From Pelagibacteraceae bacterium AG-345-F21 (GTDB lineage Bacteria; Pseudomonadota; Alphaproteobacteria; Pelagibacterales; Pelagibacteraceae), in the NCBI GenBank assembly GCA_003281795.1, contig QCAW01000002.1, forward strand, positions 1 through 64,000: a DNA stretch of 64,000 nt. The letters are read 5' to 3'. Made by a program: the position numbers and the translations under genes. The notes below the pieces were generated by a model. The model worked only from the letters and a program-made list of their open reading frames with translations, ran no database searches and had not been told where the DNA came from. The first letter of the stretch is position 1; every line of letters starts with the position of its first letter. Below, piece after piece: positions 1 to 64,000 of the stretch.

Positions 1-398
1 TTTTAAAAAAATTTACTTACGTTTCTAATAGTGCGTTTTTGCATATTGATGAAAACCTAATGCCATTTAAAAAAAAGGCTTGGTCCAGCTGGAACTCCAT
101 CTCAAAAGGCAACAGCACTTGTGTTACATACTGGCTAAATAAATTACAAAATTTAAGATCTAATAAAAATTATTTTTTAACTTTAAACCCTGTTCAAGAT
201 ATAGATAAAAATAAAATTATAAAAAAGGTGAATTTTACACACCCTTATTTTAATAATGCAAATGTAAAACTTCAAAAAGAGTTGCATTTACTTCAGGGAA
301 AAAAAAGAACTTGGTTTTGTGGGAGTTATTTTGGTTACGGTTTTCATGAAGATGGTTTAAAATCTTCCATTCAACTTATAAAAAATTTTAATATTTAA
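1..398 (+). CDS. FAD-dependent amine oxidase/NAD(P)-binding protein, C-terminal part (5' truncated by window)
   Basis: Frame 3 is open from base 3 (LKKFTYVSNSAFLHIDENLMPFKKKAWSSWN...); the listed start at 39 is an internal TTG. WFCGSYFGYGFHEDGL motif and position before DUF1365 fit this family. Confidence 0.75.
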   Translation, partial: LKKFTYVSNSAFLHIDENLMPFKKKAWSSWNSISKGNSTCVTYWLNKLQNLRSNKNYFLTLNPVQDIDKNKIIKKVNFTHPYFNNANVKLQKELHLLQGKKRTWFCGSYFGYGFHEDGLKSSIQLIKNFNI

Positions 399-1156
399 TG
401 AATTCTTGTATTTATAATGGCATAGTTACTCACCGCAGATTTAAGCCTGTAAAACACGCTCTAAAATATAAAACTTTTTCATTATTACTTGACTTAGATG
501 AAATTGAAAGTTTAACAAAAAAAATAAGCATTTTTTCCTTAAATAAATTTAATATTTTTAGTTTCTACAACAAAGATCATGGTGCTAGGGACGGTAGCTG
601 TCTTAAAAATTGGGTTTTAGGAAATATAAGAAAATTTAAAATTTGTGAAAATATTACTACGATTAAATTACTTTGTTATCCAAGAATTTTTGGTTATGTT
701 TTTAATCCACTAAGTATTTTTTATTGTTATGAAAAAGATAATCTCAGAGCAATTTTTTATGAGGTAAAAAATACTTTTAACGAACAACACACTTATATAT
801 TTAAGATTAAAAATAATGAAAAGCTGGAACAAAAATGTAAAAAAAAATTTTATGTGTCGCCATTTATGGATATGGATACTTATTATAATTTTAAACTTCT
901 TAATCCTGATAATAAACTATCAGTGTTTATTAAACAAACTGATGAAAAAGAGACTATATTAACCGCAACACAAACTGGAGATAAAAAAAAATTTACAATT
1001 AACCAATTATTGATTAATTTTTTCAAATACCCCCTGATGACAATAAAAATAATTGGCTCGATACACTATGAAGCATTACTTTTATGGAAAAAAGGAGCAA
1101 TATATAGAAAACGTGAAAATAGAATTTTAAACAATTTAAGTTACGAGGAGTTTTAA
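398..1156 (+). CDS. DUF1365 family protein
   Basis: YNGIVTHRRFKPVKHALKYKTF...YPRIFGYVFNPLSIFYCY motifs; ATG overlaps upstream stop. Confidence 0.9.
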   Translation: MNSCIYNGIVTHRRFKPVKHALKYKTFSLLLDLDEIESLTKKISIFSLNKFNIFSFYNKDHGARDGSCLKNWVLGNIRKFKICENITTIKLLCYPRIFGYVFNPLSIFYCYEKDNLRAIFYEVKNTFNEQHTYIFKIKNNEKLEQKCKKKFYVSPFMDMDTYYNFKLLNPDNKLSVFIKQTDEKETILTATQTGDKKKFTINQLLINFFKYPLMTIKIIGSIHYEALLLWKKGAIYRKRENRILNNLSYEEF

Positions 1157-2337
1157 TGAACTTTTTAAAAATTTCTGAAAAAATAGTAATTAATAAACTA
1201 AAAAATATTTGTAATGGAAATCTTAAATTGATTAATTATGATGGAAAAGTATTTCATTTTGGGAATTTAGAAAATAGCTTATCTGCTGATATTAAGATCA
1301 ATAATCCTAATTTTTTTTTCAATATTATCTTAGGTGGAAGTTCCTCATTAGGCGAAGCTCATATGAGAAAAGATTTTTACACCTCAAATCTTACAAATTT
1401 AATTGAACTTTCTGCAAGAAATATAAGATTAATTTATTCATTTTCTGGAAGTTTAAAAGTTCAAAAATTTAAAAATCTTTTAAAAGGTATTTTTTTTTCA
1501 AATACCAAGTCTAAAAGTTTAAAATATATTTCAAAACATTATGATCTAGGTAATGATTTTTTTTCTAAATGGTTGGACAGGAGTCTTACTTATTCTAGCG
1601 CAATTTATGAAAATCATTCTAATAATTTAGAAGTAGCCCAAAAAAATAAATATAAAAAACTTACTAATCTTTTAGACATAAAAAATAATGATAAAGTTTT
1701 AGAGATAGGGTGTGGATGGGGAGGTTTTTCTGAGTATTTGGCTAAAGAATTCAATGTATCGATTGACTGTATTACAATATCCAAAAAACAATTTGAGTTT
1801 TCCAAAAATCGGATTTTCAAAGCAGGCTTAAACAATAAAGTAAACGTCAAGTTTTTAGATTATAGAGATTTACAAGATAAGTATGACAAAGTCGTATCAA
1901 TAGAAATGATCGAGGCCGTTGGCGAAAACTACTTGGATAAATATTTTAAAACAATTAAAGATTCTCTTAATGAGAATGGAGTAGCAGCAATTCAAGCAAT
2001 AACCATTAGAGACGATTTATTTGATAGATACAGAGGTAGTGAAGATTTTATACAAAAATATATTTTTCCAGGTGGTTTTTTACCTTCAATAGAATTTATG
2101 AAAAATTTAATTAATAAAAACAAACTTCATCTTACAAAGATGAATTCTTACCCTGATGATTATGCTAAAACCTTATCTGTTTGGAGAGAAAATTTTTTTA
2201 AAACCTGGAATAATATTGCTCCATTAGGTTTTGATGAAACATTTAAAAGAATGTGGGAATTTTATTTGTCCTACTGTGAAGCAGGTTTTAAGGCTAGAAA
2301 TATTAACTTGATACAGTGCTCTATGTCTAATAAATAG
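1156..2337 (+). CDS. cfa: Cyclopropane-fatty-acid-phospholipid synthase family methyltransferase
   Basis: HYDLGNDFFSKWLDRSLTYSSAIY, VLEIGCGWGGFSEYLA, QYIFPGGFLPS-like motifs. Confidence 0.92.
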   Translation: MNFLKISEKIVINKLKNICNGNLKLINYDGKVFHFGNLENSLSADIKINNPNFFFNIILGGSSSLGEAHMRKDFYTSNLTNLIELSARNIRLIYSFSGSLKVQKFKNLLKGIFFSNTKSKSLKYISKHYDLGNDFFSKWLDRSLTYSSAIYENHSNNLEVAQKNKYKKLTNLLDIKNNDKVLEIGCGWGGFSEYLAKEFNVSIDCITISKKQFEFSKNRIFKAGLNNKVNVKFLDYRDLQDKYDKVVSIEMIEAVGENYLDKYFKTIKDSLNENGVAAIQAITIRDDLFDRYRGSEDFIQKYIFPGGFLPSIEFMKNLINKNKLHLTKMNSYPDDYAKTLSVWRENFFKTWNNIAPLGFDETFKRMWEFYLSYCEAGFKARNINLIQCSMSNK

Positions 2338-2342
2338 CTATT

Positions 2343-2864
2343 ATGAAAAAGTTAGTATTTATTTTATTATTTATTTTAACAGGATGTGCAAATACTATGA
2401 AACCAATAGATTTTAAGGATCAAAAACCTAGACTTATAATAGAAAACTATCTTTCTGGAAATGTGAAAGCTTGGGGAGTTTTACAAAATAGATCAGGCAA
2501 AGTTACTAGACAATTTAAAGCAGATCTAAATGGGAAGTGGGATGGTTCACAATTAATTCTAGATGAAATTTTTAATTGGACAGATGGAGAAAGACAAACT
2601 CGTCAATGGACAATAAAAAAAATTGATGATCACAATTATGAAGGAACTGCTTCAGATGTGGCAGGTACAGCGAAAGGTTATTCTTACGGACCTGCTTTTA
2701 AATTTGAATATGTTTTACTTGTTCCAATTAAAGGCAAAAATATTAAGATAACTTTTGATGATTGGATTTTTATGCAAGACGAACGGGTTGCTATTAACAG
2801 AGCAACTATGAGTAAATTTGGCATAAAGGTTGCCGAGCTTACCGTAATGTTTGTAAAAGATTAA
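2343..2864 (+). CDS. DUF3833-like lipoprotein
   Basis: Lipobox-like ILTGCAN; sequence style and linkage to cfa/DUF1365. Confidence 0.75.
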   Translation: MKKLVFILLFILTGCANTMKPIDFKDQKPRLIIENYLSGNVKAWGVLQNRSGKVTRQFKADLNGKWDGSQLILDEIFNWTDGERQTRQWTIKKIDDHNYEGTASDVAGTAKGYSYGPAFKFEYVLLVPIKGKNIKITFDDWIFMQDERVAINRATMSKFGIKVAELTVMFVKD

Positions 2865-3613
2865 CGTTTAACTCCTTTGTCTATTAAAAATAAATAAATC
2901 TTATAAGGTAAAATTCTAAAGAATTTCAACAACAGAGTAAGTTGTTTTGGAAAATGTATTTCGAAAGCATTAGATTTGATAAATCCCTTATAAATTTTTT
3001 CAGCTGCAAATTCTGGAGACCTTAAAAAAGGCATATTAAATTCATTTTTATCTGTTAATGGTGTTTTAATAAAACCAGGAGAAACAACAGACACTCTTAC
3101 ATTGAATTTTTTGAAATCAAAATAAATACTTTCAGCAAAGTTAGTTAAGGCTGCTTTTGAAGGACCGTAACCACTTGAATTAGGTAAACCTCTATATCCT
3201 GCAATTGAAGATACAATAGATATATGTCCCCCTTTTTTTTCTTTAAAGTATTTTTCTACAACTTTAACACAATTTAAAGTACCAAAATAATTTACATTCA
3301 TTACAAATTTATTTTGCTCTATGTTCATCTCTTTTTCTTTTTTTGGATCATAAGTTCCACTGCAAAAAAAACAAACATCTATATTCTTAAAATTTTGTAT
3401 AATTTTTTCAAAAACATTTTTGCAATCTTGCTCATTTGTAACATCTAAAGGAAAAGAGGATATATTTTGATTTTCAGCTATTTTATCGAGTATCTCTTTT
3501 CTTCTGGCAGATATTGCAACTTTCCATCCTTCTCTTGCAAATTTTTCTGCCACGGCTTTTCCTATTCCACTACTTGCTCCTGTTATCCAAATTTTTTTCT
3601 GATTTTCTGACAT
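2861..3613 (-). CDS. Short-chain dehydrogenase/reductase
   Basis: TGASSGIG, SGYGPSKAAL motifs. Confidence 0.9.
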   Translation of the reverse strand: MSENQKKIWITGASSGIGKAVAEKFAREGWKVAISARRKEILDKIAENQNISSFPLDVTNEQDCKNVFEKIIQNFKNIDVCFFCSGTYDPKKEKEMNIEQNKFVMNVNYFGTLNCVKVVEKYFKEKKGGHISIVSSIAGYRGLPNSSGYGPSKAALTNFAESIYFDFKKFNVRVSVVSPGFIKTPLTDKNEFNMPFLRSPEFAAEKIYKGFIKSNAFEIHFPKQLTLLLKFFRILPYKIYLFLIDKGVKR

Positions 3614-3634
3614 AAATTAGTTATACCTTAATAC

Positions 3635-4102
3635 ATGACAAAGAAAAAATATTTATCCTTTGGAATAATAATACTTATCACTTTTTTACCCTCAGCGATC
3701 GGAGGATATGTCACTTCTTCATTCAAAGAGCCCTGGTATTCACAAATAATTCTGCCAGCCTTTAATCCACCTAGCTGGGTGTTCGGGCCTGTATGGACTA
3801 CCCTTTATATCTTGATGTCTGTAGCAGCTTGGAAAGTGTGGATAACGAACTTTAAAATCAATCCATTAAAAATCTATTTTATTCATATTTTTTTTAATTC
3901 TATATGGAGTATTATTTTCTTTGGATTTCACAGCCCCTTTATTGCACTACTTGATTTAATAATTATTTTGATCCTAATAATTTACTTGATGAAGTTATAT
4001 TACAAAATAAACTTTTTTAGTTTTTTTTTAATGATCCCTTATTTTATTTGGTCTTTTTACGCTTTAATTTTAAATACAAGCATTGTAATTTTAAATAATT
4101 AA
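3635..4102 (+). CDS. TspO/MBR family protein
   Basis: FNPPSWVFGPVWTTLYILMSVAAWKVW motif. Confidence 0.92.
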   Translation: MTKKKYLSFGIIILITFLPSAIGGYVTSSFKEPWYSQIILPAFNPPSWVFGPVWTTLYILMSVAAWKVWITNFKINPLKIYFIHIFFNSIWSIIFFGFHSPFIALLDLIIILILIIYLMKLYYKINFFSFFLMIPYFIWSFYALILNTSIVILNN

Positions 4103-4756
4103 ATGTCCATTAGAAGAACCAATAGATTAAATCAAAAAAAATGGCTTAAAGAAAATAGTCATTTAAAAATTTTAGATCTAGGATGCAGTGATGTTAATTA
4201 TTGGAAAGAAGCAAATAATTTTGCTGATATTAATGATCATTCACTTTTTTTTTCTCAAAAAAATTTACCCTACACAAAAATAGAACCAAATAAAAAACTG
4301 CCATTTAAAGATAAAGAATTTGATTATGTAATTCTTAGCCATGTAATGGAACACGTTCCGAATTTGTTAGAATTTAAAAATGAGATTCAAAGAATTGCAA
4401 AAGCTGGGTATATAGAATTACCCACGAAGTTAAATGACAACATTGTATTTGGATGCGATGAAGAAGTTCTAGGGCATAAATGGTGGTTTGAGTTTGATGA
4501 TGATAGGCAAATTTTGCTATATACACGTAAAGTAAACGCAATAGAAAAATTTCTATCAGTCGCTCAAGTCTGGAACTTTCAAAAGTATTACGAAGATAGT
4601 TTTTTATTACAATTTTATTGGAAAGATAATATAGATCTTGAGGAAAGGGAGCCTTTTCTAGTTGAAAAAAAAATAACTTTTTTTCAACTTATCAAAAAGT
4701 ATGTTAGTAAAAAAATTAGAATACTTTTTTCTAATTTAAAAAATAAATTTAAATAA
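4103..4756 (+). CDS. SAM-dependent methyltransferase
   Basis: LKILDLGCSD and FDYVILSHVMEHV motifs. Confidence 0.8.
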   Translation: MSIRRTNRLNQKKWLKENSHLKILDLGCSDVNYWKEANNFADINDHSLFFSQKNLPYTKIEPNKKLPFKDKEFDYVILSHVMEHVPNLLEFKNEIQRIAKAGYIELPTKLNDNIVFGCDEEVLGHKWWFEFDDDRQILLYTRKVNAIEKFLSVAQVWNFQKYYEDSFLLQFYWKDNIDLEEREPFLVEKKITFFQLIKKYVSKKIRILFSNLKNKFK

Positions 4757-4758
4757 AT

Positions 4759-5229
4759 TTAAAACCATTTATTAGGATAATTTCTTTTTAAAATAAATTT
4801 ATTAATTATAATTGACATAATAATTATTACTATTGATCCCATTATAACTGGAAATAATATATAATTTATAGAAACATCAGCAAATAAAGCTATCAATGGG
4901 TTGGCAGCAGCTGGTGGATGAATAACTTTCAAGTATATCATTAAAGTGACAGTTAACCCGACTGATAATCCTAGTGAAACAAATGAGACCCCGAGTAATT
5001 CATTAAAGAATATTCCGACCACAATGCCCACTAAATGACCAAAAAAAATATTACCAGGTTGCGCAAATTCAGTTTTATAAAAAATTAAAACAATTAATGT
5101 TGTTGAACCAAACGAAAACATAATCCAGAACCCTGTGGATGTTTCAAAGCTTAAAAACCCAAGAACACCAATTATTATTGAAGCAGAAATACCTATTATT
5201 AAAGGTTCTAATTTTTTTGATATTTTCAT
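4759..5229 (-). CDS. HPP family membrane protein
   Basis: IHPPAAANPLIAL motif, multiple TM segments. Confidence 0.85.
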   Translation of the reverse strand: MKISKKLEPLIIGISASIIIGVLGFLSFETSTGFWIMFSFGSTTLIVLIFYKTEFAQPGNIFFGHLVGIVVGIFFNELLGVSFVSLGLSVGLTVTLMIYLKVIHPPAAANPLIALFADVSINYILFPVIMGSIVIIIMSIIINKFILKRNYPNKWF

Positions 5230-5261
5230 ATATTTTTTTATTAGTTAAGTTATATACACTT

Positions 5262-6059
5262 ATGAATTATAATAAACCTTTTAACTTTCTTAAATACCTA
5301 CCTGCAAAACTAAATCTATTTTATAGACACAGATCTAAAAACAACATTCTAGTAAATAATAAATCAGGATTAAAAAGAGATTTTAATCCAGTGACGAATT
5401 TTGACAAAGCTTTTGAAAAATACATAAGATATTTAATTACAAAACAATTTTCGAAACATTCAATTGTAGGTGAAGAATTTAAAGATAAAAAAAAATCTAA
5501 AGATTATCGATGGTGTATAGATCCTATAGATGGAACAAAAGCTTTTGTAATAGGTGTTCCTACTTGGTCAAATTTAATAGGCTTAACTTATAAAAATGAA
5601 TCTGTTTTAGGTTTAGCTAATTTTCCGGAACTTAACAGATTTTATATAAATGATGACAAAAAATCTTTTTTGTTTAATAATAAAAAAAAACAAATTATAA
5701 GATCATCTAATAGATCAAATTTAAGAAAGATAAAGATAATCGGAAATTTTCACAACTCGATCAGTCTTATAAAACAAAGAAAATTAAATAAAAAATTAAG
5801 TTGGTCACTAAGGACAGCTAGTTTTGATGCCTTAAGCTACTGTCTGTTAGCAGAAGGTAAAGTTGACGCTGTTATTGAAGCTAATTTAAAACCTTATGAC
5901 ATTGTGCCTCTTATGCCAATAATTAAAAATTCAGGAGCTGTAATTACGAACTGGGAAAACAAATCAGCTGAAAATGGAGGAAATATATTAGCAACTTCTA
6001 ATAGAATACTTCATAATAAAATATTAAAGTTATTAAAGCAGTTAAATAAAAAAAAATGA
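5262..6059 (+). CDS. Inositol monophosphatase/histidinol-phosphatase family
   Basis: VGEEF and WCIDPIDGTKAFVIG motifs. Listed start 5139 runs antisense through the HPP gene; in-frame ATG at 5262 is preferred. Confidence 0.85.
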   Translation: MNYNKPFNFLKYLPAKLNLFYRHRSKNNILVNNKSGLKRDFNPVTNFDKAFEKYIRYLITKQFSKHSIVGEEFKDKKKSKDYRWCIDPIDGTKAFVIGVPTWSNLIGLTYKNESVLGLANFPELNRFYINDDKKSFLFNNKKKQIIRSSNRSNLRKIKIIGNFHNSISLIKQRKLNKKLSWSLRTASFDALSYCLLAEGKVDAVIEANLKPYDIVPLMPIIKNSGAVITNWENKSAENGGNILATSNRILHNKILKLLKQLNKKK

Positions 6060-6577
6060 TAAATATATTTATTAGCAGAGTTTTAAGAGCAATAAAAATC
6101 GATATAGATCTGTATGAAGAAGTTGAAAAAGATAAATCAGCAACTTTTCAAGCTGGGATAGTGGTTGTTTTATCTAGTCTAGCTGCCGGAGTAGGAGCAT
6201 TGCAGATGGGCTCATCTAATTTTATATTGGCTCCAGTTTTATCCTTATTAAGCTGGTACGTTTGGGCATACGTAATATATTTCGTTGGGGTTAAATTATT
6301 TGGAGGGCCTAAAACTAAAAGTAACCACGGAGAATTATTAAGAACTATTGGTTTTTCTAGTGCTCCAGGATTAATTAGAGTATTTGGAGTTACTCCTGAT
6401 TTAATGACAGTAACTTTTATTGGATCTGCCTTTTGGATGTTAGCCTGTATGGTTGTAGCAGTTAAATCAGCTTTAGATTATGAAAGTTTATGGAAAGCTT
6501 TTGGGATAGTAGTAATCGCATGGCTTTTTCAGGCATTTTTTTTATTTTTAGTGATAGTTCTTTTTAAAGGAATTTAA
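6056..6577 (+). CDS. YIP1 family membrane protein
   Basis: Hydrophobic multi-TM, GGxxxKxxHGELLRTIGFSSAPGLIRV pattern. Confidence 0.7.
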   Translation: MINIFISRVLRAIKIDIDLYEEVEKDKSATFQAGIVVVLSSLAAGVGALQMGSSNFILAPVLSLLSWYVWAYVIYFVGVKLFGGPKTKSNHGELLRTIGFSSAPGLIRVFGVTPDLMTVTFIGSAFWMLACMVVAVKSALDYESLWKAFGIVVIAWLFQAFFLFLVIVLFKGI

Positions 6578-6705
6578 ACTGGAAAAATTGTTTTCGACAA
6601 CTTACAGCTATCACAAATTTTATAGCCTATTGTTATTAAATTAGATTTTACACTTTCGTCATCATTTTCGCACTCTTCACAAATATTATTAGGTATTTCT
6701 TCCAT
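6574..6705 (-). CDS. Small two-CxxC (zinc-ribbon-like) protein, 43 aa, absent from ORF track
   Basis: Manual translation: MEEIPNNICEECENDDESVKSNLITIGYKICDSCKLSKTIFPV*; fills the gap between two + strand genes. Confidence 0.6.
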   Translation of the reverse strand: MEEIPNNICEECENDDESVKSNLITIGYKICDSCKLSKTIFPV

Positions 6706-6756
6706 ATAGGACAAGATACACCTTTTAATATTTTAAATCTATTCTAGAATCATTTT

Positions 6757-7209
6757 ATGAAAAAAAAGTTTATAATATCATTAATATTTGTTTTATTTTC
6801 AAGTCAACTCAACGCTGAACTTGTAAAACCAAATAAAAAGCTAAACCCTTATGATGTAGTAAAGATTCAGCTTGATGCTTTGAAAGTCAATGATGAAAAA
6901 GATCTAGGCATTAAACAAACTTGGTTATTTGCGCACCCAGACAATAGAAAAGTAACAGGTCCATTCGATAGATTTAGAAAAATGATATATGGACAACAAT
7001 ATAAATATCTTATTAATCACTCTTCACATAAGATTGAATTAATTACAAACAGTCCAAATACCTACGTTTACAAAATTGAAATAATTTCAGAAGATAAAAA
7101 GTTATTTTTTTATGAATGGCATGTTCAAAAAGGCAGTGATGATAATTGCAAAGAATGCTGGTTTACATCTGCAGTATCTCAACCATTTGATCAAGGAAAT
7201 ACAATTTGA
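6757..7209 (+). CDS. Secreted DUF4864-like protein
   Basis: Signal peptide; VVKIQLDALKVNDEKDLGIKQTWLFAHPDNRKVTGPFDRF pattern. Confidence 0.6.
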   Translation: MKKKFIISLIFVLFSSQLNAELVKPNKKLNPYDVVKIQLDALKVNDEKDLGIKQTWLFAHPDNRKVTGPFDRFRKMIYGQQYKYLINHSSHKIELITNSPNTYVYKIEIISEDKKLFFYEWHVQKGSDDNCKECWFTSAVSQPFDQGNTI

Positions 7210-7406
7210 AAAGACCGCCTTTCATATATCGTTATATAATCGTAGGATGTATTTTGGTTTTTCCACCAATTCTTAGCGCTCATTATGGATCAATTTATTT
7301 AGGCAAAGAAAATGGAGTACTTCTAGGTTTTTCTGTTGGAATAATTTGTGTAACTTTTGCATGTTGGAAATTATATATAGATGATTGGAGGGATGACGAA
7401 GATTGA
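7206..7406 (+). CDS. Small membrane protein
   Basis: 66 aa, two hydrophobic stretches, overlapping start/stop with neighbours. Confidence 0.65.
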   Translation: MKRPPFIYRYIIVGCILVFPPILSAHYGSIYLGKENGVLLGFSVGIICVTFACWKLYIDDWRDDED

Positions 7407-8545
7407 TGCAGTTTATAACCTCTAGATCAGAAGCTTTAGGCAAACTTAATAAATATATTGAAAGTGACATCTCAAATTATAATACTAAAAGAAATTTTGA
7501 CTTCGGCGTTACTAATAGAAGCAATGTTTCTTGCTTGTCTCCATATATAACCCATAGATTAATAACAGAGTATGAAATAGCAAAACTTGTTTTAAAAAAA
7601 TATCCTTTTCAAAAAGTAGATAAGTTTATTCAAGAAATTTTTTGGAGAATTTATTGGAAGGGTTGGCTTGAGCTAAGACCGAAAGTTTGGACGGATTTTA
7701 CTGAAGATCTAAAAATAATTAAAGAGGATGAAAATTATTTAAAAGCGGTAAATGGTGAGACTGAAATTGAATGTTTTAATGATTGGGTAAACGAACTAAA
7801 GAATTTTAACTATCTTCATAATCATACTAGAATGTTATTTGCGAGTATTTGGATATTTACATTGGGGTTACCTTGGCAAAAAGGAGCAGAATTTTTTATG
7901 AAACATTTGTATGATGGAGATGCTGCATCTAATACTTTAAGTTGGCGATGGGTTGCAGGAATACAAACTAAAGGTAAAAATTACTTAGCTCAGTCTTGGA
8001 ATATAAGTAAATTCACAAACAACAAATATAAAAATGTTAAATTAAATGAGACGGCATTACCAATTATAGATAAAAGAGAATATAAAATTACCCCTGTTCA
8101 AATAAACAAGAACACAGACTTAAATGATCAGCTAATTATTTTTGAAAATGAAATGCACAGTGATTTTCTTGAACATAAAAAATATAAAAAAATTCATTTT
8201 GTTTTATTAGGCAATGAAAATAGATTAGTTAAACTATCCTCAAAAGTACTGAACTATAAAAAGAATGTTATAAAATCGCGATTAAATGAAATTAAATTCG
8301 AAGCTGGGTTACTTGATGGAAATAGTTTAACAAATTTTACTAAATCATTTAATTCCTTTGATGTGATATACCCCTCTATCGGTGAAAATTTTTCATTTTT
8401 AAAAATGATAGTAAAAAAAAATGACCTTAATATAAACTTTGTCACAAGAAAAGAAGATGAATTTTGTTGGAAATTCTCAAATAAAGGGTATTTTAATTTT
8501 AAGTCAAATATACCAATAATATTATCAACTTTTAGATTGAATTAG
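7403..8545 (+). CDS. FAD-binding photolyase/cryptochrome-family protein
   Basis: LSPYITHRLITEYEIA, NHTRMLFASIWIFTLGLPWQKGAEFF, DGDAASNTLSWRWVAG (FAD-binding domain). Confidence 0.88.
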   Translation: MMQFITSRSEALGKLNKYIESDISNYNTKRNFDFGVTNRSNVSCLSPYITHRLITEYEIAKLVLKKYPFQKVDKFIQEIFWRIYWKGWLELRPKVWTDFTEDLKIIKEDENYLKAVNGETEIECFNDWVNELKNFNYLHNHTRMLFASIWIFTLGLPWQKGAEFFMKHLYDGDAASNTLSWRWVAGIQTKGKNYLAQSWNISKFTNNKYKNVKLNETALPIIDKREYKITPVQINKNTDLNDQLIIFENEMHSDFLEHKKYKKIHFVLLGNENRLVKLSSKVLNYKKNVIKSRLNEIKFEAGLLDGNSLTNFTKSFNSFDVIYPSIGENFSFLKMIVKKNDLNINFVTRKEDEFCWKFSNKGYFNFKSNIPIILSTFRLN

Positions 8546-8666
8546 ATCTAGAGCATTTCTTGGAACAATATTTTACCTTATCCCAATTAAGTCTCCATTT
8601 TTTTCTCCATGTGAAAGGTTTGTTGCAAACTAGACAATTCTTTTTAGGTAAATTATTTTTTTTCAT
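8532..8666 (-). CDS. DUF2256 protein, 44 aa, absent from ORF track
   Basis: Manual translation: MKKNNLPKKNCLVCNKPFTWRKKWRLNWDKVKYCSKKCSRSNSI*; LPxKxCxxCxxPFxWRKKW...W..VxYCSxxC matches DUF2256. ATG ATG at 8669/8666. Confidence 0.88.
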   Translation of the reverse strand: MKKNNLPKKNCLVCNKPFTWRKKWRLNWDKVKYCSKKCSRSNSI

Positions 8667-9012
8667 CATTCAGCAAATGTTTGTTTTTTATAAACAGAAA
8701 ATAAGCTGCAATCTCATAAAAAATATTTAACAAGAAAAATAAGGGTTTGATTTTAAATATTTTAAATAAAAAATTATATTTAGGTACATTTTTCCAAATT
8801 ATCAAAAAAGACTCTGCCCCATCTATTATTTTTCCATCTTGTATAACATGCATTCTACGTAAAAGTTCTTTATATGATTTTGATGTAATTTTTTGAGCTT
8901 CCTCGTTATTTGTAACATCTATCCATTCAACATTATCATCACAGTATTTTTTATAGTGGTTAATCTCTGTTCTACAAATATTACATGAATTATTAAAAAA
9001 AACTTTAACCAT
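8653..9012 (-). CDS. DUF393/DCC family thiol-disulfide oxidoreductase-like protein
   Basis: VFFNNSCNICRTEINHYKK (CxxC near N-terminus). Confidence 0.8.
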   Translation of the reverse strand: MVKVFFNNSCNICRTEINHYKKYCDDNVEWIDVTNNEEAQKITSKSYKELLRRMHVIQDGKIIDGAESFLIIWKNVPKYNFLFKIFKIKPLFFLLNIFYEIAAYFLFIKNKHLLNDEKK

Positions 9013-10495
9013 TAGTATTTTCTTTTATAAAATTATTTGCTGCCTTAAATATTCGAGTTTTTCTTTCTTTACTCATTTTTTCTGATACTCTAACCATCAT
9101 TGCTAATCTAGGATTTTTCAAAAAAAATTTTTTATTTCTATCAATAAATTTCCAATAAAGCCCGTCCATAACATCACACCATGCACCTTTTTTAAAATGC
9201 ATCATTTTAAGAAAATAGCTAGAACCACATATATAAGGTTTCGTTGCAAAAATTCCACCATCACTGAACAAACCCATCCCATAAACATTGGGTGACATCA
9301 CCCAATCAGATGAGTCAACAAACATTTCCATGAACCATTTATAAACTTGCTTAGGATGAATTTCACAAAGATTCATTATATTTGACAGTATCATTAATCT
9401 TTCAATATGATGGGACCATCCAAAACGTTCAGCGTTTTTAATTGAAAAATCAAGTGGGTCTAAACCAGTAGTTCCATTGTACCAAGTTTTTTTCATTTTA
9501 CGTTTATGATTAAAAAAGTTTGACTTTTCCATTTGACTATCAAAATTTTGATAAATCCCTCTCATAAATTCTCTCCAACCAATAATTTGCCTTACATATC
9601 CTTCAAAAGAATTAATAGGAACTTTTTTTTCTATTTTTTTTAATTTAATTAAAATTTCTTCAGGAGTCAGAAGGCCTAAATTAATTAATGGGCTTAAAGC
9701 ACTGTGAAACATTGTATTTGATTTTTCACTTACAGCGTCTTCATAGTCACCAAATAACTTTATTCGATCATTTAAAAATTCATCTAATTGGTTTTGAGCA
9801 CCTATTCTAGTTGTATGAAACCAAAAATTTTTAGTATTTCCTGGATGATTTTTAAAATTTATTTCAATAAACTTTTTAAGATTTTCAGTATGTTTTGTAT
9901 TTTTTGTTTTGGACATACTTGGTATCTTGATATCTTTAGGAAGTTTTTTACGATTATCTTCATCAAAACTCCACTTGTTACCTTTTGGTTTTCCATCACT
10001 ATTCATTAGAATATTTAGTTTCGTTCTAATTATTTTATAAAAATTTGCCATAAAGGGTTTTTTGTATTTAGATAGATAATCTTTAAATTCTTTTCTTGTG
10101 GTAAGAAACATAGGGGTATTAATTTGATTTATCTTGACGTTCAATTTTTTTAGTGAAAAAAAAATCTTTTTTTCAAAAGACTTATCCTCAATTTCAAAAA
10201 AACTTACTTCCCTTATTTTCATATCTCTTATAACTTTTTCTAGTTTTTTTTCATAAGAAGTTTTAAATTTTGTGTTTAAATTGTCGTAAATTATTTTATA
10301 ATTTTTTGAAGCTAGTTCATCCTTGAATGATCTCATTGAAGATAGGAAGAGTAGTATCTTTAATTTATGATGTTTTTCATATGTGCAAAGCTCATAATCC
10401 TCAGCCATATAAAAAGTATGATCTTTATAGTTTTTAAAGTACTGTGGATTAAATAATTGATTTCCTAGAATAATAAAAAGCTTCATATAAGCCAA
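9005..10495 (-). CDS. Cryptochrome/deoxyribodipyrimidine photolyase-related protein (COG3046-like)
   Basis: IILGNQLF, GYVRQIIGWREFMRGIY, WVMSPNVYGMGLFSDGGIFATKPYICGSSYF motifs with Cys residues. Confidence 0.9.
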   Translation of the reverse strand: MAYMKLFIILGNQLFNPQYFKNYKDHTFYMAEDYELCTYEKHHKLKILLFLSSMRSFKDELASKNYKIIYDNLNTKFKTSYEKKLEKVIRDMKIREVSFFEIEDKSFEKKIFFSLKKLNVKINQINTPMFLTTRKEFKDYLSKYKKPFMANFYKIIRTKLNILMNSDGKPKGNKWSFDEDNRKKLPKDIKIPSMSKTKNTKHTENLKKFIEINFKNHPGNTKNFWFHTTRIGAQNQLDEFLNDRIKLFGDYEDAVSEKSNTMFHSALSPLINLGLLTPEEILIKLKKIEKKVPINSFEGYVRQIIGWREFMRGIYQNFDSQMEKSNFFNHKRKMKKTWYNGTTGLDPLDFSIKNAERFGWSHHIERLMILSNIMNLCEIHPKQVYKWFMEMFVDSSDWVMSPNVYGMGLFSDGGIFATKPYICGSSYFLKMMHFKKGAWCDVMDGLYWKFIDRNKKFFLKNPRLAMMVRVSEKMSKERKTRIFKAANNFIKENTNG

Positions 10496-10571
10496 ATTAT
10501 ATAACTTTTAGAGGAAATAAACGCGTCATTATTTGCCTATTCATTTCAAGAAATAGTGTTAAATAAACATT

Positions 10572-11282
10572 ATGAAAAAATTAATTCTTGGTGCAACAGG
10601 GTCAATTGGGTCTTCATTAGCTAAAAAAATAGTAGCTGACGGGGGAGAAGTCCATCTTGCTGGCAGAGACGAGTCAAGTTTATCCGAACTAGCCTCAGAG
10701 TTAAACTCCACTTTTACAACTTGTGATGTATTAGAAGAAAACTATTCTGATAAAATTTTTAGTGATTTAGGAGAGACTCCAATAAATGGTTTAGCATATT
10801 GCGTTGGGTCGATAGATTTAAAACCTCTCAAATTAACAAAAAAAAGTGATTACTTGCAGTCATTTAGTTTAAATTTGATTTCAGCAACTGAAGTTATAAG
10901 AAGAGGTTCTGATAGTTTAAAACAAAACAAAGGTTCAATAGTTTTATTTTCCACAGTAGCTGTAAGAAGAGGATTTACAAATCATAGTATTGTTGCATCT
11001 GCTAAAGGAGCGTTGGAGGGACTTACAGTATCTTTAGCTGCGGAATTTGCGCCTAATATTAGAGTTAATTGTATAGCCCCAAGTATATCAAAATCTAAAA
11101 TTGCAAATTTTATTTTAAAAAATGAAAAAATGGCAGACAGCATAGCAAAAATGCACCCGCTTAAAAGAGTAGGTGAGGGAAACGACTCAGCGTCAGTAGC
11201 AAATTTTTTATTAAGTGATAACAGCTCATGGATAACAGGGCAAATCCTAGGTGTAGACGGAGGCCGATCATCTTTAACTTAG
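10572..11282 (+). CDS. Short-chain dehydrogenase/reductase
   Basis: LGATGSIG, ITGQILGVDGGRSSL motifs. Confidence 0.9.
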   Translation: MKKLILGATGSIGSSLAKKIVADGGEVHLAGRDESSLSELASELNSTFTTCDVLEENYSDKIFSDLGETPINGLAYCVGSIDLKPLKLTKKSDYLQSFSLNLISATEVIRRGSDSLKQNKGSIVLFSTVAVRRGFTNHSIVASAKGALEGLTVSLAAEFAPNIRVNCIAPSISKSKIANFILKNEKMADSIAKMHPLKRVGEGNDSASVANFLLSDNSSWITGQILGVDGGRSSLT

Positions 11283-11284
11283 AT

Positions 11285-11767
11285 ATGAAAAAAATAATTT
11301 ACATAATTTTAATAACATTAATTCCACAATTTGTATATGCCGCAGGCAACGGGGGTTCAGATGAAAGTAAATCTGAATATTTTAAAGATGCAAAAAAATT
11401 AGTTAAGAGAGCTGGTAAATTAGAAAAAAAAGAAAAAATTGATAAAGCCAAACAACTTTATTCTCAAGCTTTCGAAAAATTAGAAAAAGCATATTCATCA
11501 GATAAAAACAATCCAGATATTTTAAATTATATGGGTTATACTTCTAGAAAAACTGGTAATTTTGAGTTAGCTGAAAAATTTTATTTAACAGGTCTAAGTA
11601 TTAAACCAGATCATAATGGTATTAATGAATATCTTGGTGAATTATATGTTCAAACTAATCGTATTGATAAAGCTAAAGAAAGACTAGATGTTTTAAAAAA
11701 TTGCAACTGTGATGAGTTTAGTGAACTTGAGTTAATTATAAAGACTAGAGGCACAAAAATTTATTAA
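11285..11767 (+). CDS. Secreted TPR-repeat protein
   Basis: Signal peptide at in-frame ATG 11285 (track start 11228 overlaps SDR); NPDILNYMGYTSRKTGNFELAEKFYLTGLSIKPDH TPR unit. Confidence 0.8.
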   Translation: MKKIIYIILITLIPQFVYAAGNGGSDESKSEYFKDAKKLVKRAGKLEKKEKIDKAKQLYSQAFEKLEKAYSSDKNNPDILNYMGYTSRKTGNFELAEKFYLTGLSIKPDHNGINEYLGELYVQTNRIDKAKERLDVLKNCNCDEFSELELIIKTRGTKIY

Positions 11768-12141
11768 GAAACGTCTAAAGCAAATTTTTTTAACTTTTCA
11801 ATCGGGATAAGATCTAAAGTTTTTATGTTAGTCTTCTTCAAGTAAATAGAGCAAGCTACATTTTCCTCTAGAGCTCTAGCGTACCATGTAGCACAAAGAC
11901 ACCAACTATCTCCATCTTTAAGACCAGGGAATCCAAATTCTGGATGAGGTGTAATTAAGTCATTTCCAACTTTTTTTGACCAAGTTAAAAATTCATTAGT
12001 AACTTTTGCACATACCGTATGAACACCCCGATCTTTATTATCTGTATTACAACATCCATCTCTTAGCCATCCGGTTAGCGGATCATTAGAACAGGCTTCT
12101 AAAGGTTCTCCGAAAACATTCTTTTGTTTTTCTTTGTTCAT
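11764..12141 (-). CDS. DUF2237 family protein
   Basis: NVFGEPLEACSNDPLTGWLRDGCCNTDNKDRGVHTVCAKVTNEFL pattern. Confidence 0.9.
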   Translation of the reverse strand: MNKEKQKNVFGEPLEACSNDPLTGWLRDGCCNTDNKDRGVHTVCAKVTNEFLTWSKKVGNDLITPHPEFGFPGLKDGDSWCLCATWYARALEENVACSIYLKKTNIKTLDLIPIEKLKKFALDVS

Positions 12142-12155
12142 TTATTTGTACTATT

Positions 12156-12623
12156 TTACAATTTAGTTGGATTAGGTTGATCTTTATAAACTATTTCTGG
12201 ATCAAATTTTTTTTCCTTTTCTTTAAATTCCAATTTAATTTCTTCAGAATTATTTATTTTACCTAATGGAATAGATCTATAAAAGCATGATTTGTAACCA
12301 ACGTGGCAGCTAGCTCCATCTCCAATGTTTACTGTCATCCATAAAGCATCTTGATCGTCATCTATTCTGATATCTACTACTTTCTGAACGAAACCACTTG
12401 TTTTTCCTTTATGCCATAAAGCATTTCTTGATCTACTCCAATAACAAGCCTCTTTATTTTCAATAGTAATTTTTAAAGCTTCTTCATTCATGTAACCATG
12501 CATTAGAACTTCTCCTGATTTATGGTCAGTAGTAATTACAGGAATAAGACCTTTGTCATCAAATTTTGGGGAAAGAAATTTTCCTTCTTCTACCTCAAAA
12601 ACACTCTCTCTTTTTTTAAACAT
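12156..12623 (-). CDS. hisI: Phosphoribosyl-AMP cyclohydrolase
   Basis: GEVLMHGYMNEEAL, CYWSRSRNALWHKGKTSG, DGASCHVGYKSCFYR motifs; in-frame ATG at 12623 preferred over 12665. Confidence 0.93.
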   Translation of the reverse strand: MFKKRESVFEVEEGKFLSPKFDDKGLIPVITTDHKSGEVLMHGYMNEEALKITIENKEACYWSRSRNALWHKGKTSGFVQKVVDIRIDDDQDALWMTVNIGDGASCHVGYKSCFYRSIPLGKINNSEEIKLEFKEKEKKFDPEIVYKDQPNPTKL

Positions 12624-12674
12624 GGGCGTAAAATAGTGAAAAAAAGACAAAATAGCAATTTGCATTAATGAAAT

Positions 12675-13304
12675 ATGTCCTATAAAAATGAGCGCTATAT
12701 GAAATTAGTTAAAGACATTGGTAAATCAGGTCAAAAAAAACCAGAAGTTACTGATAAACAAGCTGAAGAGGCTTTTAGAACTATATTAACTTGGATAGGA
12801 GAAGATCCCAACCGAGAAGGATTATTGGAAACTCCAAAAAGAGTAGTAAAGGCTTTTAAAGAATATTTTAAAGGCTATCATCAAGATGCAAGTACGGATT
12901 TATTAAAAACGTTTGGAGATGTAGAAGGTTATGACGATATGGTTGTGGAGAAAAACATAACTTTAGAAAGTCATTGCGAACACCATATGGCTCCGATTAT
13001 AGGAGTTGCACATGTGGCTTATATCCCAAATAAAAAAGTTGTAGGCTTAAGCAAACTTGCAAGAACTGTGGAAGTTTTTTCAAAAAGATTACAAACCCAA
13101 GAAAGACTTACAATGCAGATTGCTAAAACTTTAATGGCTGCTCTTGATGCAAAAGGGGTTGCAGTAACTATTGATGCTGCGCACCAGTGTATGACGATGA
13201 GAGGCATAAAAAAAGAAAAAGCTACAACTGTTACAAATTATTATTTGGGTACTTTTAAAGAAGATCTTAGTTATCAGAATAGATATTTAAGATATATAGC
13301 TTAA
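12675..13304 (+). CDS. folE: GTP cyclohydrolase I
   Basis: EGLLETPKRVVKA, SHCEHHMAPIIGVAHVAYIP, LQTQERLTMQIA, GVAVTIDAAHQCMTMRG motifs. Confidence 0.97.
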   Translation: MSYKNERYMKLVKDIGKSGQKKPEVTDKQAEEAFRTILTWIGEDPNREGLLETPKRVVKAFKEYFKGYHQDASTDLLKTFGDVEGYDDMVVEKNITLESHCEHHMAPIIGVAHVAYIPNKKVVGLSKLARTVEVFSKRLQTQERLTMQIAKTLMAALDAKGVAVTIDAAHQCMTMRGIKKEKATTVTNYYLGTFKEDLSYQNRYLRYIA

Positions 13305-13307
13305 TAA

Positions 13308-14309
13308 ATGTCTGACAAATTCAAAGCAGTTGTAATTGATAATCAAAACGAAAAATTTACTAGAGAAATAAAAGAAATAAGTAAAAGTGATTTAAAAGAT
13401 GGAAGTGTTTTAATTAAAGTAGATTATTCAAGCTTAAATTATAAAGACGCACTTATTTTGAATAATGGTGGAAAAATTGTAAGAAAATTTCCTTTTGTTC
13501 CTGGAATAGATTTCTCTGGAAAAATTGTAGAGAGCGAAGACTCTAAATTTAAAAAAGACGAAAATATAATTTTAACAGGATTTAGAGTGGGTGAAGCGTA
13601 CTTTGGAGGTTTTTCACAATATGCAAAAGTTGATCCAAATTTTTTAATTAAAACTCCAAAAGAATTAGATAATAAAAAAACTATGATGCTAGGAACTGCA
13701 GGCTTCACAGCTTTGCAATGCGCTTTTGCAATAAAAGCAAGAGAAGAACTTTTATTAGGAGAAAAAGTAAAAGACGTTTTAGTAACAGGTTCCACAGGTG
13801 GTGTGGGAAGCATAGCAGTGATGGTGTTATCAAAAATGGGTTATAACGTGCATGCTGTTACGGGAAAAAAAGATAAAAATGATTATCTTAAAGATTTAGG
13901 TGCAAAAAACATAATTGATAGAAAAGAATTTGAAGGTGAAAGCAAATTGCTTGAAAAAGGAATGTGGGACGGAGTAGTTGATACCGTAGGAGGAGCTGCG
14001 TTAACTAAAATCTTTGCACAAGTAAAACCTAATGGAATAGTAGCAGCTTGCGGAAATGCAGGAGGAATTAAAATTAATACAACTGTAATGCCTTTCATTA
14101 TCAGAGGGGTTAAATTATGGGGAATCGATTCTTCTGGAGCATCAATTAAAAGAAGAGAATTTTTATGGAACGAAGCAGCAAAACTTGTAGATTTTGATAA
14201 AATTCAATCATTCACAAAAGAACTATCATTTAATGACCTTTTGGAAACTTTCCCCAAATTATTGAAGGGCGAGTTCTTTGGAAGAGCTATAGTAAATCCA
14301 AATAAATAA
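13308..14309 (+). CDS. acuI: AcuI/YhdH-type MDR quinone oxidoreductase (acrylyl-CoA reductase-like)
   Basis: DYSSLNYKDALILN, FVPGIDFSGKIVES, VTGSTGGVGSIAV, WDGVVDTVGG motifs. Confidence 0.85.
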   Translation: MSDKFKAVVIDNQNEKFTREIKEISKSDLKDGSVLIKVDYSSLNYKDALILNNGGKIVRKFPFVPGIDFSGKIVESEDSKFKKDENIILTGFRVGEAYFGGFSQYAKVDPNFLIKTPKELDNKKTMMLGTAGFTALQCAFAIKAREELLLGEKVKDVLVTGSTGGVGSIAVMVLSKMGYNVHAVTGKKDKNDYLKDLGAKNIIDRKEFEGESKLLEKGMWDGVVDTVGGAALTKIFAQVKPNGIVAACGNAGGIKINTTVMPFIIRGVKLWGIDSSGASIKRREFLWNEAAKLVDFDKIQSFTKELSFNDLLETFPKLLKGEFFGRAIVNPNK

Positions 14310-14324
14310 ACTATAATTCACATT

Positions 14325-15215
14325 ATGGACTGGGATAAATTAAAGATTTTTCATACTGTTGCAGAAGCTTCAAGTTTTACAAAAGCCTCAACTATTTTGA
14401 ATTTGAGTCAATCTGCCATTAGTAGACAAATCCAGGCGTTAGAAAATGACCTAAAAGTCCAGCTTTTTGAAAGACATGCAAGAGGACTAGTTTTAACGGA
14501 AAATGGAGAATATTTATTCAAATCAGCCCATGAAGTTATTTCTAAATTAAAAGACGTCGAGTCAAATTTAAGTGGAGGTAAAGACAAGTTAGATGGCAAA
14601 CTAACAGTAACCACGGTTGTAAGTTTTGGAACTACATGGTTAACCCCTCGTATAAAAGAATTTATGGATTTAAATCCAGGAATAGAAGTTGAACTTATAT
14701 TTGATGACAAAGAATTAGATTTAAGCACGCGTCAAGCTGATGTAGGTATTTGGATGAGGAGACCAAAACAACTTAATTATATTCAAAAAAAATTTGTTGA
14801 TTTTAATTACCATATCTATGGCTCAAATGAATATTTACAAAAAAATGGATATTTAAAAACAGTTAAAGATTTAAATAATCATAAATTTATTACCTACGGA
14901 CGTGGTGCACCATCTCCAGTATATAATCCTGACTGGGTTTTAAAGCTTGGTATAAAAGATAACAAAAAAAGAAAATCAGTTATGAAAGTAAATAGCGTTT
15001 ATGGCTTATTGTTAGCAGTTCAAAGCGGTGTAGGCTTAGCTGCACTTCCCGATTATATAGTTCATAATATTCCAAACTTGACAAAAGTTTTACCAAATGA
15101 GGTAGGTAAACCAACGGAAACACATTTTGTTTACCCTTCATCTTTAAAAAATGTAGCTAGATTAACCGCTTTCAGGAATTTTATTTTTAGCAAGGTGAAT
15201 GAATGGAAATTTTAA
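14325..15215 (+). CDS. LysR-family transcriptional regulator
   Basis: N-terminal HTH WDKLKIFHTVAEASSFTKASTILNLSQSAISRQIQALE. Confidence 0.95.
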   Translation: MDWDKLKIFHTVAEASSFTKASTILNLSQSAISRQIQALENDLKVQLFERHARGLVLTENGEYLFKSAHEVISKLKDVESNLSGGKDKLDGKLTVTTVVSFGTTWLTPRIKEFMDLNPGIEVELIFDDKELDLSTRQADVGIWMRRPKQLNYIQKKFVDFNYHIYGSNEYLQKNGYLKTVKDLNNHKFITYGRGAPSPVYNPDWVLKLGIKDNKKRKSVMKVNSVYGLLLAVQSGVGLAALPDYIVHNIPNLTKVLPNEVGKPTETHFVYPSSLKNVARLTAFRNFIFSKVNEWKF

Positions 15216-16318
15216 GTTTTATAGTTCCCTTTTTAATTCTGCTTACTGTTGTAGTATTTGTACATGAGTATGGACATTATTATTTTGCAAAAAAATATGG
15301 TGTAGGTGTAACAGATTTTTCTATTGGTTTTGGAAAAGAAATATTTGGTTTTTTTGATAAATCTGGGACTAGGTGGAAATTTTGTTTAATTCCTTTAGGT
15401 GGTTACGTTAAGTTTTTTGGTGATAGAAATGTTTTTAGTCAGGCAGAACAAGAAAGTTTATTAAAACAATATAGCGAGCAAGATCAAAAAAAACTTTTTG
15501 TTGTTAAGCCTCTTTACCAAAGATCTTTAATTGTTGCTGCAGGGCCCTTTGCGAATTTTATTTTAGCGATTTTTATTTTTACTTTTATTTATATGTTTGC
15601 CGGCAAAGATTTTACACCTGCCCAAATACAGGAAGTACAAGAAAATAGTCCTGCATTTAGCTCTGGTATAAAAAGTGGAGACATAATTCTATCAATTAAT
15701 GATAATAAAGTTAAAAGTATTTTAGAAGTTTCAACCTATATAAATACTTCTACAACAGATGATATTAAAATTAAAATTTTGCGAAATAACGAAGAAATTT
15801 CTAAAATAGTAAAAACAAAAATCATTAAAAGCACCGACTCCTTAGGAAATAAAATAAATAAAAAAGTAATCGGAATTAAGATTTCACCTCCTAATAATGA
15901 ATTTAATAGAGAAAAATTAGGTCCAGCTAAAGCTTTATTTTATGGGGTTAAAGAAACATGGTTTGTAATTCAATCATCATTTGATTTTGTTATTTCCTTG
16001 TTTAAAGGCAAAGGGGACACTACTCAGCTGGGCGGTCCTATTAAAATAGCCAAAATAACAGGTCAAGTATCTCAGTTAGGGTTTGTAGCTTTTTTAAGTA
16101 TAATGGCTTATATTTCAATCAGTCTCGGTTTTATAAATCTTTTTCCAATCCCAATGTTAGATGGTGGACATTTAATGTTTTACACTTTTGAAAAAATTTT
16201 GGGACGTCCTTTAACTCAAAAAACTCAAGAGGGATTTTTTCGAATCGGTCTTTTTCTGCTATTATCTCTAATGCTCTTCACAACAGTTAATGATTTAAAG
16301 GATTTAGGCTTATTTTAA
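15203..16318 (+). CDS. rseP: RIP metalloprotease RseP (site-2 protease)
   Basis: HEYGHY zinc motif, PDZ region, NLFPIPMLDGGHLMF. Confidence 0.95.
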   Translation: MEILSFIVPFLILLTVVVFVHEYGHYYFAKKYGVGVTDFSIGFGKEIFGFFDKSGTRWKFCLIPLGGYVKFFGDRNVFSQAEQESLLKQYSEQDQKKLFVVKPLYQRSLIVAAGPFANFILAIFIFTFIYMFAGKDFTPAQIQEVQENSPAFSSGIKSGDIILSINDNKVKSILEVSTYINTSTTDDIKIKILRNNEEISKIVKTKIIKSTDSLGNKINKKVIGIKISPPNNEFNREKLGPAKALFYGVKETWFVIQSSFDFVISLFKGKGDTTQLGGPIKIAKITGQVSQLGFVAFLSIMAYISISLGFINLFPIPMLDGGHLMFYTFEKILGRPLTQKTQEGFFRIGLFLLLSLMLFTTVNDLKDLGLF

Positions 16319-16341
16319 GCCATTTTTTTAGGCCAAAAAAA

Positions 16342-16424
16342 CCAATAAATTCAACGTTTTTTGATCATACAATATATTGTGTATATATATACGTGAAACA
16401 CTAAAATAATGTTGATTTTATTGG
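16342..16424. repeat. Inverted repeat enclosing two tandem perfect palindromes upstream of the HU gene
   Basis: ccaataaattcaac (16342-16355) vs reverse complement of gttgattttattgg (16411-16424): 13/14; ACAATATATTGT (16369-16380) directly followed by GTATATATATAC (16381-16392). Confidence 0.7.
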
Positions 16425-16463
16425 ATTTTTGTTGAGATTATAACTTAACCATAAGGGGCAAAA

Positions 16464-16739
16464 ATGAACAAAAAACAACTAGTAGCAAAAATATCGTCCA
16501 CACTGGGTCAAAGTAAGGCTGATGCCGAAAGAACTTTCGACTCAATAACGACTATAATTTTAGATGCTTTGAAAAATGACGATACTGTTAAAATAGCTGG
16601 ATTTGGTACTTATAAAGTAGCAAAAAGAAAGGCTAGAGTGGGCAGAAATCCAAGAACTGGAGAGTCAATTCAAATTGCAGCATCTCAAAAAGTTAAGTTT
16701 TTACCCGCTAAAAGCTTAAAAGAAATGTTTAATAGATAA
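16464..16739 (+). CDS. hup: HU-family DNA-binding protein
   Basis: MNKKQLVAKISS...GFGTYKVAKRKARVGRNPRTGESIQI. Confidence 0.97.
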   Translation: MNKKQLVAKISSTLGQSKADAERTFDSITTIILDALKNDDTVKIAGFGTYKVAKRKARVGRNPRTGESIQIAASQKVKFLPAKSLKEMFNR

Positions 16740-16749
16740 ACGTCTTCTT

Positions 16750-16782
16750 AGCCCTTGGTCATAAATATAATGGTCAAGGGCT
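16750..16782 (+). terminator. Stem-loop after HU gene, possible terminator
   Basis: agcccttggtcat/atggtcaagggct, 13 bp including two G.U pairs, 7-nt loop; no long T tract follows. Confidence 0.5.
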
Positions 16783-16882
16783 GAAGTACTTGCAAAAAAT
16801 GCATAGCTAAATTTAGCATAAATCAATTCTTAAACATCACTAATTCTCTATAACAAACTCTTAAATTAACAAGGGAGTTTTT

Positions 16883-18175
16883 ATGAAAAAATACTTAGGA
16901 TACTTTCTCGCTGGAACAGCCATCTACTTTGGTTTTGCTGGTTTAGGTTATGCCGAAACTACAGTGTCAGCGGAAGTACAATACATATTTAATACCCTAT
17001 TATTTTTAATGTCAGGTTTCTTGGTCATGTGGATGGCTGCAGGTTTTGCGATGTTAGAGTCGGGTTTAGTAACATCTAAAAGCGTATCTGCAATCTGTGC
17101 AAAAAATATAGGTTTATACTCAATAGCCGGAGTAATGTTTTGGTTAGTGGGTTACAATTTAGCTTACGGTATACCAGAAGGTGGATACATTGGTACGTTT
17201 ACTCCATGGAGTGATGCATCATCTGTAGATACTGGTTATTCTGATGGATCAGATTGGTTTTTCCAAATGGTTTTCTGTGCAACTACAATGTCAATTGTAT
17301 CTGGAACTTTAGCTGAGAGAATTAAAATTTGGCCTTTCTTCTTATTTGCAGCAATTTTAACTGGAATAATTTACCCTATATCAATGGGATGGCAATGGGG
17401 TGGTGGTTGGTTGTCAACTGCTGGCTTCTCAGATTTTGCTGGCTCAACTTTAGTACACGGTGCAGGTGGCGCTGCCGCTTTAGCCGGTGCAATAGTGCTT
17501 GGAGCAAGAAGTGGAAGATTTAGTTCTAGTGGTGGAGTAAAATCAATGACACCTTTCGCAGCTTCATCAATTCCTTTAGCAACTCTTGGGGTATTTATAC
17601 TTTGGATGGGTTGGTTTGGATTTAATGGTGGTTCTCAGCTAGCAGCAGGAACATTAGAAGATGTTTCATCTGTAGCTACAATTTACATTAATACAAACTT
17701 AGCTGCCGGCGGTGGAGTTATTACTGCTGCAATAATATCAAGATTGATTGGTGGCAAAACTGATGTAATAATGATGCTTAACGGAGCAATTGCTGGTTTA
17801 GTTGCAATAACAGCTGAACCGTTAACTCCTAGTCCTTTAGCTGCAATATTTATTGGAGCAATAGGTGGATTGGTAATGTACTTCTCTACAAAACTTCTAT
17901 TTAAAATGAAAATAGATGATGTAGTTGGCGCGATACCTGCGCACTTAGTTGCAGGTGTTTGGGGAACATTAGCTGTTCCACTTACTAATAGCGATGTTTC
18001 ATTTGGAGCTCAGTTCCTTGGAACAATCTCAGTGGTAATATTTGTATTTATCGTTTCATACGTAGTCTTTAAAGCGATAAAAGCAACCGTTGGTCTAAGA
18101 ATCAGTAAAGAAGCTGAAAAATTAGGTACCGACAAAGCTGAGGTAGGCGTAATTGCTTACGGTATAAGAGACTAA
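16883..18175 (+). CDS. amtB: Ammonium transporter
   Basis: AGFAMLESGLV, WQWGGGWLS, STLVHGAGGAAALAGAIVLG motifs. Confidence 0.95.
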   Translation: MKKYLGYFLAGTAIYFGFAGLGYAETTVSAEVQYIFNTLLFLMSGFLVMWMAAGFAMLESGLVTSKSVSAICAKNIGLYSIAGVMFWLVGYNLAYGIPEGGYIGTFTPWSDASSVDTGYSDGSDWFFQMVFCATTMSIVSGTLAERIKIWPFFLFAAILTGIIYPISMGWQWGGGWLSTAGFSDFAGSTLVHGAGGAAALAGAIVLGARSGRFSSSGGVKSMTPFAASSIPLATLGVFILWMGWFGFNGGSQLAAGTLEDVSSVATIYINTNLAAGGGVITAAIISRLIGGKTDVIMMLNGAIAGLVAITAEPLTPSPLAAIFIGAIGGLVMYFSTKLLFKMKIDDVVGAIPAHLVAGVWGTLAVPLTNSDVSFGAQFLGTISVVIFVFIVSYVVFKAIKATVGLRISKEAEKLGTDKAEVGVIAYGIRD

Positions 18176-18207
18176 AAGTTTCTACAATCTCCTCCCTCGT
18201 TTGATAT

Positions 18208-18274
18208 ATAGGAGAAGATTAAGGCCCGGCCCCTCCATGGGTTAACCGGGCCTTAATACGTTCAAGTCTCCTAT
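18208..18274 (+). promoter_or_regulatory. Nested two-stem hairpin between tandem amt genes (terminator or leader regulator)
   Basis: Inner 11-bp perfect stem ttaaggcccgg(18219-18229)/ccgggccttaa(18246-18256); outer 8-bp perfect stem ataggaga(18208-18215)/tctcctat(18267-18274). Confidence 0.7.
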
Positions 18275-18335
18275 GCATTTAAAACATAATTGCTGATTAA
18301 AAAAAATGCTAACCTTCATTCAACATGGAGGGAAA

Positions 18336-19625
18336 ATGAAAAAGAATTTATTAATTCTATTAAGTTGTTTTTTTACTTTAATCATTACTGGAACTAGTAA
18401 TGCTGAAACAACTATGTCTCAAGAAGGTCAATATATCTTTAATTCACTAGGATTTTATCTTGGTGGCGTATTAGTTGCATTTATGGCTGCTGGATTTTGT
18501 ATGTTAGAAAGTGGTTTGGTCACAACTAAAAGCGTTTCAACTATAGCTGCAAAAAATATAGGAAAATTTGCTATATGTTCACTAATTTTTTTTTTAGTAG
18601 GTTACAATTTAGCTTATGGAGTTCCTGAGGGTGGCTATCTCGGATCTTTTACAATTTGGACTGATACTACAAATTCTGAAACTGGTTATTCCGGATATTC
18701 AGATTGGTTCTTTCAGACTATGTTCGTTTGCGCTACAGCATCTATAGTGTCTGGAGCGGTAGCAGAAAGAATTAAAATTTGGCCGTTCTTTTTATTTGCG
18801 GCGATAATGGCAGGTGTAATTTATCCAATATCAATGGGTTGGCAATGGGGTGGTGGATGGTTATCTACTGCTGGTTTTTCTGATTTTGCTGGATCAACTT
18901 TAGTACATGCATGTGGAGGAGCAGCTGCATTAGCAGGAGTAATAGTTTTGGGCCCTAGAACTGGAAGATTTTCATCTCAAGGAGGAAAAAGAGTGATGGT
19001 ACCGTTTGCGGCATCGAGCATTCCACTTGTAACACTTGGTACTTTCTTACTTTGGTTTGGATGGTTCGGATTTAATGGTTTTAGTCAATTAGCAATGGGA
19101 ACTTTTGATGACGTAAATGCGATTTCTAAAATAGCAGTAAATACGCATTTGGCAGGTGCCGCAGGAACTGTAACAGGAGCAGCTCTTACTAGACTACTCG
19201 GAGGAAAAACAGATATTGTAATGATGTTAAACGGTGCATTAGCTGGATTGGTGGCAATAACTGCAGAGCCGTTAACTCCTGGACCTATTACTGCTATGTT
19301 AATTGGATCTATAGGCGCTGTTATAATGTATTACGGAACAAAGATGCTTGAAAGTTTTGGTCTCGACGATGTTGTTGGGGCTATTCCAGTACATATGTTT
19401 GCTGGAATATTTGGAACTTTAGTGGTCCCTTTTACAAATGGAGACACAACTTTCGGAACTCAATTTGTTGGAATGTTTTCAGTTGTAGTATTTAGTTTTG
19501 TACTTTCTTATTTAACTTTTGTTGGCATGAAAATAACAGTAGGTTTAAGAATAAGCAAAGAAGCAGAGAAACTGGGAACTGACAAAGCAGAAGTTGGCGT
19601 AACCGCTTATTCTATAAGAGATTAA
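18336..19625 (+). CDS. amtB: Ammonium transporter (second, tandem copy)
   Basis: Strong similarity to the preceding Amt; signal-peptide start at in-frame ATG 18336. Confidence 0.95.
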   Translation: MKKNLLILLSCFFTLIITGTSNAETTMSQEGQYIFNSLGFYLGGVLVAFMAAGFCMLESGLVTTKSVSTIAAKNIGKFAICSLIFFLVGYNLAYGVPEGGYLGSFTIWTDTTNSETGYSGYSDWFFQTMFVCATASIVSGAVAERIKIWPFFLFAAIMAGVIYPISMGWQWGGGWLSTAGFSDFAGSTLVHACGGAAALAGVIVLGPRTGRFSSQGGKRVMVPFAASSIPLVTLGTFLLWFGWFGFNGFSQLAMGTFDDVNAISKIAVNTHLAGAAGTVTGAALTRLLGGKTDIVMMLNGALAGLVAITAEPLTPGPITAMLIGSIGAVIMYYGTKMLESFGLDDVVGAIPVHMFAGIFGTLVVPFTNGDTTFGTQFVGMFSVVVFSFVLSYLTFVGMKITVGLRISKEAEKLGTDKAEVGVTAYSIRD

Positions 19626-19659
19626 TTACTTTCCCTTAGTTTGATAGTAGTTAATAAGT

Positions 19660-19690
19660 AAGGCTCGAGAAATCGGGCCTTATTTGTTTT
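19660..19690 (+). terminator. Rho-independent terminator after second amt
   Basis: aaggctcga-gaaa-tcgggcctt, 9-bp stem (one G.U), GAAA tetraloop, then tatttgtttt. Confidence 0.75.
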
Positions 19691-20705
19691 CATCCCAAAG
19701 TTTTTTCCAATCTTTGTTTGGTGAAAGACCAAAAGCTGAATTAATATTTGTAAAATGAATTGCCAAAGATGGAACTGGTGAAATACAAATTTCTTCTTTA
19801 TAAATCTCATGCAACGGTGTTTCAAAAGGATAATGTTCTTGTTGACACATGCTGATTAATTTATTCCAGTGTTTTTTCACAGTTTGTTTGCTCATTAAAA
19901 ACGTACATAAGCTTTCATTGATTTTACGCCAGTGATAATTTTCACCTAAAAAAAGTTTTGTATCTTCTGCTTTCATATATAAAAAAGGATAGTCAGTTGG
20001 ACAAATAACTATTTCATTTTTGGTTAAAGAAGCGATTCTTTCGTATGTAAATATTATTTCGGAAATACTCTCTTTTTCGTGAATATAGTCATCCTCTACA
20101 AAATAAATTAAATCTTGTGAAGTTTTTGACAGTTCTAAAGACTTATAAATATTACACATATTTGATAACTGATTATCACTGGTTTTCTCATTTTTTTTAT
20201 TTGTTTGATTAATTTTTTCAATAAATTCGCTAATCTTTAAATTATGTAACTTATATTCAAAATTGAATTTTTTAATCATATCTTCAATTTTAATTATATT
20301 TTCATTGCTTGAATTATGGTCTACTAAAATAATATTAAAACTAATATTTTGGTGAATATTTTTTGCAAATTGAACACTTTTTAATATTGAGTTTATTGAT
20401 CTTAAAGTGTACTCAATTTTATCTTTTTTAAAGATTCGATCTTTATTTTGCGTCAACATTTGCACGCTTGCGCAAGTTCTAATTATTATATCTAAAGACT
20501 TCACTCTTCTTGTTATCTTAACCTCACCCAAAGGAAGGTTAATTGATTTTTTACCTTGGATGCTAAGAATATCGTTAACTAGTTTATCAGCAGTAGGCGA
20601 ATAAAAATTGCTTTGATCAATTATCTCATATCCCATAATTCTACATAATTTAACAAAGATTTTTTTTATAAAATGAGTTTTTGAAGTGTTTTCAATTTTT
20701 TTCAT
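19680..20705 (-). CDS. Hypothetical, glycosyltransferase-like
   Basis: SLDIIIRTCASV...FNIILVDHNSS...LIYFVEDDYIHE resembles a GT-A fold; remote. Confidence 0.55.
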   Translation of the reverse strand: MKKIENTSKTHFIKKIFVKLCRIMGYEIIDQSNFYSPTADKLVNDILSIQGKKSINLPLGEVKITRRVKSLDIIIRTCASVQMLTQNKDRIFKKDKIEYTLRSINSILKSVQFAKNIHQNISFNIILVDHNSSNENIIKIEDMIKKFNFEYKLHNLKISEFIEKINQTNKKNEKTSDNQLSNMCNIYKSLELSKTSQDLIYFVEDDYIHEKESISEIIFTYERIASLTKNEIVICPTDYPFLYMKAEDTKLFLGENYHWRKINESLCTFLMSKQTVKKHWNKLISMCQQEHYPFETPLHEIYKEEICISPVPSLAIHFTNINSAFGLSPNKDWKKLWDENK

Positions 20706-20725
20706 AATGGTCTATAACTATTAAC

Positions 20726-21124
20726 ATGAATATAAAACCATCCCAAGTTCTAGTTGAAGAAGCCACTAAACAAATTAAAACTTTAAGCGTTGAAGAAGTT
20801 GAGAAACTATTAAAAGAAGAGGAAATTACCTTAATTGATATAAGAGATATAAGAGAGTTATGGAAAGAAGGAACTGCAAAGGGCGCAATTCATATACCCA
20901 GAGGAATGTTGGAATTTTGGCTAGACCCTAATAGCTCTTATTACAAAGAGAAAAAAATATCAGAGATTAAAAATATGGTTTTATATTGCGCACTAGGCAT
21001 GAGGTCAGCTTTGGCGACTAAATCTTTACAAGATATGGGTTTTAATAATGTAGCCCATATAGACGGAGGGTTTGCTGCTTTAAAAAAGTCTAATATAGAA
21101 ATAGTTAGTAAAGAAAAAAAATAA
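20726..21124 (+). CDS. Rhodanese-like domain protein
   Basis: LIDIRDIRELWKEGTAKGAIHIPRGMLEFW, LYCALGMRSALA. Confidence 0.92.
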   Translation: MNIKPSQVLVEEATKQIKTLSVEEVEKLLKEEEITLIDIRDIRELWKEGTAKGAIHIPRGMLEFWLDPNSSYYKEKKISEIKNMVLYCALGMRSALATKSLQDMGFNNVAHIDGGFAALKKSNIEIVSKEKK

Positions 21125-21125
21125 T

Positions 21126-21713
21126 TTATTTACTAGCTTCATTTAAAACAAATTCTATTCTATCTTGTCCCCAAAAAATTTTGTTATTTGAAACAAAAGT
21201 TGGAGCGCCAAAAATACTTTTTTCAAAAGCTTCATTAGTTTTTTTTCTTAAGGAGTCTTTTATAGATGATGAAGTCACTCTTAATAAAAACGTTTTAGGA
21301 TTGATATTTAAATTTTTAAGTATTCTGTGAATTATGTTTTCATCATTCATATTTAAACCATCTTGCCATATTGCGTTAAAAATATTATCTATATAATAAC
21401 TCTTGAAATTATCTTCTTCTGCCACCAAAACACCTCTCATTAAATTCAAACTTCTAATCGGAAAGTACGAATTAAATTTAAATTTTACACTATTTTTTTC
21501 AGCAATTAATTTACAATCTCTGACCATATGTTTTGCTTTAGCAGGTATAAAGGCAGGTGCTTTAATTCCGTGCAAATTATGTAATCCACCGAGCAATATT
21601 GGCTTGTATCTTATTTTTATTGAATTTTTTTTCTCAATTTTTCTTACTTCTTTATGCGCTAAAAAAGAATAAGGGCTAATAAAATCAAAATAAAAATCAA
21701 AAGATTTAATCAT
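21126..21713 (-). CDS. 2-hydroxychromene-2-carboxylate isomerase / DsbA-family protein
   Basis: FYFDFISPYSFLA, FGAPTFVSNNKIFWGQDRIEFV motifs. Confidence 0.85.
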   Translation of the reverse strand: MIKSFDFYFDFISPYSFLAHKEVRKIEKKNSIKIRYKPILLGGLHNLHGIKAPAFIPAKAKHMVRDCKLIAEKNSVKFKFNSYFPIRSLNLMRGVLVAEEDNFKSYYIDNIFNAIWQDGLNMNDENIIHRILKNLNINPKTFLLRVTSSSIKDSLRKKTNEAFEKSIFGAPTFVSNNKIFWGQDRIEFVLNEASK

Positions 21714-22176
21714 TGAAATTAATTTTTTTTGAGAAAAAAATTCTAATTAACCAGTATATTGTCAAACCGAAAGGACCAGTAAAATAAGTCAAAGTTAAAG
21801 AAAAAATAACAAAAAATTTTGGTATAATATATTTTTGAGAATCTCGAGCAATCCAAGCCCCAACAAACAAACTAATTGCTAAAAAATGAAGCCAAAACAC
21901 TAAAAGAAAAGCTTCATCAGAAAACATTGAATACAATCCATCTATTCCCTTATAAAGTTCAAAACCATCGAAAATATTTCCCTCCATATAAATTGAATAA
22001 GCTACAAAGGTATAAGCGGCAGCCAGAAGCAAAGGAAGAATTATAGATTGCACAAAAAAATTAGTTAAAGTGTGGTTAGGTATAATTATTAACATCAACC
22101 AAAAAGGCACAACCCCCCAATTAGTTAACAAGTAAATATTTTCATAAGTTAATAATGGAAGAAGATTATTTATCAT
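21706..22176 (-). CDS. ABA4-like / DUF4281 membrane protein
   Basis: WGVVPFWLMLIIIPN, FLVFWLHFLAISLFVGAWIARD, GPFGLTIYWLIR. Confidence 0.8.
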   Translation of the reverse strand: MINNLLPLLTYENIYLLTNWGVVPFWLMLIIIPNHTLTNFFVQSIILPLLLAAAYTFVAYSIYMEGNIFDGFELYKGIDGLYSMFSDEAFLLVFWLHFLAISLFVGAWIARDSQKYIIPKFFVIFSLTLTYFTGPFGLTIYWLIRIFFSKKINFND

Positions 22177-22202
22177 TGAAAATAATATAGTATATTAAGT
22201 TA

Positions 22203-22763
22203 ATGAATCCCACATTAAATAAAAGTGATTTTGAAGACCTAACGACTAATTTAAAAGATATAGCTTACTCGTATTTAGAAAAATATAACCCTTCTAAACA
22301 ACAGCTTAAAGTTTATTTATTAAAAAAATATTTGACTAAAATAAAAGGAACTAATTCAAAAAAAGAAGTTTCTAAGATAATAGACGAGATAATTATTAAT
22401 CTTGAAAAAAATAAAATATTAAATGATGAACTTTATTCAGATTCTAAAGCTAGAATGTTTTTAAAACGAGGTTATTCACTAAATAAAATAAATCAATCTC
22501 TAAGAAATAAAGGCATAGATATAAATTTTATTCAAAAAAGTATAAACAAGATTAAAGAAAATGAGATTGAGCCTGATTTTGTTTCGGCTTTAAAACTTTG
22601 CAAAAGAAGAAGGATTGGTCCTTTAAGACCAGAGTCAAATAGAGAAATTTTTTATAAGAAAGACATGGGCATTTTAGCCCGAGGAGGATTTAGTTACGAT
22701 CTTTCAAAAAGAGTATTAGAGCTTGATGCTAAAGAATTTAATAAATTACTCAAGATCGCTTGA
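22203..22763 (+). CDS. recX: Regulatory protein RecX
   Basis: YLEKYNPSKQQLKVYLLKK, LNKINQSLRNKGID, RRRIGPLRP; characteristic RecX repeats. Confidence 0.8.
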   Translation: MNPTLNKSDFEDLTTNLKDIAYSYLEKYNPSKQQLKVYLLKKYLTKIKGTNSKKEVSKIIDEIIINLEKNKILNDELYSDSKARMFLKRGYSLNKINQSLRNKGIDINFIQKSINKIKENEIEPDFVSALKLCKRRRIGPLRPESNREIFYKKDMGILARGGFSYDLSKRVLELDAKEFNKLLKIA

Positions 22764-22889
22764 TTTTTTCTCTTTTTCATCTTTAACTAGTTGATCTAGT
22801 TTTCTTTTAAGGAGATTTCTTACAATAATAAAAAATAGCACTCCTACAAAAGTTACTGAAATAATTATTATTAATATAGTCTTAAACAT
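22746..22889 (-). CDS. Small single-TM protein, 47 aa, absent from ORF track
   Basis: Manual translation: MFKTILIIIISVTFVGVLFFIIVRNLLKRKLDQLVKDEKEKKSSDLE*; start overlaps cysQ stop (ATGTTTAA). Confidence 0.6.
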   Translation of the reverse strand: MFKTILIIIISVTFVGVLFFIIVRNLLKRKLDQLVKDEKEKKSSDLE

Positions 22890-23661
22890 TGAGATTGTCT
22901 GATCTTTTAATTAATAAACTTGGATTTTTATAGTCCTCTTTGCCATATAAAAAAGGTTTACCTTCTAAAGTTTTAATAATCGCACCAGCGTTTGCTGCCA
23001 CTGCATGACCTGCTGCATAATCCCATTCATTAGCTCTTTCTCTTGCAGCATAAATGTCATATTCGCCAGTTGCAATTACACAAAATTTATATGAGCTAGC
23101 CATTTTTACAATCGACGTTACATTAAACTCTTTTAATTTATTTAAGATTATATCTGATGGCTTTAACACACTAGATAAAGCAACAATTTTATTTTTAGGT
23201 TGTTTTTTTGTACAATTAATTTTTTTAACAATTTCGTTTTCAATCACAAAGCTTTCTCCAGGGCTATAGGAAAAAAAGAGTTTATTTTTTTTTGGTGCTC
23301 CCACTAAACCTATTACTGGGACTTTGTTTATTATCAATGCAGCATTTATCGTGTACTCATCCTTTCCTGCTATGTATTCTTTCGTTCCATCTATTGGATC
23401 TATCAACCAAAATATATCAAATTTATTTTTAATTTTTAAATCAACAGTTTCTTCAGAAATAATAGGAATGTTTGGTGTTAATTGTAAAATCTTATTTGTT
23501 ACCAATTCATTTACTTTTAAATCTCCATTACTTACAGGAGATTTATCAGATTTTATTTCAATTTTTAAACCTTGGTCATATAATTTAATAGACTCTTTTC
23601 CTGCAATTTTAAACGTATCAATTAAACCTTCAGTAATTGATTTTAATTCATTTTTATTCAT
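22882..23661 (-). CDS. cysQ: 3'(2'),5'-bisphosphate nucleotidase
   Basis: ISEET, WLIDPIDGTKEYIAG, ERANEWDYAAGHAVAANAGA motifs. Confidence 0.88.
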   Translation of the reverse strand: MNKNELKSITEGLIDTFKIAGKESIKLYDQGLKIEIKSDKSPVSNGDLKVNELVTNKILQLTPNIPIISEETVDLKIKNKFDIFWLIDPIDGTKEYIAGKDEYTINAALIINKVPVIGLVGAPKKNKLFFSYSPGESFVIENEIVKKINCTKKQPKNKIVALSSVLKPSDIILNKLKEFNVTSIVKMASSYKFCVIATGEYDIYAARERANEWDYAAGHAVAANAGAIIKTLEGKPFLYGKEDYKNPSLLIKRSDNLNV

Positions 23662-23827
23662 TTTTAAATTTTTCTAAAATAACAATTTCTGCATTAATTA
23701 CCTGCTTTCCAAAATTTTCAAAATTAACTGTAACTTTATTACCTATAATCGATTGAATTTGCCCCACCCCCCAGCTTTTATTAGCTGGATTAATAACATA
23801 ATCACCTGGTTCAAAATCAATTTGCAT
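23654..23827 (-). CDS. DUF3553 protein, 57 aa, absent from ORF track
   Basis: Manual translation: MQIDFEPGDYVINPANKSWGVGQIQSIIGNKVTVNFENFGKQVINAEIVILEKFKNE*; overlaps cysQ start. Confidence 0.85.
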   Translation of the reverse strand: MQIDFEPGDYVINPANKSWGVGQIQSIIGNKVTVNFENFGKQVINAEIVILEKFKNE

Positions 23828-23866
23828 TATGGAAAATAGTTAATAATTATATTATACACTTTAGTA

Positions 23867-24994
23867 ATGAATTCTCTAGGAATTAATAAATCTAATAAAA
23901 ACACCAAAGTAGTCGTTGCAATGTCTGGGGGAGTGGACTCATCAGTAGTAGCGGCACTAATGAAAAATGATGGTTATGATGTAACCGGGATTACTTTGAA
24001 GCTTTACGATGATACCAATTCATCTAATAAAGGAAGGCAATGTTGTGCTGGTCAAGACATTTTAGACGCTAAAAGAGTTTCCGAAAAACTTGATATTAAT
24101 CACAAAATTTTATTTTATCAAAAAAAATTTAAAACTGAGGTAATTGACTCGTTTATAGATAGTTATACAGCTGGGGAAACACCTATTCCATGTGTGCAAT
24201 GCAATCAAACTGTTAAATTTAGAGATTTATTTAAATTTGCAAAAGATCTAAATGCAGACGCACTAGTCACAGGACACTATGTATCTAGATTTAATAATAA
24301 TGGTCAAGCAAGTATGTATAGAGCAAAAGACCAGAATAGAGACCAAAGCTACTTTTTGTTCAGCACTTCGCAAGAGCAATTAAATTATCTTAGATTTCCA
24401 CTAGGTGAAATCGATAAATCGGAGACTAGATCTATCGCAAAAAATCTTGATTTAAATGTTGCTAGCAAACCAGATAGTCAAGATATATGCTTTGTGCCTA
24501 ATGGAGATTATAGTTCAGTAATTAAAAAATTTAGACCAGAGTCTTTCAAACCAGGAAAAATTTTAGATTTAAAAGGAAAACAAATAGGAGACCATGAAGG
24601 AATTATTAATTATACAATTGGTCAAAGAAAAGGAATAAAAATATCTAATAATCAACCTCTTTACGTTATTAATATTAACGCAGATAATAATACAATAATT
24701 GTTGGCTCTAAAGAGTGTTTAGAAATTAAAAAAATTTCTTTAAGAGATATAAATCTTTTAGGAAACAAAGAAGATTTTAAAAATTTTATTAGTATTAAAG
24801 TTAGGTCAACAGGTAAGCTGTTAAAAGCAAAAGTTTCTATTATCGATAAAAAAGCAGACGTTGAAATTTTGGATAAAGAAACAGGAATTTCACCAGGCCA
24901 AGCATGTGTTTTTTATACTAAAGATAAAGTTGGGGATAAAGTTTTGGGAGGTGGTTGGATTGATAAGACTTTTAATAATAATTTATCCACTTAA
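23867..24994 (+). CDS. mnmA: tRNA 2-thiouridine(34) synthase MnmA
   Basis: [44 protein letters not shown] motifs. Confidence 0.96.
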
Positions 24995-25068
24995 TTAACA
25001 GCTTAAATCAAGGCACGTATAAAGTGATTACATATTTTTTCAGTATATGTTTTAATCAAAATAATTAA

Positions 25069-25233
25069 GGGGCAACTCTTAACTGGCCATTTGGGGAAAA
25101 ACCGAGAGGTTCAAGCTCAAAGGGCAGAAAGGTGAACCTAGTAGCGCTAGAATAGTTCATCGGGACGGCTTGGCGGTAGCGCCTAAAACGACGAGCCAAA
25201 CTACTAAATTTCTGGGCGAAAGCCTAGAAATTT
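25069..25233 (+). ncRNA. Candidate structured non-coding RNA of unknown class (strand uncertain)
   Basis: Convergent intergenic gap with locally raised G+C and several helices: aggttca/tgaacct (25107-25113/25133-25139), agtag/ctact (25140-25144/25201-25205), ggct/agcc (25167-25170/25194-25197), ggcg-gtag-cgcc (25172-25183), and a 12-bp GAAA-capped hairpin aaatttctgggc-gaaa-gcctagaaattt (25206-25233). Confidence 0.65.
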
Positions 25234-25933
25234 ATGTGGTCTTCCTCCAAAAAAATCTAGATAACAAATAAAATACAATTACACCAACAAAATAATTCCA
25301 TTCCAACATATGTTTAAAATGTGTATTTCCTTTAGTGACTAGAGTAGGCAAACTGAGGATAGCAACTAATACTAATATACTAACTAAAATTAATTTCATA
25401 ATTAGTACTTTTCTATTAATAAATCTTTGTAGTTTGTTTTTGAGTTTAAAAAAATGATATACTAAATATCCTTGAGCGATAAGTTCAAAAATAATGAACA
25501 AAAGCAAAACAACTCGTCTAAATAATTTATAAACTTGTATGTCAAATTTAATTCCTAAAAAAATAGAGTGGATAACTAAAAATATTGCCGACAAAATTCC
25601 AAATGTTTTAAACTTATAATTAATTTGTGTAGAATATAATTTATTTATTAAATCGTTATTATTTTTCCAATACAGGTATAGGAGAAATCCGGTTATAAAC
25701 ATCGAAGGTTTAAAAACCAAATATTGAGGAAAAGCACGAGAAGCTCTACTTATTGATAAGCTACCATCTAAATAAGGAATTGAAAAATCAGATCTACCAA
25801 TCTGATCCACAGCAAAAATAGTTTTTTCTAAAAATTCAGGGTTCTGGGAAATTATTAAGCACAAATTAATTGCACAAAATGGAATAAAAAAAATCCACAA
25901 ACTCAATTTCCGAATTTGAGTTATTTCATTCAT
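25232..25933 (-). CDS. Hypothetical multi-pass membrane protein
   Basis: 233 aa, about six hydrophobic helices. Confidence 0.65.
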   Translation of the reverse strand: MNEITQIRKLSLWIFFIPFCAINLCLIISQNPEFLEKTIFAVDQIGRSDFSIPYLDGSLSISRASRAFPQYLVFKPSMFITGFLLYLYWKNNNDLINKLYSTQINYKFKTFGILSAIFLVIHSIFLGIKFDIQVYKLFRRVVLLLFIIFELIAQGYLVYHFFKLKNKLQRFINRKVLIMKLILVSILVLVAILSLPTLVTKGNTHFKHMLEWNYFVGVIVFYLLSRFFWRKTT

Positions 25934-25947
25934 AAAATTTTAATTGA

Positions 25948-26031
25948 TTATTTCTTTTTATTTCTTTTTCTTGCTCTTCTTTTTTTTGAGCCTATTTTTC
26001 TTCTGCCTCGGTGTTTTTTTGGGTAACCCAT
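25948..26031 (-). CDS. Unlisted 27-aa highly basic peptide
   Basis: Manual translation: MGYPKKHRGRRKIGSKKRRARKRNKKK*, 16/27 K+R; preceded by AAGGAGG a few nt before ATG. Confidence 0.65.
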   Translation of the reverse strand: MGYPKKHRGRRKIGSKKRRARKRNKKK

Positions 26032-26096
26032 ATTTTTGCCTCCTTTTTTCTATTTAATTATCTTAAAATTATATAGAGTCCAATTATACTTATTTT

Positions 26097-27287
26097 ATGA
26101 AAAAGTCTATAAGCACCTTTTTAAAGCATCCGAGTAAAGATAACACCAATAGATCAGCAAATCCCCCAGTTGCTAGAGCGTCCACAATACTTTTTGACTC
26201 TTTACAAGAAATTAAACGACATGAAAAAAAAGTTAACGCGCATAAAAAGGTAAGCCACTATAGCTATGGTAGATACGGAAGTTCTACCACAATAGAACTG
26301 GAGAACATACTTAAAGAGTTAGAGCAAGCTTATCATATTTTTTTAACCGGGACTGGATTTGGAGGAGTTGCACTTGCTTTAATGAGCGTATGTAGACCTG
26401 GAGACGAAATCTTAGTTTCCGACAATGTTTATGGCCCAACTAAAGAAATATCACAAAGGCTTTTGAAAGAATTTAACATTACTGCGAAGTTTTATAATCC
26501 AGTTAGGTTTGATGATCTAAAAAACAAAGTATCGAAGAAAACTAGACTTATAGTTGTTGAAAATCCTGGTAGTAATACTTTTGAATTCCAGGATCTTTCA
26601 AAAATTGTAAATTTAGCAAGAAGAAAAAAAATTTTAACTTTTCTAGACAACACTTGGGGCACGCCCTTATATTTAAAACCTTTGAAAATTGGATTTGATA
26701 TGTCATTTTCATCAGCGACGAAATATTTTTCAGGTCATTCAGATGCAATGGGAGGGTCACTTGCTGTAAATAAAAAAGTTTATAAAAGGGTTATGTTTTT
26801 TTATAAATTATCAGGTTACAGAATGGCAGCCGACGAAGCTTATCTGATAATAAGAGGTTTAAGAACATTAGATGTAAGATTAAAACAACATTATGAAAAT
26901 ACCAAAAAAGTTATAAATTTTTTAAAAAAACAGAAAAAAATTAAAGAAATACTTTATCCCTACAAACCAGGTTCTAAAGATTACAAACTCTGGAAAAAAT
27001 ATTATTCAGGCGGAACAGGGTTGTTATCGATTGTTATTAAAAGTAAAAAAAAATCATCAGTTATAAAGTTTGTAAATTCACTTGAATTATTTGGTATTGG
27101 CTATAGCTGGGGAGGCTATGAAAGTTTAGCAATCTTACAAGAATTAAGAAAAAGCGGAGAATTTTTAAAAGAAAGATACTTTTATAGATTTAACAAAGAT
27201 GAACACATAGTTAGATTGCATATTGGGCTAGAAGATCCAAAAGATTTGACTCAAGATTTAAAAAATTCACTTAAACATGTAAAATAA
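26097..27287 (+). CDS. metC: Cystathionine beta-lyase / Cys-Met metabolism PLP enzyme
   Basis: HYSYGRYGSSTTIELE, SSATKYFSGHSDAMGG (PLP lysine region), FGIGYSWGGYESLA. Confidence 0.88.
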   Translation: MKKSISTFLKHPSKDNTNRSANPPVARASTILFDSLQEIKRHEKKVNAHKKVSHYSYGRYGSSTTIELENILKELEQAYHIFLTGTGFGGVALALMSVCRPGDEILVSDNVYGPTKEISQRLLKEFNITAKFYNPVRFDDLKNKVSKKTRLIVVENPGSNTFEFQDLSKIVNLARRKKILTFLDNTWGTPLYLKPLKIGFDMSFSSATKYFSGHSDAMGGSLAVNKKVYKRVMFFYKLSGYRMAADEAYLIIRGLRTLDVRLKQHYENTKKVINFLKKQKKIKEILYPYKPGSKDYKLWKKYYSGGTGLLSIVIKSKKKSSVIKFVNSLELFGIGYSWGGYESLAILQELRKSGEFLKERYFYRFNKDEHIVRLHIGLEDPKDLTQDLKNSLKHVK

Positions 27288-28519
27288 TGAGAGAAAAATT
27301 TATTCCTAATAAACTAGCTTTAATAACTTTATTATCTGCGTGTTCAGTAATTTTAGTCTCAATGGGTTTAAGACAAACCTTTGGATTATTTTTTAGTGCT
27401 TTTGAAGAAGGACTAAATTGTACTAGAACAGAGTTCGGATTAGCCATTGGATTACAAATGATTTTTTGGGGAATATTTGCTCCAATATTTGGTTTTTTTG
27501 CAGATAAATTTGGTGGGAATAAAGCAGTCTTTATTGGTTTTATTATTTTTGGAGTTGGTATTTATATGCTTTACGCTGGACCCAATACAGGAATATATTT
27601 TCAAATAAGTTTAGGTTTATTAGTAGGTATAGCTTTAGGAGCTACAGCAATGAGTGTACCGGTTTCAGAAGTAGGCAAACATTTTCCTAATGAAAAAAGA
27701 ACTATTGCGACTGGAATAGTCACTGCTGCTGCATCAGTAGGATATTTTATAGCGCCCTTATTTACTCAATATTCTCTTGGTAATGTGGGTTGGGAACAAA
27801 CTCTAAAATATTTTATGTATTTTATTCTATTTGGTCTTATCGCTTCAACTTTTCTTTTACCAAAAAAAGAAGAGAAATTCTCTAATACAGAAGAAAAAAA
27901 ACAAAATTTCACAGAAGCTATTAAAGAAGCTTTTTCTCACAAAGGATATATTTTATTAGTAGCAGGATTTTTTGTATGTGGTTTCCAAATAACTTTAGTT
28001 GCAACACATGTACCAGGTTATATGCAAGATAGAGGTTTAGGTGGATGGACTGCTACAATAATTTTAGCTTTAATAGGCTTATTTAATATAGTTGGTACTC
28101 TTGGTATAGGGTATTTAGGAACGAAATATAGTAAAAAAATTCTATTAAGTATTTTATATTCTTTAAGAGCTGTCATCATTGCGATTTTTATATTTACTCC
28201 ACCTTCTATTTATATGTCTATATTTTTTGGAGTTACTTTTGGACTACTATGGCTTTCAACTGTTCCTCCAACTAACGGTATAGTCGCTCAGATATTTGGC
28301 ACTAAATACCTCAGCACACTTTTTGGAATAGTTTTTTTAAGCCATCAAGTAGGGTCATTTATAGGAGCTTATCTTGGTGGCTATTTTTACGATCAATATG
28401 GTTCTTATGATTACGCTTGGTACATTGCTATCGGTCTGTCTGTCTTCGCTACTCTAATTCATCTTCCAATTAATGAAAATCCTATCCTAAGAAAAATAAG
28501 TAACACAAAAGCTATATAA
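27287..28519 (+). CDS. MFS transporter (monocarboxylate/oxalate-type)
   Basis: 12-TM pattern, SMGLRQTFGLFF, GFFADKFGGNKAVFIG. Confidence 0.88.
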   Translation: MREKFIPNKLALITLLSACSVILVSMGLRQTFGLFFSAFEEGLNCTRTEFGLAIGLQMIFWGIFAPIFGFFADKFGGNKAVFIGFIIFGVGIYMLYAGPNTGIYFQISLGLLVGIALGATAMSVPVSEVGKHFPNEKRTIATGIVTAAASVGYFIAPLFTQYSLGNVGWEQTLKYFMYFILFGLIASTFLLPKKEEKFSNTEEKKQNFTEAIKEAFSHKGYILLVAGFFVCGFQITLVATHVPGYMQDRGLGGWTATIILALIGLFNIVGTLGIGYLGTKYSKKILLSILYSLRAVIIAIFIFTPPSIYMSIFFGVTFGLLWLSTVPPTNGIVAQIFGTKYLSTLFGIVFLSHQVGSFIGAYLGGYFYDQYGSYDYAWYIAIGLSVFATLIHLPINENPILRKISNTKAI

Positions 28520-28527
28520 TCGTGGGC

Positions 28528-28628
28528 TGTGAATAAGTCACCTCTAAGTTGTATTATGAGTCTAATTTGGAATCAAAAGTGAATCAAAACGTGAACATTT
28601 TAATTAATATAAAAAAGGGTGTGGATAA
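28528..28628. promoter_or_regulatory. Two DnaA-box-like 9-mers in a 188-bp AT-rich intergenic region
   Basis: tgtgaataa (28528-28536; reverse TTATTCACA) and tgtggataa (28620-28628; reverse TTATCCACA, consensus). Confidence 0.35.
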
Positions 28629-28707
28629 TTATTTTTGTTTTAATTGGAATTTCTATTTAGTAAAGTTTGTTAATAATTTAACAATATTTAATAACAAAGG
28701 AGAAAAA

Positions 28708-29379
28708 ATGTTTTCAAAAGAATTAGGAGAAAAATTAGATCAATATCACTTATTAAAGCACCCTTTTTATCAAATTTATTGGAATGAAGGTAAATTAAAT
28801 AGGGAAATCATAAAAGATTATGCTGAACAATATTATCAGCATGTAAAAGCATTTCCAAGATACATCAGTGCAACTCATTCGATTTGCGAAGACATTGAAA
28901 AAAGAAGAATACTTTTAGAAAATTTGCAAGATGAAGAAAATAAAGATGGCGACCATCCAAAGCTTTGGAAAAATTTTGCTAAAGCAATGGGTGCTGATGA
29001 AAAAGAAATTGAAAACGTAAAACAAGAATCTTTTACGAAAGAAATGATCAGCAATTTTTTTTCTCAAGCAAGAAAATCATATGCTGAGGGATTAGCGTCA
29101 TTATATACTTACGAAAGACAAATACCTGAAATAGCAGAAACAAAAATACAAGGCCTTAAAAAATTCTATGGAGTTAGCTCAAAAGAAGGTTTGGAATTTT
29201 TTGAAGCTCATAAATCTGCTGATGTAATCCATAGAGCTGAGTGTGAAAAATTGTTAGACGGTCTTTCTAAAGAAGAGCAAATAAAAGCAGAGAAAGCTTC
29301 TTTAACAACAGCTAAATTTCTTTGGAACTTTTTAAGTGGTATGACTGCTAAGCACAAATTAGAGCAAGTAGCAGCTTAA
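28708..29379 (+). CDS. CADD-family (TenA/PqqC-like) putative pABA/folate biosynthesis protein
   Basis: HPFYQIYWNEGKLNREIIKDYAEQYYQHVKAFPRYISATHSICEDIEKRRILLENLQDEENKDGDHPKLW is CADD-like; ATG 28708 follows AAAGGAG (track start 28549 is upstream non-coding). Confidence 0.85.
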   Translation: MFSKELGEKLDQYHLLKHPFYQIYWNEGKLNREIIKDYAEQYYQHVKAFPRYISATHSICEDIEKRRILLENLQDEENKDGDHPKLWKNFAKAMGADEKEIENVKQESFTKEMISNFFSQARKSYAEGLASLYTYERQIPEIAETKIQGLKKFYGVSSKEGLEFFEAHKSADVIHRAECEKLLDGLSKEEQIKAEKASLTTAKFLWNFLSGMTAKHKLEQVAA

Positions 29380-29394
29380 AGTCATTTAGTAAAA

Positions 29395-29775
29395 ATGAAG
29401 AACGACAATCACGTTTGGGATAACAAACTCCCAACGGCACAGATGCTAGGTCGGTGGCAACCTTGGCATGCCGGACATCAAAAACTTTTTGAAGAAATAT
29501 TAAAAAAAACTGGGCAAGTAAATATAATGGTTAGAGACGTTAAAGGAGTTGACGATAACCCGTTTGATTTTGAGACAGTAAAGAAGAATATCTTTGAAGC
29601 TCTAAAAGATTATAAAAATAGAATTCAAGTTACTCTAGTCCCAAATATAACTAATATTTGTTATGGAAGAGGAGTTGGTTATAAAATAGAAGAGATAGTC
29701 CTAGATGAAAAAACTCAACAAATCTCTGCAACTAAGATAAGAGAACAGATGAGAAAAGATGGAAAACTGAAATAA
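29395..29775 (+). CDS. Nucleotidyltransferase (cytidylyl/adenylyltransferase superfamily)
   Basis: GRWQPWHAGHQKLF (HxGH) and ISATKIREQM (ISxTxxR). Confidence 0.82.
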   Translation: MKNDNHVWDNKLPTAQMLGRWQPWHAGHQKLFEEILKKTGQVNIMVRDVKGVDDNPFDFETVKKNIFEALKDYKNRIQVTLVPNITNICYGRGVGYKIEEIVLDEKTQQISATKIREQMRKDGKLK

Positions 29776-29849
29776 TTGCGAGCCATTCTCACTTGACCTG
29801 CTATTAACTCAAATATATAAAATACCTCTATCGAGGGAATAATAACATT

Positions 29850-30644
29850 ATGTTTTACAACAATCCATTTTCTGGATTAGCAGGTTTAGTACCACCACTG
29901 GCTATACAAGGTTTCACTATTCTTATGGTCGGTCTAGTAATTATAGGTACTTTAATGGATATAATTCATAAAAAAAATGTAAAGTATTTTTTCAATAATG
30001 CAAAGAAGGCTAAAAAAAATGCTAAAATTCAATTATCAACTACCCAAAGAACTTCAGTAATTTTAAAAACAGTTGCGCACGATATTGCAACTACAGCTGA
30101 ATTAGGTAGAGGCAAAAGAAGAGTTGCTCATGTACTTGGGATGTACGGCACTATTGTTTTTTGGATTACCTCAGCCCTTTTAATATTTTCATTTCCAACA
30201 GCTGGGTCTTCAACACCATCAAGTATAACCATAATGTGGCATGTAGGAGCAATAGTTACATGTTTAGGAGGATACTGGTTTTGGTTTTTTCTAAGAGTTG
30301 ATGTGCTGGCCGAAGCTCATCCTTGGTATAGAATAATACAAGCAGATTTGTTCGTTCTAGCTCTTTTGGCTTGTGCTACGTTCGGTTTAGCTTGGTCATT
30401 TACTCAATATTCTGGAATGACAGGTTTAAGTTATCTATTTTTAATTTTATATATTGTTTCAAATCTAATATTGTTCGGAGGTGTTTATTGGTCTAAATTT
30501 GCGCACATGTTTTATAAACCTGGAGCAGCAATTCAAAAGAATTTAGCAGAAGCTGATGGGTCTAGAGACAATTTGCCTCCACCAGCTGAAGCTCCACAAC
30601 AGTTTGGGTTGGGTATAAAGAGAGAAGAACCAAAGCATTATTAG
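29850..30644 (+). CDS. aprM: AprM-like membrane anchor of adenylylsulfate reductase
   Basis: Multi-TM respiratory-type membrane subunit directly upstream of aprBA. Confidence 0.8.
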   Translation: MFYNNPFSGLAGLVPPLAIQGFTILMVGLVIIGTLMDIIHKKNVKYFFNNAKKAKKNAKIQLSTTQRTSVILKTVAHDIATTAELGRGKRRVAHVLGMYGTIVFWITSALLIFSFPTAGSSTPSSITIMWHVGAIVTCLGGYWFWFFLRVDVLAEAHPWYRIIQADLFVLALLACATFGLAWSFTQYSGMTGLSYLFLILYIVSNLILFGGVYWSKFAHMFYKPGAAIQKNLAEADGSRDNLPPPAEAPQQFGLGIKREEPKHY

Positions 30645-30684
30645 GATATTTATGTTAAAAAAAAATAAAGAGGAAATATAATTT

Positions 30685-31155
30685 ATGTCAACTTTTGTAT
30701 ACATGACACGTTGCGATGGATGCGGACACTGCGTAGATATTTGTCCATCAGATATTATGCACATAGACGAAACTATAAGACGAGCAAAAAATATTGAACC
30801 GAATTTTTGTTGGGAATGTTATTCTTGTGTAAAAGCTTGTCCAAATCATGCCATTGATGTTAGAGGCTATGCAGATTTCGCTCCTATGGGTCATAGCGTA
30901 AGAGTAAGACGAGAAGAAGAAAAAGGAACTATATCTTGGAGAATTAAATTTAGAAATGGGACTGAAAAAAACTTTGTGTCACCAATAACAACTAAACCTT
31001 GGGGAAAATTTATTCCTAAACTATCTGAAGAAGATAAACCCAATCAGGGAGAAATTACAACTCAAAGACTTTATACAGAGCCAAATGGTTTAAATATTGA
31101 TGGGGACCTTCCAACAATAAATAAGAATACATTTAAAAAAGGTGTTTACTATTAA
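30685..31155 (+). CDS. aprB: Adenylylsulfate reductase beta subunit
   Basis: CDGCGHCVDICPSDIMHID and CWECYSCVKACPNHAIDVRGYADFAPMG (two 4Fe-4S motifs). Confidence 0.95.
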   Translation: MSTFVYMTRCDGCGHCVDICPSDIMHIDETIRRAKNIEPNFCWECYSCVKACPNHAIDVRGYADFAPMGHSVRVRREEEKGTISWRIKFRNGTEKNFVSPITTKPWGKFIPKLSEEDKPNQGEITTQRLYTEPNGLNIDGDLPTINKNTFKKGVYY

Positions 31156-33014
31156 TGCCTAAAATTAAAACACATGTTGATGAAAGTGATGTTTTAATTA
31201 TCGGTGGCGGTATGGCCGGTACTGGCGCAACCTTTGAAGCTAGACATTGGGGGAGAGACCTAAAAATAGTTTGTGTTGAAAAAGCAAATATTGATCGTAG
31301 TGGTGCTGTTGCCCAAGGCCTTTACGCAATTAATTGTTATATGGGAATGCAATGGAATGAAAACCAACCAGAAGACCATGTAAGATATGCTCGAAATGAT
31401 TTAATGGGGATGGTTAGAGAGGATTTAGGCTATGACATGGCTCGTCACGTAGATTCAACTGTACACATGTTTGATGAGTGGGGTTTACCTATGATGAAAA
31501 ATGAAAAGACTGGAAGATATTTAAGAGAAGGTAAATGGCAAATAATGATCCACGGAGAAAGTTATAAACCCATAGTTGCCGAAGCAGCAAAAAAATCTGC
31601 GGATAAAATTTATAATAGAATTATGGTTACACATCTTTTAATGGATGATGAAAAAGAAAATAGAATTGGTGGAGCAGTTGGATTTAATATGAGAACTGGT
31701 GATTACCATGTGTTTAAAGCTAAAACAGTTATTGTAGCTGCAGGTGGCGCATCTCATATATTTAAACCAAGAGCAGTTGGAGAAGGTATGGGGAGAACTT
31801 GGTACGCTCCATGGAGTAACGGCTCCGCTTATGCCTTACCTATAGCAGTAGGCGCCAAAATGACCCAAATGGAAAATAGAATTGTTTTATGTAGATTTAA
31901 AGATGGTTACGGTCCAGTTGGGGCATATTTTTTACATCTAAAAACTTACACACAAAATGCTAACGGAGAAAATTATGAAAAGAAATGGTATGATCACACT
32001 AAAAACTTAGTTGGTGAATATATTGATCACCATCCAACACCAACATGTTTAAGAAATCATGCTTTTATTCAAGAAGTTATGGCAGGTGGTGGACCAATTC
32101 AAATGGTAACCAAAGAAGCTTTTCAAGATCCGCATTTAGAAACTGTTGGTTGGGAAAATTTTTTAGGAATGACCGTAGGTCAAGCAGTTGTATGGGCTTC
32201 ACAAAACATTGATCCAAAATATACAAATCCAGAATTAACAACATCCGAACCTTATGTAATGGGATCCCACGCGACTTGCTCAGGTGCTTGGGTGAGCGGA
32301 CCAGAAGATCTTTCGCCACCAGAATATTTCTGGGGTTACAACAGAATGTTAACTGTTGAAGGTCTTTTTGGAGCAGGAGATACAGTTGGAGGCAGTGCGC
32401 ATAAGTTTTCTTCAGGCTCTTTTACTGAAGGTCGTCTAGCCGCTAAAGCAGCTTGTAAATACATAGAAGATAAAAAAGCAGAAGGAATTAAAGTTAGTGA
32501 AAAACAATATACTGGCCTCAAAGAAATAATTTATAAACCTTTAGAAAATTATACTGTTGGTAGAAATGAAATAACAGGTGGAACTGTATCACCTAGTTAT
32601 ATTTCACCAATTCAAGGACTTCAAAGACTTCAAAGAATAATGGATGAATACGTTGGAGGTATAGCGACTAACTACATGACTAATGAGAATATGCTTAATA
32701 GAGGCTTAGAACTACTAAAGTGGCTAGAAGAGGATTTAGAAAACATTGGAGCAGAGGATTATCACCAATTAATGAGAGCCTGGGAATTAAAACATAGAAC
32801 TATCACCTCTCAGTGCGTAACAGAACACACAAAATTTAGAAAAGAAACTCGTTGGCCAGGATATTACTATAGAGGCGATCATTTGAAACTCGATGATGAA
32901 AATTGGCATTGTTTAACAGTTTCAAGAAGAGATCCAAAAACCAAAGAATTTACTATGGAAAAGGTTCCCGTTTATCATATTGTAGACGACAAAAAGGAAA
33001 AGAAAGCTTCATAA
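31155..33014 (+). CDS. aprA: Adenylylsulfate reductase alpha subunit
   Basis: DVLIIGGGMAGTGATFEARHWG, MAGGGPIQMVTKEAF, GDTVGGSAHKFSSGSFTEGRLAAKA. Confidence 0.96.
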   Translation: MPKIKTHVDESDVLIIGGGMAGTGATFEARHWGRDLKIVCVEKANIDRSGAVAQGLYAINCYMGMQWNENQPEDHVRYARNDLMGMVREDLGYDMARHVDSTVHMFDEWGLPMMKNEKTGRYLREGKWQIMIHGESYKPIVAEAAKKSADKIYNRIMVTHLLMDDEKENRIGGAVGFNMRTGDYHVFKAKTVIVAAGGASHIFKPRAVGEGMGRTWYAPWSNGSAYALPIAVGAKMTQMENRIVLCRFKDGYGPVGAYFLHLKTYTQNANGENYEKKWYDHTKNLVGEYIDHHPTPTCLRNHAFIQEVMAGGGPIQMVTKEAFQDPHLETVGWENFLGMTVGQAVVWASQNIDPKYTNPELTTSEPYVMGSHATCSGAWVSGPEDLSPPEYFWGYNRMLTVEGLFGAGDTVGGSAHKFSSGSFTEGRLAAKAACKYIEDKKAEGIKVSEKQYTGLKEIIYKPLENYTVGRNEITGGTVSPSYISPIQGLQRLQRIMDEYVGGIATNYMTNENMLNRGLELLKWLEEDLENIGAEDYHQLMRAWELKHRTITSQCVTEHTKFRKETRWPGYYYRGDHLKLDDENWHCLTVSRRDPKTKEFTMEKVPVYHIVDDKKEKKAS

Positions 33015-33020
33015 ATTTTA

Positions 33021-33371
33021 ATGAAGTTACTTGAAAAATCTGACAAAGAAATTCAAGAAATAGCTCAACCTATCTGGGATAATTTAGTAAAAACATCAAA
33101 TATTAAAGATTACGGAGGTTTCACCAAAGATTTTTCATCTCAAATGCTTTACGGAGCAAATGAAGTAGAGCTAGGAAAACAATGGGCTAATAACAAATTA
33201 TTAACCAGCTTATCGGAACAACAAGAATTTTTAGGCTGTATAAGACGAGCACAGTTTATTACCGTGCTTTATAAACAAACAAGCAATACTATGCCCGGTG
33301 AATTTCTTGGACGATTAGTTCTTGGTGTCGAAGATGATGTGATTAAAATTTTTGGGGCAACCATTTATTAG
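33021..33371 (+). CDS. Hypothetical protein, apr-linked
   Basis: 116-aa ORF 6 nt downstream of aprA on the same strand. Confidence 0.65.
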   Translation: MKLLEKSDKEIQEIAQPIWDNLVKTSNIKDYGGFTKDFSSQMLYGANEVELGKQWANNKLLTSLSEQQEFLGCIRRAQFITVLYKQTSNTMPGEFLGRLVLGVEDDVIKIFGATIY

Positions 33372-33434
33372 GTGCGTCAAGTTGTCAAAATATATTTTTT
33401 TGATAAACTTTAATCATGTGATAAATAAAAATTA

Positions 33435-33569
33435 ATGCTTTCAATTAATTTTAATCAAAAATTTAAAACTAAATTATCTAACTTATTTAATATCAAATTA
33501 TTTCTTCAAATAGGACTATCGGCTTTTTGGGCTGTGATTCTCACAGGCACCTTCATTAAGTTTTTTTAA
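33435..33569 (+). CDS. Unlisted small C-terminal TM protein, 44 aa
   Basis: Manual translation: MLSINFNQKFKTKLSNLFNIKLFLQIGLSAFWAVILTGTFIKFF*; in the 277-bp gap before the TauE/SafE gene. Confidence 0.5.
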   Translation: MLSINFNQKFKTKLSNLFNIKLFLQIGLSAFWAVILTGTFIKFF

Positions 33570-33648
33570 GTAATATTAATCAATAAATATAGAAATTTAA
33601 GGCTTATCTATTCATTGACATAGTAATATTAGAGGCATACTTAGGAGT

Positions 33649-34782
33649 ATGCTTGAAATTTATCTGCCTATAGCACAAGTAAGTGTAGATATATTTTTAC
33701 TTCTTTTCTTAAGTTTTTCAGTAGGAGTCCTATCTGGACTTTTTGGAGTTGGAGGAGGTTTTTTAATGACACCTTTTCTTATATTTATGGGTATACCTCC
33801 AGTTTATGCGGTACCCAATGAGGTAAATAATATTTTAGCTACTTCAGTCTCAGGATCTCTTACACATTGGTTTAAAAATACATTAGATTATAAAATGGGA
33901 TTATTGATTGTTAGCGGTGGTGTTGTTGGAACACTAATAGGAATTACTACATTTACATATTTTTCAGAAATTGGAAAAATTAGTTTAATCATATCTCTTC
34001 TTTATATGTATTTATTAGCAATAGTGGGAACTCTGATGATTATTGAAGGCGTCAAAGAAGTAGATCAAGCTAGAAAAAAAATTATTATTAAAAAAAAACT
34101 CCATGAGCACAATTGGTTTCAAGGTCTTCCATTCAGAACAAGATTTCCAAAATCAAAATTATATGAAAGCGCTTTAACACCAATTTTATTGGGCTTAGTT
34201 GTAGGGTTTGTTGCAGCAATGATGGGGATAGGTGGAGCGTTTCTTATGGTACCTGCTATGATTTACATAGTAGGGATGCCTGTCAAATTAATACCAGGAA
34301 CATCTTTGTTTGTTACAATTTTTATAAGCGCAATGGTTACTATACTTCACGCTTTTAATTATGGTTCTATAGATTTAACTTTAGTAGTTCCATTAATACT
34401 TGGATCAATCTTGGGTGTTCAATTAGGACAAAAAATAGGTCAATATTTGGATAGCTCTCATTTAAAAACATTATTTGCATTGCTACTTTGCTCAGTTGCG
34501 GTTGCCATTGCTTATGACTCCTTTTTTAGAGATAAAAGTGGTGAAATTTTAAAAGATCAAGTCGTAAAAACTGATTTAAATATTTTTTCTGAATTTACTT
34601 TAAAATTCTCCAATGAGTCACCATTATTATATGGTGCATTTGCTATTCTTCTAGCAATAGTTTTAGGAGCCTTAGCTGCTTGGATGAGAAAATTTATGAG
34701 TCCAATAGTAAAGAAATTATTGAGTGATTTTAGAAATAAAAATCAACCAAAAAAAGAAGAAGTAAAATTTCCTGAAAAATAA
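33649..34782 (+). CDS. TauE/SafE-family sulfite/anion exporter
   Basis: GVLSGLFGVGGGFLMTPFLIF and FVAAMMGIGGAFLMVPAMIY repeats. Confidence 0.9.
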   Translation: MLEIYLPIAQVSVDIFLLLFLSFSVGVLSGLFGVGGGFLMTPFLIFMGIPPVYAVPNEVNNILATSVSGSLTHWFKNTLDYKMGLLIVSGGVVGTLIGITTFTYFSEIGKISLIISLLYMYLLAIVGTLMIIEGVKEVDQARKKIIIKKKLHEHNWFQGLPFRTRFPKSKLYESALTPILLGLVVGFVAAMMGIGGAFLMVPAMIYIVGMPVKLIPGTSLFVTIFISAMVTILHAFNYGSIDLTLVVPLILGSILGVQLGQKIGQYLDSSHLKTLFALLLCSVAVAIAYDSFFRDKSGEILKDQVVKTDLNIFSEFTLKFSNESPLLYGAFAILLAIVLGALAAWMRKFMSPIVKKLLSDFRNKNQPKKEEVKFPEK

Positions 34783-34786
34783 TTCC

Positions 34787-35953
34787 TTAGGCGCTTCTGT
34801 AGAGTTTTGTCATCACGAACTCTTTATGACCCAAAGCTTCTGCACAAGTAAGTCTACCGTTTGCTACTCTTAACATTGTTTTTATTAGTTCATCACCAGC
34901 CTCTGACAAATTCATTTCTCTTGATAAAATTTTTGAAACATCACAATCCACATGTTCTTTCATCAATTTTGCAGTTAAAGGATTTGCTGTAAGTTTTACA
35001 ACTGGTTCAATTGGGTTTCCTATAATATTTCCTTGTCCAGTCGGAAATAAATGAATGTTAAACCCACCAGCTGCTTGTAAAGTAACACACTCTGCTGCAG
35101 CTGAAGAAGTATCCATAAAGTATAAACCTTTACCCTTTTTTGGTTCTTCAGCAGGCTCCAACACATCAATAAACTTTAGGTTTCCTATTTTTTGAAAGTT
35201 TCCAAAAGCTTTTTCTTCGATAGTAGTTAAGCCACCTGCAATATTTCCAGCTGTTGGTTGGCTTTCTGAAAGGTCATCTGTAGCTTCCTTTAAAATAAAA
35301 TCATTATATGCATTCCATGTCCTCATAAATTTATCTTTTGCTTCTGAAGTTGCTCCTCTAGAAGCACAAACTGTTTCTGCTCCAGTTAATTCAGATGTTT
35401 CACCAAAACACAAGTGAACACCATAAGGCTCCAGTTTTTCCATCAAATTTCCTACTGTAGGATTTGATGCTAATCCAGAAGTCGTGTCAGACTCTCCGCA
35501 TTTGACTGATATCCATAAATCACTTAAAGGACATTCTTCTCTTTGTTTTTCAGATGCCCACTGAGAAAATTCTTGAGCCTTTTTTGAGGCTTTCATAATT
35601 GTACCAATATCTCCTGTTCTTTCGATGTGAAATCCTTCAACAGGTTTACCTGTTTTAGCAATAGCGTCTACAATTTTTTTAGTCCATTTTGGCTCAATGC
35701 CTATTACGATTACAGCTGCAACATTTGGATTTTTTCCAGTTCCAATCATAGTTCTAAAATGTAATTCTAGGTCAGCTCCAAATTGAAGCCTTCCATATGA
35801 ATGAGGAAGAGCAATAGTACCTTTAATGTTATTTGCAACTGCTTCGGCACACGCGTTAGAAATATCATCAACTGGAAGAATAATTACATGGTTTCTTGTT
35901 CCTGATCTTCCATTCTCTCTTTTATAACCTAAAAAACTTTTTGGGATTTCCAT
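34787..35953 (-). CDS. suyB: Sulfolactate sulfo-lyase beta subunit (UxaA/altronate-dehydratase family)
   Basis: [53 protein letters not shown]; adjacent to SuyA-like ORF. Confidence 0.85.
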
Positions 35954-35957
35954 TAAA

Positions 35958-36245
35958 TTACCATTTTTTTGTTTTTACATTATGAACATGAACATGATCA
36001 CCTTTTTTAATTTCTTTGACAACTTTACCAATATCGTGACCATATTTTAAGATTGTATCTCCTACCTTTAAATCTTTTAGTGCAATTTTATGGCCTAATG
36101 GAACTTCACTTGCAGATGAGACTTTAGTTGATTTATCATTTTCCATGATCCAGGCATTACATTCTTGGCCTTTTTTAGTGGTTTCTATTACAACTACTCC
36201 AACGTTGTCTTTTTCGTCGTGAATAATAAGGTCTGGCTGTGACAT
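35958..36245 (-). CDS. suyA: Sulfolactate sulfo-lyase alpha subunit (SAF domain)
   Basis: [50 protein letters not shown]. Confidence 0.85.
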
Positions 36246-36318
36246 AAAATATTTAATGGATATAGACTAAATTTTGATATATTTAAAGTATGTTTTTAAG
36301 ATTATTTAAAGGAATTCT

Positions 36319-38100
36319 ATGGCAAAAATGACAACAGAAGAAGCTTTTGTAAAAGTTTTACAAATGCATGGTATAGAGCATGCGTTTGGAATAATAGGTT
36401 CTGCTTTTATGCCTATCTCGGATATTTTTCCAGACGCTGGTATTACATTTTGGGATGTAGCTCATGAAACTAATGGCGGATTAATTGCTGATGGATACAC
36501 AAGAGCGACAGGAAAAATGTCAATGGTTATTGCTCAGAACGGACCAGGCATAACAGGATTAGTCACGCCTATTAAAACCGCTTATTGGAATCATACGCCA
36601 TTACTTTTAGTAACCCCACAAGCAGCAAACAAAACAATGGGACAAGGAGGATTTCAAGAAGTAGAGCAAATGAATTTATTTAAAGACATGGTTTGCTACC
36701 AAGAAGAAGTAAGAGATCCATCAAGAATGGCAGAAGTTTTAAATCGAGTTATTGAAAAAGCAATTAGGGGATCAGCACCAGCTCAAATTAATGTACCAAG
36801 AGATTATTGGACACAAGTTATTGATATAGATCTACCACCGATTGTTAGATTAGAGAGACAAGCAGGAGGTACAGAAGCAATTGATAAAGCAGCAAAATTA
36901 TTATCTGAGTCAAAATTCCCAGTCATTTTATCTGGAGCTGGAGTCGTTATTGGTGGAGCAATAAATGACTGCGTAAAATTAGCAGAAAAATTAGACTCCC
37001 CAGTTTGTTCTGGTTACCAACATAATGATAGTTTTCCAGGTAGCCACCCTTTAGCTGTAGGACCTTTAGGATATAATGGGTCTAAAGCAGGAATGGAATT
37101 AATTTCTAAAGCAGATGTAGTTTTAGCTTTAGGTACAAGATTAAATCCTTTTTCTACACTACCGGGATATGGAATAGACTACTGGCCAAAAAATGCAAAA
37201 ATAATTCAAGTCGACATGAATTCTGACAGAATTGGGCTAACTAAAAAAGTAACCGTAGGAATTTGTGGAGATGCAAAACTAGTAGCACAACAGTTATTAA
37301 ATAAACTATCTCCAAAAGCAGGAGATACAGATAGAAAGAAAAGAAAAGATTTAATTCATCAGACCAAATCAGCATGGCTTCAAAAATTATCAAGTCTAGA
37401 TCATGAGGATGATGATCCAGGTACAGTTTGGAATAAGGAAGCAAGAGAAAGAGATAAAGACAGAATGTCTCCAAGACAAGCATGGAGAGCTATACAGGCT
37501 GGAATGCCAGAGAATGTAATCATATCAAGCGATATTGGAAATAATTGTGCTATAGGCAATGCTTACCCAACTTTTGAAAAAGGAAGAAAATATTTAGCAC
37601 CAGGGTTATTTGGTCCTTGCGGTTATGGATTTCCTGCAATTTTAGGAGCAAAAATTGGTTGCTCAGATACACCTGTAATTGGATTTGCTGGTGATGGAGC
37701 TTTTGGAATAAGTATGAATGAAATGAGTTCGTGTGCTCGAAAAGAATGGCCTGCTATTTCCATGGTTATTTTTAGAAACTATCAATGGGGTGCAGAAAAA
37801 AGAAATTCTATTTTATGGTTTGACGATAATTTTATTGGAACTGAATTAGACCCAGAACTAAGCTATGCAAAAGTTGCTAATGCTTGTGGTTTAAAAGGTG
37901 TAACAGCAAAGACCATGGAAGAGACCACTAAAGCAATAAAACAATCATGTGAAGATCAAAAAAAAGGAATTACAACTTTTATTGAGGTAATTTTAAATCA
38001 AGAACTAGGTGAACCATTTAGAAGAGATGCAATGAAAAAACCAGTAAAAGTTGCAGGTATAAACAAAACTGATATGAAGTCCCAAAAAGTATTAAACTAG
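36319..38100 (+). CDS. xsc: Sulfoacetaldehyde acetyltransferase
   Basis: ThPP enzyme with Xsc-type segments ETNGGLIADGYTRATGKMSMVIAQNGPGITG, GQGGFQEVEQMNLFKDMVCYQEEVRDPSRM. Confidence 0.93.
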   Translation: MAKMTTEEAFVKVLQMHGIEHAFGIIGSAFMPISDIFPDAGITFWDVAHETNGGLIADGYTRATGKMSMVIAQNGPGITGLVTPIKTAYWNHTPLLLVTPQAANKTMGQGGFQEVEQMNLFKDMVCYQEEVRDPSRMAEVLNRVIEKAIRGSAPAQINVPRDYWTQVIDIDLPPIVRLERQAGGTEAIDKAAKLLSESKFPVILSGAGVVIGGAINDCVKLAEKLDSPVCSGYQHNDSFPGSHPLAVGPLGYNGSKAGMELISKADVVLALGTRLNPFSTLPGYGIDYWPKNAKIIQVDMNSDRIGLTKKVTVGICGDAKLVAQQLLNKLSPKAGDTDRKKRKDLIHQTKSAWLQKLSSLDHEDDDPGTVWNKEARERDKDRMSPRQAWRAIQAGMPENVIISSDIGNNCAIGNAYPTFEKGRKYLAPGLFGPCGYGFPAILGAKIGCSDTPVIGFAGDGAFGISMNEMSSCARKEWPAISMVIFRNYQWGAEKRNSILWFDDNFIGTELDPELSYAKVANACGLKGVTAKTMEETTKAIKQSCEDQKKGITTFIEVILNQELGEPFRRDAMKKPVKVAGINKTDMKSQKVLN

Positions 38101-38909
38101 TTTAAATCTAAAACAGTAGCTGGATCTAATCTAACTCCAAACCAATTAAGCCTAACATCTAAATGCGGTCCTGTTGATCTTCCAGTAGATCCTACCGTGC
38201 CAATTATTTCTCCTTGTTTTACTTTTTGTCCTTTTTTTACATAAATATCTTTTAGGTGCATGTATAAAGTAGAAATTCCATGTCCGTGATCAAATATCAA
38301 AGTGCCACCGGTATAAAATAAGTTGGGTTCTACCATGGTAGCTGTTCCATCTAACATAGCTTTAATTTTAGTCCCTTCCTTTGCAGCAAAATCCACTCCG
38401 TAATGCGGCCATTTCGGTTTTCCATTTAATATTCGTTGACTTCCATAAACTCCAGTAACTATTGCTTCATCTAGGGGATTAATAAATTTTTTTGTAAAAA
38501 AATTTAAATTGCTTTCTATTTCTCTGGCTTCTACAATTATCTTATTTTCTCTTTTTATTCTTTCATATACTTCTTTAGGAGGAGTGACTTTTTTTTCTGG
38601 AAGACCATCTATTCTTTGAATCTTGTATTTTCTCTTAAAGACTTTTTTTATAATTACATCTGATTTTTGATCTTTTATTATTTGAATAGTTACATCTTTT
38701 TTTCTATCTCTGCCTATACCAAAAGCAAAATAACCTTCTTCAGTGACCAGGATATCTTTTTTATCTATCTTAACTTTTGCTTCAGGACTTGTTTTCCCCA
38801 GAATAAAAGATCCTTGATTAAATTTTCCTTTGAATTCTACTGCAGATAAGTTTTGATTTGAAAAAACAATAATTGAAAATAAAAATATTTTTATTATCTT
38901 GCTGTCCAT
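38097..38909 (-). CDS. M23 family metallopeptidase
   Basis: WPHYGVDFAAKEGTKI, GNG-type HGHGISTLYMHL, STGRSTGPHLDVRL. Confidence 0.92.
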   Translation of the reverse strand: MDSKIIKIFLFSIIVFSNQNLSAVEFKGKFNQGSFILGKTSPEAKVKIDKKDILVTEEGYFAFGIGRDRKKDVTIQIIKDQKSDVIIKKVFKRKYKIQRIDGLPEKKVTPPKEVYERIKRENKIIVEAREIESNLNFFTKKFINPLDEAIVTGVYGSQRILNGKPKWPHYGVDFAAKEGTKIKAMLDGTATMVEPNLFYTGGTLIFDHGHGISTLYMHLKDIYVKKGQKVKQGEIIGTVGSTGRSTGPHLDVRLNWFGVRLDPATVLDLN

Positions 38910-39661
38910 CCGCCATCTACCAATAATGAAGTTCCAGTTATCATAGAAGCTGCATCTGAAGCCAAAAAAACTGCAGCAGATGATATTTCAGGTAGTTCAG
39001 CATATCTTCCTAAAGGAATATTACCTAAAACTTCCTTTCTAAAATTTTTATTTTTAAAAAACTTTTTTGTCATTGGAGTAACTACAAACGTAGGAGCAAT
39101 GCTATTAACTCTTACATTGTATTTAGCTAAATCTATTGCCATACCTTTTGTTAGTCCTTCGATACCAAATTTCGTCATATTATAAACACTTCTAATAGGG
39201 CCTCCAACATGACCCATTTGAGAGGACATATTAACTATTGCACCACCAATCTTTTTTCTATTCTTTGTTTGAACCATTTTTAAAGCTACTAAATTAGCAA
39301 CATTGAAAGCAGCAATAGTATTTATCTTAACTACTTTTTCCATGTCTTGCTTACGGATTTTTAAAAAATGTTCAGGGATATTTGTTCCAGCGTTATTAAT
39401 TAAAACATCAATCTTTTGCTGGCTATTTATGACTTGCTTTAGCTGAAGGTAGTTAGTTAAATCGCACACGTAAGTTTTGCATTTAACTTTATGTTTTTTT
39501 GCTATTTTAGCAACAGAGTCTAAATCTTTTTTTGTTCTACTTATTAGTATTAAATTCGATCCAGCTTCTGCTAAAGCTATTGCACAAGCTCGACCCAAAC
39601 CTTTACCTGCTCCGGTAACTAAAGAATACTTTCTTTTTAAATTATATTTTTTTAAATACAT
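38894..39661 (-). CDS. Short-chain dehydrogenase/reductase
   Basis: SLVTGAGKGLGRACA, YNMTKFGIEGLTKG, DGGWTAR. Confidence 0.92.
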   Translation of the reverse strand: MYLKKYNLKRKYSLVTGAGKGLGRACAIALAEAGSNLILISRTKKDLDSVAKIAKKHKVKCKTYVCDLTNYLQLKQVINSQQKIDVLINNAGTNIPEHFLKIRKQDMEKVVKINTIAAFNVANLVALKMVQTKNRKKIGGAIVNMSSQMGHVGGPIRSVYNMTKFGIEGLTKGMAIDLAKYNVRVNSIAPTFVVTPMTKKFFKNKNFRKEVLGNIPLGRYAELPEISSAAVFLASDAASMITGTSLLVDGGWTAR

Positions 39662-39663
39662 AA

Positions 39664-40239
39664 TTATAAAATCAACTTAAGATCAGTGTATATTAAATCT
39701 ATAGCAACTATTAGTATAGCTAATAAACCAATCCAAGCAATCCACTTATATTTCTTAATCCATTGTGAGATTAAATTAGCTGCTACCGCCATCAAAATAA
39801 TTGACAAAACTAATCCAAAAATTAATAAATGATAATGATGCCCAGCAGCTCCTGCTACTCCTAATACGTTGTCTAAGCTCATAGTAAAGTCAGCTAATAA
39901 AATAGTCCAGATAGCTTTTAGTAAGTTAGATTTATCTATTTTAATATCTTTATTGCTAACTTCTTCATCTTTTATTACGTCTGTATAAAGTTTATAAATT
40001 ACATAAAGTAGAAGAATTCCACCTATCAATCTTAGCCCAGTAATTTGCAAAAGATAAGCTGTAAGCAGAGTTAAAATTATTCTTAAAACCACAGCACCAC
40101 CTATGCCCCAAAAGATAACTCTTTTTCTTTGATTTGGAGGAAATTTTGATGCAACCATTCCGATTATGATTGCGTTATCTCCAGCTAAAATTAGATCTAT
40201 AAAAACTATCTGCGAAAATATAATTAATTGTTCAGACAT
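39664..40239 (-). CDS. TerC-family integral membrane protein
   Basis: IDLILAGDNAIIIGMVA, DFTMSLDNVLGVAG. Confidence 0.9.
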   Translation of the reverse strand: MSEQLIIFSQIVFIDLILAGDNAIIIGMVASKFPPNQRKRVIFWGIGGAVVLRIILTLLTAYLLQITGLRLIGGILLLYVIYKLYTDVIKDEEVSNKDIKIDKSNLLKAIWTILLADFTMSLDNVLGVAGAAGHHYHLLIFGLVLSIILMAVAANLISQWIKKYKWIAWIGLLAILIVAIDLIYTDLKLIL

Positions 40240-40241
40240 AG

Positions 40242-41849
40242 TTATGAATTCAATATCATGTCTGCTGCCTTTTCAGCAATCATTATAGTAGGTGCATTTG
40301 TATTGCCAGAAGTGATATTAGGCATTATTGATGCATCAATAACTCTCAAATTTTCTATACCTCTAACTTTAAGTTTTTCATCAACAACCGAGTCGTCTCC
40401 ATTTCCCATTTTACAAGTACCAACAGGATGAAAGATTGTTTGGGTATGTTCGCTAGCAGCCTGAACTAATTCTTCATTGTCTGTAATATGTACTCCCGGC
40501 CTATATTCTTCTGGCTCGTATTTTTTAAATGCATCAGTTTCTAACATTATCTTTCTTACAATTTTTAAACTTTTTGCAGCAACATCTCTATCGTCTTGGG
40601 TAGATAAATAGTTCATTTTGATCTTAGGATTTTCTCTACTATCATTACTTGTAATATTTATTTCACCTCTACTAGTAGGTCTTATATTTGCAATAGTGGG
40701 AGTGATACCATCAAAGTCATGCATCTTAGTAGCACCCAAAATATCTGTGCTGATTGGCTGCACATGGAACTGTAAATTAGGTGTAGCTCTTGATAGATCA
40801 CTTTTGAGAAAACCACAAACTTGGCTAGCACCCATTGTCATTGGTCCACTTTGATTAAATATATATTCTAATCCAATTAATAGATTTCCAAATAAACTAT
40901 TAATCTTCCCATTAAGAGATTTTAATCTTTTTACTTTATAAACTGGTCTAAACATTAAATGGTCTTGTAAATTTTTTCCAACCCCCGATAATTCATGTAC
41001 AATTGGTATCCCTAGAGGTTTTAATTTTTTTGAGTCTCCAACACCAGATACTTGTAAAATGTGAGGTGAGCCAATGGATCCAGCTGAAAGTAATATCTCT
41101 TTATTTGCTTTTATTGTTGTTAATTTTCCGTTGTTGTAAAAACTTACACTTATGGCTTTTTTACCCGTGAAATTAATTTTTTGAACATGGGCATTAACTA
41201 TTATCTTTAAATTTGTTCTTTTTTTTATAGGATTTAGATATCCTTTAGCAGCACTACATCGTAATTTTAGTAATTTTTGACGACTTGTAGTAAATTGAAA
41301 ATATCCAACTCCAAAATTATCTCCAGTGTTAAAATCATTAGTTCTAGGAATACCGTATTCTTCTGCTGCGTTTTGAAATTCCTCTAACATTTTTAAATTA
41401 ATCTTTTTATTAGTTACTGTTATTGGTCCATCATCATTATGAAATTCGCTTTTTCCTAACTCGTTATTTTCTGACTTTAAAAAATATGGAAGAACATCTT
41501 CCCAAGCCCATCCAGTATTTCCTTGCTGTCTCCAGTTATCATAATCATTACTTTGACCTCTAATCCAAAGGAGCCCATTTATAGATGAACTTCCACCAAG
41601 TGTTTTTCCCCTTGGATAACGGATTGATCTATTAGCCATTGTTGCATCTTTTTCTGTATGAAAGCACCAATCCACTTTAGGATTATGCATGGTTTTGTAA
41701 TAACCTACTGGAATGTGTATCCAGGGATAAATATCTTTTCCTCCAGCTTCTAATAATAAAACTTTATTTTTTGAATTGGCTGTAAGTCGGTTGGCTAAAA
41801 CACATCCTGCAGACCCAGCACCAATTATGATATAGTCAAATTCTTCCAT
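40242..41849 (-). CDS. GMC oxidoreductase (choline dehydrogenase-like)
   Basis: [48 protein letters not shown]. Confidence 0.93.
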
Positions 41850-41985
41850 GAATAACTACCTTATAGGTCAGAAATTTATTAATTTCCAATACGTCTGTTG
41901 CAACCTATGGTTTTAACACTTTAGTTTGACTTCAAGGCTCTTATCAAGTTTAATTTTAGTAATTAACAAACAAAACGGGGGAATA

Positions 41986-43080
41986 ATGAAAAAATTATTA
42001 ACTGTAGTTTTAAGTTTAGCGGTATTTATTGGTTTTTCAATGAGCACTGCAAACGCTAAAACTTTAAAATGTCAGACCGTTCTTAACACAAAAGCTGATG
42101 AAGTGAAGATGTTAAAGGACTTTACTGACACTGTAACAGAATTAACTGATGGTTCATTGAAATTTGAAATTTTACCAGCAGGTGCTGTTGTAGGAGTAAA
42201 AGAAACATTAGATGCAGTTGACAAAGGATTAATCGACTGTGGATTTGCTTGGACGCATTATTGGTCTGGCGATCATCCTGCAGCTATGTTATTTGGTTCA
42301 CCAGTAGCAGGTGGTGGAGTAGGTATAGATAACTTAGCATTCTTATCTTGGTTCCAATATGGTGGTGGTAAAGAATTATACGACCAACTTTGGAAAGAAA
42401 TGGGAAGAGACATAAAAGGATTTATGCTTCAACCTGTAGGTCCAGAAGCTTTAGGCTGGTTTCCAAAGCCAATTAAAGATATGGCTGACTTTAGAAAATA
42501 TAAGTTCAGAACACCTCCAGGAATTCCTGGCCAAACATATAAAGACATTGGTATAGCATCTGTTGCAATGGGTGGTGGAGATATTCTTCCGGCACTACAA
42601 GCAGGTACTATTGATGCAGCAGAATGGTGTTGTCCAAAACCAGATTTAACATTTGGTTTTCAAAAGGTATTAAAACACTATTACCTACAAGGTTTACACC
42701 AAGTAGTAGTAAATGCTGATTTTTATATAACTGGAAAAACTTATAAAAAAATGACTGCTCACGAGAAAAAATCTCTTGAAGTTGCTGCAAACGCTTCGCT
42801 AGCTAAGTCTTTAAGCTACAGAATCTATGAAAATGGAAAAGCTTTAAGAGAACTTACTACTAAGCATGGTGTTATCTTAGAAGATACTCCTTCAGACTAC
42901 TTTAAAGAATATATGGCAGCAGCAAAGAAAACATTGAACAAAAACGCAGCGGATAATAAATTTTTCGCAAAAGTTTACGATTCAATGAAAGAATTTGCTG
43001 ATATTGCTGTACCTTTCTGGAGTGGTGCACAAATGTCTAACGCTAAGCTAGGAATGGCTCACGCAGCGACATTAAAATAG
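41986..43080 (+). CDS. TRAP transporter substrate-binding protein (DctP family)
   Basis: Signal peptide at ATG 41986; FRTPPGIPGQTYKDIGIASVAMGGGDILPALQAGTIDAAEWCCP. Confidence 0.92.
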   Translation: MKKLLTVVLSLAVFIGFSMSTANAKTLKCQTVLNTKADEVKMLKDFTDTVTELTDGSLKFEILPAGAVVGVKETLDAVDKGLIDCGFAWTHYWSGDHPAAMLFGSPVAGGGVGIDNLAFLSWFQYGGGKELYDQLWKEMGRDIKGFMLQPVGPEALGWFPKPIKDMADFRKYKFRTPPGIPGQTYKDIGIASVAMGGGDILPALQAGTIDAAEWCCPKPDLTFGFQKVLKHYYLQGLHQVVVNADFYITGKTYKKMTAHEKKSLEVAANASLAKSLSYRIYENGKALRELTTKHGVILEDTPSDYFKEYMAAAKKTLNKNAADNKFFAKVYDSMKEFADIAVPFWSGAQMSNAKLGMAHAATLK

Positions 43081-43102
43081 TCACTAAGTAAAGATTATAA
43101 TG

Positions 43103-43137
43103 AAGCGGATCATTTAATTGATCCGCTTTATTTTTTT
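43103..43137 (+). terminator. Intercistronic Rho-independent terminator/attenuator
   Basis: aagcggatca-tttaat-tgatccgctt, 10 perfect bp, then ttattttttt; between dctP and dctQM. Confidence 0.85.
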
Positions 43138-43153
43138 AAAAAAAAAGGAGCCA

Positions 43154-43765
43154 ATGCCTTTAAGAACGAAATTAGATAAGTCAGATGAAATGATCGCTGA
43201 AAGGCGTGGAGGCTCAGGCAAGATGCCAGACGATATGCCATTATGGATGGCGAAAACTATTACATCAATAGATAAATTCAGTAAGAGAGTAGGCAGTGTA
43301 GTTTGTTGGATTTTAATGCCATTAATTTTTGCAATGACTTATGAAGTAATAATGAGAAAATTGTTTTTAGCACCTACAATTTGGGCTTATGACATTAGTA
43401 GATTTTTATACGGAGCTTTATTTATGTTAGGAGCAGGTTATGCTCTTTCCAAAGGAGTTCATATTAGAGCAGATTTTTTATACAGAAATTTTAAAACTAA
43501 AAATCAAGGACTTGTAGATTTTTGGTTATATATTCTATTCTATTTTCCAGGTTTAACAGTTTTTCTTTATATGACTATTGGTTATGTAGGAGAGTCTATA
43601 CAAAGAGGAGAGAGGGGAATGGACACGACATGGATGCCATATATGTGGCCAATTAAATCATGTCTACTTATAGGAATAGTTTTTCTTTTAATCCAAGGTA
43701 TTTCAGAATTATTAAAAAGTTATTGGGCTGCCAAAAAAGGTGAATGGCCTGGAGAAACTAAATGA
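43154..43765 (+). CDS. TRAP transporter small permease (DctQ)
   Basis: In-frame ATG 43154 after AAGGAG; track start 43118 lies inside the terminator stem. 4-TM DctQ pattern. Confidence 0.88.
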   Translation: MPLRTKLDKSDEMIAERRGGSGKMPDDMPLWMAKTITSIDKFSKRVGSVVCWILMPLIFAMTYEVIMRKLFLAPTIWAYDISRFLYGALFMLGAGYALSKGVHIRADFLYRNFKTKNQGLVDFWLYILFYFPGLTVFLYMTIGYVGESIQRGERGMDTTWMPYMWPIKSCLLIGIVFLLIQGISELLKSYWAAKKGEWPGETK

Positions 43766-45096
43766 TTGCTGAATTAATTGATCCAGCAGTACTAGGTTTT
43801 ATTCTAGTTGGCGTAATGCTTTTTGCTATATTTGTCGGATTTCCTATTTCATTTACATTAATTTTTTTAGGATTTGTATTTGGTTATCTAGGATTTGGAA
43901 AACTAGTCTTTTATTTAATGACTTTACAATTTTCAATGGTGATGACCGAACAAACACTCGCCGCCGTTCCACTCTTTGTTTTTATGGGCATTATGATGGA
44001 GCAAGCTGGGTTAATGGAGAGGTTGTTTTCAGCATTTCAACTAATGTTAGCAAGAGTCAGAGGATCACTTTACTATGCAGTTTTATTTGTTTCTGTAATA
44101 TTTGCTGCAGCAACAGGAATAGTCGGAGCTTCAGTTACAATTTTAGGAATTATGGCTGCAAAATCAATGAATAGATCCGGATACAATGTTCGTTTAGCTG
44201 CTGGAACAATTACTGCAGGAGGAACTCTAGGTATTTTAATTCCTCCGAGCATCATGCTTGTTGTAATGGGACCAATAATGGAAATTCCTGTTATTGATTT
44301 ATTTGCTGCTGCAATTTTTCCTGGAATACTTTTAGCTACTTTATATGCCGCTTACACAACAATTAGATGCATGATGGACCCTACTTTAGGTCCTCCTTTA
44401 CCTGAGGACATGAGAGCTACAAGCATGACTAAGGTTTGGATTGAATTCTTTTTAGGTTTAGTACCTCCAGCCGCTTTAGTCTTTGCTGCGCTAGGAAGTA
44501 TTCTATTTGGATTTGCAACACCTACTGAAGCGGCAGGATGTGGAGCGATGGGCGCTCTTCTTCTATCTTTAGCTTACAAAAAATTAACATTACCAAAATT
44601 ACAAGAAGCTTTAGTAAAAACTTTAGAGATAACTGCTTTGATTATGGTTTTAGTGGCTGCTTCAAATTTTTTTGGTGCAGTATTTGCAAGATTAGGAACG
44701 CCGACTCTCTTAACTGAATTTTTACTAGGTCTTGAAATGAATAGGTACTTAATTTTAGCAATGATAATGGTGATGATATTCTTACTAGGTTGGCCTTTGG
44801 AATGGGTACCAATAGTAATGATTATTATTCCAATTATTTTACCATTAGTAGAAGCATTAGGTTTTAATTTGACTTGGTTTGCTATTTTGGTTGCCGTTAA
44901 TCTTCAAACCGCTTGGCTGTCTCCACCTGTCGCACTTTCAGCATATTTTTTAAAGGGTGTTGTGCCTGAATGGGATTTAAAAGATATTTATTATGGAATG
45001 ATGCAATTTATGGTCTTGCAAATTATTGGATTAGTATTAATAGTAGTATTTCCACAAATTGCTTTGTGGTTACCAACATTACTTTATGGCAGTTAA
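43762..45096 (+). CDS. TRAP transporter large permease (DctM)
   Basis: GTLGILIPPSIMLVVMGPIMEIPVIDLF; GFATPTEAAGCGAMGALLL; LLGWPLEWVPIVMIIIPIILP. Confidence 0.95.
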   Translation: MIAELIDPAVLGFILVGVMLFAIFVGFPISFTLIFLGFVFGYLGFGKLVFYLMTLQFSMVMTEQTLAAVPLFVFMGIMMEQAGLMERLFSAFQLMLARVRGSLYYAVLFVSVIFAAATGIVGASVTILGIMAAKSMNRSGYNVRLAAGTITAGGTLGILIPPSIMLVVMGPIMEIPVIDLFAAAIFPGILLATLYAAYTTIRCMMDPTLGPPLPEDMRATSMTKVWIEFFLGLVPPAALVFAALGSILFGFATPTEAAGCGAMGALLLSLAYKKLTLPKLQEALVKTLEITALIMVLVAASNFFGAVFARLGTPTLLTEFLLGLEMNRYLILAMIMVMIFLLGWPLEWVPIVMIIIPIILPLVEALGFNLTWFAILVAVNLQTAWLSPPVALSAYFLKGVVPEWDLKDIYYGMMQFMVLQIIGLVLIVVFPQIALWLPTLLYGS

Positions 45097-46372
45097 ATAT
45101 ATTAAAAAAGCAGCGAAGACTCCAGAGACGGATGATCATAAAACACAAGCCGCGGTCCAAGATATTCTTAATGACATAGCAAAAAGGAAAGAAGAAGCAC
45201 TCAAAGAACTTAATAAAAAATTTGATAAGTATGAGGGAGAAGTAATTGTTTCTAAAGAAAAAATAGAAGAAGCAATTAAAAAAGTAGATCAAAAAACAAA
45301 AGATGATGTAAAATTTGCCCATGAAAGAATTAAAAAATTTGCTGAACACCAATTAAAAAGTATGAACAATGGATTTGAAGTTGAATTATCCAAAGGATTA
45401 TTTGCTGGACAAAGATTGATCCCAGTAGATACTGCTGGTTGTTACATTCCAGGAGGAAGATATGCGCATATCTCTTCAGCTGTAATGGCTATTACACCAG
45501 CGAAAGTAGCTGGTGTAAAAACTATTATTTGTGCCAGTCCTCCTAAAGATAAAGATGGAGCTAATCCTGGAATAATTTTTGCTGCAAATCATTGCGGTGC
45601 TGATGTAATAATGAATTTAGGTGGTGTAGCAGCAATAGGTTCAATGACACATGGATGTTTTAAAAATCCCCCAGTAGATTTTTTAGTAGGGGCAGGAAAT
45701 CAATATGTAGCTGAAGCTAAAAGAATTGTTTATGGTAAAGTAGGTATAGATCAATTTGCTGGACCAACTGAAATAGCTATCATTGCAGATAAGACAGCTG
45801 ATAAAGAAATTGTAGCTGTAGATCTTGTTGGTCAATTAGAGCATGGTTATAATTCTCCAGGTTGGTTATTTACCACTGATAAAGAATTAGCTGATTTTAC
45901 AATGAAAAGGGTACCAGAATTAATTAACGAATTACCAGAATTAGCTAAAGTAAACGCTACTGCTGCATGGAAAGATTATGGGGAAATAATTTTATGCGAT
46001 ACTAATGAGGAAATGGCAGAAGTTAGTGACAAGTATGCTTCAGAACATCTAGAAGTTCATGCTGAAAATTTAGACTGGTGGTTAAAAAGATTAAGAAATT
46101 ATGGATCATTATTCTTAGGAGAAGAAACTACAGTTGCTTACGGAGACAAATGTTCAGGAACAAATCACATTCTTCCAACAAAAGGTGGCGGAAGGTATAC
46201 AGGTGGTTTATTTGTAGGAAAATTTATAAAAACTCTTACTTTTCAAAGAATGACAAAAGAAGCTACAGAAGTAGTAGGGGCTACAGCTGCGAGACTAGGG
46301 AGAGCAGAAGGCATGGAAGCCCACGCTAGAACTGCAGACGTAAGATTAAGAAAATACGGCTTTTCAAATTAA
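45086..46372 (+). CDS. hpsN: Sulfopropanediol 3-dehydrogenase-like (HisD superfamily)
   Basis: GLFAGQRLIPVDTAGCYIPGGRYAHISSAVM, GAGNQYVAEAKR, HEV-type QLEHGYNSPGWL; HpsN-like rather than His-operon context. Confidence 0.82.
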   Translation: MAVKYIKKAAKTPETDDHKTQAAVQDILNDIAKRKEEALKELNKKFDKYEGEVIVSKEKIEEAIKKVDQKTKDDVKFAHERIKKFAEHQLKSMNNGFEVELSKGLFAGQRLIPVDTAGCYIPGGRYAHISSAVMAITPAKVAGVKTIICASPPKDKDGANPGIIFAANHCGADVIMNLGGVAAIGSMTHGCFKNPPVDFLVGAGNQYVAEAKRIVYGKVGIDQFAGPTEIAIIADKTADKEIVAVDLVGQLEHGYNSPGWLFTTDKELADFTMKRVPELINELPELAKVNATAAWKDYGEIILCDTNEEMAEVSDKYASEHLEVHAENLDWWLKRLRNYGSLFLGEETTVAYGDKCSGTNHILPTKGGGRYTGGLFVGKFIKTLTFQRMTKEATEVVGATAARLGRAEGMEAHARTADVRLRKYGFSN

Positions 46373-47376
46373 TGTATGCACTAGTTTATACTGGTACTAA
46401 TAAAATAGATTTCAGAGAAGAAAAAAATCCAAAAACTAAACCAGGTGAGTCTCTAATAAAAGTAAAAGCTTCAGGAATTTGTGGTTCAGATATGCACGCC
46501 TTCCACGGTAATGACGAAAGAAGAATACCTCCTTTAATATTAGGTCATGAAGTAAGTGGAACCAGTCTAGATGGTAAATTTAAAGATAAAGATGTTGTTA
46601 TAAATCCATTAATAAGTTGTGAAAATTGTGATTATTGTAAAAATGAGAGGGAACATCTATGTCCAGAAAGAACAATGATTGGGATGAGTACGCCAATTAA
46701 AAGAGAAGGGGGTTTGGCAGAATTCGTTTCAGTACCAGAAAAAAATATTTTTGAAGTACCAGAAAAATTAAGTATTAAAGAGGCAGCATTAGCTGAACCC
46801 ACAGCTGTAGCTTTACATGGAGTTTTATTAGCCGAACAAAATTTAAAAAAACCATTATCCGAATGCAAAATATTAATTCAAGGAGCAGGTGCGATAGGTT
46901 TGTTATGTGGTTTAGTACTAAATAAAGAGAAAAAAGCTACTAATATTATAATGTCAGATCCAAACAAAAAAAGATTAGATGTATGTGGTAAATATTTAAA
47001 AGCAAATTTTGTATCTCCAAACGATAAATCGATTAAAGAAAATAATTTTGATTTGATATTAGAGTCTGTCGGTCTCGAAGCTACACGACATCAAGCTATT
47101 AAATCAATAGCCCCTGGTGGCACTATTCTACATATAGGATTAACACAACCGTCTGGAACTTTTGATTTTAAGAAATTAACAATTCAAGAAGTGACATTAG
47201 TTGGTACATACTGTTATACAAATAAAGATTTTCAAAAAACTTTAGAAATTTTAAAAGAAAAAAAATTAGGGGATTTAGGTTGGATTGAGTATAGAGATCT
47301 TAAAAAAGGGTCCGAAGCATTTCAAGAAATACATAATGGTTCTTGTGTTGCTCCTAAAATCATACTTATTCCTTAG
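46372..47376 (+). CDS. Zn-dependent MDR alcohol dehydrogenase
   Basis: GICGSDMHAFHGND, LGHEVSG, CENCDYCKNEREHLCPER. Confidence 0.9.
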   Translation: MYALVYTGTNKIDFREEKNPKTKPGESLIKVKASGICGSDMHAFHGNDERRIPPLILGHEVSGTSLDGKFKDKDVVINPLISCENCDYCKNEREHLCPERTMIGMSTPIKREGGLAEFVSVPEKNIFEVPEKLSIKEAALAEPTAVALHGVLLAEQNLKKPLSECKILIQGAGAIGLLCGLVLNKEKKATNIIMSDPNKKRLDVCGKYLKANFVSPNDKSIKENNFDLILESVGLEATRHQAIKSIAPGGTILHIGLTQPSGTFDFKKLTIQEVTLVGTYCYTNKDFQKTLEILKEKKLGDLGWIEYRDLKKGSEAFQEIHNGSCVAPKIILIP

Positions 47377-47463
47377 TTCTTCTTATAGTTGTAGACAAAT
47401 TGCATACCTGAAACGACTATTTAACATAGTTAAACTTAGTAAAAGTTAATTAGTATTAGAATT

Positions 47464-47841
47464 ATGAAAAAAATTATTACGATTATGTTTTTATTTTTCT
47501 TTTCCACATTACAAGCTGGTGGGCATTTAAGTGAAAAAGAAAAACAAGCTACATTAAAATGTACAGGGCTATATTACGCTAACAGTATGATACCTCAGGG
47601 CACTTTAGAACTAGACAAGATTGTTTATTCTATTTCAGCAAAAAAATTTTTAACATCATATTTAATTAAAGAGGGAGTAAAAGAAGATTTTATTAATACA
47701 GAACTTAATAAATCTATCGATGAACTTCATGGAAAACCATATGATGAAAAAAAAACAGGTGATTGTGATAAATATATTTACAAGTTAATACCAGAGGCAA
47801 AGGGAGAAATAGACAAATTAGTAAAATCTGGAATTTATTAA
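47464..47841 (+). CDS. Secreted hypothetical protein
   Basis: Signal peptide, 125 aa. Confidence 0.65.
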   Translation: MKKIITIMFLFFFSTLQAGGHLSEKEKQATLKCTGLYYANSMIPQGTLELDKIVYSISAKKFLTSYLIKEGVKEDFINTELNKSIDELHGKPYDEKKTGDCDKYIYKLIPEAKGEIDKLVKSGIY

Positions 47842-47842
47842 A

Positions 47843-48130
47843 ATGAGTGGATACGTTATAGCCAACATTAATGTGAAAAATCCAGAGGCTTACAAAGAAT
47901 ATGTCGGCAAAGTAAAACCAACCGTTGAAAAATTTGGAGGAGAATATCTAGTAAGAAACGGAGAATTTGAAGTTATTGACGGCGAGTGGAAGCATCCAAG
48001 AACTGTTGTGATTAAATTTCCAACTTATGAAAAAGCTTTAGAGTGGTATAATTCTGAGGAATACAAACCTGTTAAACCTATTCGATTAGCAAACTCAGAA
48101 GCCAATGGAATAATAATTAAAGGAGTTTAA
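47843..48130 (+). CDS. DUF1330 family protein
   Basis: GYVIANINVKNPEAYKEYVGKVKPTVEKFGGEYLVRNGEFEVIDGEW. Confidence 0.92.
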   Translation: MSGYVIANINVKNPEAYKEYVGKVKPTVEKFGGEYLVRNGEFEVIDGEWKHPRTVVIKFPTYEKALEWYNSEEYKPVKPIRLANSEANGIIIKGV

Positions 48131-48160
48131 TGTCAAAATTAATTTTAAAAAAGGAGAAAC

Positions 48161-48451
48161 ATGATAGTTAAAATAGAGGGACCAATTGCAACTTTTGCAA
48201 AGTGGAAAGCGATGGTTCACAGCAATTCAGAAAAGATTAAAAAATACGGTATGACATTTCTTTATGCTGGAACAGAAAAAGATAATGACTCAAAAATCAC
48301 TACTATTATTAGATTTGATACAATGGATGGTCTTAAAGCTTTTAAGGCCGATGAGGAACTTCATAAAGAAAGAGCAGCAGCTGGAGTAGTTTTAGAAAAA
48401 TCCGTTACAACTCCAATGTGTGAAGATTTGTTAGAACAATATAAAGGATAA
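48161..48451 (+). CDS. Hypothetical small protein, probable dimeric alpha/beta barrel
   Basis: 96 aa; length and secondary-structure pattern similar to neighbours. Confidence 0.6.
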   Translation: MIVKIEGPIATFAKWKAMVHSNSEKIKKYGMTFLYAGTEKDNDSKITTIIRFDTMDGLKAFKADEELHKERAAAGVVLEKSVTTPMCEDLLEQYKG

Positions 48452-48465
48452 CTAAAAGGATAAAT

Positions 48466-48882
48466 ATGATAGATAAATTTGGAAACGCTTTTTATTTAAT
48501 AATTTACTTAGCTCATTTTATAATAATTGGTAGTTATGCTTACCAATTAGTTTTTGATACTAAAAAATTTCTAAAAGGCAGAGGAGTAGATAAGACAGCG
48601 ACTTTAATAACTAGATTTGCTGGCTCATTCATGGTCGCAATAGTTTTAATGGCCATCTATGTAGCCTTTGTAAGGTCAGGTGGATTATTTGCTACTTGGG
48701 CGTTTTTTAACTTAGTTTTTATAATCAACGTTTCAATATTAGCTGCAAATTTTTATACATTAAAAATTGATAAGACGGGTTTAACTAAAAAAACAAGAAA
48801 CGATGGGATATATGTGCCACTTGTTCTTGTAATTATTAGCGCAGTTCTTTGCTACGGTTTAGCTGATAAGATTTACGTTTAA
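48466..48882 (+). CDS. Hypothetical 4-TM membrane protein
   Basis: 138 aa, four hydrophobic segments. Confidence 0.7.
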   Translation: MIDKFGNAFYLIIYLAHFIIIGSYAYQLVFDTKKFLKGRGVDKTATLITRFAGSFMVAIVLMAIYVAFVRSGGLFATWAFFNLVFIINVSILAANFYTLKIDKTGLTKKTRNDGIYVPLVLVIISAVLCYGLADKIYV

Positions 48883-48898
48883 TTAAAAAGGGAAAATA

Positions 48899-49192
48899 AT
48901 GGCAAAATTTATGAATATAGTTAGGTGTAAAGTAAAACCATCTAGCAGAGATGATTATCTAAAAATAATTGATGAGATGCCAAAGTTCGATGGTCAAATT
49001 TCAGCAAAATACGTTGAAACAAAACCAAACGAATTTTTTATGATTGGTGAATGGAATTCTGAAGATAATATAGCTAAAGCAAGACCAAAAATGATTGAGT
49101 TTTTGGATAAAGCTAGACATACTTTGGAAGAACTGTCCTCAGAGCTAGGAGTTACAGATCCTCACTCTGGAACAGTTATTATTGAAAAATAA
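48899..49192 (+). CDS. Small ABM/dimeric alpha-beta barrel-like protein
   Basis: FMNIVRCKVKPSSRDDYLKII...FFMIGEWNSEDNIAKARPKM...LDKARHTLEELS. Confidence 0.65.
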   Translation: MAKFMNIVRCKVKPSSRDDYLKIIDEMPKFDGQISAKYVETKPNEFFMIGEWNSEDNIAKARPKMIEFLDKARHTLEELSSELGVTDPHSGTVIIEK

Positions 49193-49205
49193 GAAAGGGG
49201 GAGAA

Positions 49206-49529
49206 ATGGCAAAATTTATAACTCTAGGAGTTTATACCGCTAAAGGACTTGGTGGCTTTGTCAGCAATCCATCTACAGACAGAAAAGCCGCAACATCTGC
49301 GCTTGCTGCTGCTGGTGGTGCAAAAGTAACTCGTTATGCTGGGTTGAGAGGGAAGTACGACTTTATGGCAGAAATCGAAGGTACTTTTGAACAAGCTGCT
49401 GCGGCTGCTATGGTAGCAGTATCAAGTGGAGCAGTATCAGATTTTACTATTTTAGAAGACGTAGATCTAAATGGAATAGCAGAAACTGCAAAAAAAATGG
49501 CAACTACATATAAAGAGCCAGGAAAATAA
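49206..49529 (+). CDS. GYD domain protein
   Basis: MAKFITLGVYTAKGLGGFVSNPSTDRKAATSALAAAGGAKVTRYAGLRGKYDFMAEIEG; in-frame ATG 49206. Confidence 0.82.
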   Translation: MAKFITLGVYTAKGLGGFVSNPSTDRKAATSALAAAGGAKVTRYAGLRGKYDFMAEIEGTFEQAAAAAMVAVSSGAVSDFTILEDVDLNGIAETAKKMATTYKEPGK

Positions 49530-50237
49530 TTATTTTCTAAAGCTAATACACTTTAAGGTATCGGTGAATTTTATTTGATTTTTGTATTTCAACTCAATTT
49601 CATTGATACCTTTAACCAATTGAACATTTGATATATTTAATAAACAAGAAATATATCTACTTTTAATCATCTTTATATATTTTTGTTTTGAAACTTTTAC
49701 TTTAAAATGAAAATTCGTTTCATTTATTTTCAGTAATTTTTTTTTTACTATTCTAAGTAAAGATTCATCTCTTTTTAAACTTTTATCTAGTTTTTGTTTC
49801 ATTTTTTTAAAGCAAGGTATTTTATTATTTTTTGTTTTAAGAGAAAAAATTAATAATTTACCACCTGAATTTAAATTATTTTTACTGTAGTTTAATAAAG
49901 AGACAAGTTTTTTTTTTGAAAAAAAGTGAATGGTTTGTTTTATAATAATTAAATCATATTTTTTATTTTTTTTGAGATAACTAATAGCATCAGATTTCAT
50001 AAATATTATATTTTTTTTGATATTTTTATTTCTTACAATATCTATTCCTATAGGTTTATTTCTAAATTTATATTTTTTTTGCAAAAAGCTGATTATATTT
50101 GCTCTACCACAACCAATATCGATAATCTTTGTATTCTTATTAAATTTAAATTTAGATTTTAAAAATTTATGAAAATTAAGGATATATTTTTCCGATGATA
50201 ACCAATTTTTATTATCCCAGTTTTTTAAAAGTATCAT
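49530..50237 (-). CDS. SAM-dependent methyltransferase
   Basis: TKIIDIGCGRANIISFL. Confidence 0.8.
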   Translation of the reverse strand: MILLKNWDNKNWLSSEKYILNFHKFLKSKFKFNKNTKIIDIGCGRANIISFLQKKYKFRNKPIGIDIVRNKNIKKNIIFMKSDAISYLKKNKKYDLIIIKQTIHFFSKKKLVSLLNYSKNNLNSGGKLLIFSLKTKNNKIPCFKKMKQKLDKSLKRDESLLRIVKKKLLKINETNFHFKVKVSKQKYIKMIKSRYISCLLNISNVQLVKGINEIELKYKNQIKFTDTLKCISFRK

Positions 50238-51145
50238 TACATAGCTACTACAGCAGCAGCTATTGAGGCTAACCTAGCTTGAGTATCATCTGCTCTACTT
50301 GTTATAACAACTGGGACCTTCCCACCTACAACTACGCCAGCTGCACAAGCTCCCATAAAAAAAATCATCATTTTCACTAAAGCATTTCCAGTTTCTATAT
50401 TAGGTACTAACAATATATCTGTATTACCAGCAACAACATTTTTAATTCCTTTAATTTGTGCAGCTTTTTCAGAAACTGAATTATCGAATGCCATTGGTCC
50501 AAATACTTCTGCGTTCAAACCTTCTTTTTTTGCTCTTTTGGTAAGCTCGTTTGCTTCTAGAGAACTAGGCATGCTATCTAAAACCTCCTCAGTTGCTGAT
50601 AGCACTGATACCTTAGGTTTTCTAATTCCTATTCTACACGCAAAATCTATCGCATTTTTTAATATGTGCATTTTAGTTTCTAATTTTGGTAATACATTTA
50701 ATGCTCCATCAGTAATGATAAATGGTTTGTCATTTTTTTCTAAAGTCATATGCCAAATATGACTTAGTCTTTTTTTTCCTATTAAATTCAAATCTCTTTT
50801 TAAAACTGCTTTCATAAGTACGTCTGTATGAATATGTCCTTTAACAATTATTTTTACTTTATCTTCACTTGCAAGTTTTGCTGCGATTGGAGCAGTACTA
50901 TTTTCATCTGGCTCATTAATTATTTCATATTTAGAAATATTCCAGTTTAATTGTTTAGCATTGTTTTCAATAACTGACTTGTCTCCTATAAACACTGGTA
51001 TGATTAAATTTGAATCTACAGCTTGTCTAGCAGACTCTATTGAAACTGACTTTACTGCGTTAACTATTACTGCTTTTATCGGTCCTTTTGTTTTAGCTAA
51101 TTTAAGTAAATTTTCAGGACAAATAATTTTTTTTTTACTTAACAT
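50237..51145 (-). CDS. Phosphate acetyl/butyryltransferase-like protein
   Basis: IIVKGHIHTDVLMKAVL, ITDGALNVLP, DILLVPNIETGNALVKMMIFF. Confidence 0.88.
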   Translation of the reverse strand: MLSKKKIICPENLLKLAKTKGPIKAVIVNAVKSVSIESARQAVDSNLIIPVFIGDKSVIENNAKQLNWNISKYEIINEPDENSTAPIAAKLASEDKVKIIVKGHIHTDVLMKAVLKRDLNLIGKKRLSHIWHMTLEKNDKPFIITDGALNVLPKLETKMHILKNAIDFACRIGIRKPKVSVLSATEEVLDSMPSSLEANELTKRAKKEGLNAEVFGPMAFDNSVSEKAAQIKGIKNVVAGNTDILLVPNIETGNALVKMMIFFMGACAAGVVVGGKVPVVITSRADDTQARLASIAAAVVAM

Positions 51146-52142
51146 TTAATTTTTCCATTTCTCTTAAAATTTTTGTAGGAATAGATATATCTTTATTTAA
51201 ATTCTTTTTATACGTCTTATTTTTTCTTTCACCTGGATATAAAATATTTGAAAATCCTTTCGCTTTCGGAAGTTTTTTGACAAGCTTTATATTTTTCTGC
51301 ATTTCTTTAACGAATCTATTACCGATAAAAATTTTTGGATTAATAGTAATAAATAAATGGCCCATATTTTGGGGTCCTGAAAAATCATCAAAAGGATCTT
51401 TTGTTTTTCCTCCGTGGCTACTGCCTGTGAAAACCCCGCTTAAAATATCAACCATCCATGCTAAGCCAGAACCTTTAAAACCTGCAATTGGTAATTGAGT
51501 ACCCTTCAGAGCTTCTTTAGCGTTAGTAGTAATTCTTCCTTTTTTGTTAAGAGCAACACCGTAGGGAATTTTTAAACCTAACTTATCAGCTCTTCGTATC
51601 TTTCCTCTGTTTATCATTGACGTCGAAGCATCATAAATAAAAGGAACTTTTCCCGTAGGAACTCCAAAACAAATAGGGTTTGTTCCAAACAGAGATTTCT
51701 TTGCACCATGTGGAGCTAAAGCAGCAGGCGCATTAGTAAAACAAAAAACCATTAATTTATTATTTACTGCCTGTTCTGCATAAAAACTTGAAAGTCCGTA
51801 ATGTCCGCTTTTTTTTATAGCCACTAAACCTATTCCGGTTTTCTTTGCATTTTTGATTGCTTGTTTAATACCTATATCAGCACTCACAAAACCAATACTG
51901 TTATCTGCATTAATGTAAGAAACTGAAGAACTAATTTTCTTTATTTTAATTTTAGGTCTAGGATTAATTATTTTTGCTTTAAGTCTATCACAGTACATTT
52001 TTAGCCTTGCTAACCCATGACCTGTAGCTTCTAGAATTTCAGCTTTAACTATGTAGCTCGATGAAATTTCAGAATGTTTGTTTGAAAGTTTATGTTTAAG
52101 AAAAATTTGTTTTACTTTTGATTTTACAAGATTTTTTTTCAC
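51135..52142 (-). CDS. Malate/L-lactate/sulfolactate dehydrogenase family (ComC-like)
   Basis: GHGLARLKMY, KSGHYGLSSFYAEQA, GTNPICFGVPT, DASTSMINRGKI, GFKGSGLAWMVDILSGVFTGS. Confidence 0.9.
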   Translation of the reverse strand: MKKNLVKSKVKQIFLKHKLSNKHSEISSSYIVKAEILEATGHGLARLKMYCDRLKAKIINPRPKIKIKKISSSVSYINADNSIGFVSADIGIKQAIKNAKKTGIGLVAIKKSGHYGLSSFYAEQAVNNKLMVFCFTNAPAALAPHGAKKSLFGTNPICFGVPTGKVPFIYDASTSMINRGKIRRADKLGLKIPYGVALNKKGRITTNAKEALKGTQLPIAGFKGSGLAWMVDILSGVFTGSSHGGKTKDPFDDFSGPQNMGHLFITINPKIFIGNRFVKEMQKNIKLVKKLPKAKGFSNILYPGERKNKTYKKNLNKDISIPTKILREMEKLNVK

Positions 52143-52573
52143 TTAAATTTTTTATTTCCTTTTATTTCCCAAAAATTCGTTCTTTGTTCTGGATTCTCAA
52201 CCAGATTTTTGCACATCATGCCATAATCTTTAGCAAGTAAGGAAAAATCTTTTTTTGCCAATTCAACAAATTTGTTTACATTATCTTTAGTCATTTGAGA
52301 CATAACCTCAGGATTTAATCCCATAATTTCTCCTAGATCATAATTATATTTTAAAGATACATCTGCACTATTTTCCAAACTAGTAATTATGCTTTTATCT
52401 TTTCCAGCATTTTTAAAACTTTGAGCTGCAACTTTGTAAAAACTATAACAATTTACATAATCTTTTTGAATATTTTCCATAACATATTTAGCAATTTTTT
52501 TTTCTTTAGCATTTTCATTTGCATTTAAAGGGAAAGGAGCAATAATTAAGATTAACAATAATATTTTTTTCAT
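52139..52573 (-). CDS. Secreted hypothetical protein
   Basis: Signal peptide, 144 aa. Confidence 0.65.
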   Translation of the reverse strand: MKKILLLILIIAPFPLNANENAKEKKIAKYVMENIQKDYVNCYSFYKVAAQSFKNAGKDKSIITSLENSADVSLKYNYDLGEIMGLNPEVMSQMTKDNVNKFVELAKKDFSLLAKDYGMMCKNLVENPEQRTNFWEIKGNKKFK

Positions 52574-53262
52574 TTATATTTCCTCATAGAAGCTTCAGCT
52601 AAAAGTAAATTAGGGTCCATAAATATTTTTGATAGCTTAGCTTTCTTAAAAGACTTATAGGCAAAAATTGCAATTGGCAACTCAGTACAGCCCAAAATGA
52701 TTTTTTTACAGTTCATTTTTATTAAATAATTAACAGCAGGTTTAATAGCTCTCTCAGCTTCTTTAGTTTTACCCATTTTAACCAGTTTTATAGATTTATT
52801 TACACTTCTTGTTTGCAGGTTTTTATTAGGTGATATTAATTTGTAATTTTTCTTGAAATAATAACTGTAAATCCCTGTTTTAATTGTAGCATCTGTAGCC
52901 AAAAGACCAATTTTAGAATTTTTTTTACAATTTTTCTTCGCATTTAAATACACAATTTCTGGCATATTTAAAATTGGAATTTTTATTTTTTTTTCTAGAT
53001 CTTTATACCAGTAATGTGCAGTGTTACATGGAATTGAAATAAACTTACATTTATTTTTTTGTAAAAACTTACACCCTTGCACAAGACTTTTAAAAACTTT
53101 ATTGTATTTTTTTAGATTTTGTTTTCTATCAGGAATGTTAGCTTTATTGTATAAAATAAATAATGGATAGTTTTGATCTGCTTTTCCTCTATTTAGTTTT
53201 GCAAGTTTTGAACAAAAATCTAAACCTGCTTGAGTGCCCATGCCACCAAGAATACCTATCAT
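52570..53262 (-). CDS. Aspartate/glutamate racemase family protein
   Basis: IGILGGMGTQAGLDF, ISIPCNTAHYWY, KIILGCTELPI. Confidence 0.92.
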   Translation of the reverse strand: MIGILGGMGTQAGLDFCSKLAKLNRGKADQNYPLFILYNKANIPDRKQNLKKYNKVFKSLVQGCKFLQKNKCKFISIPCNTAHYWYKDLEKKIKIPILNMPEIVYLNAKKNCKKNSKIGLLATDATIKTGIYSYYFKKNYKLISPNKNLQTRSVNKSIKLVKMGKTKEAERAIKPAVNYLIKMNCKKIILGCTELPIAIFAYKSFKKAKLSKIFMDPNLLLAEASMRKYK

Positions 53263-53277
53263 AAATTATTAAATCGA

Positions 53278-55188
53278 TTAACCTTTTCCTCGCCAAGGAA
53301 TAGTTTTGTCTATTATTTTTCTAATTGTGATGTCAAAAACTAATCCTAGCATTCCCATAATAAATATAGTGATCCATATTACTTCATATTGGAAATATTT
53401 TTTCGCGACATTTTCTACGAAACCAACTCCTGTAGTTCCAGCTAAAAATTCTGCAGCCACTAACGTCCCCCAGCACATTCCTGTTGCAACTCTTATCCCT
53501 GTAAGTATTTCTGGCAAGGAATTTGGAAAAATAACATGTCTTAGTATTTGCCACTTAGATGCCCCAAGAGAATGTGCTGCGTGAATTTTTGATAATTGAG
53601 TTCCAGATGCACCAGCTCTAGCCGAAATTATCATAATTGATAACGATACCATAAATAATAAAAATACTTTTCCAAGATTGTCTATTCCTAGGACTGAAAT
53701 AACTAATGGTGCCCATGCTAAAGGAGGAACAGGTCTATAAAGTTCTATTAATGGATCGAAAAATCCTTTTGCAAATCTATTTAAACCCATAAATAATCCT
53801 AATGGAACCCCAATTATAATCCCAGCTACTAATCCTAGAAATACTCTCAAAAATGAATCCCAAATATGGCCAGTAGGAATCGGTATTTTAAATAATTCAA
53901 AGTCCCCTGTTACAAAACTTAAAACTTTACTTTTAAAGTTTGGTTTGATTTCTCCTTTTTCGTTATGAACTGGATATTTTCCAGGCAATATATCTGCAAT
54001 CCAATCAGGCATAAGAAAACCAACTATTTTACTTACATCCATCATTTCGTACCAAATTAATGGAATTTGTTTAAATCCCACATTAGGATTTAGCATTAAA
54101 GCAAATTTGTTTACAGTGTCGGAAGGTTTAGGAAGCCATCTACCTGATCCTTGCTCTGAACAGCTAGGCCCACTTGAAATAATTGTTCCTGATGGAAACA
54201 AAAGAATATCAACCCATCTTAAACCTCCTTGCTCTTTTTTTTGAACTTTATCAAAATTAACAATAGAAGCTTGCATATCAATCAAAGTGTTTGGAGGGAA
54301 TATACTTGCATATTCAATTCTTCTTGCAATTTTAAGAATATCTTTTGCAAAAGATGAAGAAACTTCATCTGAAGAGCTCGAATTTGTTCTGAAATCTTTT
54401 ATTTCCTTTTTAAGACTTTCTAAAACAGATGAGTACTGCTCATTATGATTTCGAAGCTCAAAAAATTCATCACTAATTAAGTTTAGTTCAACAGCTACAG
54501 CTTGAAATTTTAAACCTCTTTTTGTTTTTGGTATAGATGGAATTTCTATGGTGTTTTCTACCGAAGTACTTGAAGCACTCCAAGTACCTTCTTCTTTTGA
54601 GGCTTTAATTCTTTCAATTTCATCTTCAGCGCTTTCACTAGGATAGTCACTTCTTGAAAAATCTTTTGATAAATTATTAATGTTCTCAGTTATTATTTTA
54701 ATTTTTTCTTTTGTTTCATTATTTAAAAGTTTTTCATTGGTAAGTAGTGGAATTGTATTTTTTGTTTTAGTTATGAAATAGATTAATTTATCTTTGTCTT
54801 CGTTACTTACTTTTATTGATTTTTCTATTTCTAAAACTGTTTTATTTAAATTTTCAGTCTCAGTTTCGATAACCGAAGTACTTTTAAGTTGACGTTCATG
54901 AATTGGAAAAAGGTATTTAAGTGAAAGCAGAGACTCATTTACTTTTCCAACTTGACATAGCTCGTTAGCTGATCTTGGAAAGAAAGATTTAGCTATATCC
55001 CATGAGTAATAAAGCCAAATTAATAACAAAAAACTGCTACCTACTATCACCCAATGAACACCACCTTTTGATCTCTCTGGATTTCCAAAAACAGCGTCTA
55101 CTTTTTCTGTTTTAATTAACTTTCTTCCATATAAAATAGATCCAATGATAGCAAAGAAAAATAAAAATGTGAGAAATGCAGTAAACAT
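53278..55188 (-). CDS. tauC: Taurine-type ABC transporter permease with ~430-aa N-terminal extension
   Basis: C-terminal ~200 aa is a standard permease (EAA region AHSLGASKWQILRHVIFPNSLPEILTGIRVATG); N-terminal part has two TM segments and a long hydrophilic/coiled-coil-like region. Confidence 0.85.
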   Translation of the reverse strand: MFTAFLTFLFFFAIIGSILYGRKLIKTEKVDAVFGNPERSKGGVHWVIVGSSFLLLIWLYYSWDIAKSFFPRSANELCQVGKVNESLLSLKYLFPIHERQLKSTSVIETETENLNKTVLEIEKSIKVSNEDKDKLIYFITKTKNTIPLLTNEKLLNNETKEKIKIITENINNLSKDFSRSDYPSESAEDEIERIKASKEEGTWSASSTSVENTIEIPSIPKTKRGLKFQAVAVELNLISDEFFELRNHNEQYSSVLESLKKEIKDFRTNSSSSDEVSSSFAKDILKIARRIEYASIFPPNTLIDMQASIVNFDKVQKKEQGGLRWVDILLFPSGTIISSGPSCSEQGSGRWLPKPSDTVNKFALMLNPNVGFKQIPLIWYEMMDVSKIVGFLMPDWIADILPGKYPVHNEKGEIKPNFKSKVLSFVTGDFELFKIPIPTGHIWDSFLRVFLGLVAGIIIGVPLGLFMGLNRFAKGFFDPLIELYRPVPPLAWAPLVISVLGIDNLGKVFLLFMVSLSIMIISARAGASGTQLSKIHAAHSLGASKWQILRHVIFPNSLPEILTGIRVATGMCWGTLVAAEFLAGTTGVGFVENVAKKYFQYEVIWITIFIMGMLGLVFDITIRKIIDKTIPWRGKG

Positions 55189-55986
55189 TTAAACTTCTTT
55201 ACCCATAATTTCTTCCTCCATATCCCAAATCATTGAAAGTATTTCCTCTCTTTTTGACACAAATTCACTATCATTTTTGATTTCTCTTAAATCTTTTTTA
55301 AGCCCCATTGTGGCGAAAGGTAATTTATATTCTTTATGAATTCTTCCTGGTCTAGGTGCCATCACATAAACCTTTTCTCCCAACAGCAGCGCTTCTTCGA
55401 CAGAATGGGTTATTAATATTATTGTTTTTCCTGTTTCTTTCCATATTTTAAGAACTAAAGATTGCATCTTTTCTCTAGTTAGCGCATCTAAAGCACCCAA
55501 AGGTTCATCCATTAAAATTAAATCTGGGTCATTAATTAAACATCTAGCCAAAGCTACTCTTTGCTGCATACCTCCAGATAACTGATAAGTAGGAGTATTA
55601 CCAAAACCTTGTAATCCAACTATATCCAACCATTCATCCACTCTTTTTTTTGTTTCATTTGGATTATTGTCTTTCATTCTTAATCCAAAATTGACATTCT
55701 CAGCAACTGTTAACCATTCAAATAGAGCGCCTTGTTGAAACACCATTCCTCTATCTACACCTGGACCATTGATTTCTTTATCACCTAGAATAATTGTTCC
55801 TGAAGTGGGACGAATAAATCCAGCGGTAATATTTAATAAAGTTGTTTTTCCACAACCAGAAGGCCCAAGTACAGTAAGTAGCTCTCCTTTTTTAATTGTA
55901 AAATTTAAATCTTTTAGAGCATGAACCTTTTCTCCTTTTGGTGTCTTAAAAATCATATTTAGATTTTTTGAAATAAGATCGCTCAT
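55189..55986 (-). CDS. tauB: Taurine-type ABC transporter ATPase
   Basis: GPSGCGKTTLLN Walker A, LSGGMQQRVALAR signature, LILMDEPLGALD. Confidence 0.93.
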   Translation of the reverse strand: MSDLISKNLNMIFKTPKGEKVHALKDLNFTIKKGELLTVLGPSGCGKTTLLNITAGFIRPTSGTIILGDKEINGPGVDRGMVFQQGALFEWLTVAENVNFGLRMKDNNPNETKKRVDEWLDIVGLQGFGNTPTYQLSGGMQQRVALARCLINDPDLILMDEPLGALDALTREKMQSLVLKIWKETGKTIILITHSVEEALLLGEKVYVMAPRPGRIHKEYKLPFATMGLKKDLREIKNDSEFVSKREEILSMIWDMEEEIMGKEV

Positions 55987-56012
55987 AAAATAATTATATT
56001 AGATATTTTTTT

Positions 56013-56049
56013 AAAAAAATAGGCACCAATTGGATTAATTGGCGCCTAT
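56013..56049 (-). terminator. Intercistronic terminator/attenuator between tauA and tauB
   Basis: On - strand: ataggcgccaatt-aatcc-aattggtgcctat (13 bp, one G.U) followed by T7. Confidence 0.85.
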
Positions 56050-56066
56050 AATTTTATTATCAAGAA

Positions 56067-57005
56067 CTACGGTAAAAACTTAGTAGTTACTGTACCTCTT
56101 GGAGTGTCAAATCCTTTCAAAAATTTTGAAAGATTACCACTCTTCATAGATTTTTTAGTTTCTTTTGGAGTTAAGAATTTAAAGCCACCTAAAGTATCTT
56201 TCATGTCAGCAACTTTCATTTCTGACTCTTTAGCCATTGCTTTCAAATCACTGTTTCCATTTCTGTATCTTTCGTTAGCTTCGTGAGATAATTCCACAAA
56301 AGATTTAACCATTCCAGGATTTTCTTTCATGAATTTATTTGTTACAGAAACGATATCAATACCCATAATACCGCCAGCTCGCGCTTCATCGACTGTTAAA
56401 AGCCTAGTTCCTACTGTTGTAGCAGATTTAATAGAGTTACCTCCAAACAAACATGCCATTACAACGTCGCCACTGACTAAAGCAGCAGCTCCTTCTTCAG
56501 GATCCATTGCAATAATTTCCATTTTTTTTCTATCTGCACCAACTATCTTCATACTTTCTGTAAAAACGTATTCAGCCATAGTTCCTAAAGGAACGGCTAC
56601 TTTTTTACCCTCAAGTTCAGAAGCATTAGCTTTTGTGATTCCAGATTTTTTAGAGGTAACGCAAGTTGTTCCTCCCATACCGTATTCCATAGCTACATCT
56701 ACTAAACTTATAGGCGCTTTAGCCTTAACAGCATTGATGTACGGCATTAAACCTTGTGAGTAAGAGATATCAATATCTCCTGCTAGCATTGCATCAGTCA
56801 TTGCTACACCGTTAGTGAAATTAGTCCACTTAACTGGCACTCCAAGAGCTTTAGCATATGCTTTTTTATTCATGTCCTCAAGATTTGGAGAAGGCCACTC
56901 CAAAAAGTACGCTATTCTAACTTCTTTAGCAGCTGCATTAGCTACTGAAGCGTTTAGAGTAAACGCAAATAAAATCCCAAGAACTGTGCTTATTATTTTT
57001 CTCAT
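56067..57005 (-). CDS. tauA: Taurine-type ABC transporter substrate-binding protein
   Basis: Signal peptide; RIAYFLEWPSPN, GDIDISYSQGLMPYINAVKAKAPISLVDVAMEYGMGGTTCV. Confidence 0.9.
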   Translation of the reverse strand: MRKIISTVLGILFAFTLNASVANAAAKEVRIAYFLEWPSPNLEDMNKKAYAKALGVPVKWTNFTNGVAMTDAMLAGDIDISYSQGLMPYINAVKAKAPISLVDVAMEYGMGGTTCVTSKKSGITKANASELEGKKVAVPLGTMAEYVFTESMKIVGADRKKMEIIAMDPEEGAAALVSGDVVMACLFGGNSIKSATTVGTRLLTVDEARAGGIMGIDIVSVTNKFMKENPGMVKSFVELSHEANERYRNGNSDLKAMAKESEMKVADMKDTLGGFKFLTPKETKKSMKSGNLSKFLKGFDTPRGTVTTKFLP

Positions 57006-57207
57006 ATTTTCCCCTATATAGTTTGTTAATTAAGTAGATTTAAAATTAAATTTGACGTTAAGTAAATAGACAAGAAGATGTTTTTTATGCATGACTATTA
57101 TTACACCCCTATTAACTACTAAGCATAAAGCGTTCTTTTTAGGTTCAATTCAAGGTTGTATACGATAATTCTTGATTTAATTTAGTAAATGTCTACTACT
57201 TTGAAAA

Positions 57208-58554
57208 ATGAGTTCATCAAATAGAACTAATATTCCTAATTCGTTAAACGAGCATTGGATGCCGTTTACAGATAATAAAAATTTTAAAAAAAACCCTAGA
57301 TTAATTACTGATGCCAAAGGAGTTTATTTAACTAATCATGAAGGAAAAAAGATGATTGATGCAAGTTCTGGTTTGTTTTGCAATCCATTAGGTCATGGAA
57401 GAAAAGAAATTACAGAAGCAGTATCAAAACAATTGGAAAAATTAGATTATTGCCAACCATTCAACCAAGGTTTTGGCGGATCATTTGAATTAGCTACTAG
57501 AATAGCTAAAAAAACACCTGAGGGATTAAATCGAATTTTTTATACTATTTGTGGATCAACAGCTGTAGAAACTGCTATTAAAATTTCAATTGCATACCAT
57601 AGAGCCAAAGGGGACTCAAAAAGATTTAGATTTGTGGGTAGAGAACGAGGTTATCATGGAATGAATATAGGTGCGACTACTGTTGGTGGAATGATTAATA
57701 ATGTTAAAACTTTTGCAAGTGTATTAATGCCAGGTGTTCAACATATGAGACATACTCATTTACCAGAACACAAATTTGTAAAAGGGCAACCCGAAACTGG
57801 AGTTGAGATGGCAGAAGATTTAGAGAGGATAGCAATGAATTTTGGGGGAGAAAATATAGCAGCTTGTATTGTTGAACCGATAGCTGGTTCTACAGGGACA
57901 TTAATACCACCAAAAGGTTATTTAAACCGTTTAAGAGAAATTTGTGATAAACACGGGATATTACTAATTTTCGATGAAGTAATTACTGGATGGGGGAGAA
58001 CTGGCTCAGCCTTTGCATCACAAGAATTCGGAGTAAAACCAGATTTAATCACAATGGCCAAAGCTACAACAAATGGAGTAGTTCCTATGGGAGTAGTTGC
58101 GGTTAAAGAAGAAATTTATGATGCAGTTTTAGACTCTTCATCTGGCGCTCCAGACGGAACACCGGAATTATTTCATGGATATACTTATTCTGGAATACCT
58201 GTTGCAGTTGCTGCAGCGCTAGCTGTGCAAGATATTTTTGACAAGGAAGATATATTTAATAGAGCTAAAAAATTGTCACCGTATTTACAAGAAGGCCTTC
58301 ATTCATTAAAAGATTTAAAAGAAATAGTAAGTATTCGAGGGTATGGAATGATGGGTGGCATTGAAATGAAAATGAAAGATAAACCAGGCAAAGCTGGTTT
58401 TCAGACTTTTAAACATTGTTATGACGCAGGAGTAAATTTTAAAAATACTGGAGATACTTTAATTATTGCCCCTCAATTTATATGCGAGAAGAAGCATATT
58501 GATGAAATAATAGATAAATTAAGAACAGGCATTTCAAATTACTCAAAATCATAA
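57208..58554 (+). CDS. tpa: Class III aminotransferase, taurine:pyruvate aminotransferase-like
   Basis: LNEHWMPFTDNKNF, DASSGLFCNPLGHGRKEI, IFDEVITGWGRTGSAFASQEFGVKPDLITMAKATTNG; next to tauABC and ald. Confidence 0.85.
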   Translation: MSSSNRTNIPNSLNEHWMPFTDNKNFKKNPRLITDAKGVYLTNHEGKKMIDASSGLFCNPLGHGRKEITEAVSKQLEKLDYCQPFNQGFGGSFELATRIAKKTPEGLNRIFYTICGSTAVETAIKISIAYHRAKGDSKRFRFVGRERGYHGMNIGATTVGGMINNVKTFASVLMPGVQHMRHTHLPEHKFVKGQPETGVEMAEDLERIAMNFGGENIAACIVEPIAGSTGTLIPPKGYLNRLREICDKHGILLIFDEVITGWGRTGSAFASQEFGVKPDLITMAKATTNGVVPMGVVAVKEEIYDAVLDSSSGAPDGTPELFHGYTYSGIPVAVAAALAVQDIFDKEDIFNRAKKLSPYLQEGLHSLKDLKEIVSIRGYGMMGGIEMKMKDKPGKAGFQTFKHCYDAGVNFKNTGDTLIIAPQFICEKKHIDEIIDKLRTGISNYSKS

Positions 58555-59676
58555 ATGATCATTGGAGTTCCAAAAGAAATTAAACTTCAAGAGCATAGAA
58601 TAGGGCTGACGCCTGAAAGCACTAAAAAATTAACAAGTGAAGGCCATGAAGTTTTAATAGAGAGCAACGGGGGTTTTGAAGCAGGATTTACTAATTTAGA
58701 TTATAAAGCTGCTGGAGGAAAAATAATTGAAAAAGCTGAGGAGATTTTTAAATCAGCAGAATTGATTGTTAAAGTAAAAGAGCCTCAAATGAACGAAGTT
58801 GAGATGATTAGAGAGAATCAAATAATTTATACATATCTGCACTTAGCAGCTGCAAAAAATCTTACTAAAGGTTTAATAAAAACAAAGTCAATTTGTATTG
58901 CTTATGAAACAGTAACAGATGACAATGGACGATTACCTTTATTAGCACCTATGAGCGCAGTAGCTGGTCGAATGTCTATTCAAGCTGGAGCACATTCTTT
59001 GGAAAAAAATCAAAAAGGAAGAGGTCTATTGCTAGGTGGTGCGCCAGGCGTTGAGCCAGCTAATGTTGTAATTTTGGGAGGAGGAGTTGTTGGGGAAAAT
59101 GCTGCAATAATAGCTACAGGCATGAAAGGAAAAGTTTATGTAGTGGATAAATCCAAAGAAAGATTAAAGGAATTGCATGAAAAATTTGGAGATAAAATTA
59201 TACCAACTGAAAGCGACAAAATAGATTTAGGGAAATTGGTTTCTGATTGTGACCTTTTAGTAGGCGGAGTTTTAATTCCTGGAGCTGAAGCTCCAAAAAT
59301 TATCACAAGAGAAATGGTTAAAAATATGAAAAGAGGCTCAGTGGTTGTAGATGTTGCAATTGATCAAGGAGGATGTGTTGAAACAAGTAAACCTACCACC
59401 CATGAAAATCCAACTTTTTTAGTAGATAATGTTGTTCATTATTGTGTGGCGAACATGCCTGGTGGAGTACCTAGAACATCTACCATGGCTTTAAATAAAG
59501 CAACTTTGCCTTTATTAGTTCAATTAGCAAATGAAGGTTATAAAAAAACATTGATTGAAAATAAAAATTACCTTGCGGGTTTAAATATTTACAAAGGAAA
59601 AGTTACCTGCAAGGGTGTATCTGATGCTTTCAATTTAAGCTACTTTCCTCCCGAAAAAGCTATATTAGATCATTAA
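58555..59676 (+). CDS. ald: Alanine dehydrogenase
   Basis: MIIGVPKEIKLQEHRIGLTPES, VVILGGGVVGENAA, NMPGGVPRTSTMALNKATLP. Confidence 0.96.
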   Translation: MIIGVPKEIKLQEHRIGLTPESTKKLTSEGHEVLIESNGGFEAGFTNLDYKAAGGKIIEKAEEIFKSAELIVKVKEPQMNEVEMIRENQIIYTYLHLAAAKNLTKGLIKTKSICIAYETVTDDNGRLPLLAPMSAVAGRMSIQAGAHSLEKNQKGRGLLLGGAPGVEPANVVILGGGVVGENAAIIATGMKGKVYVVDKSKERLKELHEKFGDKIIPTESDKIDLGKLVSDCDLLVGGVLIPGAEAPKIITREMVKNMKRGSVVVDVAIDQGGCVETSKPTTHENPTFLVDNVVHYCVANMPGGVPRTSTMALNKATLPLLVQLANEGYKKTLIENKNYLAGLNIYKGKVTCKGVSDAFNLSYFPPEKAILDH

Positions 59677-59781
59677 TTCTTATCTTTAAACTCATTTTGG
59701 GTTGAATATCTTCAAATAAACCCATTCTGCCCCTTTGAAATGTTTTAATATCAAACCAAATGTGATGAAATTTAAATACTT

Positions 59782-59967
59782 ATGAGTTCGCAGATCAAAT
59801 TTGAAAATCATCATAACGCTGAAGTAGAGCATCAAAGAAAAGTTAAGTTGACAGATTTATTAAATAGATTGAATGCTGAAAAAAAAAGAGAACGAAATAG
59901 TAATATTGCTCTCTCAGTAGCTGCAGTATCCGCCGTAACTGTATTCGGCATAATTTTATCCCTTTAA
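59782..59967 (+). CDS. Small single-TM hypothetical protein
   Basis: 61 aa, C-terminal hydrophobic helix. Confidence 0.55.
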   Translation: MSSQIKFENHHNAEVEHQRKVKLTDLLNRLNAEKKRERNSNIALSVAAVSAVTVFGIILSL

Positions 59968-60042
59968 AATTCAATAAAAAAACAACAATTTCCGTAAAAA
60001 TTTGAAATAGTATTTATTATTAATATCCTATATAGATCGATA

Positions 60043-60729
60043 ATGCTTGAAAACTTGAATTTAGCAGAAGCTCCTCCATTATCAATAGTCTCAATAGTTG
60101 TAAATTTATTAGTAGGGGCGGTTATAGCAATAATTTTAAAATTTCATTACAAAAAATTTGGATCTACTTTAACTAACAGAGATGAGTTTAGTAATATTTT
60201 TTCATATATTCTATTAACGACAGTTTTAGTTATATCCATTGTTAAGTCTTCTCTTGCTCTATCTCTTGGTTTAGTTGGAGCTCTGTCAATTGTAAGATTT
60301 AGAACTCCAATCAAGGAACCCGAGGAGTTAGCATATTTGTTTATTTCAATTGCCGCAGGACTCGGTTTAGGCGCAAACCAAACTATTCCTACAATAGTAT
60401 CAATAATAATTATCTTAATTGTTATCAGCCTATTAAAATTTAATAAAATAAAAAATAAAAATAAAAATATTTTTATAAACTTGGAGCATGAGATTAAAGA
60501 CACTAAAACTAAAAAAAATCTTATTACACAATTTAATAAAATTATATCGATTAATTCTAAGGTTTGTGATTTGCGAAGATTTGATGTTAGAAACAATATG
60601 ATTGAAGCAACATATTTAGTAAATTTTGAAGAGTCTGAACAACTAGAAAATATTATAAACAATTTGCAAAAAGAGTTTAAAGGGATATCAGTAACCTACA
60701 TTGATCAAAATCAGATCCCTAGCATCTAG
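60043..60729 (+). CDS. DUF4956 membrane protein
   Basis: LALSLGLVGALSIVRFRTPIKEPEELAYLFISIAAGLGLGA. Confidence 0.92.
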   Translation: MLENLNLAEAPPLSIVSIVVNLLVGAVIAIILKFHYKKFGSTLTNRDEFSNIFSYILLTTVLVISIVKSSLALSLGLVGALSIVRFRTPIKEPEELAYLFISIAAGLGLGANQTIPTIVSIIIILIVISLLKFNKIKNKNKNIFINLEHEIKDTKTKKNLITQFNKIISINSKVCDLRRFDVRNNMIEATYLVNFEESEQLENIINNLQKEFKGISVTYIDQNQIPSI

Positions 60730-60734
60730 ATTTT

Positions 60735-61427
60735 ATGAGTTTTAAAATACCAGAAAATTCAAGAATTGAACTTAAATTTATTACTCAAGACACTTATTAT
60801 CATTCGATCAAAAATTGGATACGTTTAAACAATAATTGTTTTATGCCAATTTATAAACCAAGATACATTAATAATATCTATTTTGATGATAATAATCTTG
60901 AAACTTTTAGTGATAATTTGTTTGGAAATACTTTTAGGGCAAAGTTCCGATATAGATGGTATGACGATCTAGAAAAATGCAATAATGGCAACTTCGAAAT
61001 TAAGTTTAAAAGAAACATTTATGGTTGGAAGGAAAAATTCAAAATTTCTGGTCTAGAAGATATAAACAAACTAAATTGGAAGAAACTTGCAAAAAGAATT
61101 AAACTTTCGCTTACTCCAAATAATAAAATTTATTTTAATAAGTATAATACCCCATCAATTTTAAACCGTTATTATAGAGAATATTATTTAAGCCATGATA
61201 AAAATTTTAGGATCACATTGGATAGAAAATTAAACGTTTATGATCAGAGAGCAAAACCTAAACCAAATATAAAGTCGAAAGTCTTAAATAATAATCATTT
61301 AATAATTGAAGTTAAATTTAATAGAAATATGAGATATGAAATTAATGATTTATTAGATTATATGCCAATCAGAAATAGTAGAAACTCTAAATATATAAAT
61401 TCAATTAGACAGGTATCAGGTATTTAA
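60735..61427 (+). CDS. VTC-domain (polyphosphate polymerase-like) protein
   Basis: RIELKFIT, NNIYFDD, FRAKFRYRWYDD, FEIKFKRN, RITLDRKL, LIIEVKFNR. Confidence 0.88.
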   Translation: MSFKIPENSRIELKFITQDTYYHSIKNWIRLNNNCFMPIYKPRYINNIYFDDNNLETFSDNLFGNTFRAKFRYRWYDDLEKCNNGNFEIKFKRNIYGWKEKFKISGLEDINKLNWKKLAKRIKLSLTPNNKIYFNKYNTPSILNRYYREYYLSHDKNFRITLDRKLNVYDQRAKPKPNIKSKVLNNNHLIIEVKFNRNMRYEINDLLDYMPIRNSRNSKYINSIRQVSGI

Positions 61428-61428
61428 A

Positions 61429-62796
61429 TTGATTATAATAAATAAAAATAAGAAAAAAATTTCAAAAAAAAATAAAAAATTAATTTCTATAAAATATTTA
61501 TTTAGAATTTTTGCAAGTCTTATTATTATTCTGTTTTTCTTTATTTTAGGAATTTGGACAGAAAGATATGAGTGGGATAGAAAAATATCCATGATATTTA
61601 ATGATTCTATCAGTAAAATAACAAGTAATTTTTATTCTACATTTTTACCCTCTGATAAAATAATAATAGATATAAATTTTCAAAATTATTTAAAACTAAT
61701 TAAAAGTAGAAAAACTTATATTGAAAATTGGAAAGCCTCAAAAGAGCTGAGAGTCAAAGTACCTGCTAGAATTTCACTAACACCCCAAGAAAAATTATCA
61801 GCTTATGTCAGCATTAAAGGCACACACAAAGATCATTGGGAGCATCCTGAGAAATGGTCTTTAAAGATAAATTTAAGAGGAGGTAAAAAGATATTCGGCA
61901 ACACTGAATTTGCTATTCAACACCCACAAACCAGGGGATATTTATATGAATGGCTTTTTATGAGGTTTTTAAAAAATGAAAATTTAATTTATCATAAAGT
62001 CAAATTTATTGAAGTAATTTTAAACGGAAATAGTTTGGGGCTTTACAATTATACTGAGGCACATTCAGAAGATTTATTAAGGAATAATAATAAAAAAAAT
62101 GGGCCCATAGTTTTTTATGACAAAAATCAGTGGGTTAAAGAAACTTCTAATATGTTCAATCTGCCACCTGAGGAGTATAAAGATTCATTTTTTAAAGCTG
62201 AATTAAATTTGGTTAATAAATCAAAATTAATAAATAATCCTGAGTTAGAAAAATTGACTAATTTTGCATTCGACCAATTAAAATTATTCAGAAATAAAGA
62301 ACTTAGTGTAAGTGAAACTTTTGATATAAATCAGATGGCAAGAGTTTTTGCTATTAAGGCGCTTTTTGGAGCTGTAGAATTTGATTGGAAAGATATTAAA
62401 TTTTATCTAAATCCATCTACGCTTAAGTTAGAACCTATAGGAAGAGAAGTCCACGTTGATTACAATAACCAAAATTACGAAACTAAAACTTGGTGGATGA
62501 GTTTAAGTGAAGATAATTTTGTTCATTCAGTAGACCAAAAGTTCTTTTTAGAATTATTTTTTGAAGATAAAGAATTTATGAAATTATACCTAAGTGAATT
62601 AAAAAGAATTGCAAACTTACAGTATCTAGAGAAAGTTCTACAAATTAACAAATCAGAGCTTGAAAAGAAAAAAAAGCTTTTACAAAGATATCATCCAAAT
62701 ATAAACGTATATTCAGAGCAAAAAATGATAAAACAAATTGAATTTATTAAAAAAACTATAAAATCATTGAAAAAAAATAATATTTATTTTTCTTAA
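61429..62796 (+). CDS. CotH-kinase-like membrane-anchored protein
   Basis: N-terminal TM; VSIKGTHKDHWEHPEKWSLKINLRGGKKIFG, VILNGNSLGLYNYTEAHSEDLL. TTG start. Confidence 0.8.
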   Translation: MIIINKNKKKISKKNKKLISIKYLFRIFASLIIILFFFILGIWTERYEWDRKISMIFNDSISKITSNFYSTFLPSDKIIIDINFQNYLKLIKSRKTYIENWKASKELRVKVPARISLTPQEKLSAYVSIKGTHKDHWEHPEKWSLKINLRGGKKIFGNTEFAIQHPQTRGYLYEWLFMRFLKNENLIYHKVKFIEVILNGNSLGLYNYTEAHSEDLLRNNNKKNGPIVFYDKNQWVKETSNMFNLPPEEYKDSFFKAELNLVNKSKLINNPELEKLTNFAFDQLKLFRNKELSVSETFDINQMARVFAIKALFGAVEFDWKDIKFYLNPSTLKLEPIGREVHVDYNNQNYETKTWWMSLSEDNFVHSVDQKFFLELFFEDKEFMKLYLSELKRIANLQYLEKVLQINKSELEKKKKLLQRYHPNINVYSEQKMIKQIEFIKKTIKSLKKNNIYFS

Positions 62797-62854
62797 CAAA
62801 ATACTAAATTGTTATTATTTAAAAATTATTATATTTATAATGTTGTTTTATTAG

Positions 62855-62931
62855 GGCGAGGTAGCTCAGTTGGTTAGAGCACAGGACTCATAAGCCTGGG
62901 GTCGGCGGTTCGAATCCGCCCCTCGCTACCA
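62855..62931 (+). tRNA. tRNA-Met (anticodon CAT)
   Basis: 77-nt cloverleaf GGCGAGG...GCTCAGTTGGTTAGAGC...CTCATAA...GGCGGTTCGAATCCGCC...CCTCGCTACCA; CCA encoded. CAT could also be tRNA-Ile2, but sequence resembles elongator Met. Confidence 0.93.
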
Positions 62932-62937
62932 AATCAA

Positions 62938-63654
62938 TTATGAATTTAAAAATTTTTTAAGTTTTTGTAAATTCATAGAAGAATTTTTTGGCATTTTTGG
63001 TCTGGATAATTTTCTTAGGTAAATTTTTTTTATTTTTGGATTATATTTTTTTGCAAATTTGTAAACAGATTTACTAGGGCCACCAATATTTAGAATGCCT
63101 TTTTTATTAATTATTTTTTTAAATATTTTTATAAAATCTTCATGAAATATAAAATTAGTTATCATGTCGACATAAGCAGCTTTATGTACAAAAGGTTTTT
63201 CAGTCATACTTACTCTTAAAATAAGAGAATTTTTATACATTTGAACAGCGCTTTCAGCACCTAACTTTGACCAGGCGTAGTTATTCATTGGCAGCAAAGG
63301 GTCAGTTTCTTTATAATTTCCTTTAATACCCGGGTATAAATAACTAGTAGAAAAATAAATTATTTTTATATTTAGTTTTGAGCAAATTATAACAATGTTA
63401 GATGTTCCAATTATATTTAATTCTATACTTTTTTTGATATTTTTTTCATGCATAGAAATGGGACGAGATAAACCAGCTAAGTGAATTAAATACTTGGGTT
63501 TAGTTCTTTTAAGATATTTTTCAATTGATTTCAGACTAAGAATATTTAATTTTTTTTTACTTGGAAATAAAAAATTTTGATCAGTTAAGGAGAACAAGGT
63601 TTTACCAAATCTACCGTTACCACCTGTTACAACTACTTTTTTAGACTTTAACAT
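62938..63654 (-). CDS. NAD-dependent epimerase/dTDP-4-dehydrorhamnose reductase-like
   Basis: VVVTGGNGRFGKTLF, YLIHLAGLSRP, NNYAWSKLGAE; in-frame ATG 63654 preferred over 63672. Confidence 0.85.
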   Translation of the reverse strand: MLKSKKVVVTGGNGRFGKTLFSLTDQNFLFPSKKKLNILSLKSIEKYLKRTKPKYLIHLAGLSRPISMHEKNIKKSIELNIIGTSNIVIICSKLNIKIIYFSTSYLYPGIKGNYKETDPLLPMNNYAWSKLGAESAVQMYKNSLILRVSMTEKPFVHKAAYVDMITNFIFHEDFIKIFKKIINKKGILNIGGPSKSVYKFAKKYNPKIKKIYLRKLSRPKMPKNSSMNLQKLKKFLNS

Positions 63655-64000
63655 GTGAGATCCATTTTCCACCTTTTTTTAAATATAGCTTTTCCTTCTT
63701 AAAAATTTCGCGCCTGTGATTCCAAGAACAAAGTATTGTGTAATCTGGCTTACTTTCTCTAAAATGTTTTATTGAGACAACTGGAATATGTGTGCCTGGA
63801 GTAAATTTGCCAATTTTTTCTTTAGTCGAGTCAGCTATAAAATCTATCTGTTTGTTGTTTATTTTACAAAAATTTAAAACTGTAGAACTTTTTGCAGAGG
63901 CAGCGTAACCAACTATTTTTTTATCGTCTCTTTTTAAATTTAAAATCTTTTTTCTAAAGTTATTTCTAGATTTATAGCAAGCTTTTTTAAAATTAATACA
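63641..64000 (-). CDS. C-methyltransferase C-terminal domain protein (truncated by window edge)
   Basis: Frame open from 64000: ...KIVGYAASAKSSTVLNFCKINNKQIDFIADSTKEKIGKFTPGTHIPVVSIKHFRESKPDYTILCSWNHRREIFKKEKLYLKKGGKWISHVKV*. Confidence 0.75.
   Translation of the reverse strand, partial: CINFKKACYKSRNNFRKKILNLKRDDKKIVGYAASAKSSTVLNFCKINNKQIDFIADSTKEKIGKFTPGTHIPVVSIKHFRESKPDYTILCSWNHRREIFKKEKLYLKKGGKWISHVKV

Follow-up and report, generated by a model that had tools for sequence, protein, structure and literature searches.

The window, i.e., the whole stretch of 64,000 nucleotides analysed here, contains a gap of 237 bp between the end of the mnmA open reading frame at position 24994, the identity of which was confirmed by Pfam, and the end of a convergent 233-aa open reading frame at position 25232. 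The GC content is 0.53 at positions 25100–25199 compared with 0.19–0.37 in the flanking coding sequence, and both the unusual length of the gap and its GC-richer right part had been pointed out correctly in a preliminary description of the locus. The region 25058–25233 folds with a predicted energy of −61.4 kcal/mol (z −5.16), and none of 200 shuffled sequences folded as well. When the whole window was searched with cmscan, two matches exceeded the gathering score: a tRNA gene at 62855–62928 on the forward strand and, within the gap, IMES-2 (RF02035) at 25058–25199 on the same strand (152.9 bits against a gathering score of 54.7, E = 5.3e-40, model positions 1–141 of 141). A permissive Rfam scan of the gap region returned no further credible match. 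It is virtually beyond doubt that this gap carries a single copy of IMES-2, a catalogued small structured RNA of marine bacteria. The preliminary description had proposed a structured RNA at this position and had named cmscan as a way of checking it; the RNA is real and well supported, by the RF02035 match as well as by strong covariation in its helices, but it was also thought to be novel, and a score this far over the gathering score places it in an already known family of orphan RNA. For the window, what emerges is a missing annotation of an orphan RNA, IMES-2 not being a housekeeping RNA.

IMES RNAs were reportedly described by Weinberg and colleagues in Nature in 2009, some of them as very abundant, and IMES-1 is said to have appeared in the same discovery paper as IMES-2. 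IMES-1 (RF02034) belongs to the same naming series but has a different model; it gave no match in 36 SAR11 genomes, where it was sought also as a substitute in those lacking IMES-2, and no control genome matched either. In the literature searched, no paper on IMES-2 function was found, and part of a survey of HTCC1062 intergenic regions describes motifs other than IMES-2 (PMC2704228). The copy in the window agrees with the IMES-2 motif in its full-length match, in having all helices, in being single and in its marine SAR11 host; it differs in a loop-loop helix that is absent from the Rfam structure line, and a promoter region and a 3′ hairpin are added here. The tmRNA, SRP RNA and RNase P RNA were rejected as candidates for the gap, as the genome carries them elsewhere (C1:24601, C3:40550, and C1:55811, respectively). 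A riboswitch or cis leader was rejected because the next gene is convergent both here and in the SNase/SRAP type of neighbourhood (see below), IMES-2 being located upstream of an MGMT-like gene only in the remaining type. Features of these four classes had not been recognised in the sequence beforehand either.

The IMES-2 core consists of four hairpins in series, all read on the forward strand. P1 (25065–25082) has 7 bp and a GCAA tetraloop, with 100% paired cells and 3 of the 7 pairs changed on both sides among relatives. P2 together with P2a (25083–25127) encloses a conserved purine-rich internal loop and ends in a GAGA tetraloop (9 of 15 pairs changed on both sides), P3 (25131–25161) has 8 bp, every one of them changed on both sides, and a 15-nt loop (98.5% paired), and P4 (25167–25197) has nine paired columns with one constant mismatch and a 13-nt loop (88.4% paired, three pairs changed on both sides). 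Over 42 distinct sequences the Rfam helices and the loop-loop helix together have 94.6% paired cells and 26/45 pairs changed on both sides. Controls with shuffled sequences or slid partners gave covariation far lower than the IMES-2 helices, and covariation in relatives, another check named in the preliminary description, is strong throughout P1–P4. Strong conservation is seen in the P2 internal loop and in the GNRA loops, which are GCAA in P1 and either GAGA or GCAA in P2a. The set of compatible helices previously read from the single sequence was partly right: a 7-bp stem, said to close a purine-rich loop, is present as P1, the loop that it closes being the GCAA tetraloop; a 5-bp stem closing the ggcg-gtag-cgcc domain is outer P4 as folded in the single sequence; and a 12-bp 3′ hairpin is exact at 25206–25233. 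The inner GGCG/CGCC hairpin of that domain did not hold up. It is preferred by the single-sequence minimum-energy fold, but it has no both-side changes in relatives, its covariation is no better than that of controls, and it competes with the covariation-supported loop-loop helix. A local hairpin inside the P3 loop was likewise rejected, with covariation no better than controls.

The loops of P3 and P4, both unpaired in the Rfam structure line, pair with each other as judged from covariation. The sequence GCGCTA in the P3 loop (25144–25149) is matched by TAGCGC in the P4 loop (25177–25182), both on the forward strand, with 96.8% paired cells and 3 of 6 pairs changed on both sides, and the covariation score of this helix was reached by none of 500 shuffles. 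Both-side changes occurred in two sequence groups, L062/L114 and L094/L125, and two diverged copies outside the alignment, L050/L051, keep the helix as AGCACU:AGUGCU. Pairing energies predicted for the four loop types as free strands are −7 to −10 kcal/mol. The P3 loop motif is self-complementary in most sequences, so that two IMES-2 molecules could also pair with each other; in the diverged copies, each loop is complementary to the other one but lacks self-complementarity, which favours P3–P4 pairing. The orphan bacterial RNAs GOLLD, ROOL, and OLE are joined by kissing loops and GNRA contacts (PMC12286853); IMES-2 resembles them in its kissing loops and GNRA loops, multimers of IMES-2 being a possibility only, whereas they are several times longer and form multimers.

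A conserved region upstream of the RNA is a predicted promoter and presumably drives IMES-2 transcription. At the −35 position lies AAAGTGAT (25021–25028, forward strand), containing the motif AGYGAT, which 89 of 99 loci have between −35 and −38; the adjoining C and A columns are conserved too. About 17 nt past this element the columns T.TGNTA are conserved, represented here by the −10-like element TATGTT (25046–25051, forward strand). Further upstream, a tandem DnaA-box-like element, TTATCCACT-TAATTAACA (24983–25000, forward strand), overlaps the last mnmA codons. A TTATC[CA][CAG]C box (TTATCCNC-type) is located upstream of IMES-2 in 80/99 distinct loci, in differing neighbourhoods and for the most part between −75 and −89, and was missing at 19 mnmA ends without adjoining IMES-2. 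The second half of the box is weak in this genome, and binding of DnaA is suggested by its resemblance to DnaA boxes. The preliminary description had set the limits of the element at 24995 and 25233; the promoter region begins outside these, at about 24983 within the end of mnmA. The upstream box is overlapped by the C-terminal tail of mnmA (24961–24994), and mnmA genes without adjoining IMES-2 mostly end earlier. As 19 such genes lack the box there, the tail NNNLST probably arrived together with the RNA gene. The upstream box was also considered as an element shared with other promoters, and this was rejected: with one mismatch allowed, four genomes gave a single occurrence beside IMES-2, and a reversed control pattern also gave one match. 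Two DnaA-box-like sites, TTATTCACA and TTATCCACA, are found elsewhere in the window (28536–28628, reverse strand), upstream of an open reading frame starting near 28708. A replication origin at the locus was rejected, the cumulative GC skew having no turn at 25 kb.

The probable 3′ end of the RNA is a hairpin at 25200–25240 on the forward strand (−23.0 kcal/mol). Its 12-bp, GAAA-capped core at 25206–25233 is as previously described, but the hairpin really extends over about 25200–25240 and overlaps the end of the convergent open reading frame. A hairpin of −19 to −26 kcal/mol was found 3′ of IMES-2 in all loci folded; a T run follows it in the MGMT type, in other genera, with none in this genus, and a terminator scan at this locus gave no match. 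The transcript would be about 186 nt, running roughly from 25058 to 25243.

The 106 IMES-2 loci compared fall into three neighbourhoods. In 27 loci, one of which is truncated by the end of its contig, IMES-2 follows mnmA and is followed in turn by the convergent 233-aa gene. In 76 loci it is flanked by a tyrosine recombinase and an MGMT-like gene; for some of these only one flank was seen, and one odd contig end is added to this type. In two loci, the neighbours are a preceding SNase gene and a convergent SRAP gene. The convergent protein of the window (25232–25933) is membrane-like, has no Pfam family in a Pfam search, and partners mnmA-IMES-2 in related genera too. As its own promoter region and 3′ hairpin accompany it in three unrelated neighbourhoods, IMES-2 is almost certainly a free-standing gene and not the leader of any one gene, and the preliminary description was right to regard it as an independent RNA that leads neither flanking gene. 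In the MGMT type (L017, 1642–1700, and other loci of genus g3), the MGMT start codon lies a few bases past the terminator-like hairpin and T run, and MGMT may depend there on read-through of the hairpin.

This SAR11 genome has one copy of IMES-2, as does each of the 38 carriers among 118 sampled genomes of the order, which belong to 4 of 10 genera. Matches in a class-wide sample of 387 genomes were confined to the window's own family. When named genomes were scanned with a conserved 18-mer, the records with the rest of the motif were Pelagibacteraceae or Pelagibacter/Pelagibacterales (SAR11); SAR116 and other non-SAR11 matches lacked it and were rejected. These absence calls use the Rfam model, which strongly diverged copies might escape, because our own covariance model R1 was too narrow and failed on G001, whose diverged copy is detected by the Rfam model. 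Genomes without IMES-2 retain the recombinase, and several retain MGMT, with other small open reading frames in between. The recombinase–MGMT interval (L189–L203, upstream of the recombinase) is a variable spot with differing small open reading frames across SAR11 genomes. On a recombinase tree, i.e., a tree of one gene with bootstrap values that are not fully settled, the IMES-2 presence label needs 12 changes, 4 of them forced by well-supported branches, and L193 (without IMES-2) and L017 (with IMES-2) are sisters. Since the neighbourhood is present without IMES-2 and the label changes among close relatives, IMES-2 is dispensable as judged from these comparisons, and the many related genomes without a match indicate that it is not a core function.

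The conserved positions of IMES-2 are those of structured loops and internal loops, and the RNA has no long unpaired strand. A protein-binding RNA is favoured for this reason, and we put the chance that IMES-2 acts in trans via a bound protein at about even. The gene would be read on the forward strand from its own predicted promoter just after mnmA. The product, about 186 nt long, would have a strong hairpin at its end, and the P3–P4 loop helix would fold the 3′ half of the RNA into a compact unit. This RNA would be part of a ribonucleoprotein, with the GNRA loops, the purine-rich internal loop and the kissing loops forming a shaped surface for protein, and would tune a cell process as 6S and other protein-binding RNAs do, not by mRNA pairing. 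The same conservation would also suit a ribozyme or a ligand-binding RNA. The main rival to a protein-bound RNA is a small RNA whose exposed loops would base-pair with target mRNAs and regulate them, perhaps with Hfq. IMES-2 is typical of such RNAs in its size, its own promoter region and its 3′ hairpin, which has a T run in most carriers, and its patchy presence agrees with this view; however, the would-be seed loops pair with each other and conservation is spread across structured elements, so that antisense action is possible but rather unlikely.

A substitute for 6S RNA as regulator of RNA polymerase is improbable. The Rfam 6S model (RF00013) had no match in 20 SAR11 genomes, this one included, nor in the gap region, while a Caulobacter control genome was positive, and 6S RNA resembles IMES-2 in length and in being a free-standing gene; it is, however, a long stem that closes both ends and has a central bubble, whereas IMES-2 has four hairpins in series, and many genomes lacking 6S also lack IMES-2. 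Equally improbable is a cis-acting leader that regulates the following gene through transcription past its 3′ hairpin: in the recombinase/MGMT neighbourhood, hairpin and T run stop just a few bases short of MGMT, but in the neighbourhood of the window and in that with SNase and SRAP the next gene is opposite in direction, which contradicts a general function of this kind and leaves a side effect on MGMT as possible. Least probable is a small mobile cassette, although presence is scattered over three sites with the upstream elements moving along, and the tyrosine recombinase adjoins IMES-2 in most carriers; against it stand the restriction to three sites in 106 loci, the single copy per genome, the persistence of the recombinase where IMES-2 is missing, and the lack of any match in 50,697 phage records. 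Returning to the protein-binding RNA, it is tempting to speculate that SAR11 cells lacking 6S use IMES-2 as a broad regulator, with its expression tied to replication via the upstream DnaA-like boxes and its complementary loops giving a folded or multimeric RNA-protein particle, but in this joint form the proposal would be a long shot.

The bacterial group with this orphan RNA is among the most abundant of the ocean. Added here are the loop-loop helix, the boundaries of the gene, with the promoter region on one side and the 3′ hairpin on the other, and pairs of closely related genomes of which one has the RNA and the other does not. The helix, the boundaries and close genomes that differ in IMES-2, e.g., G086 and G003, provide handles for its function.
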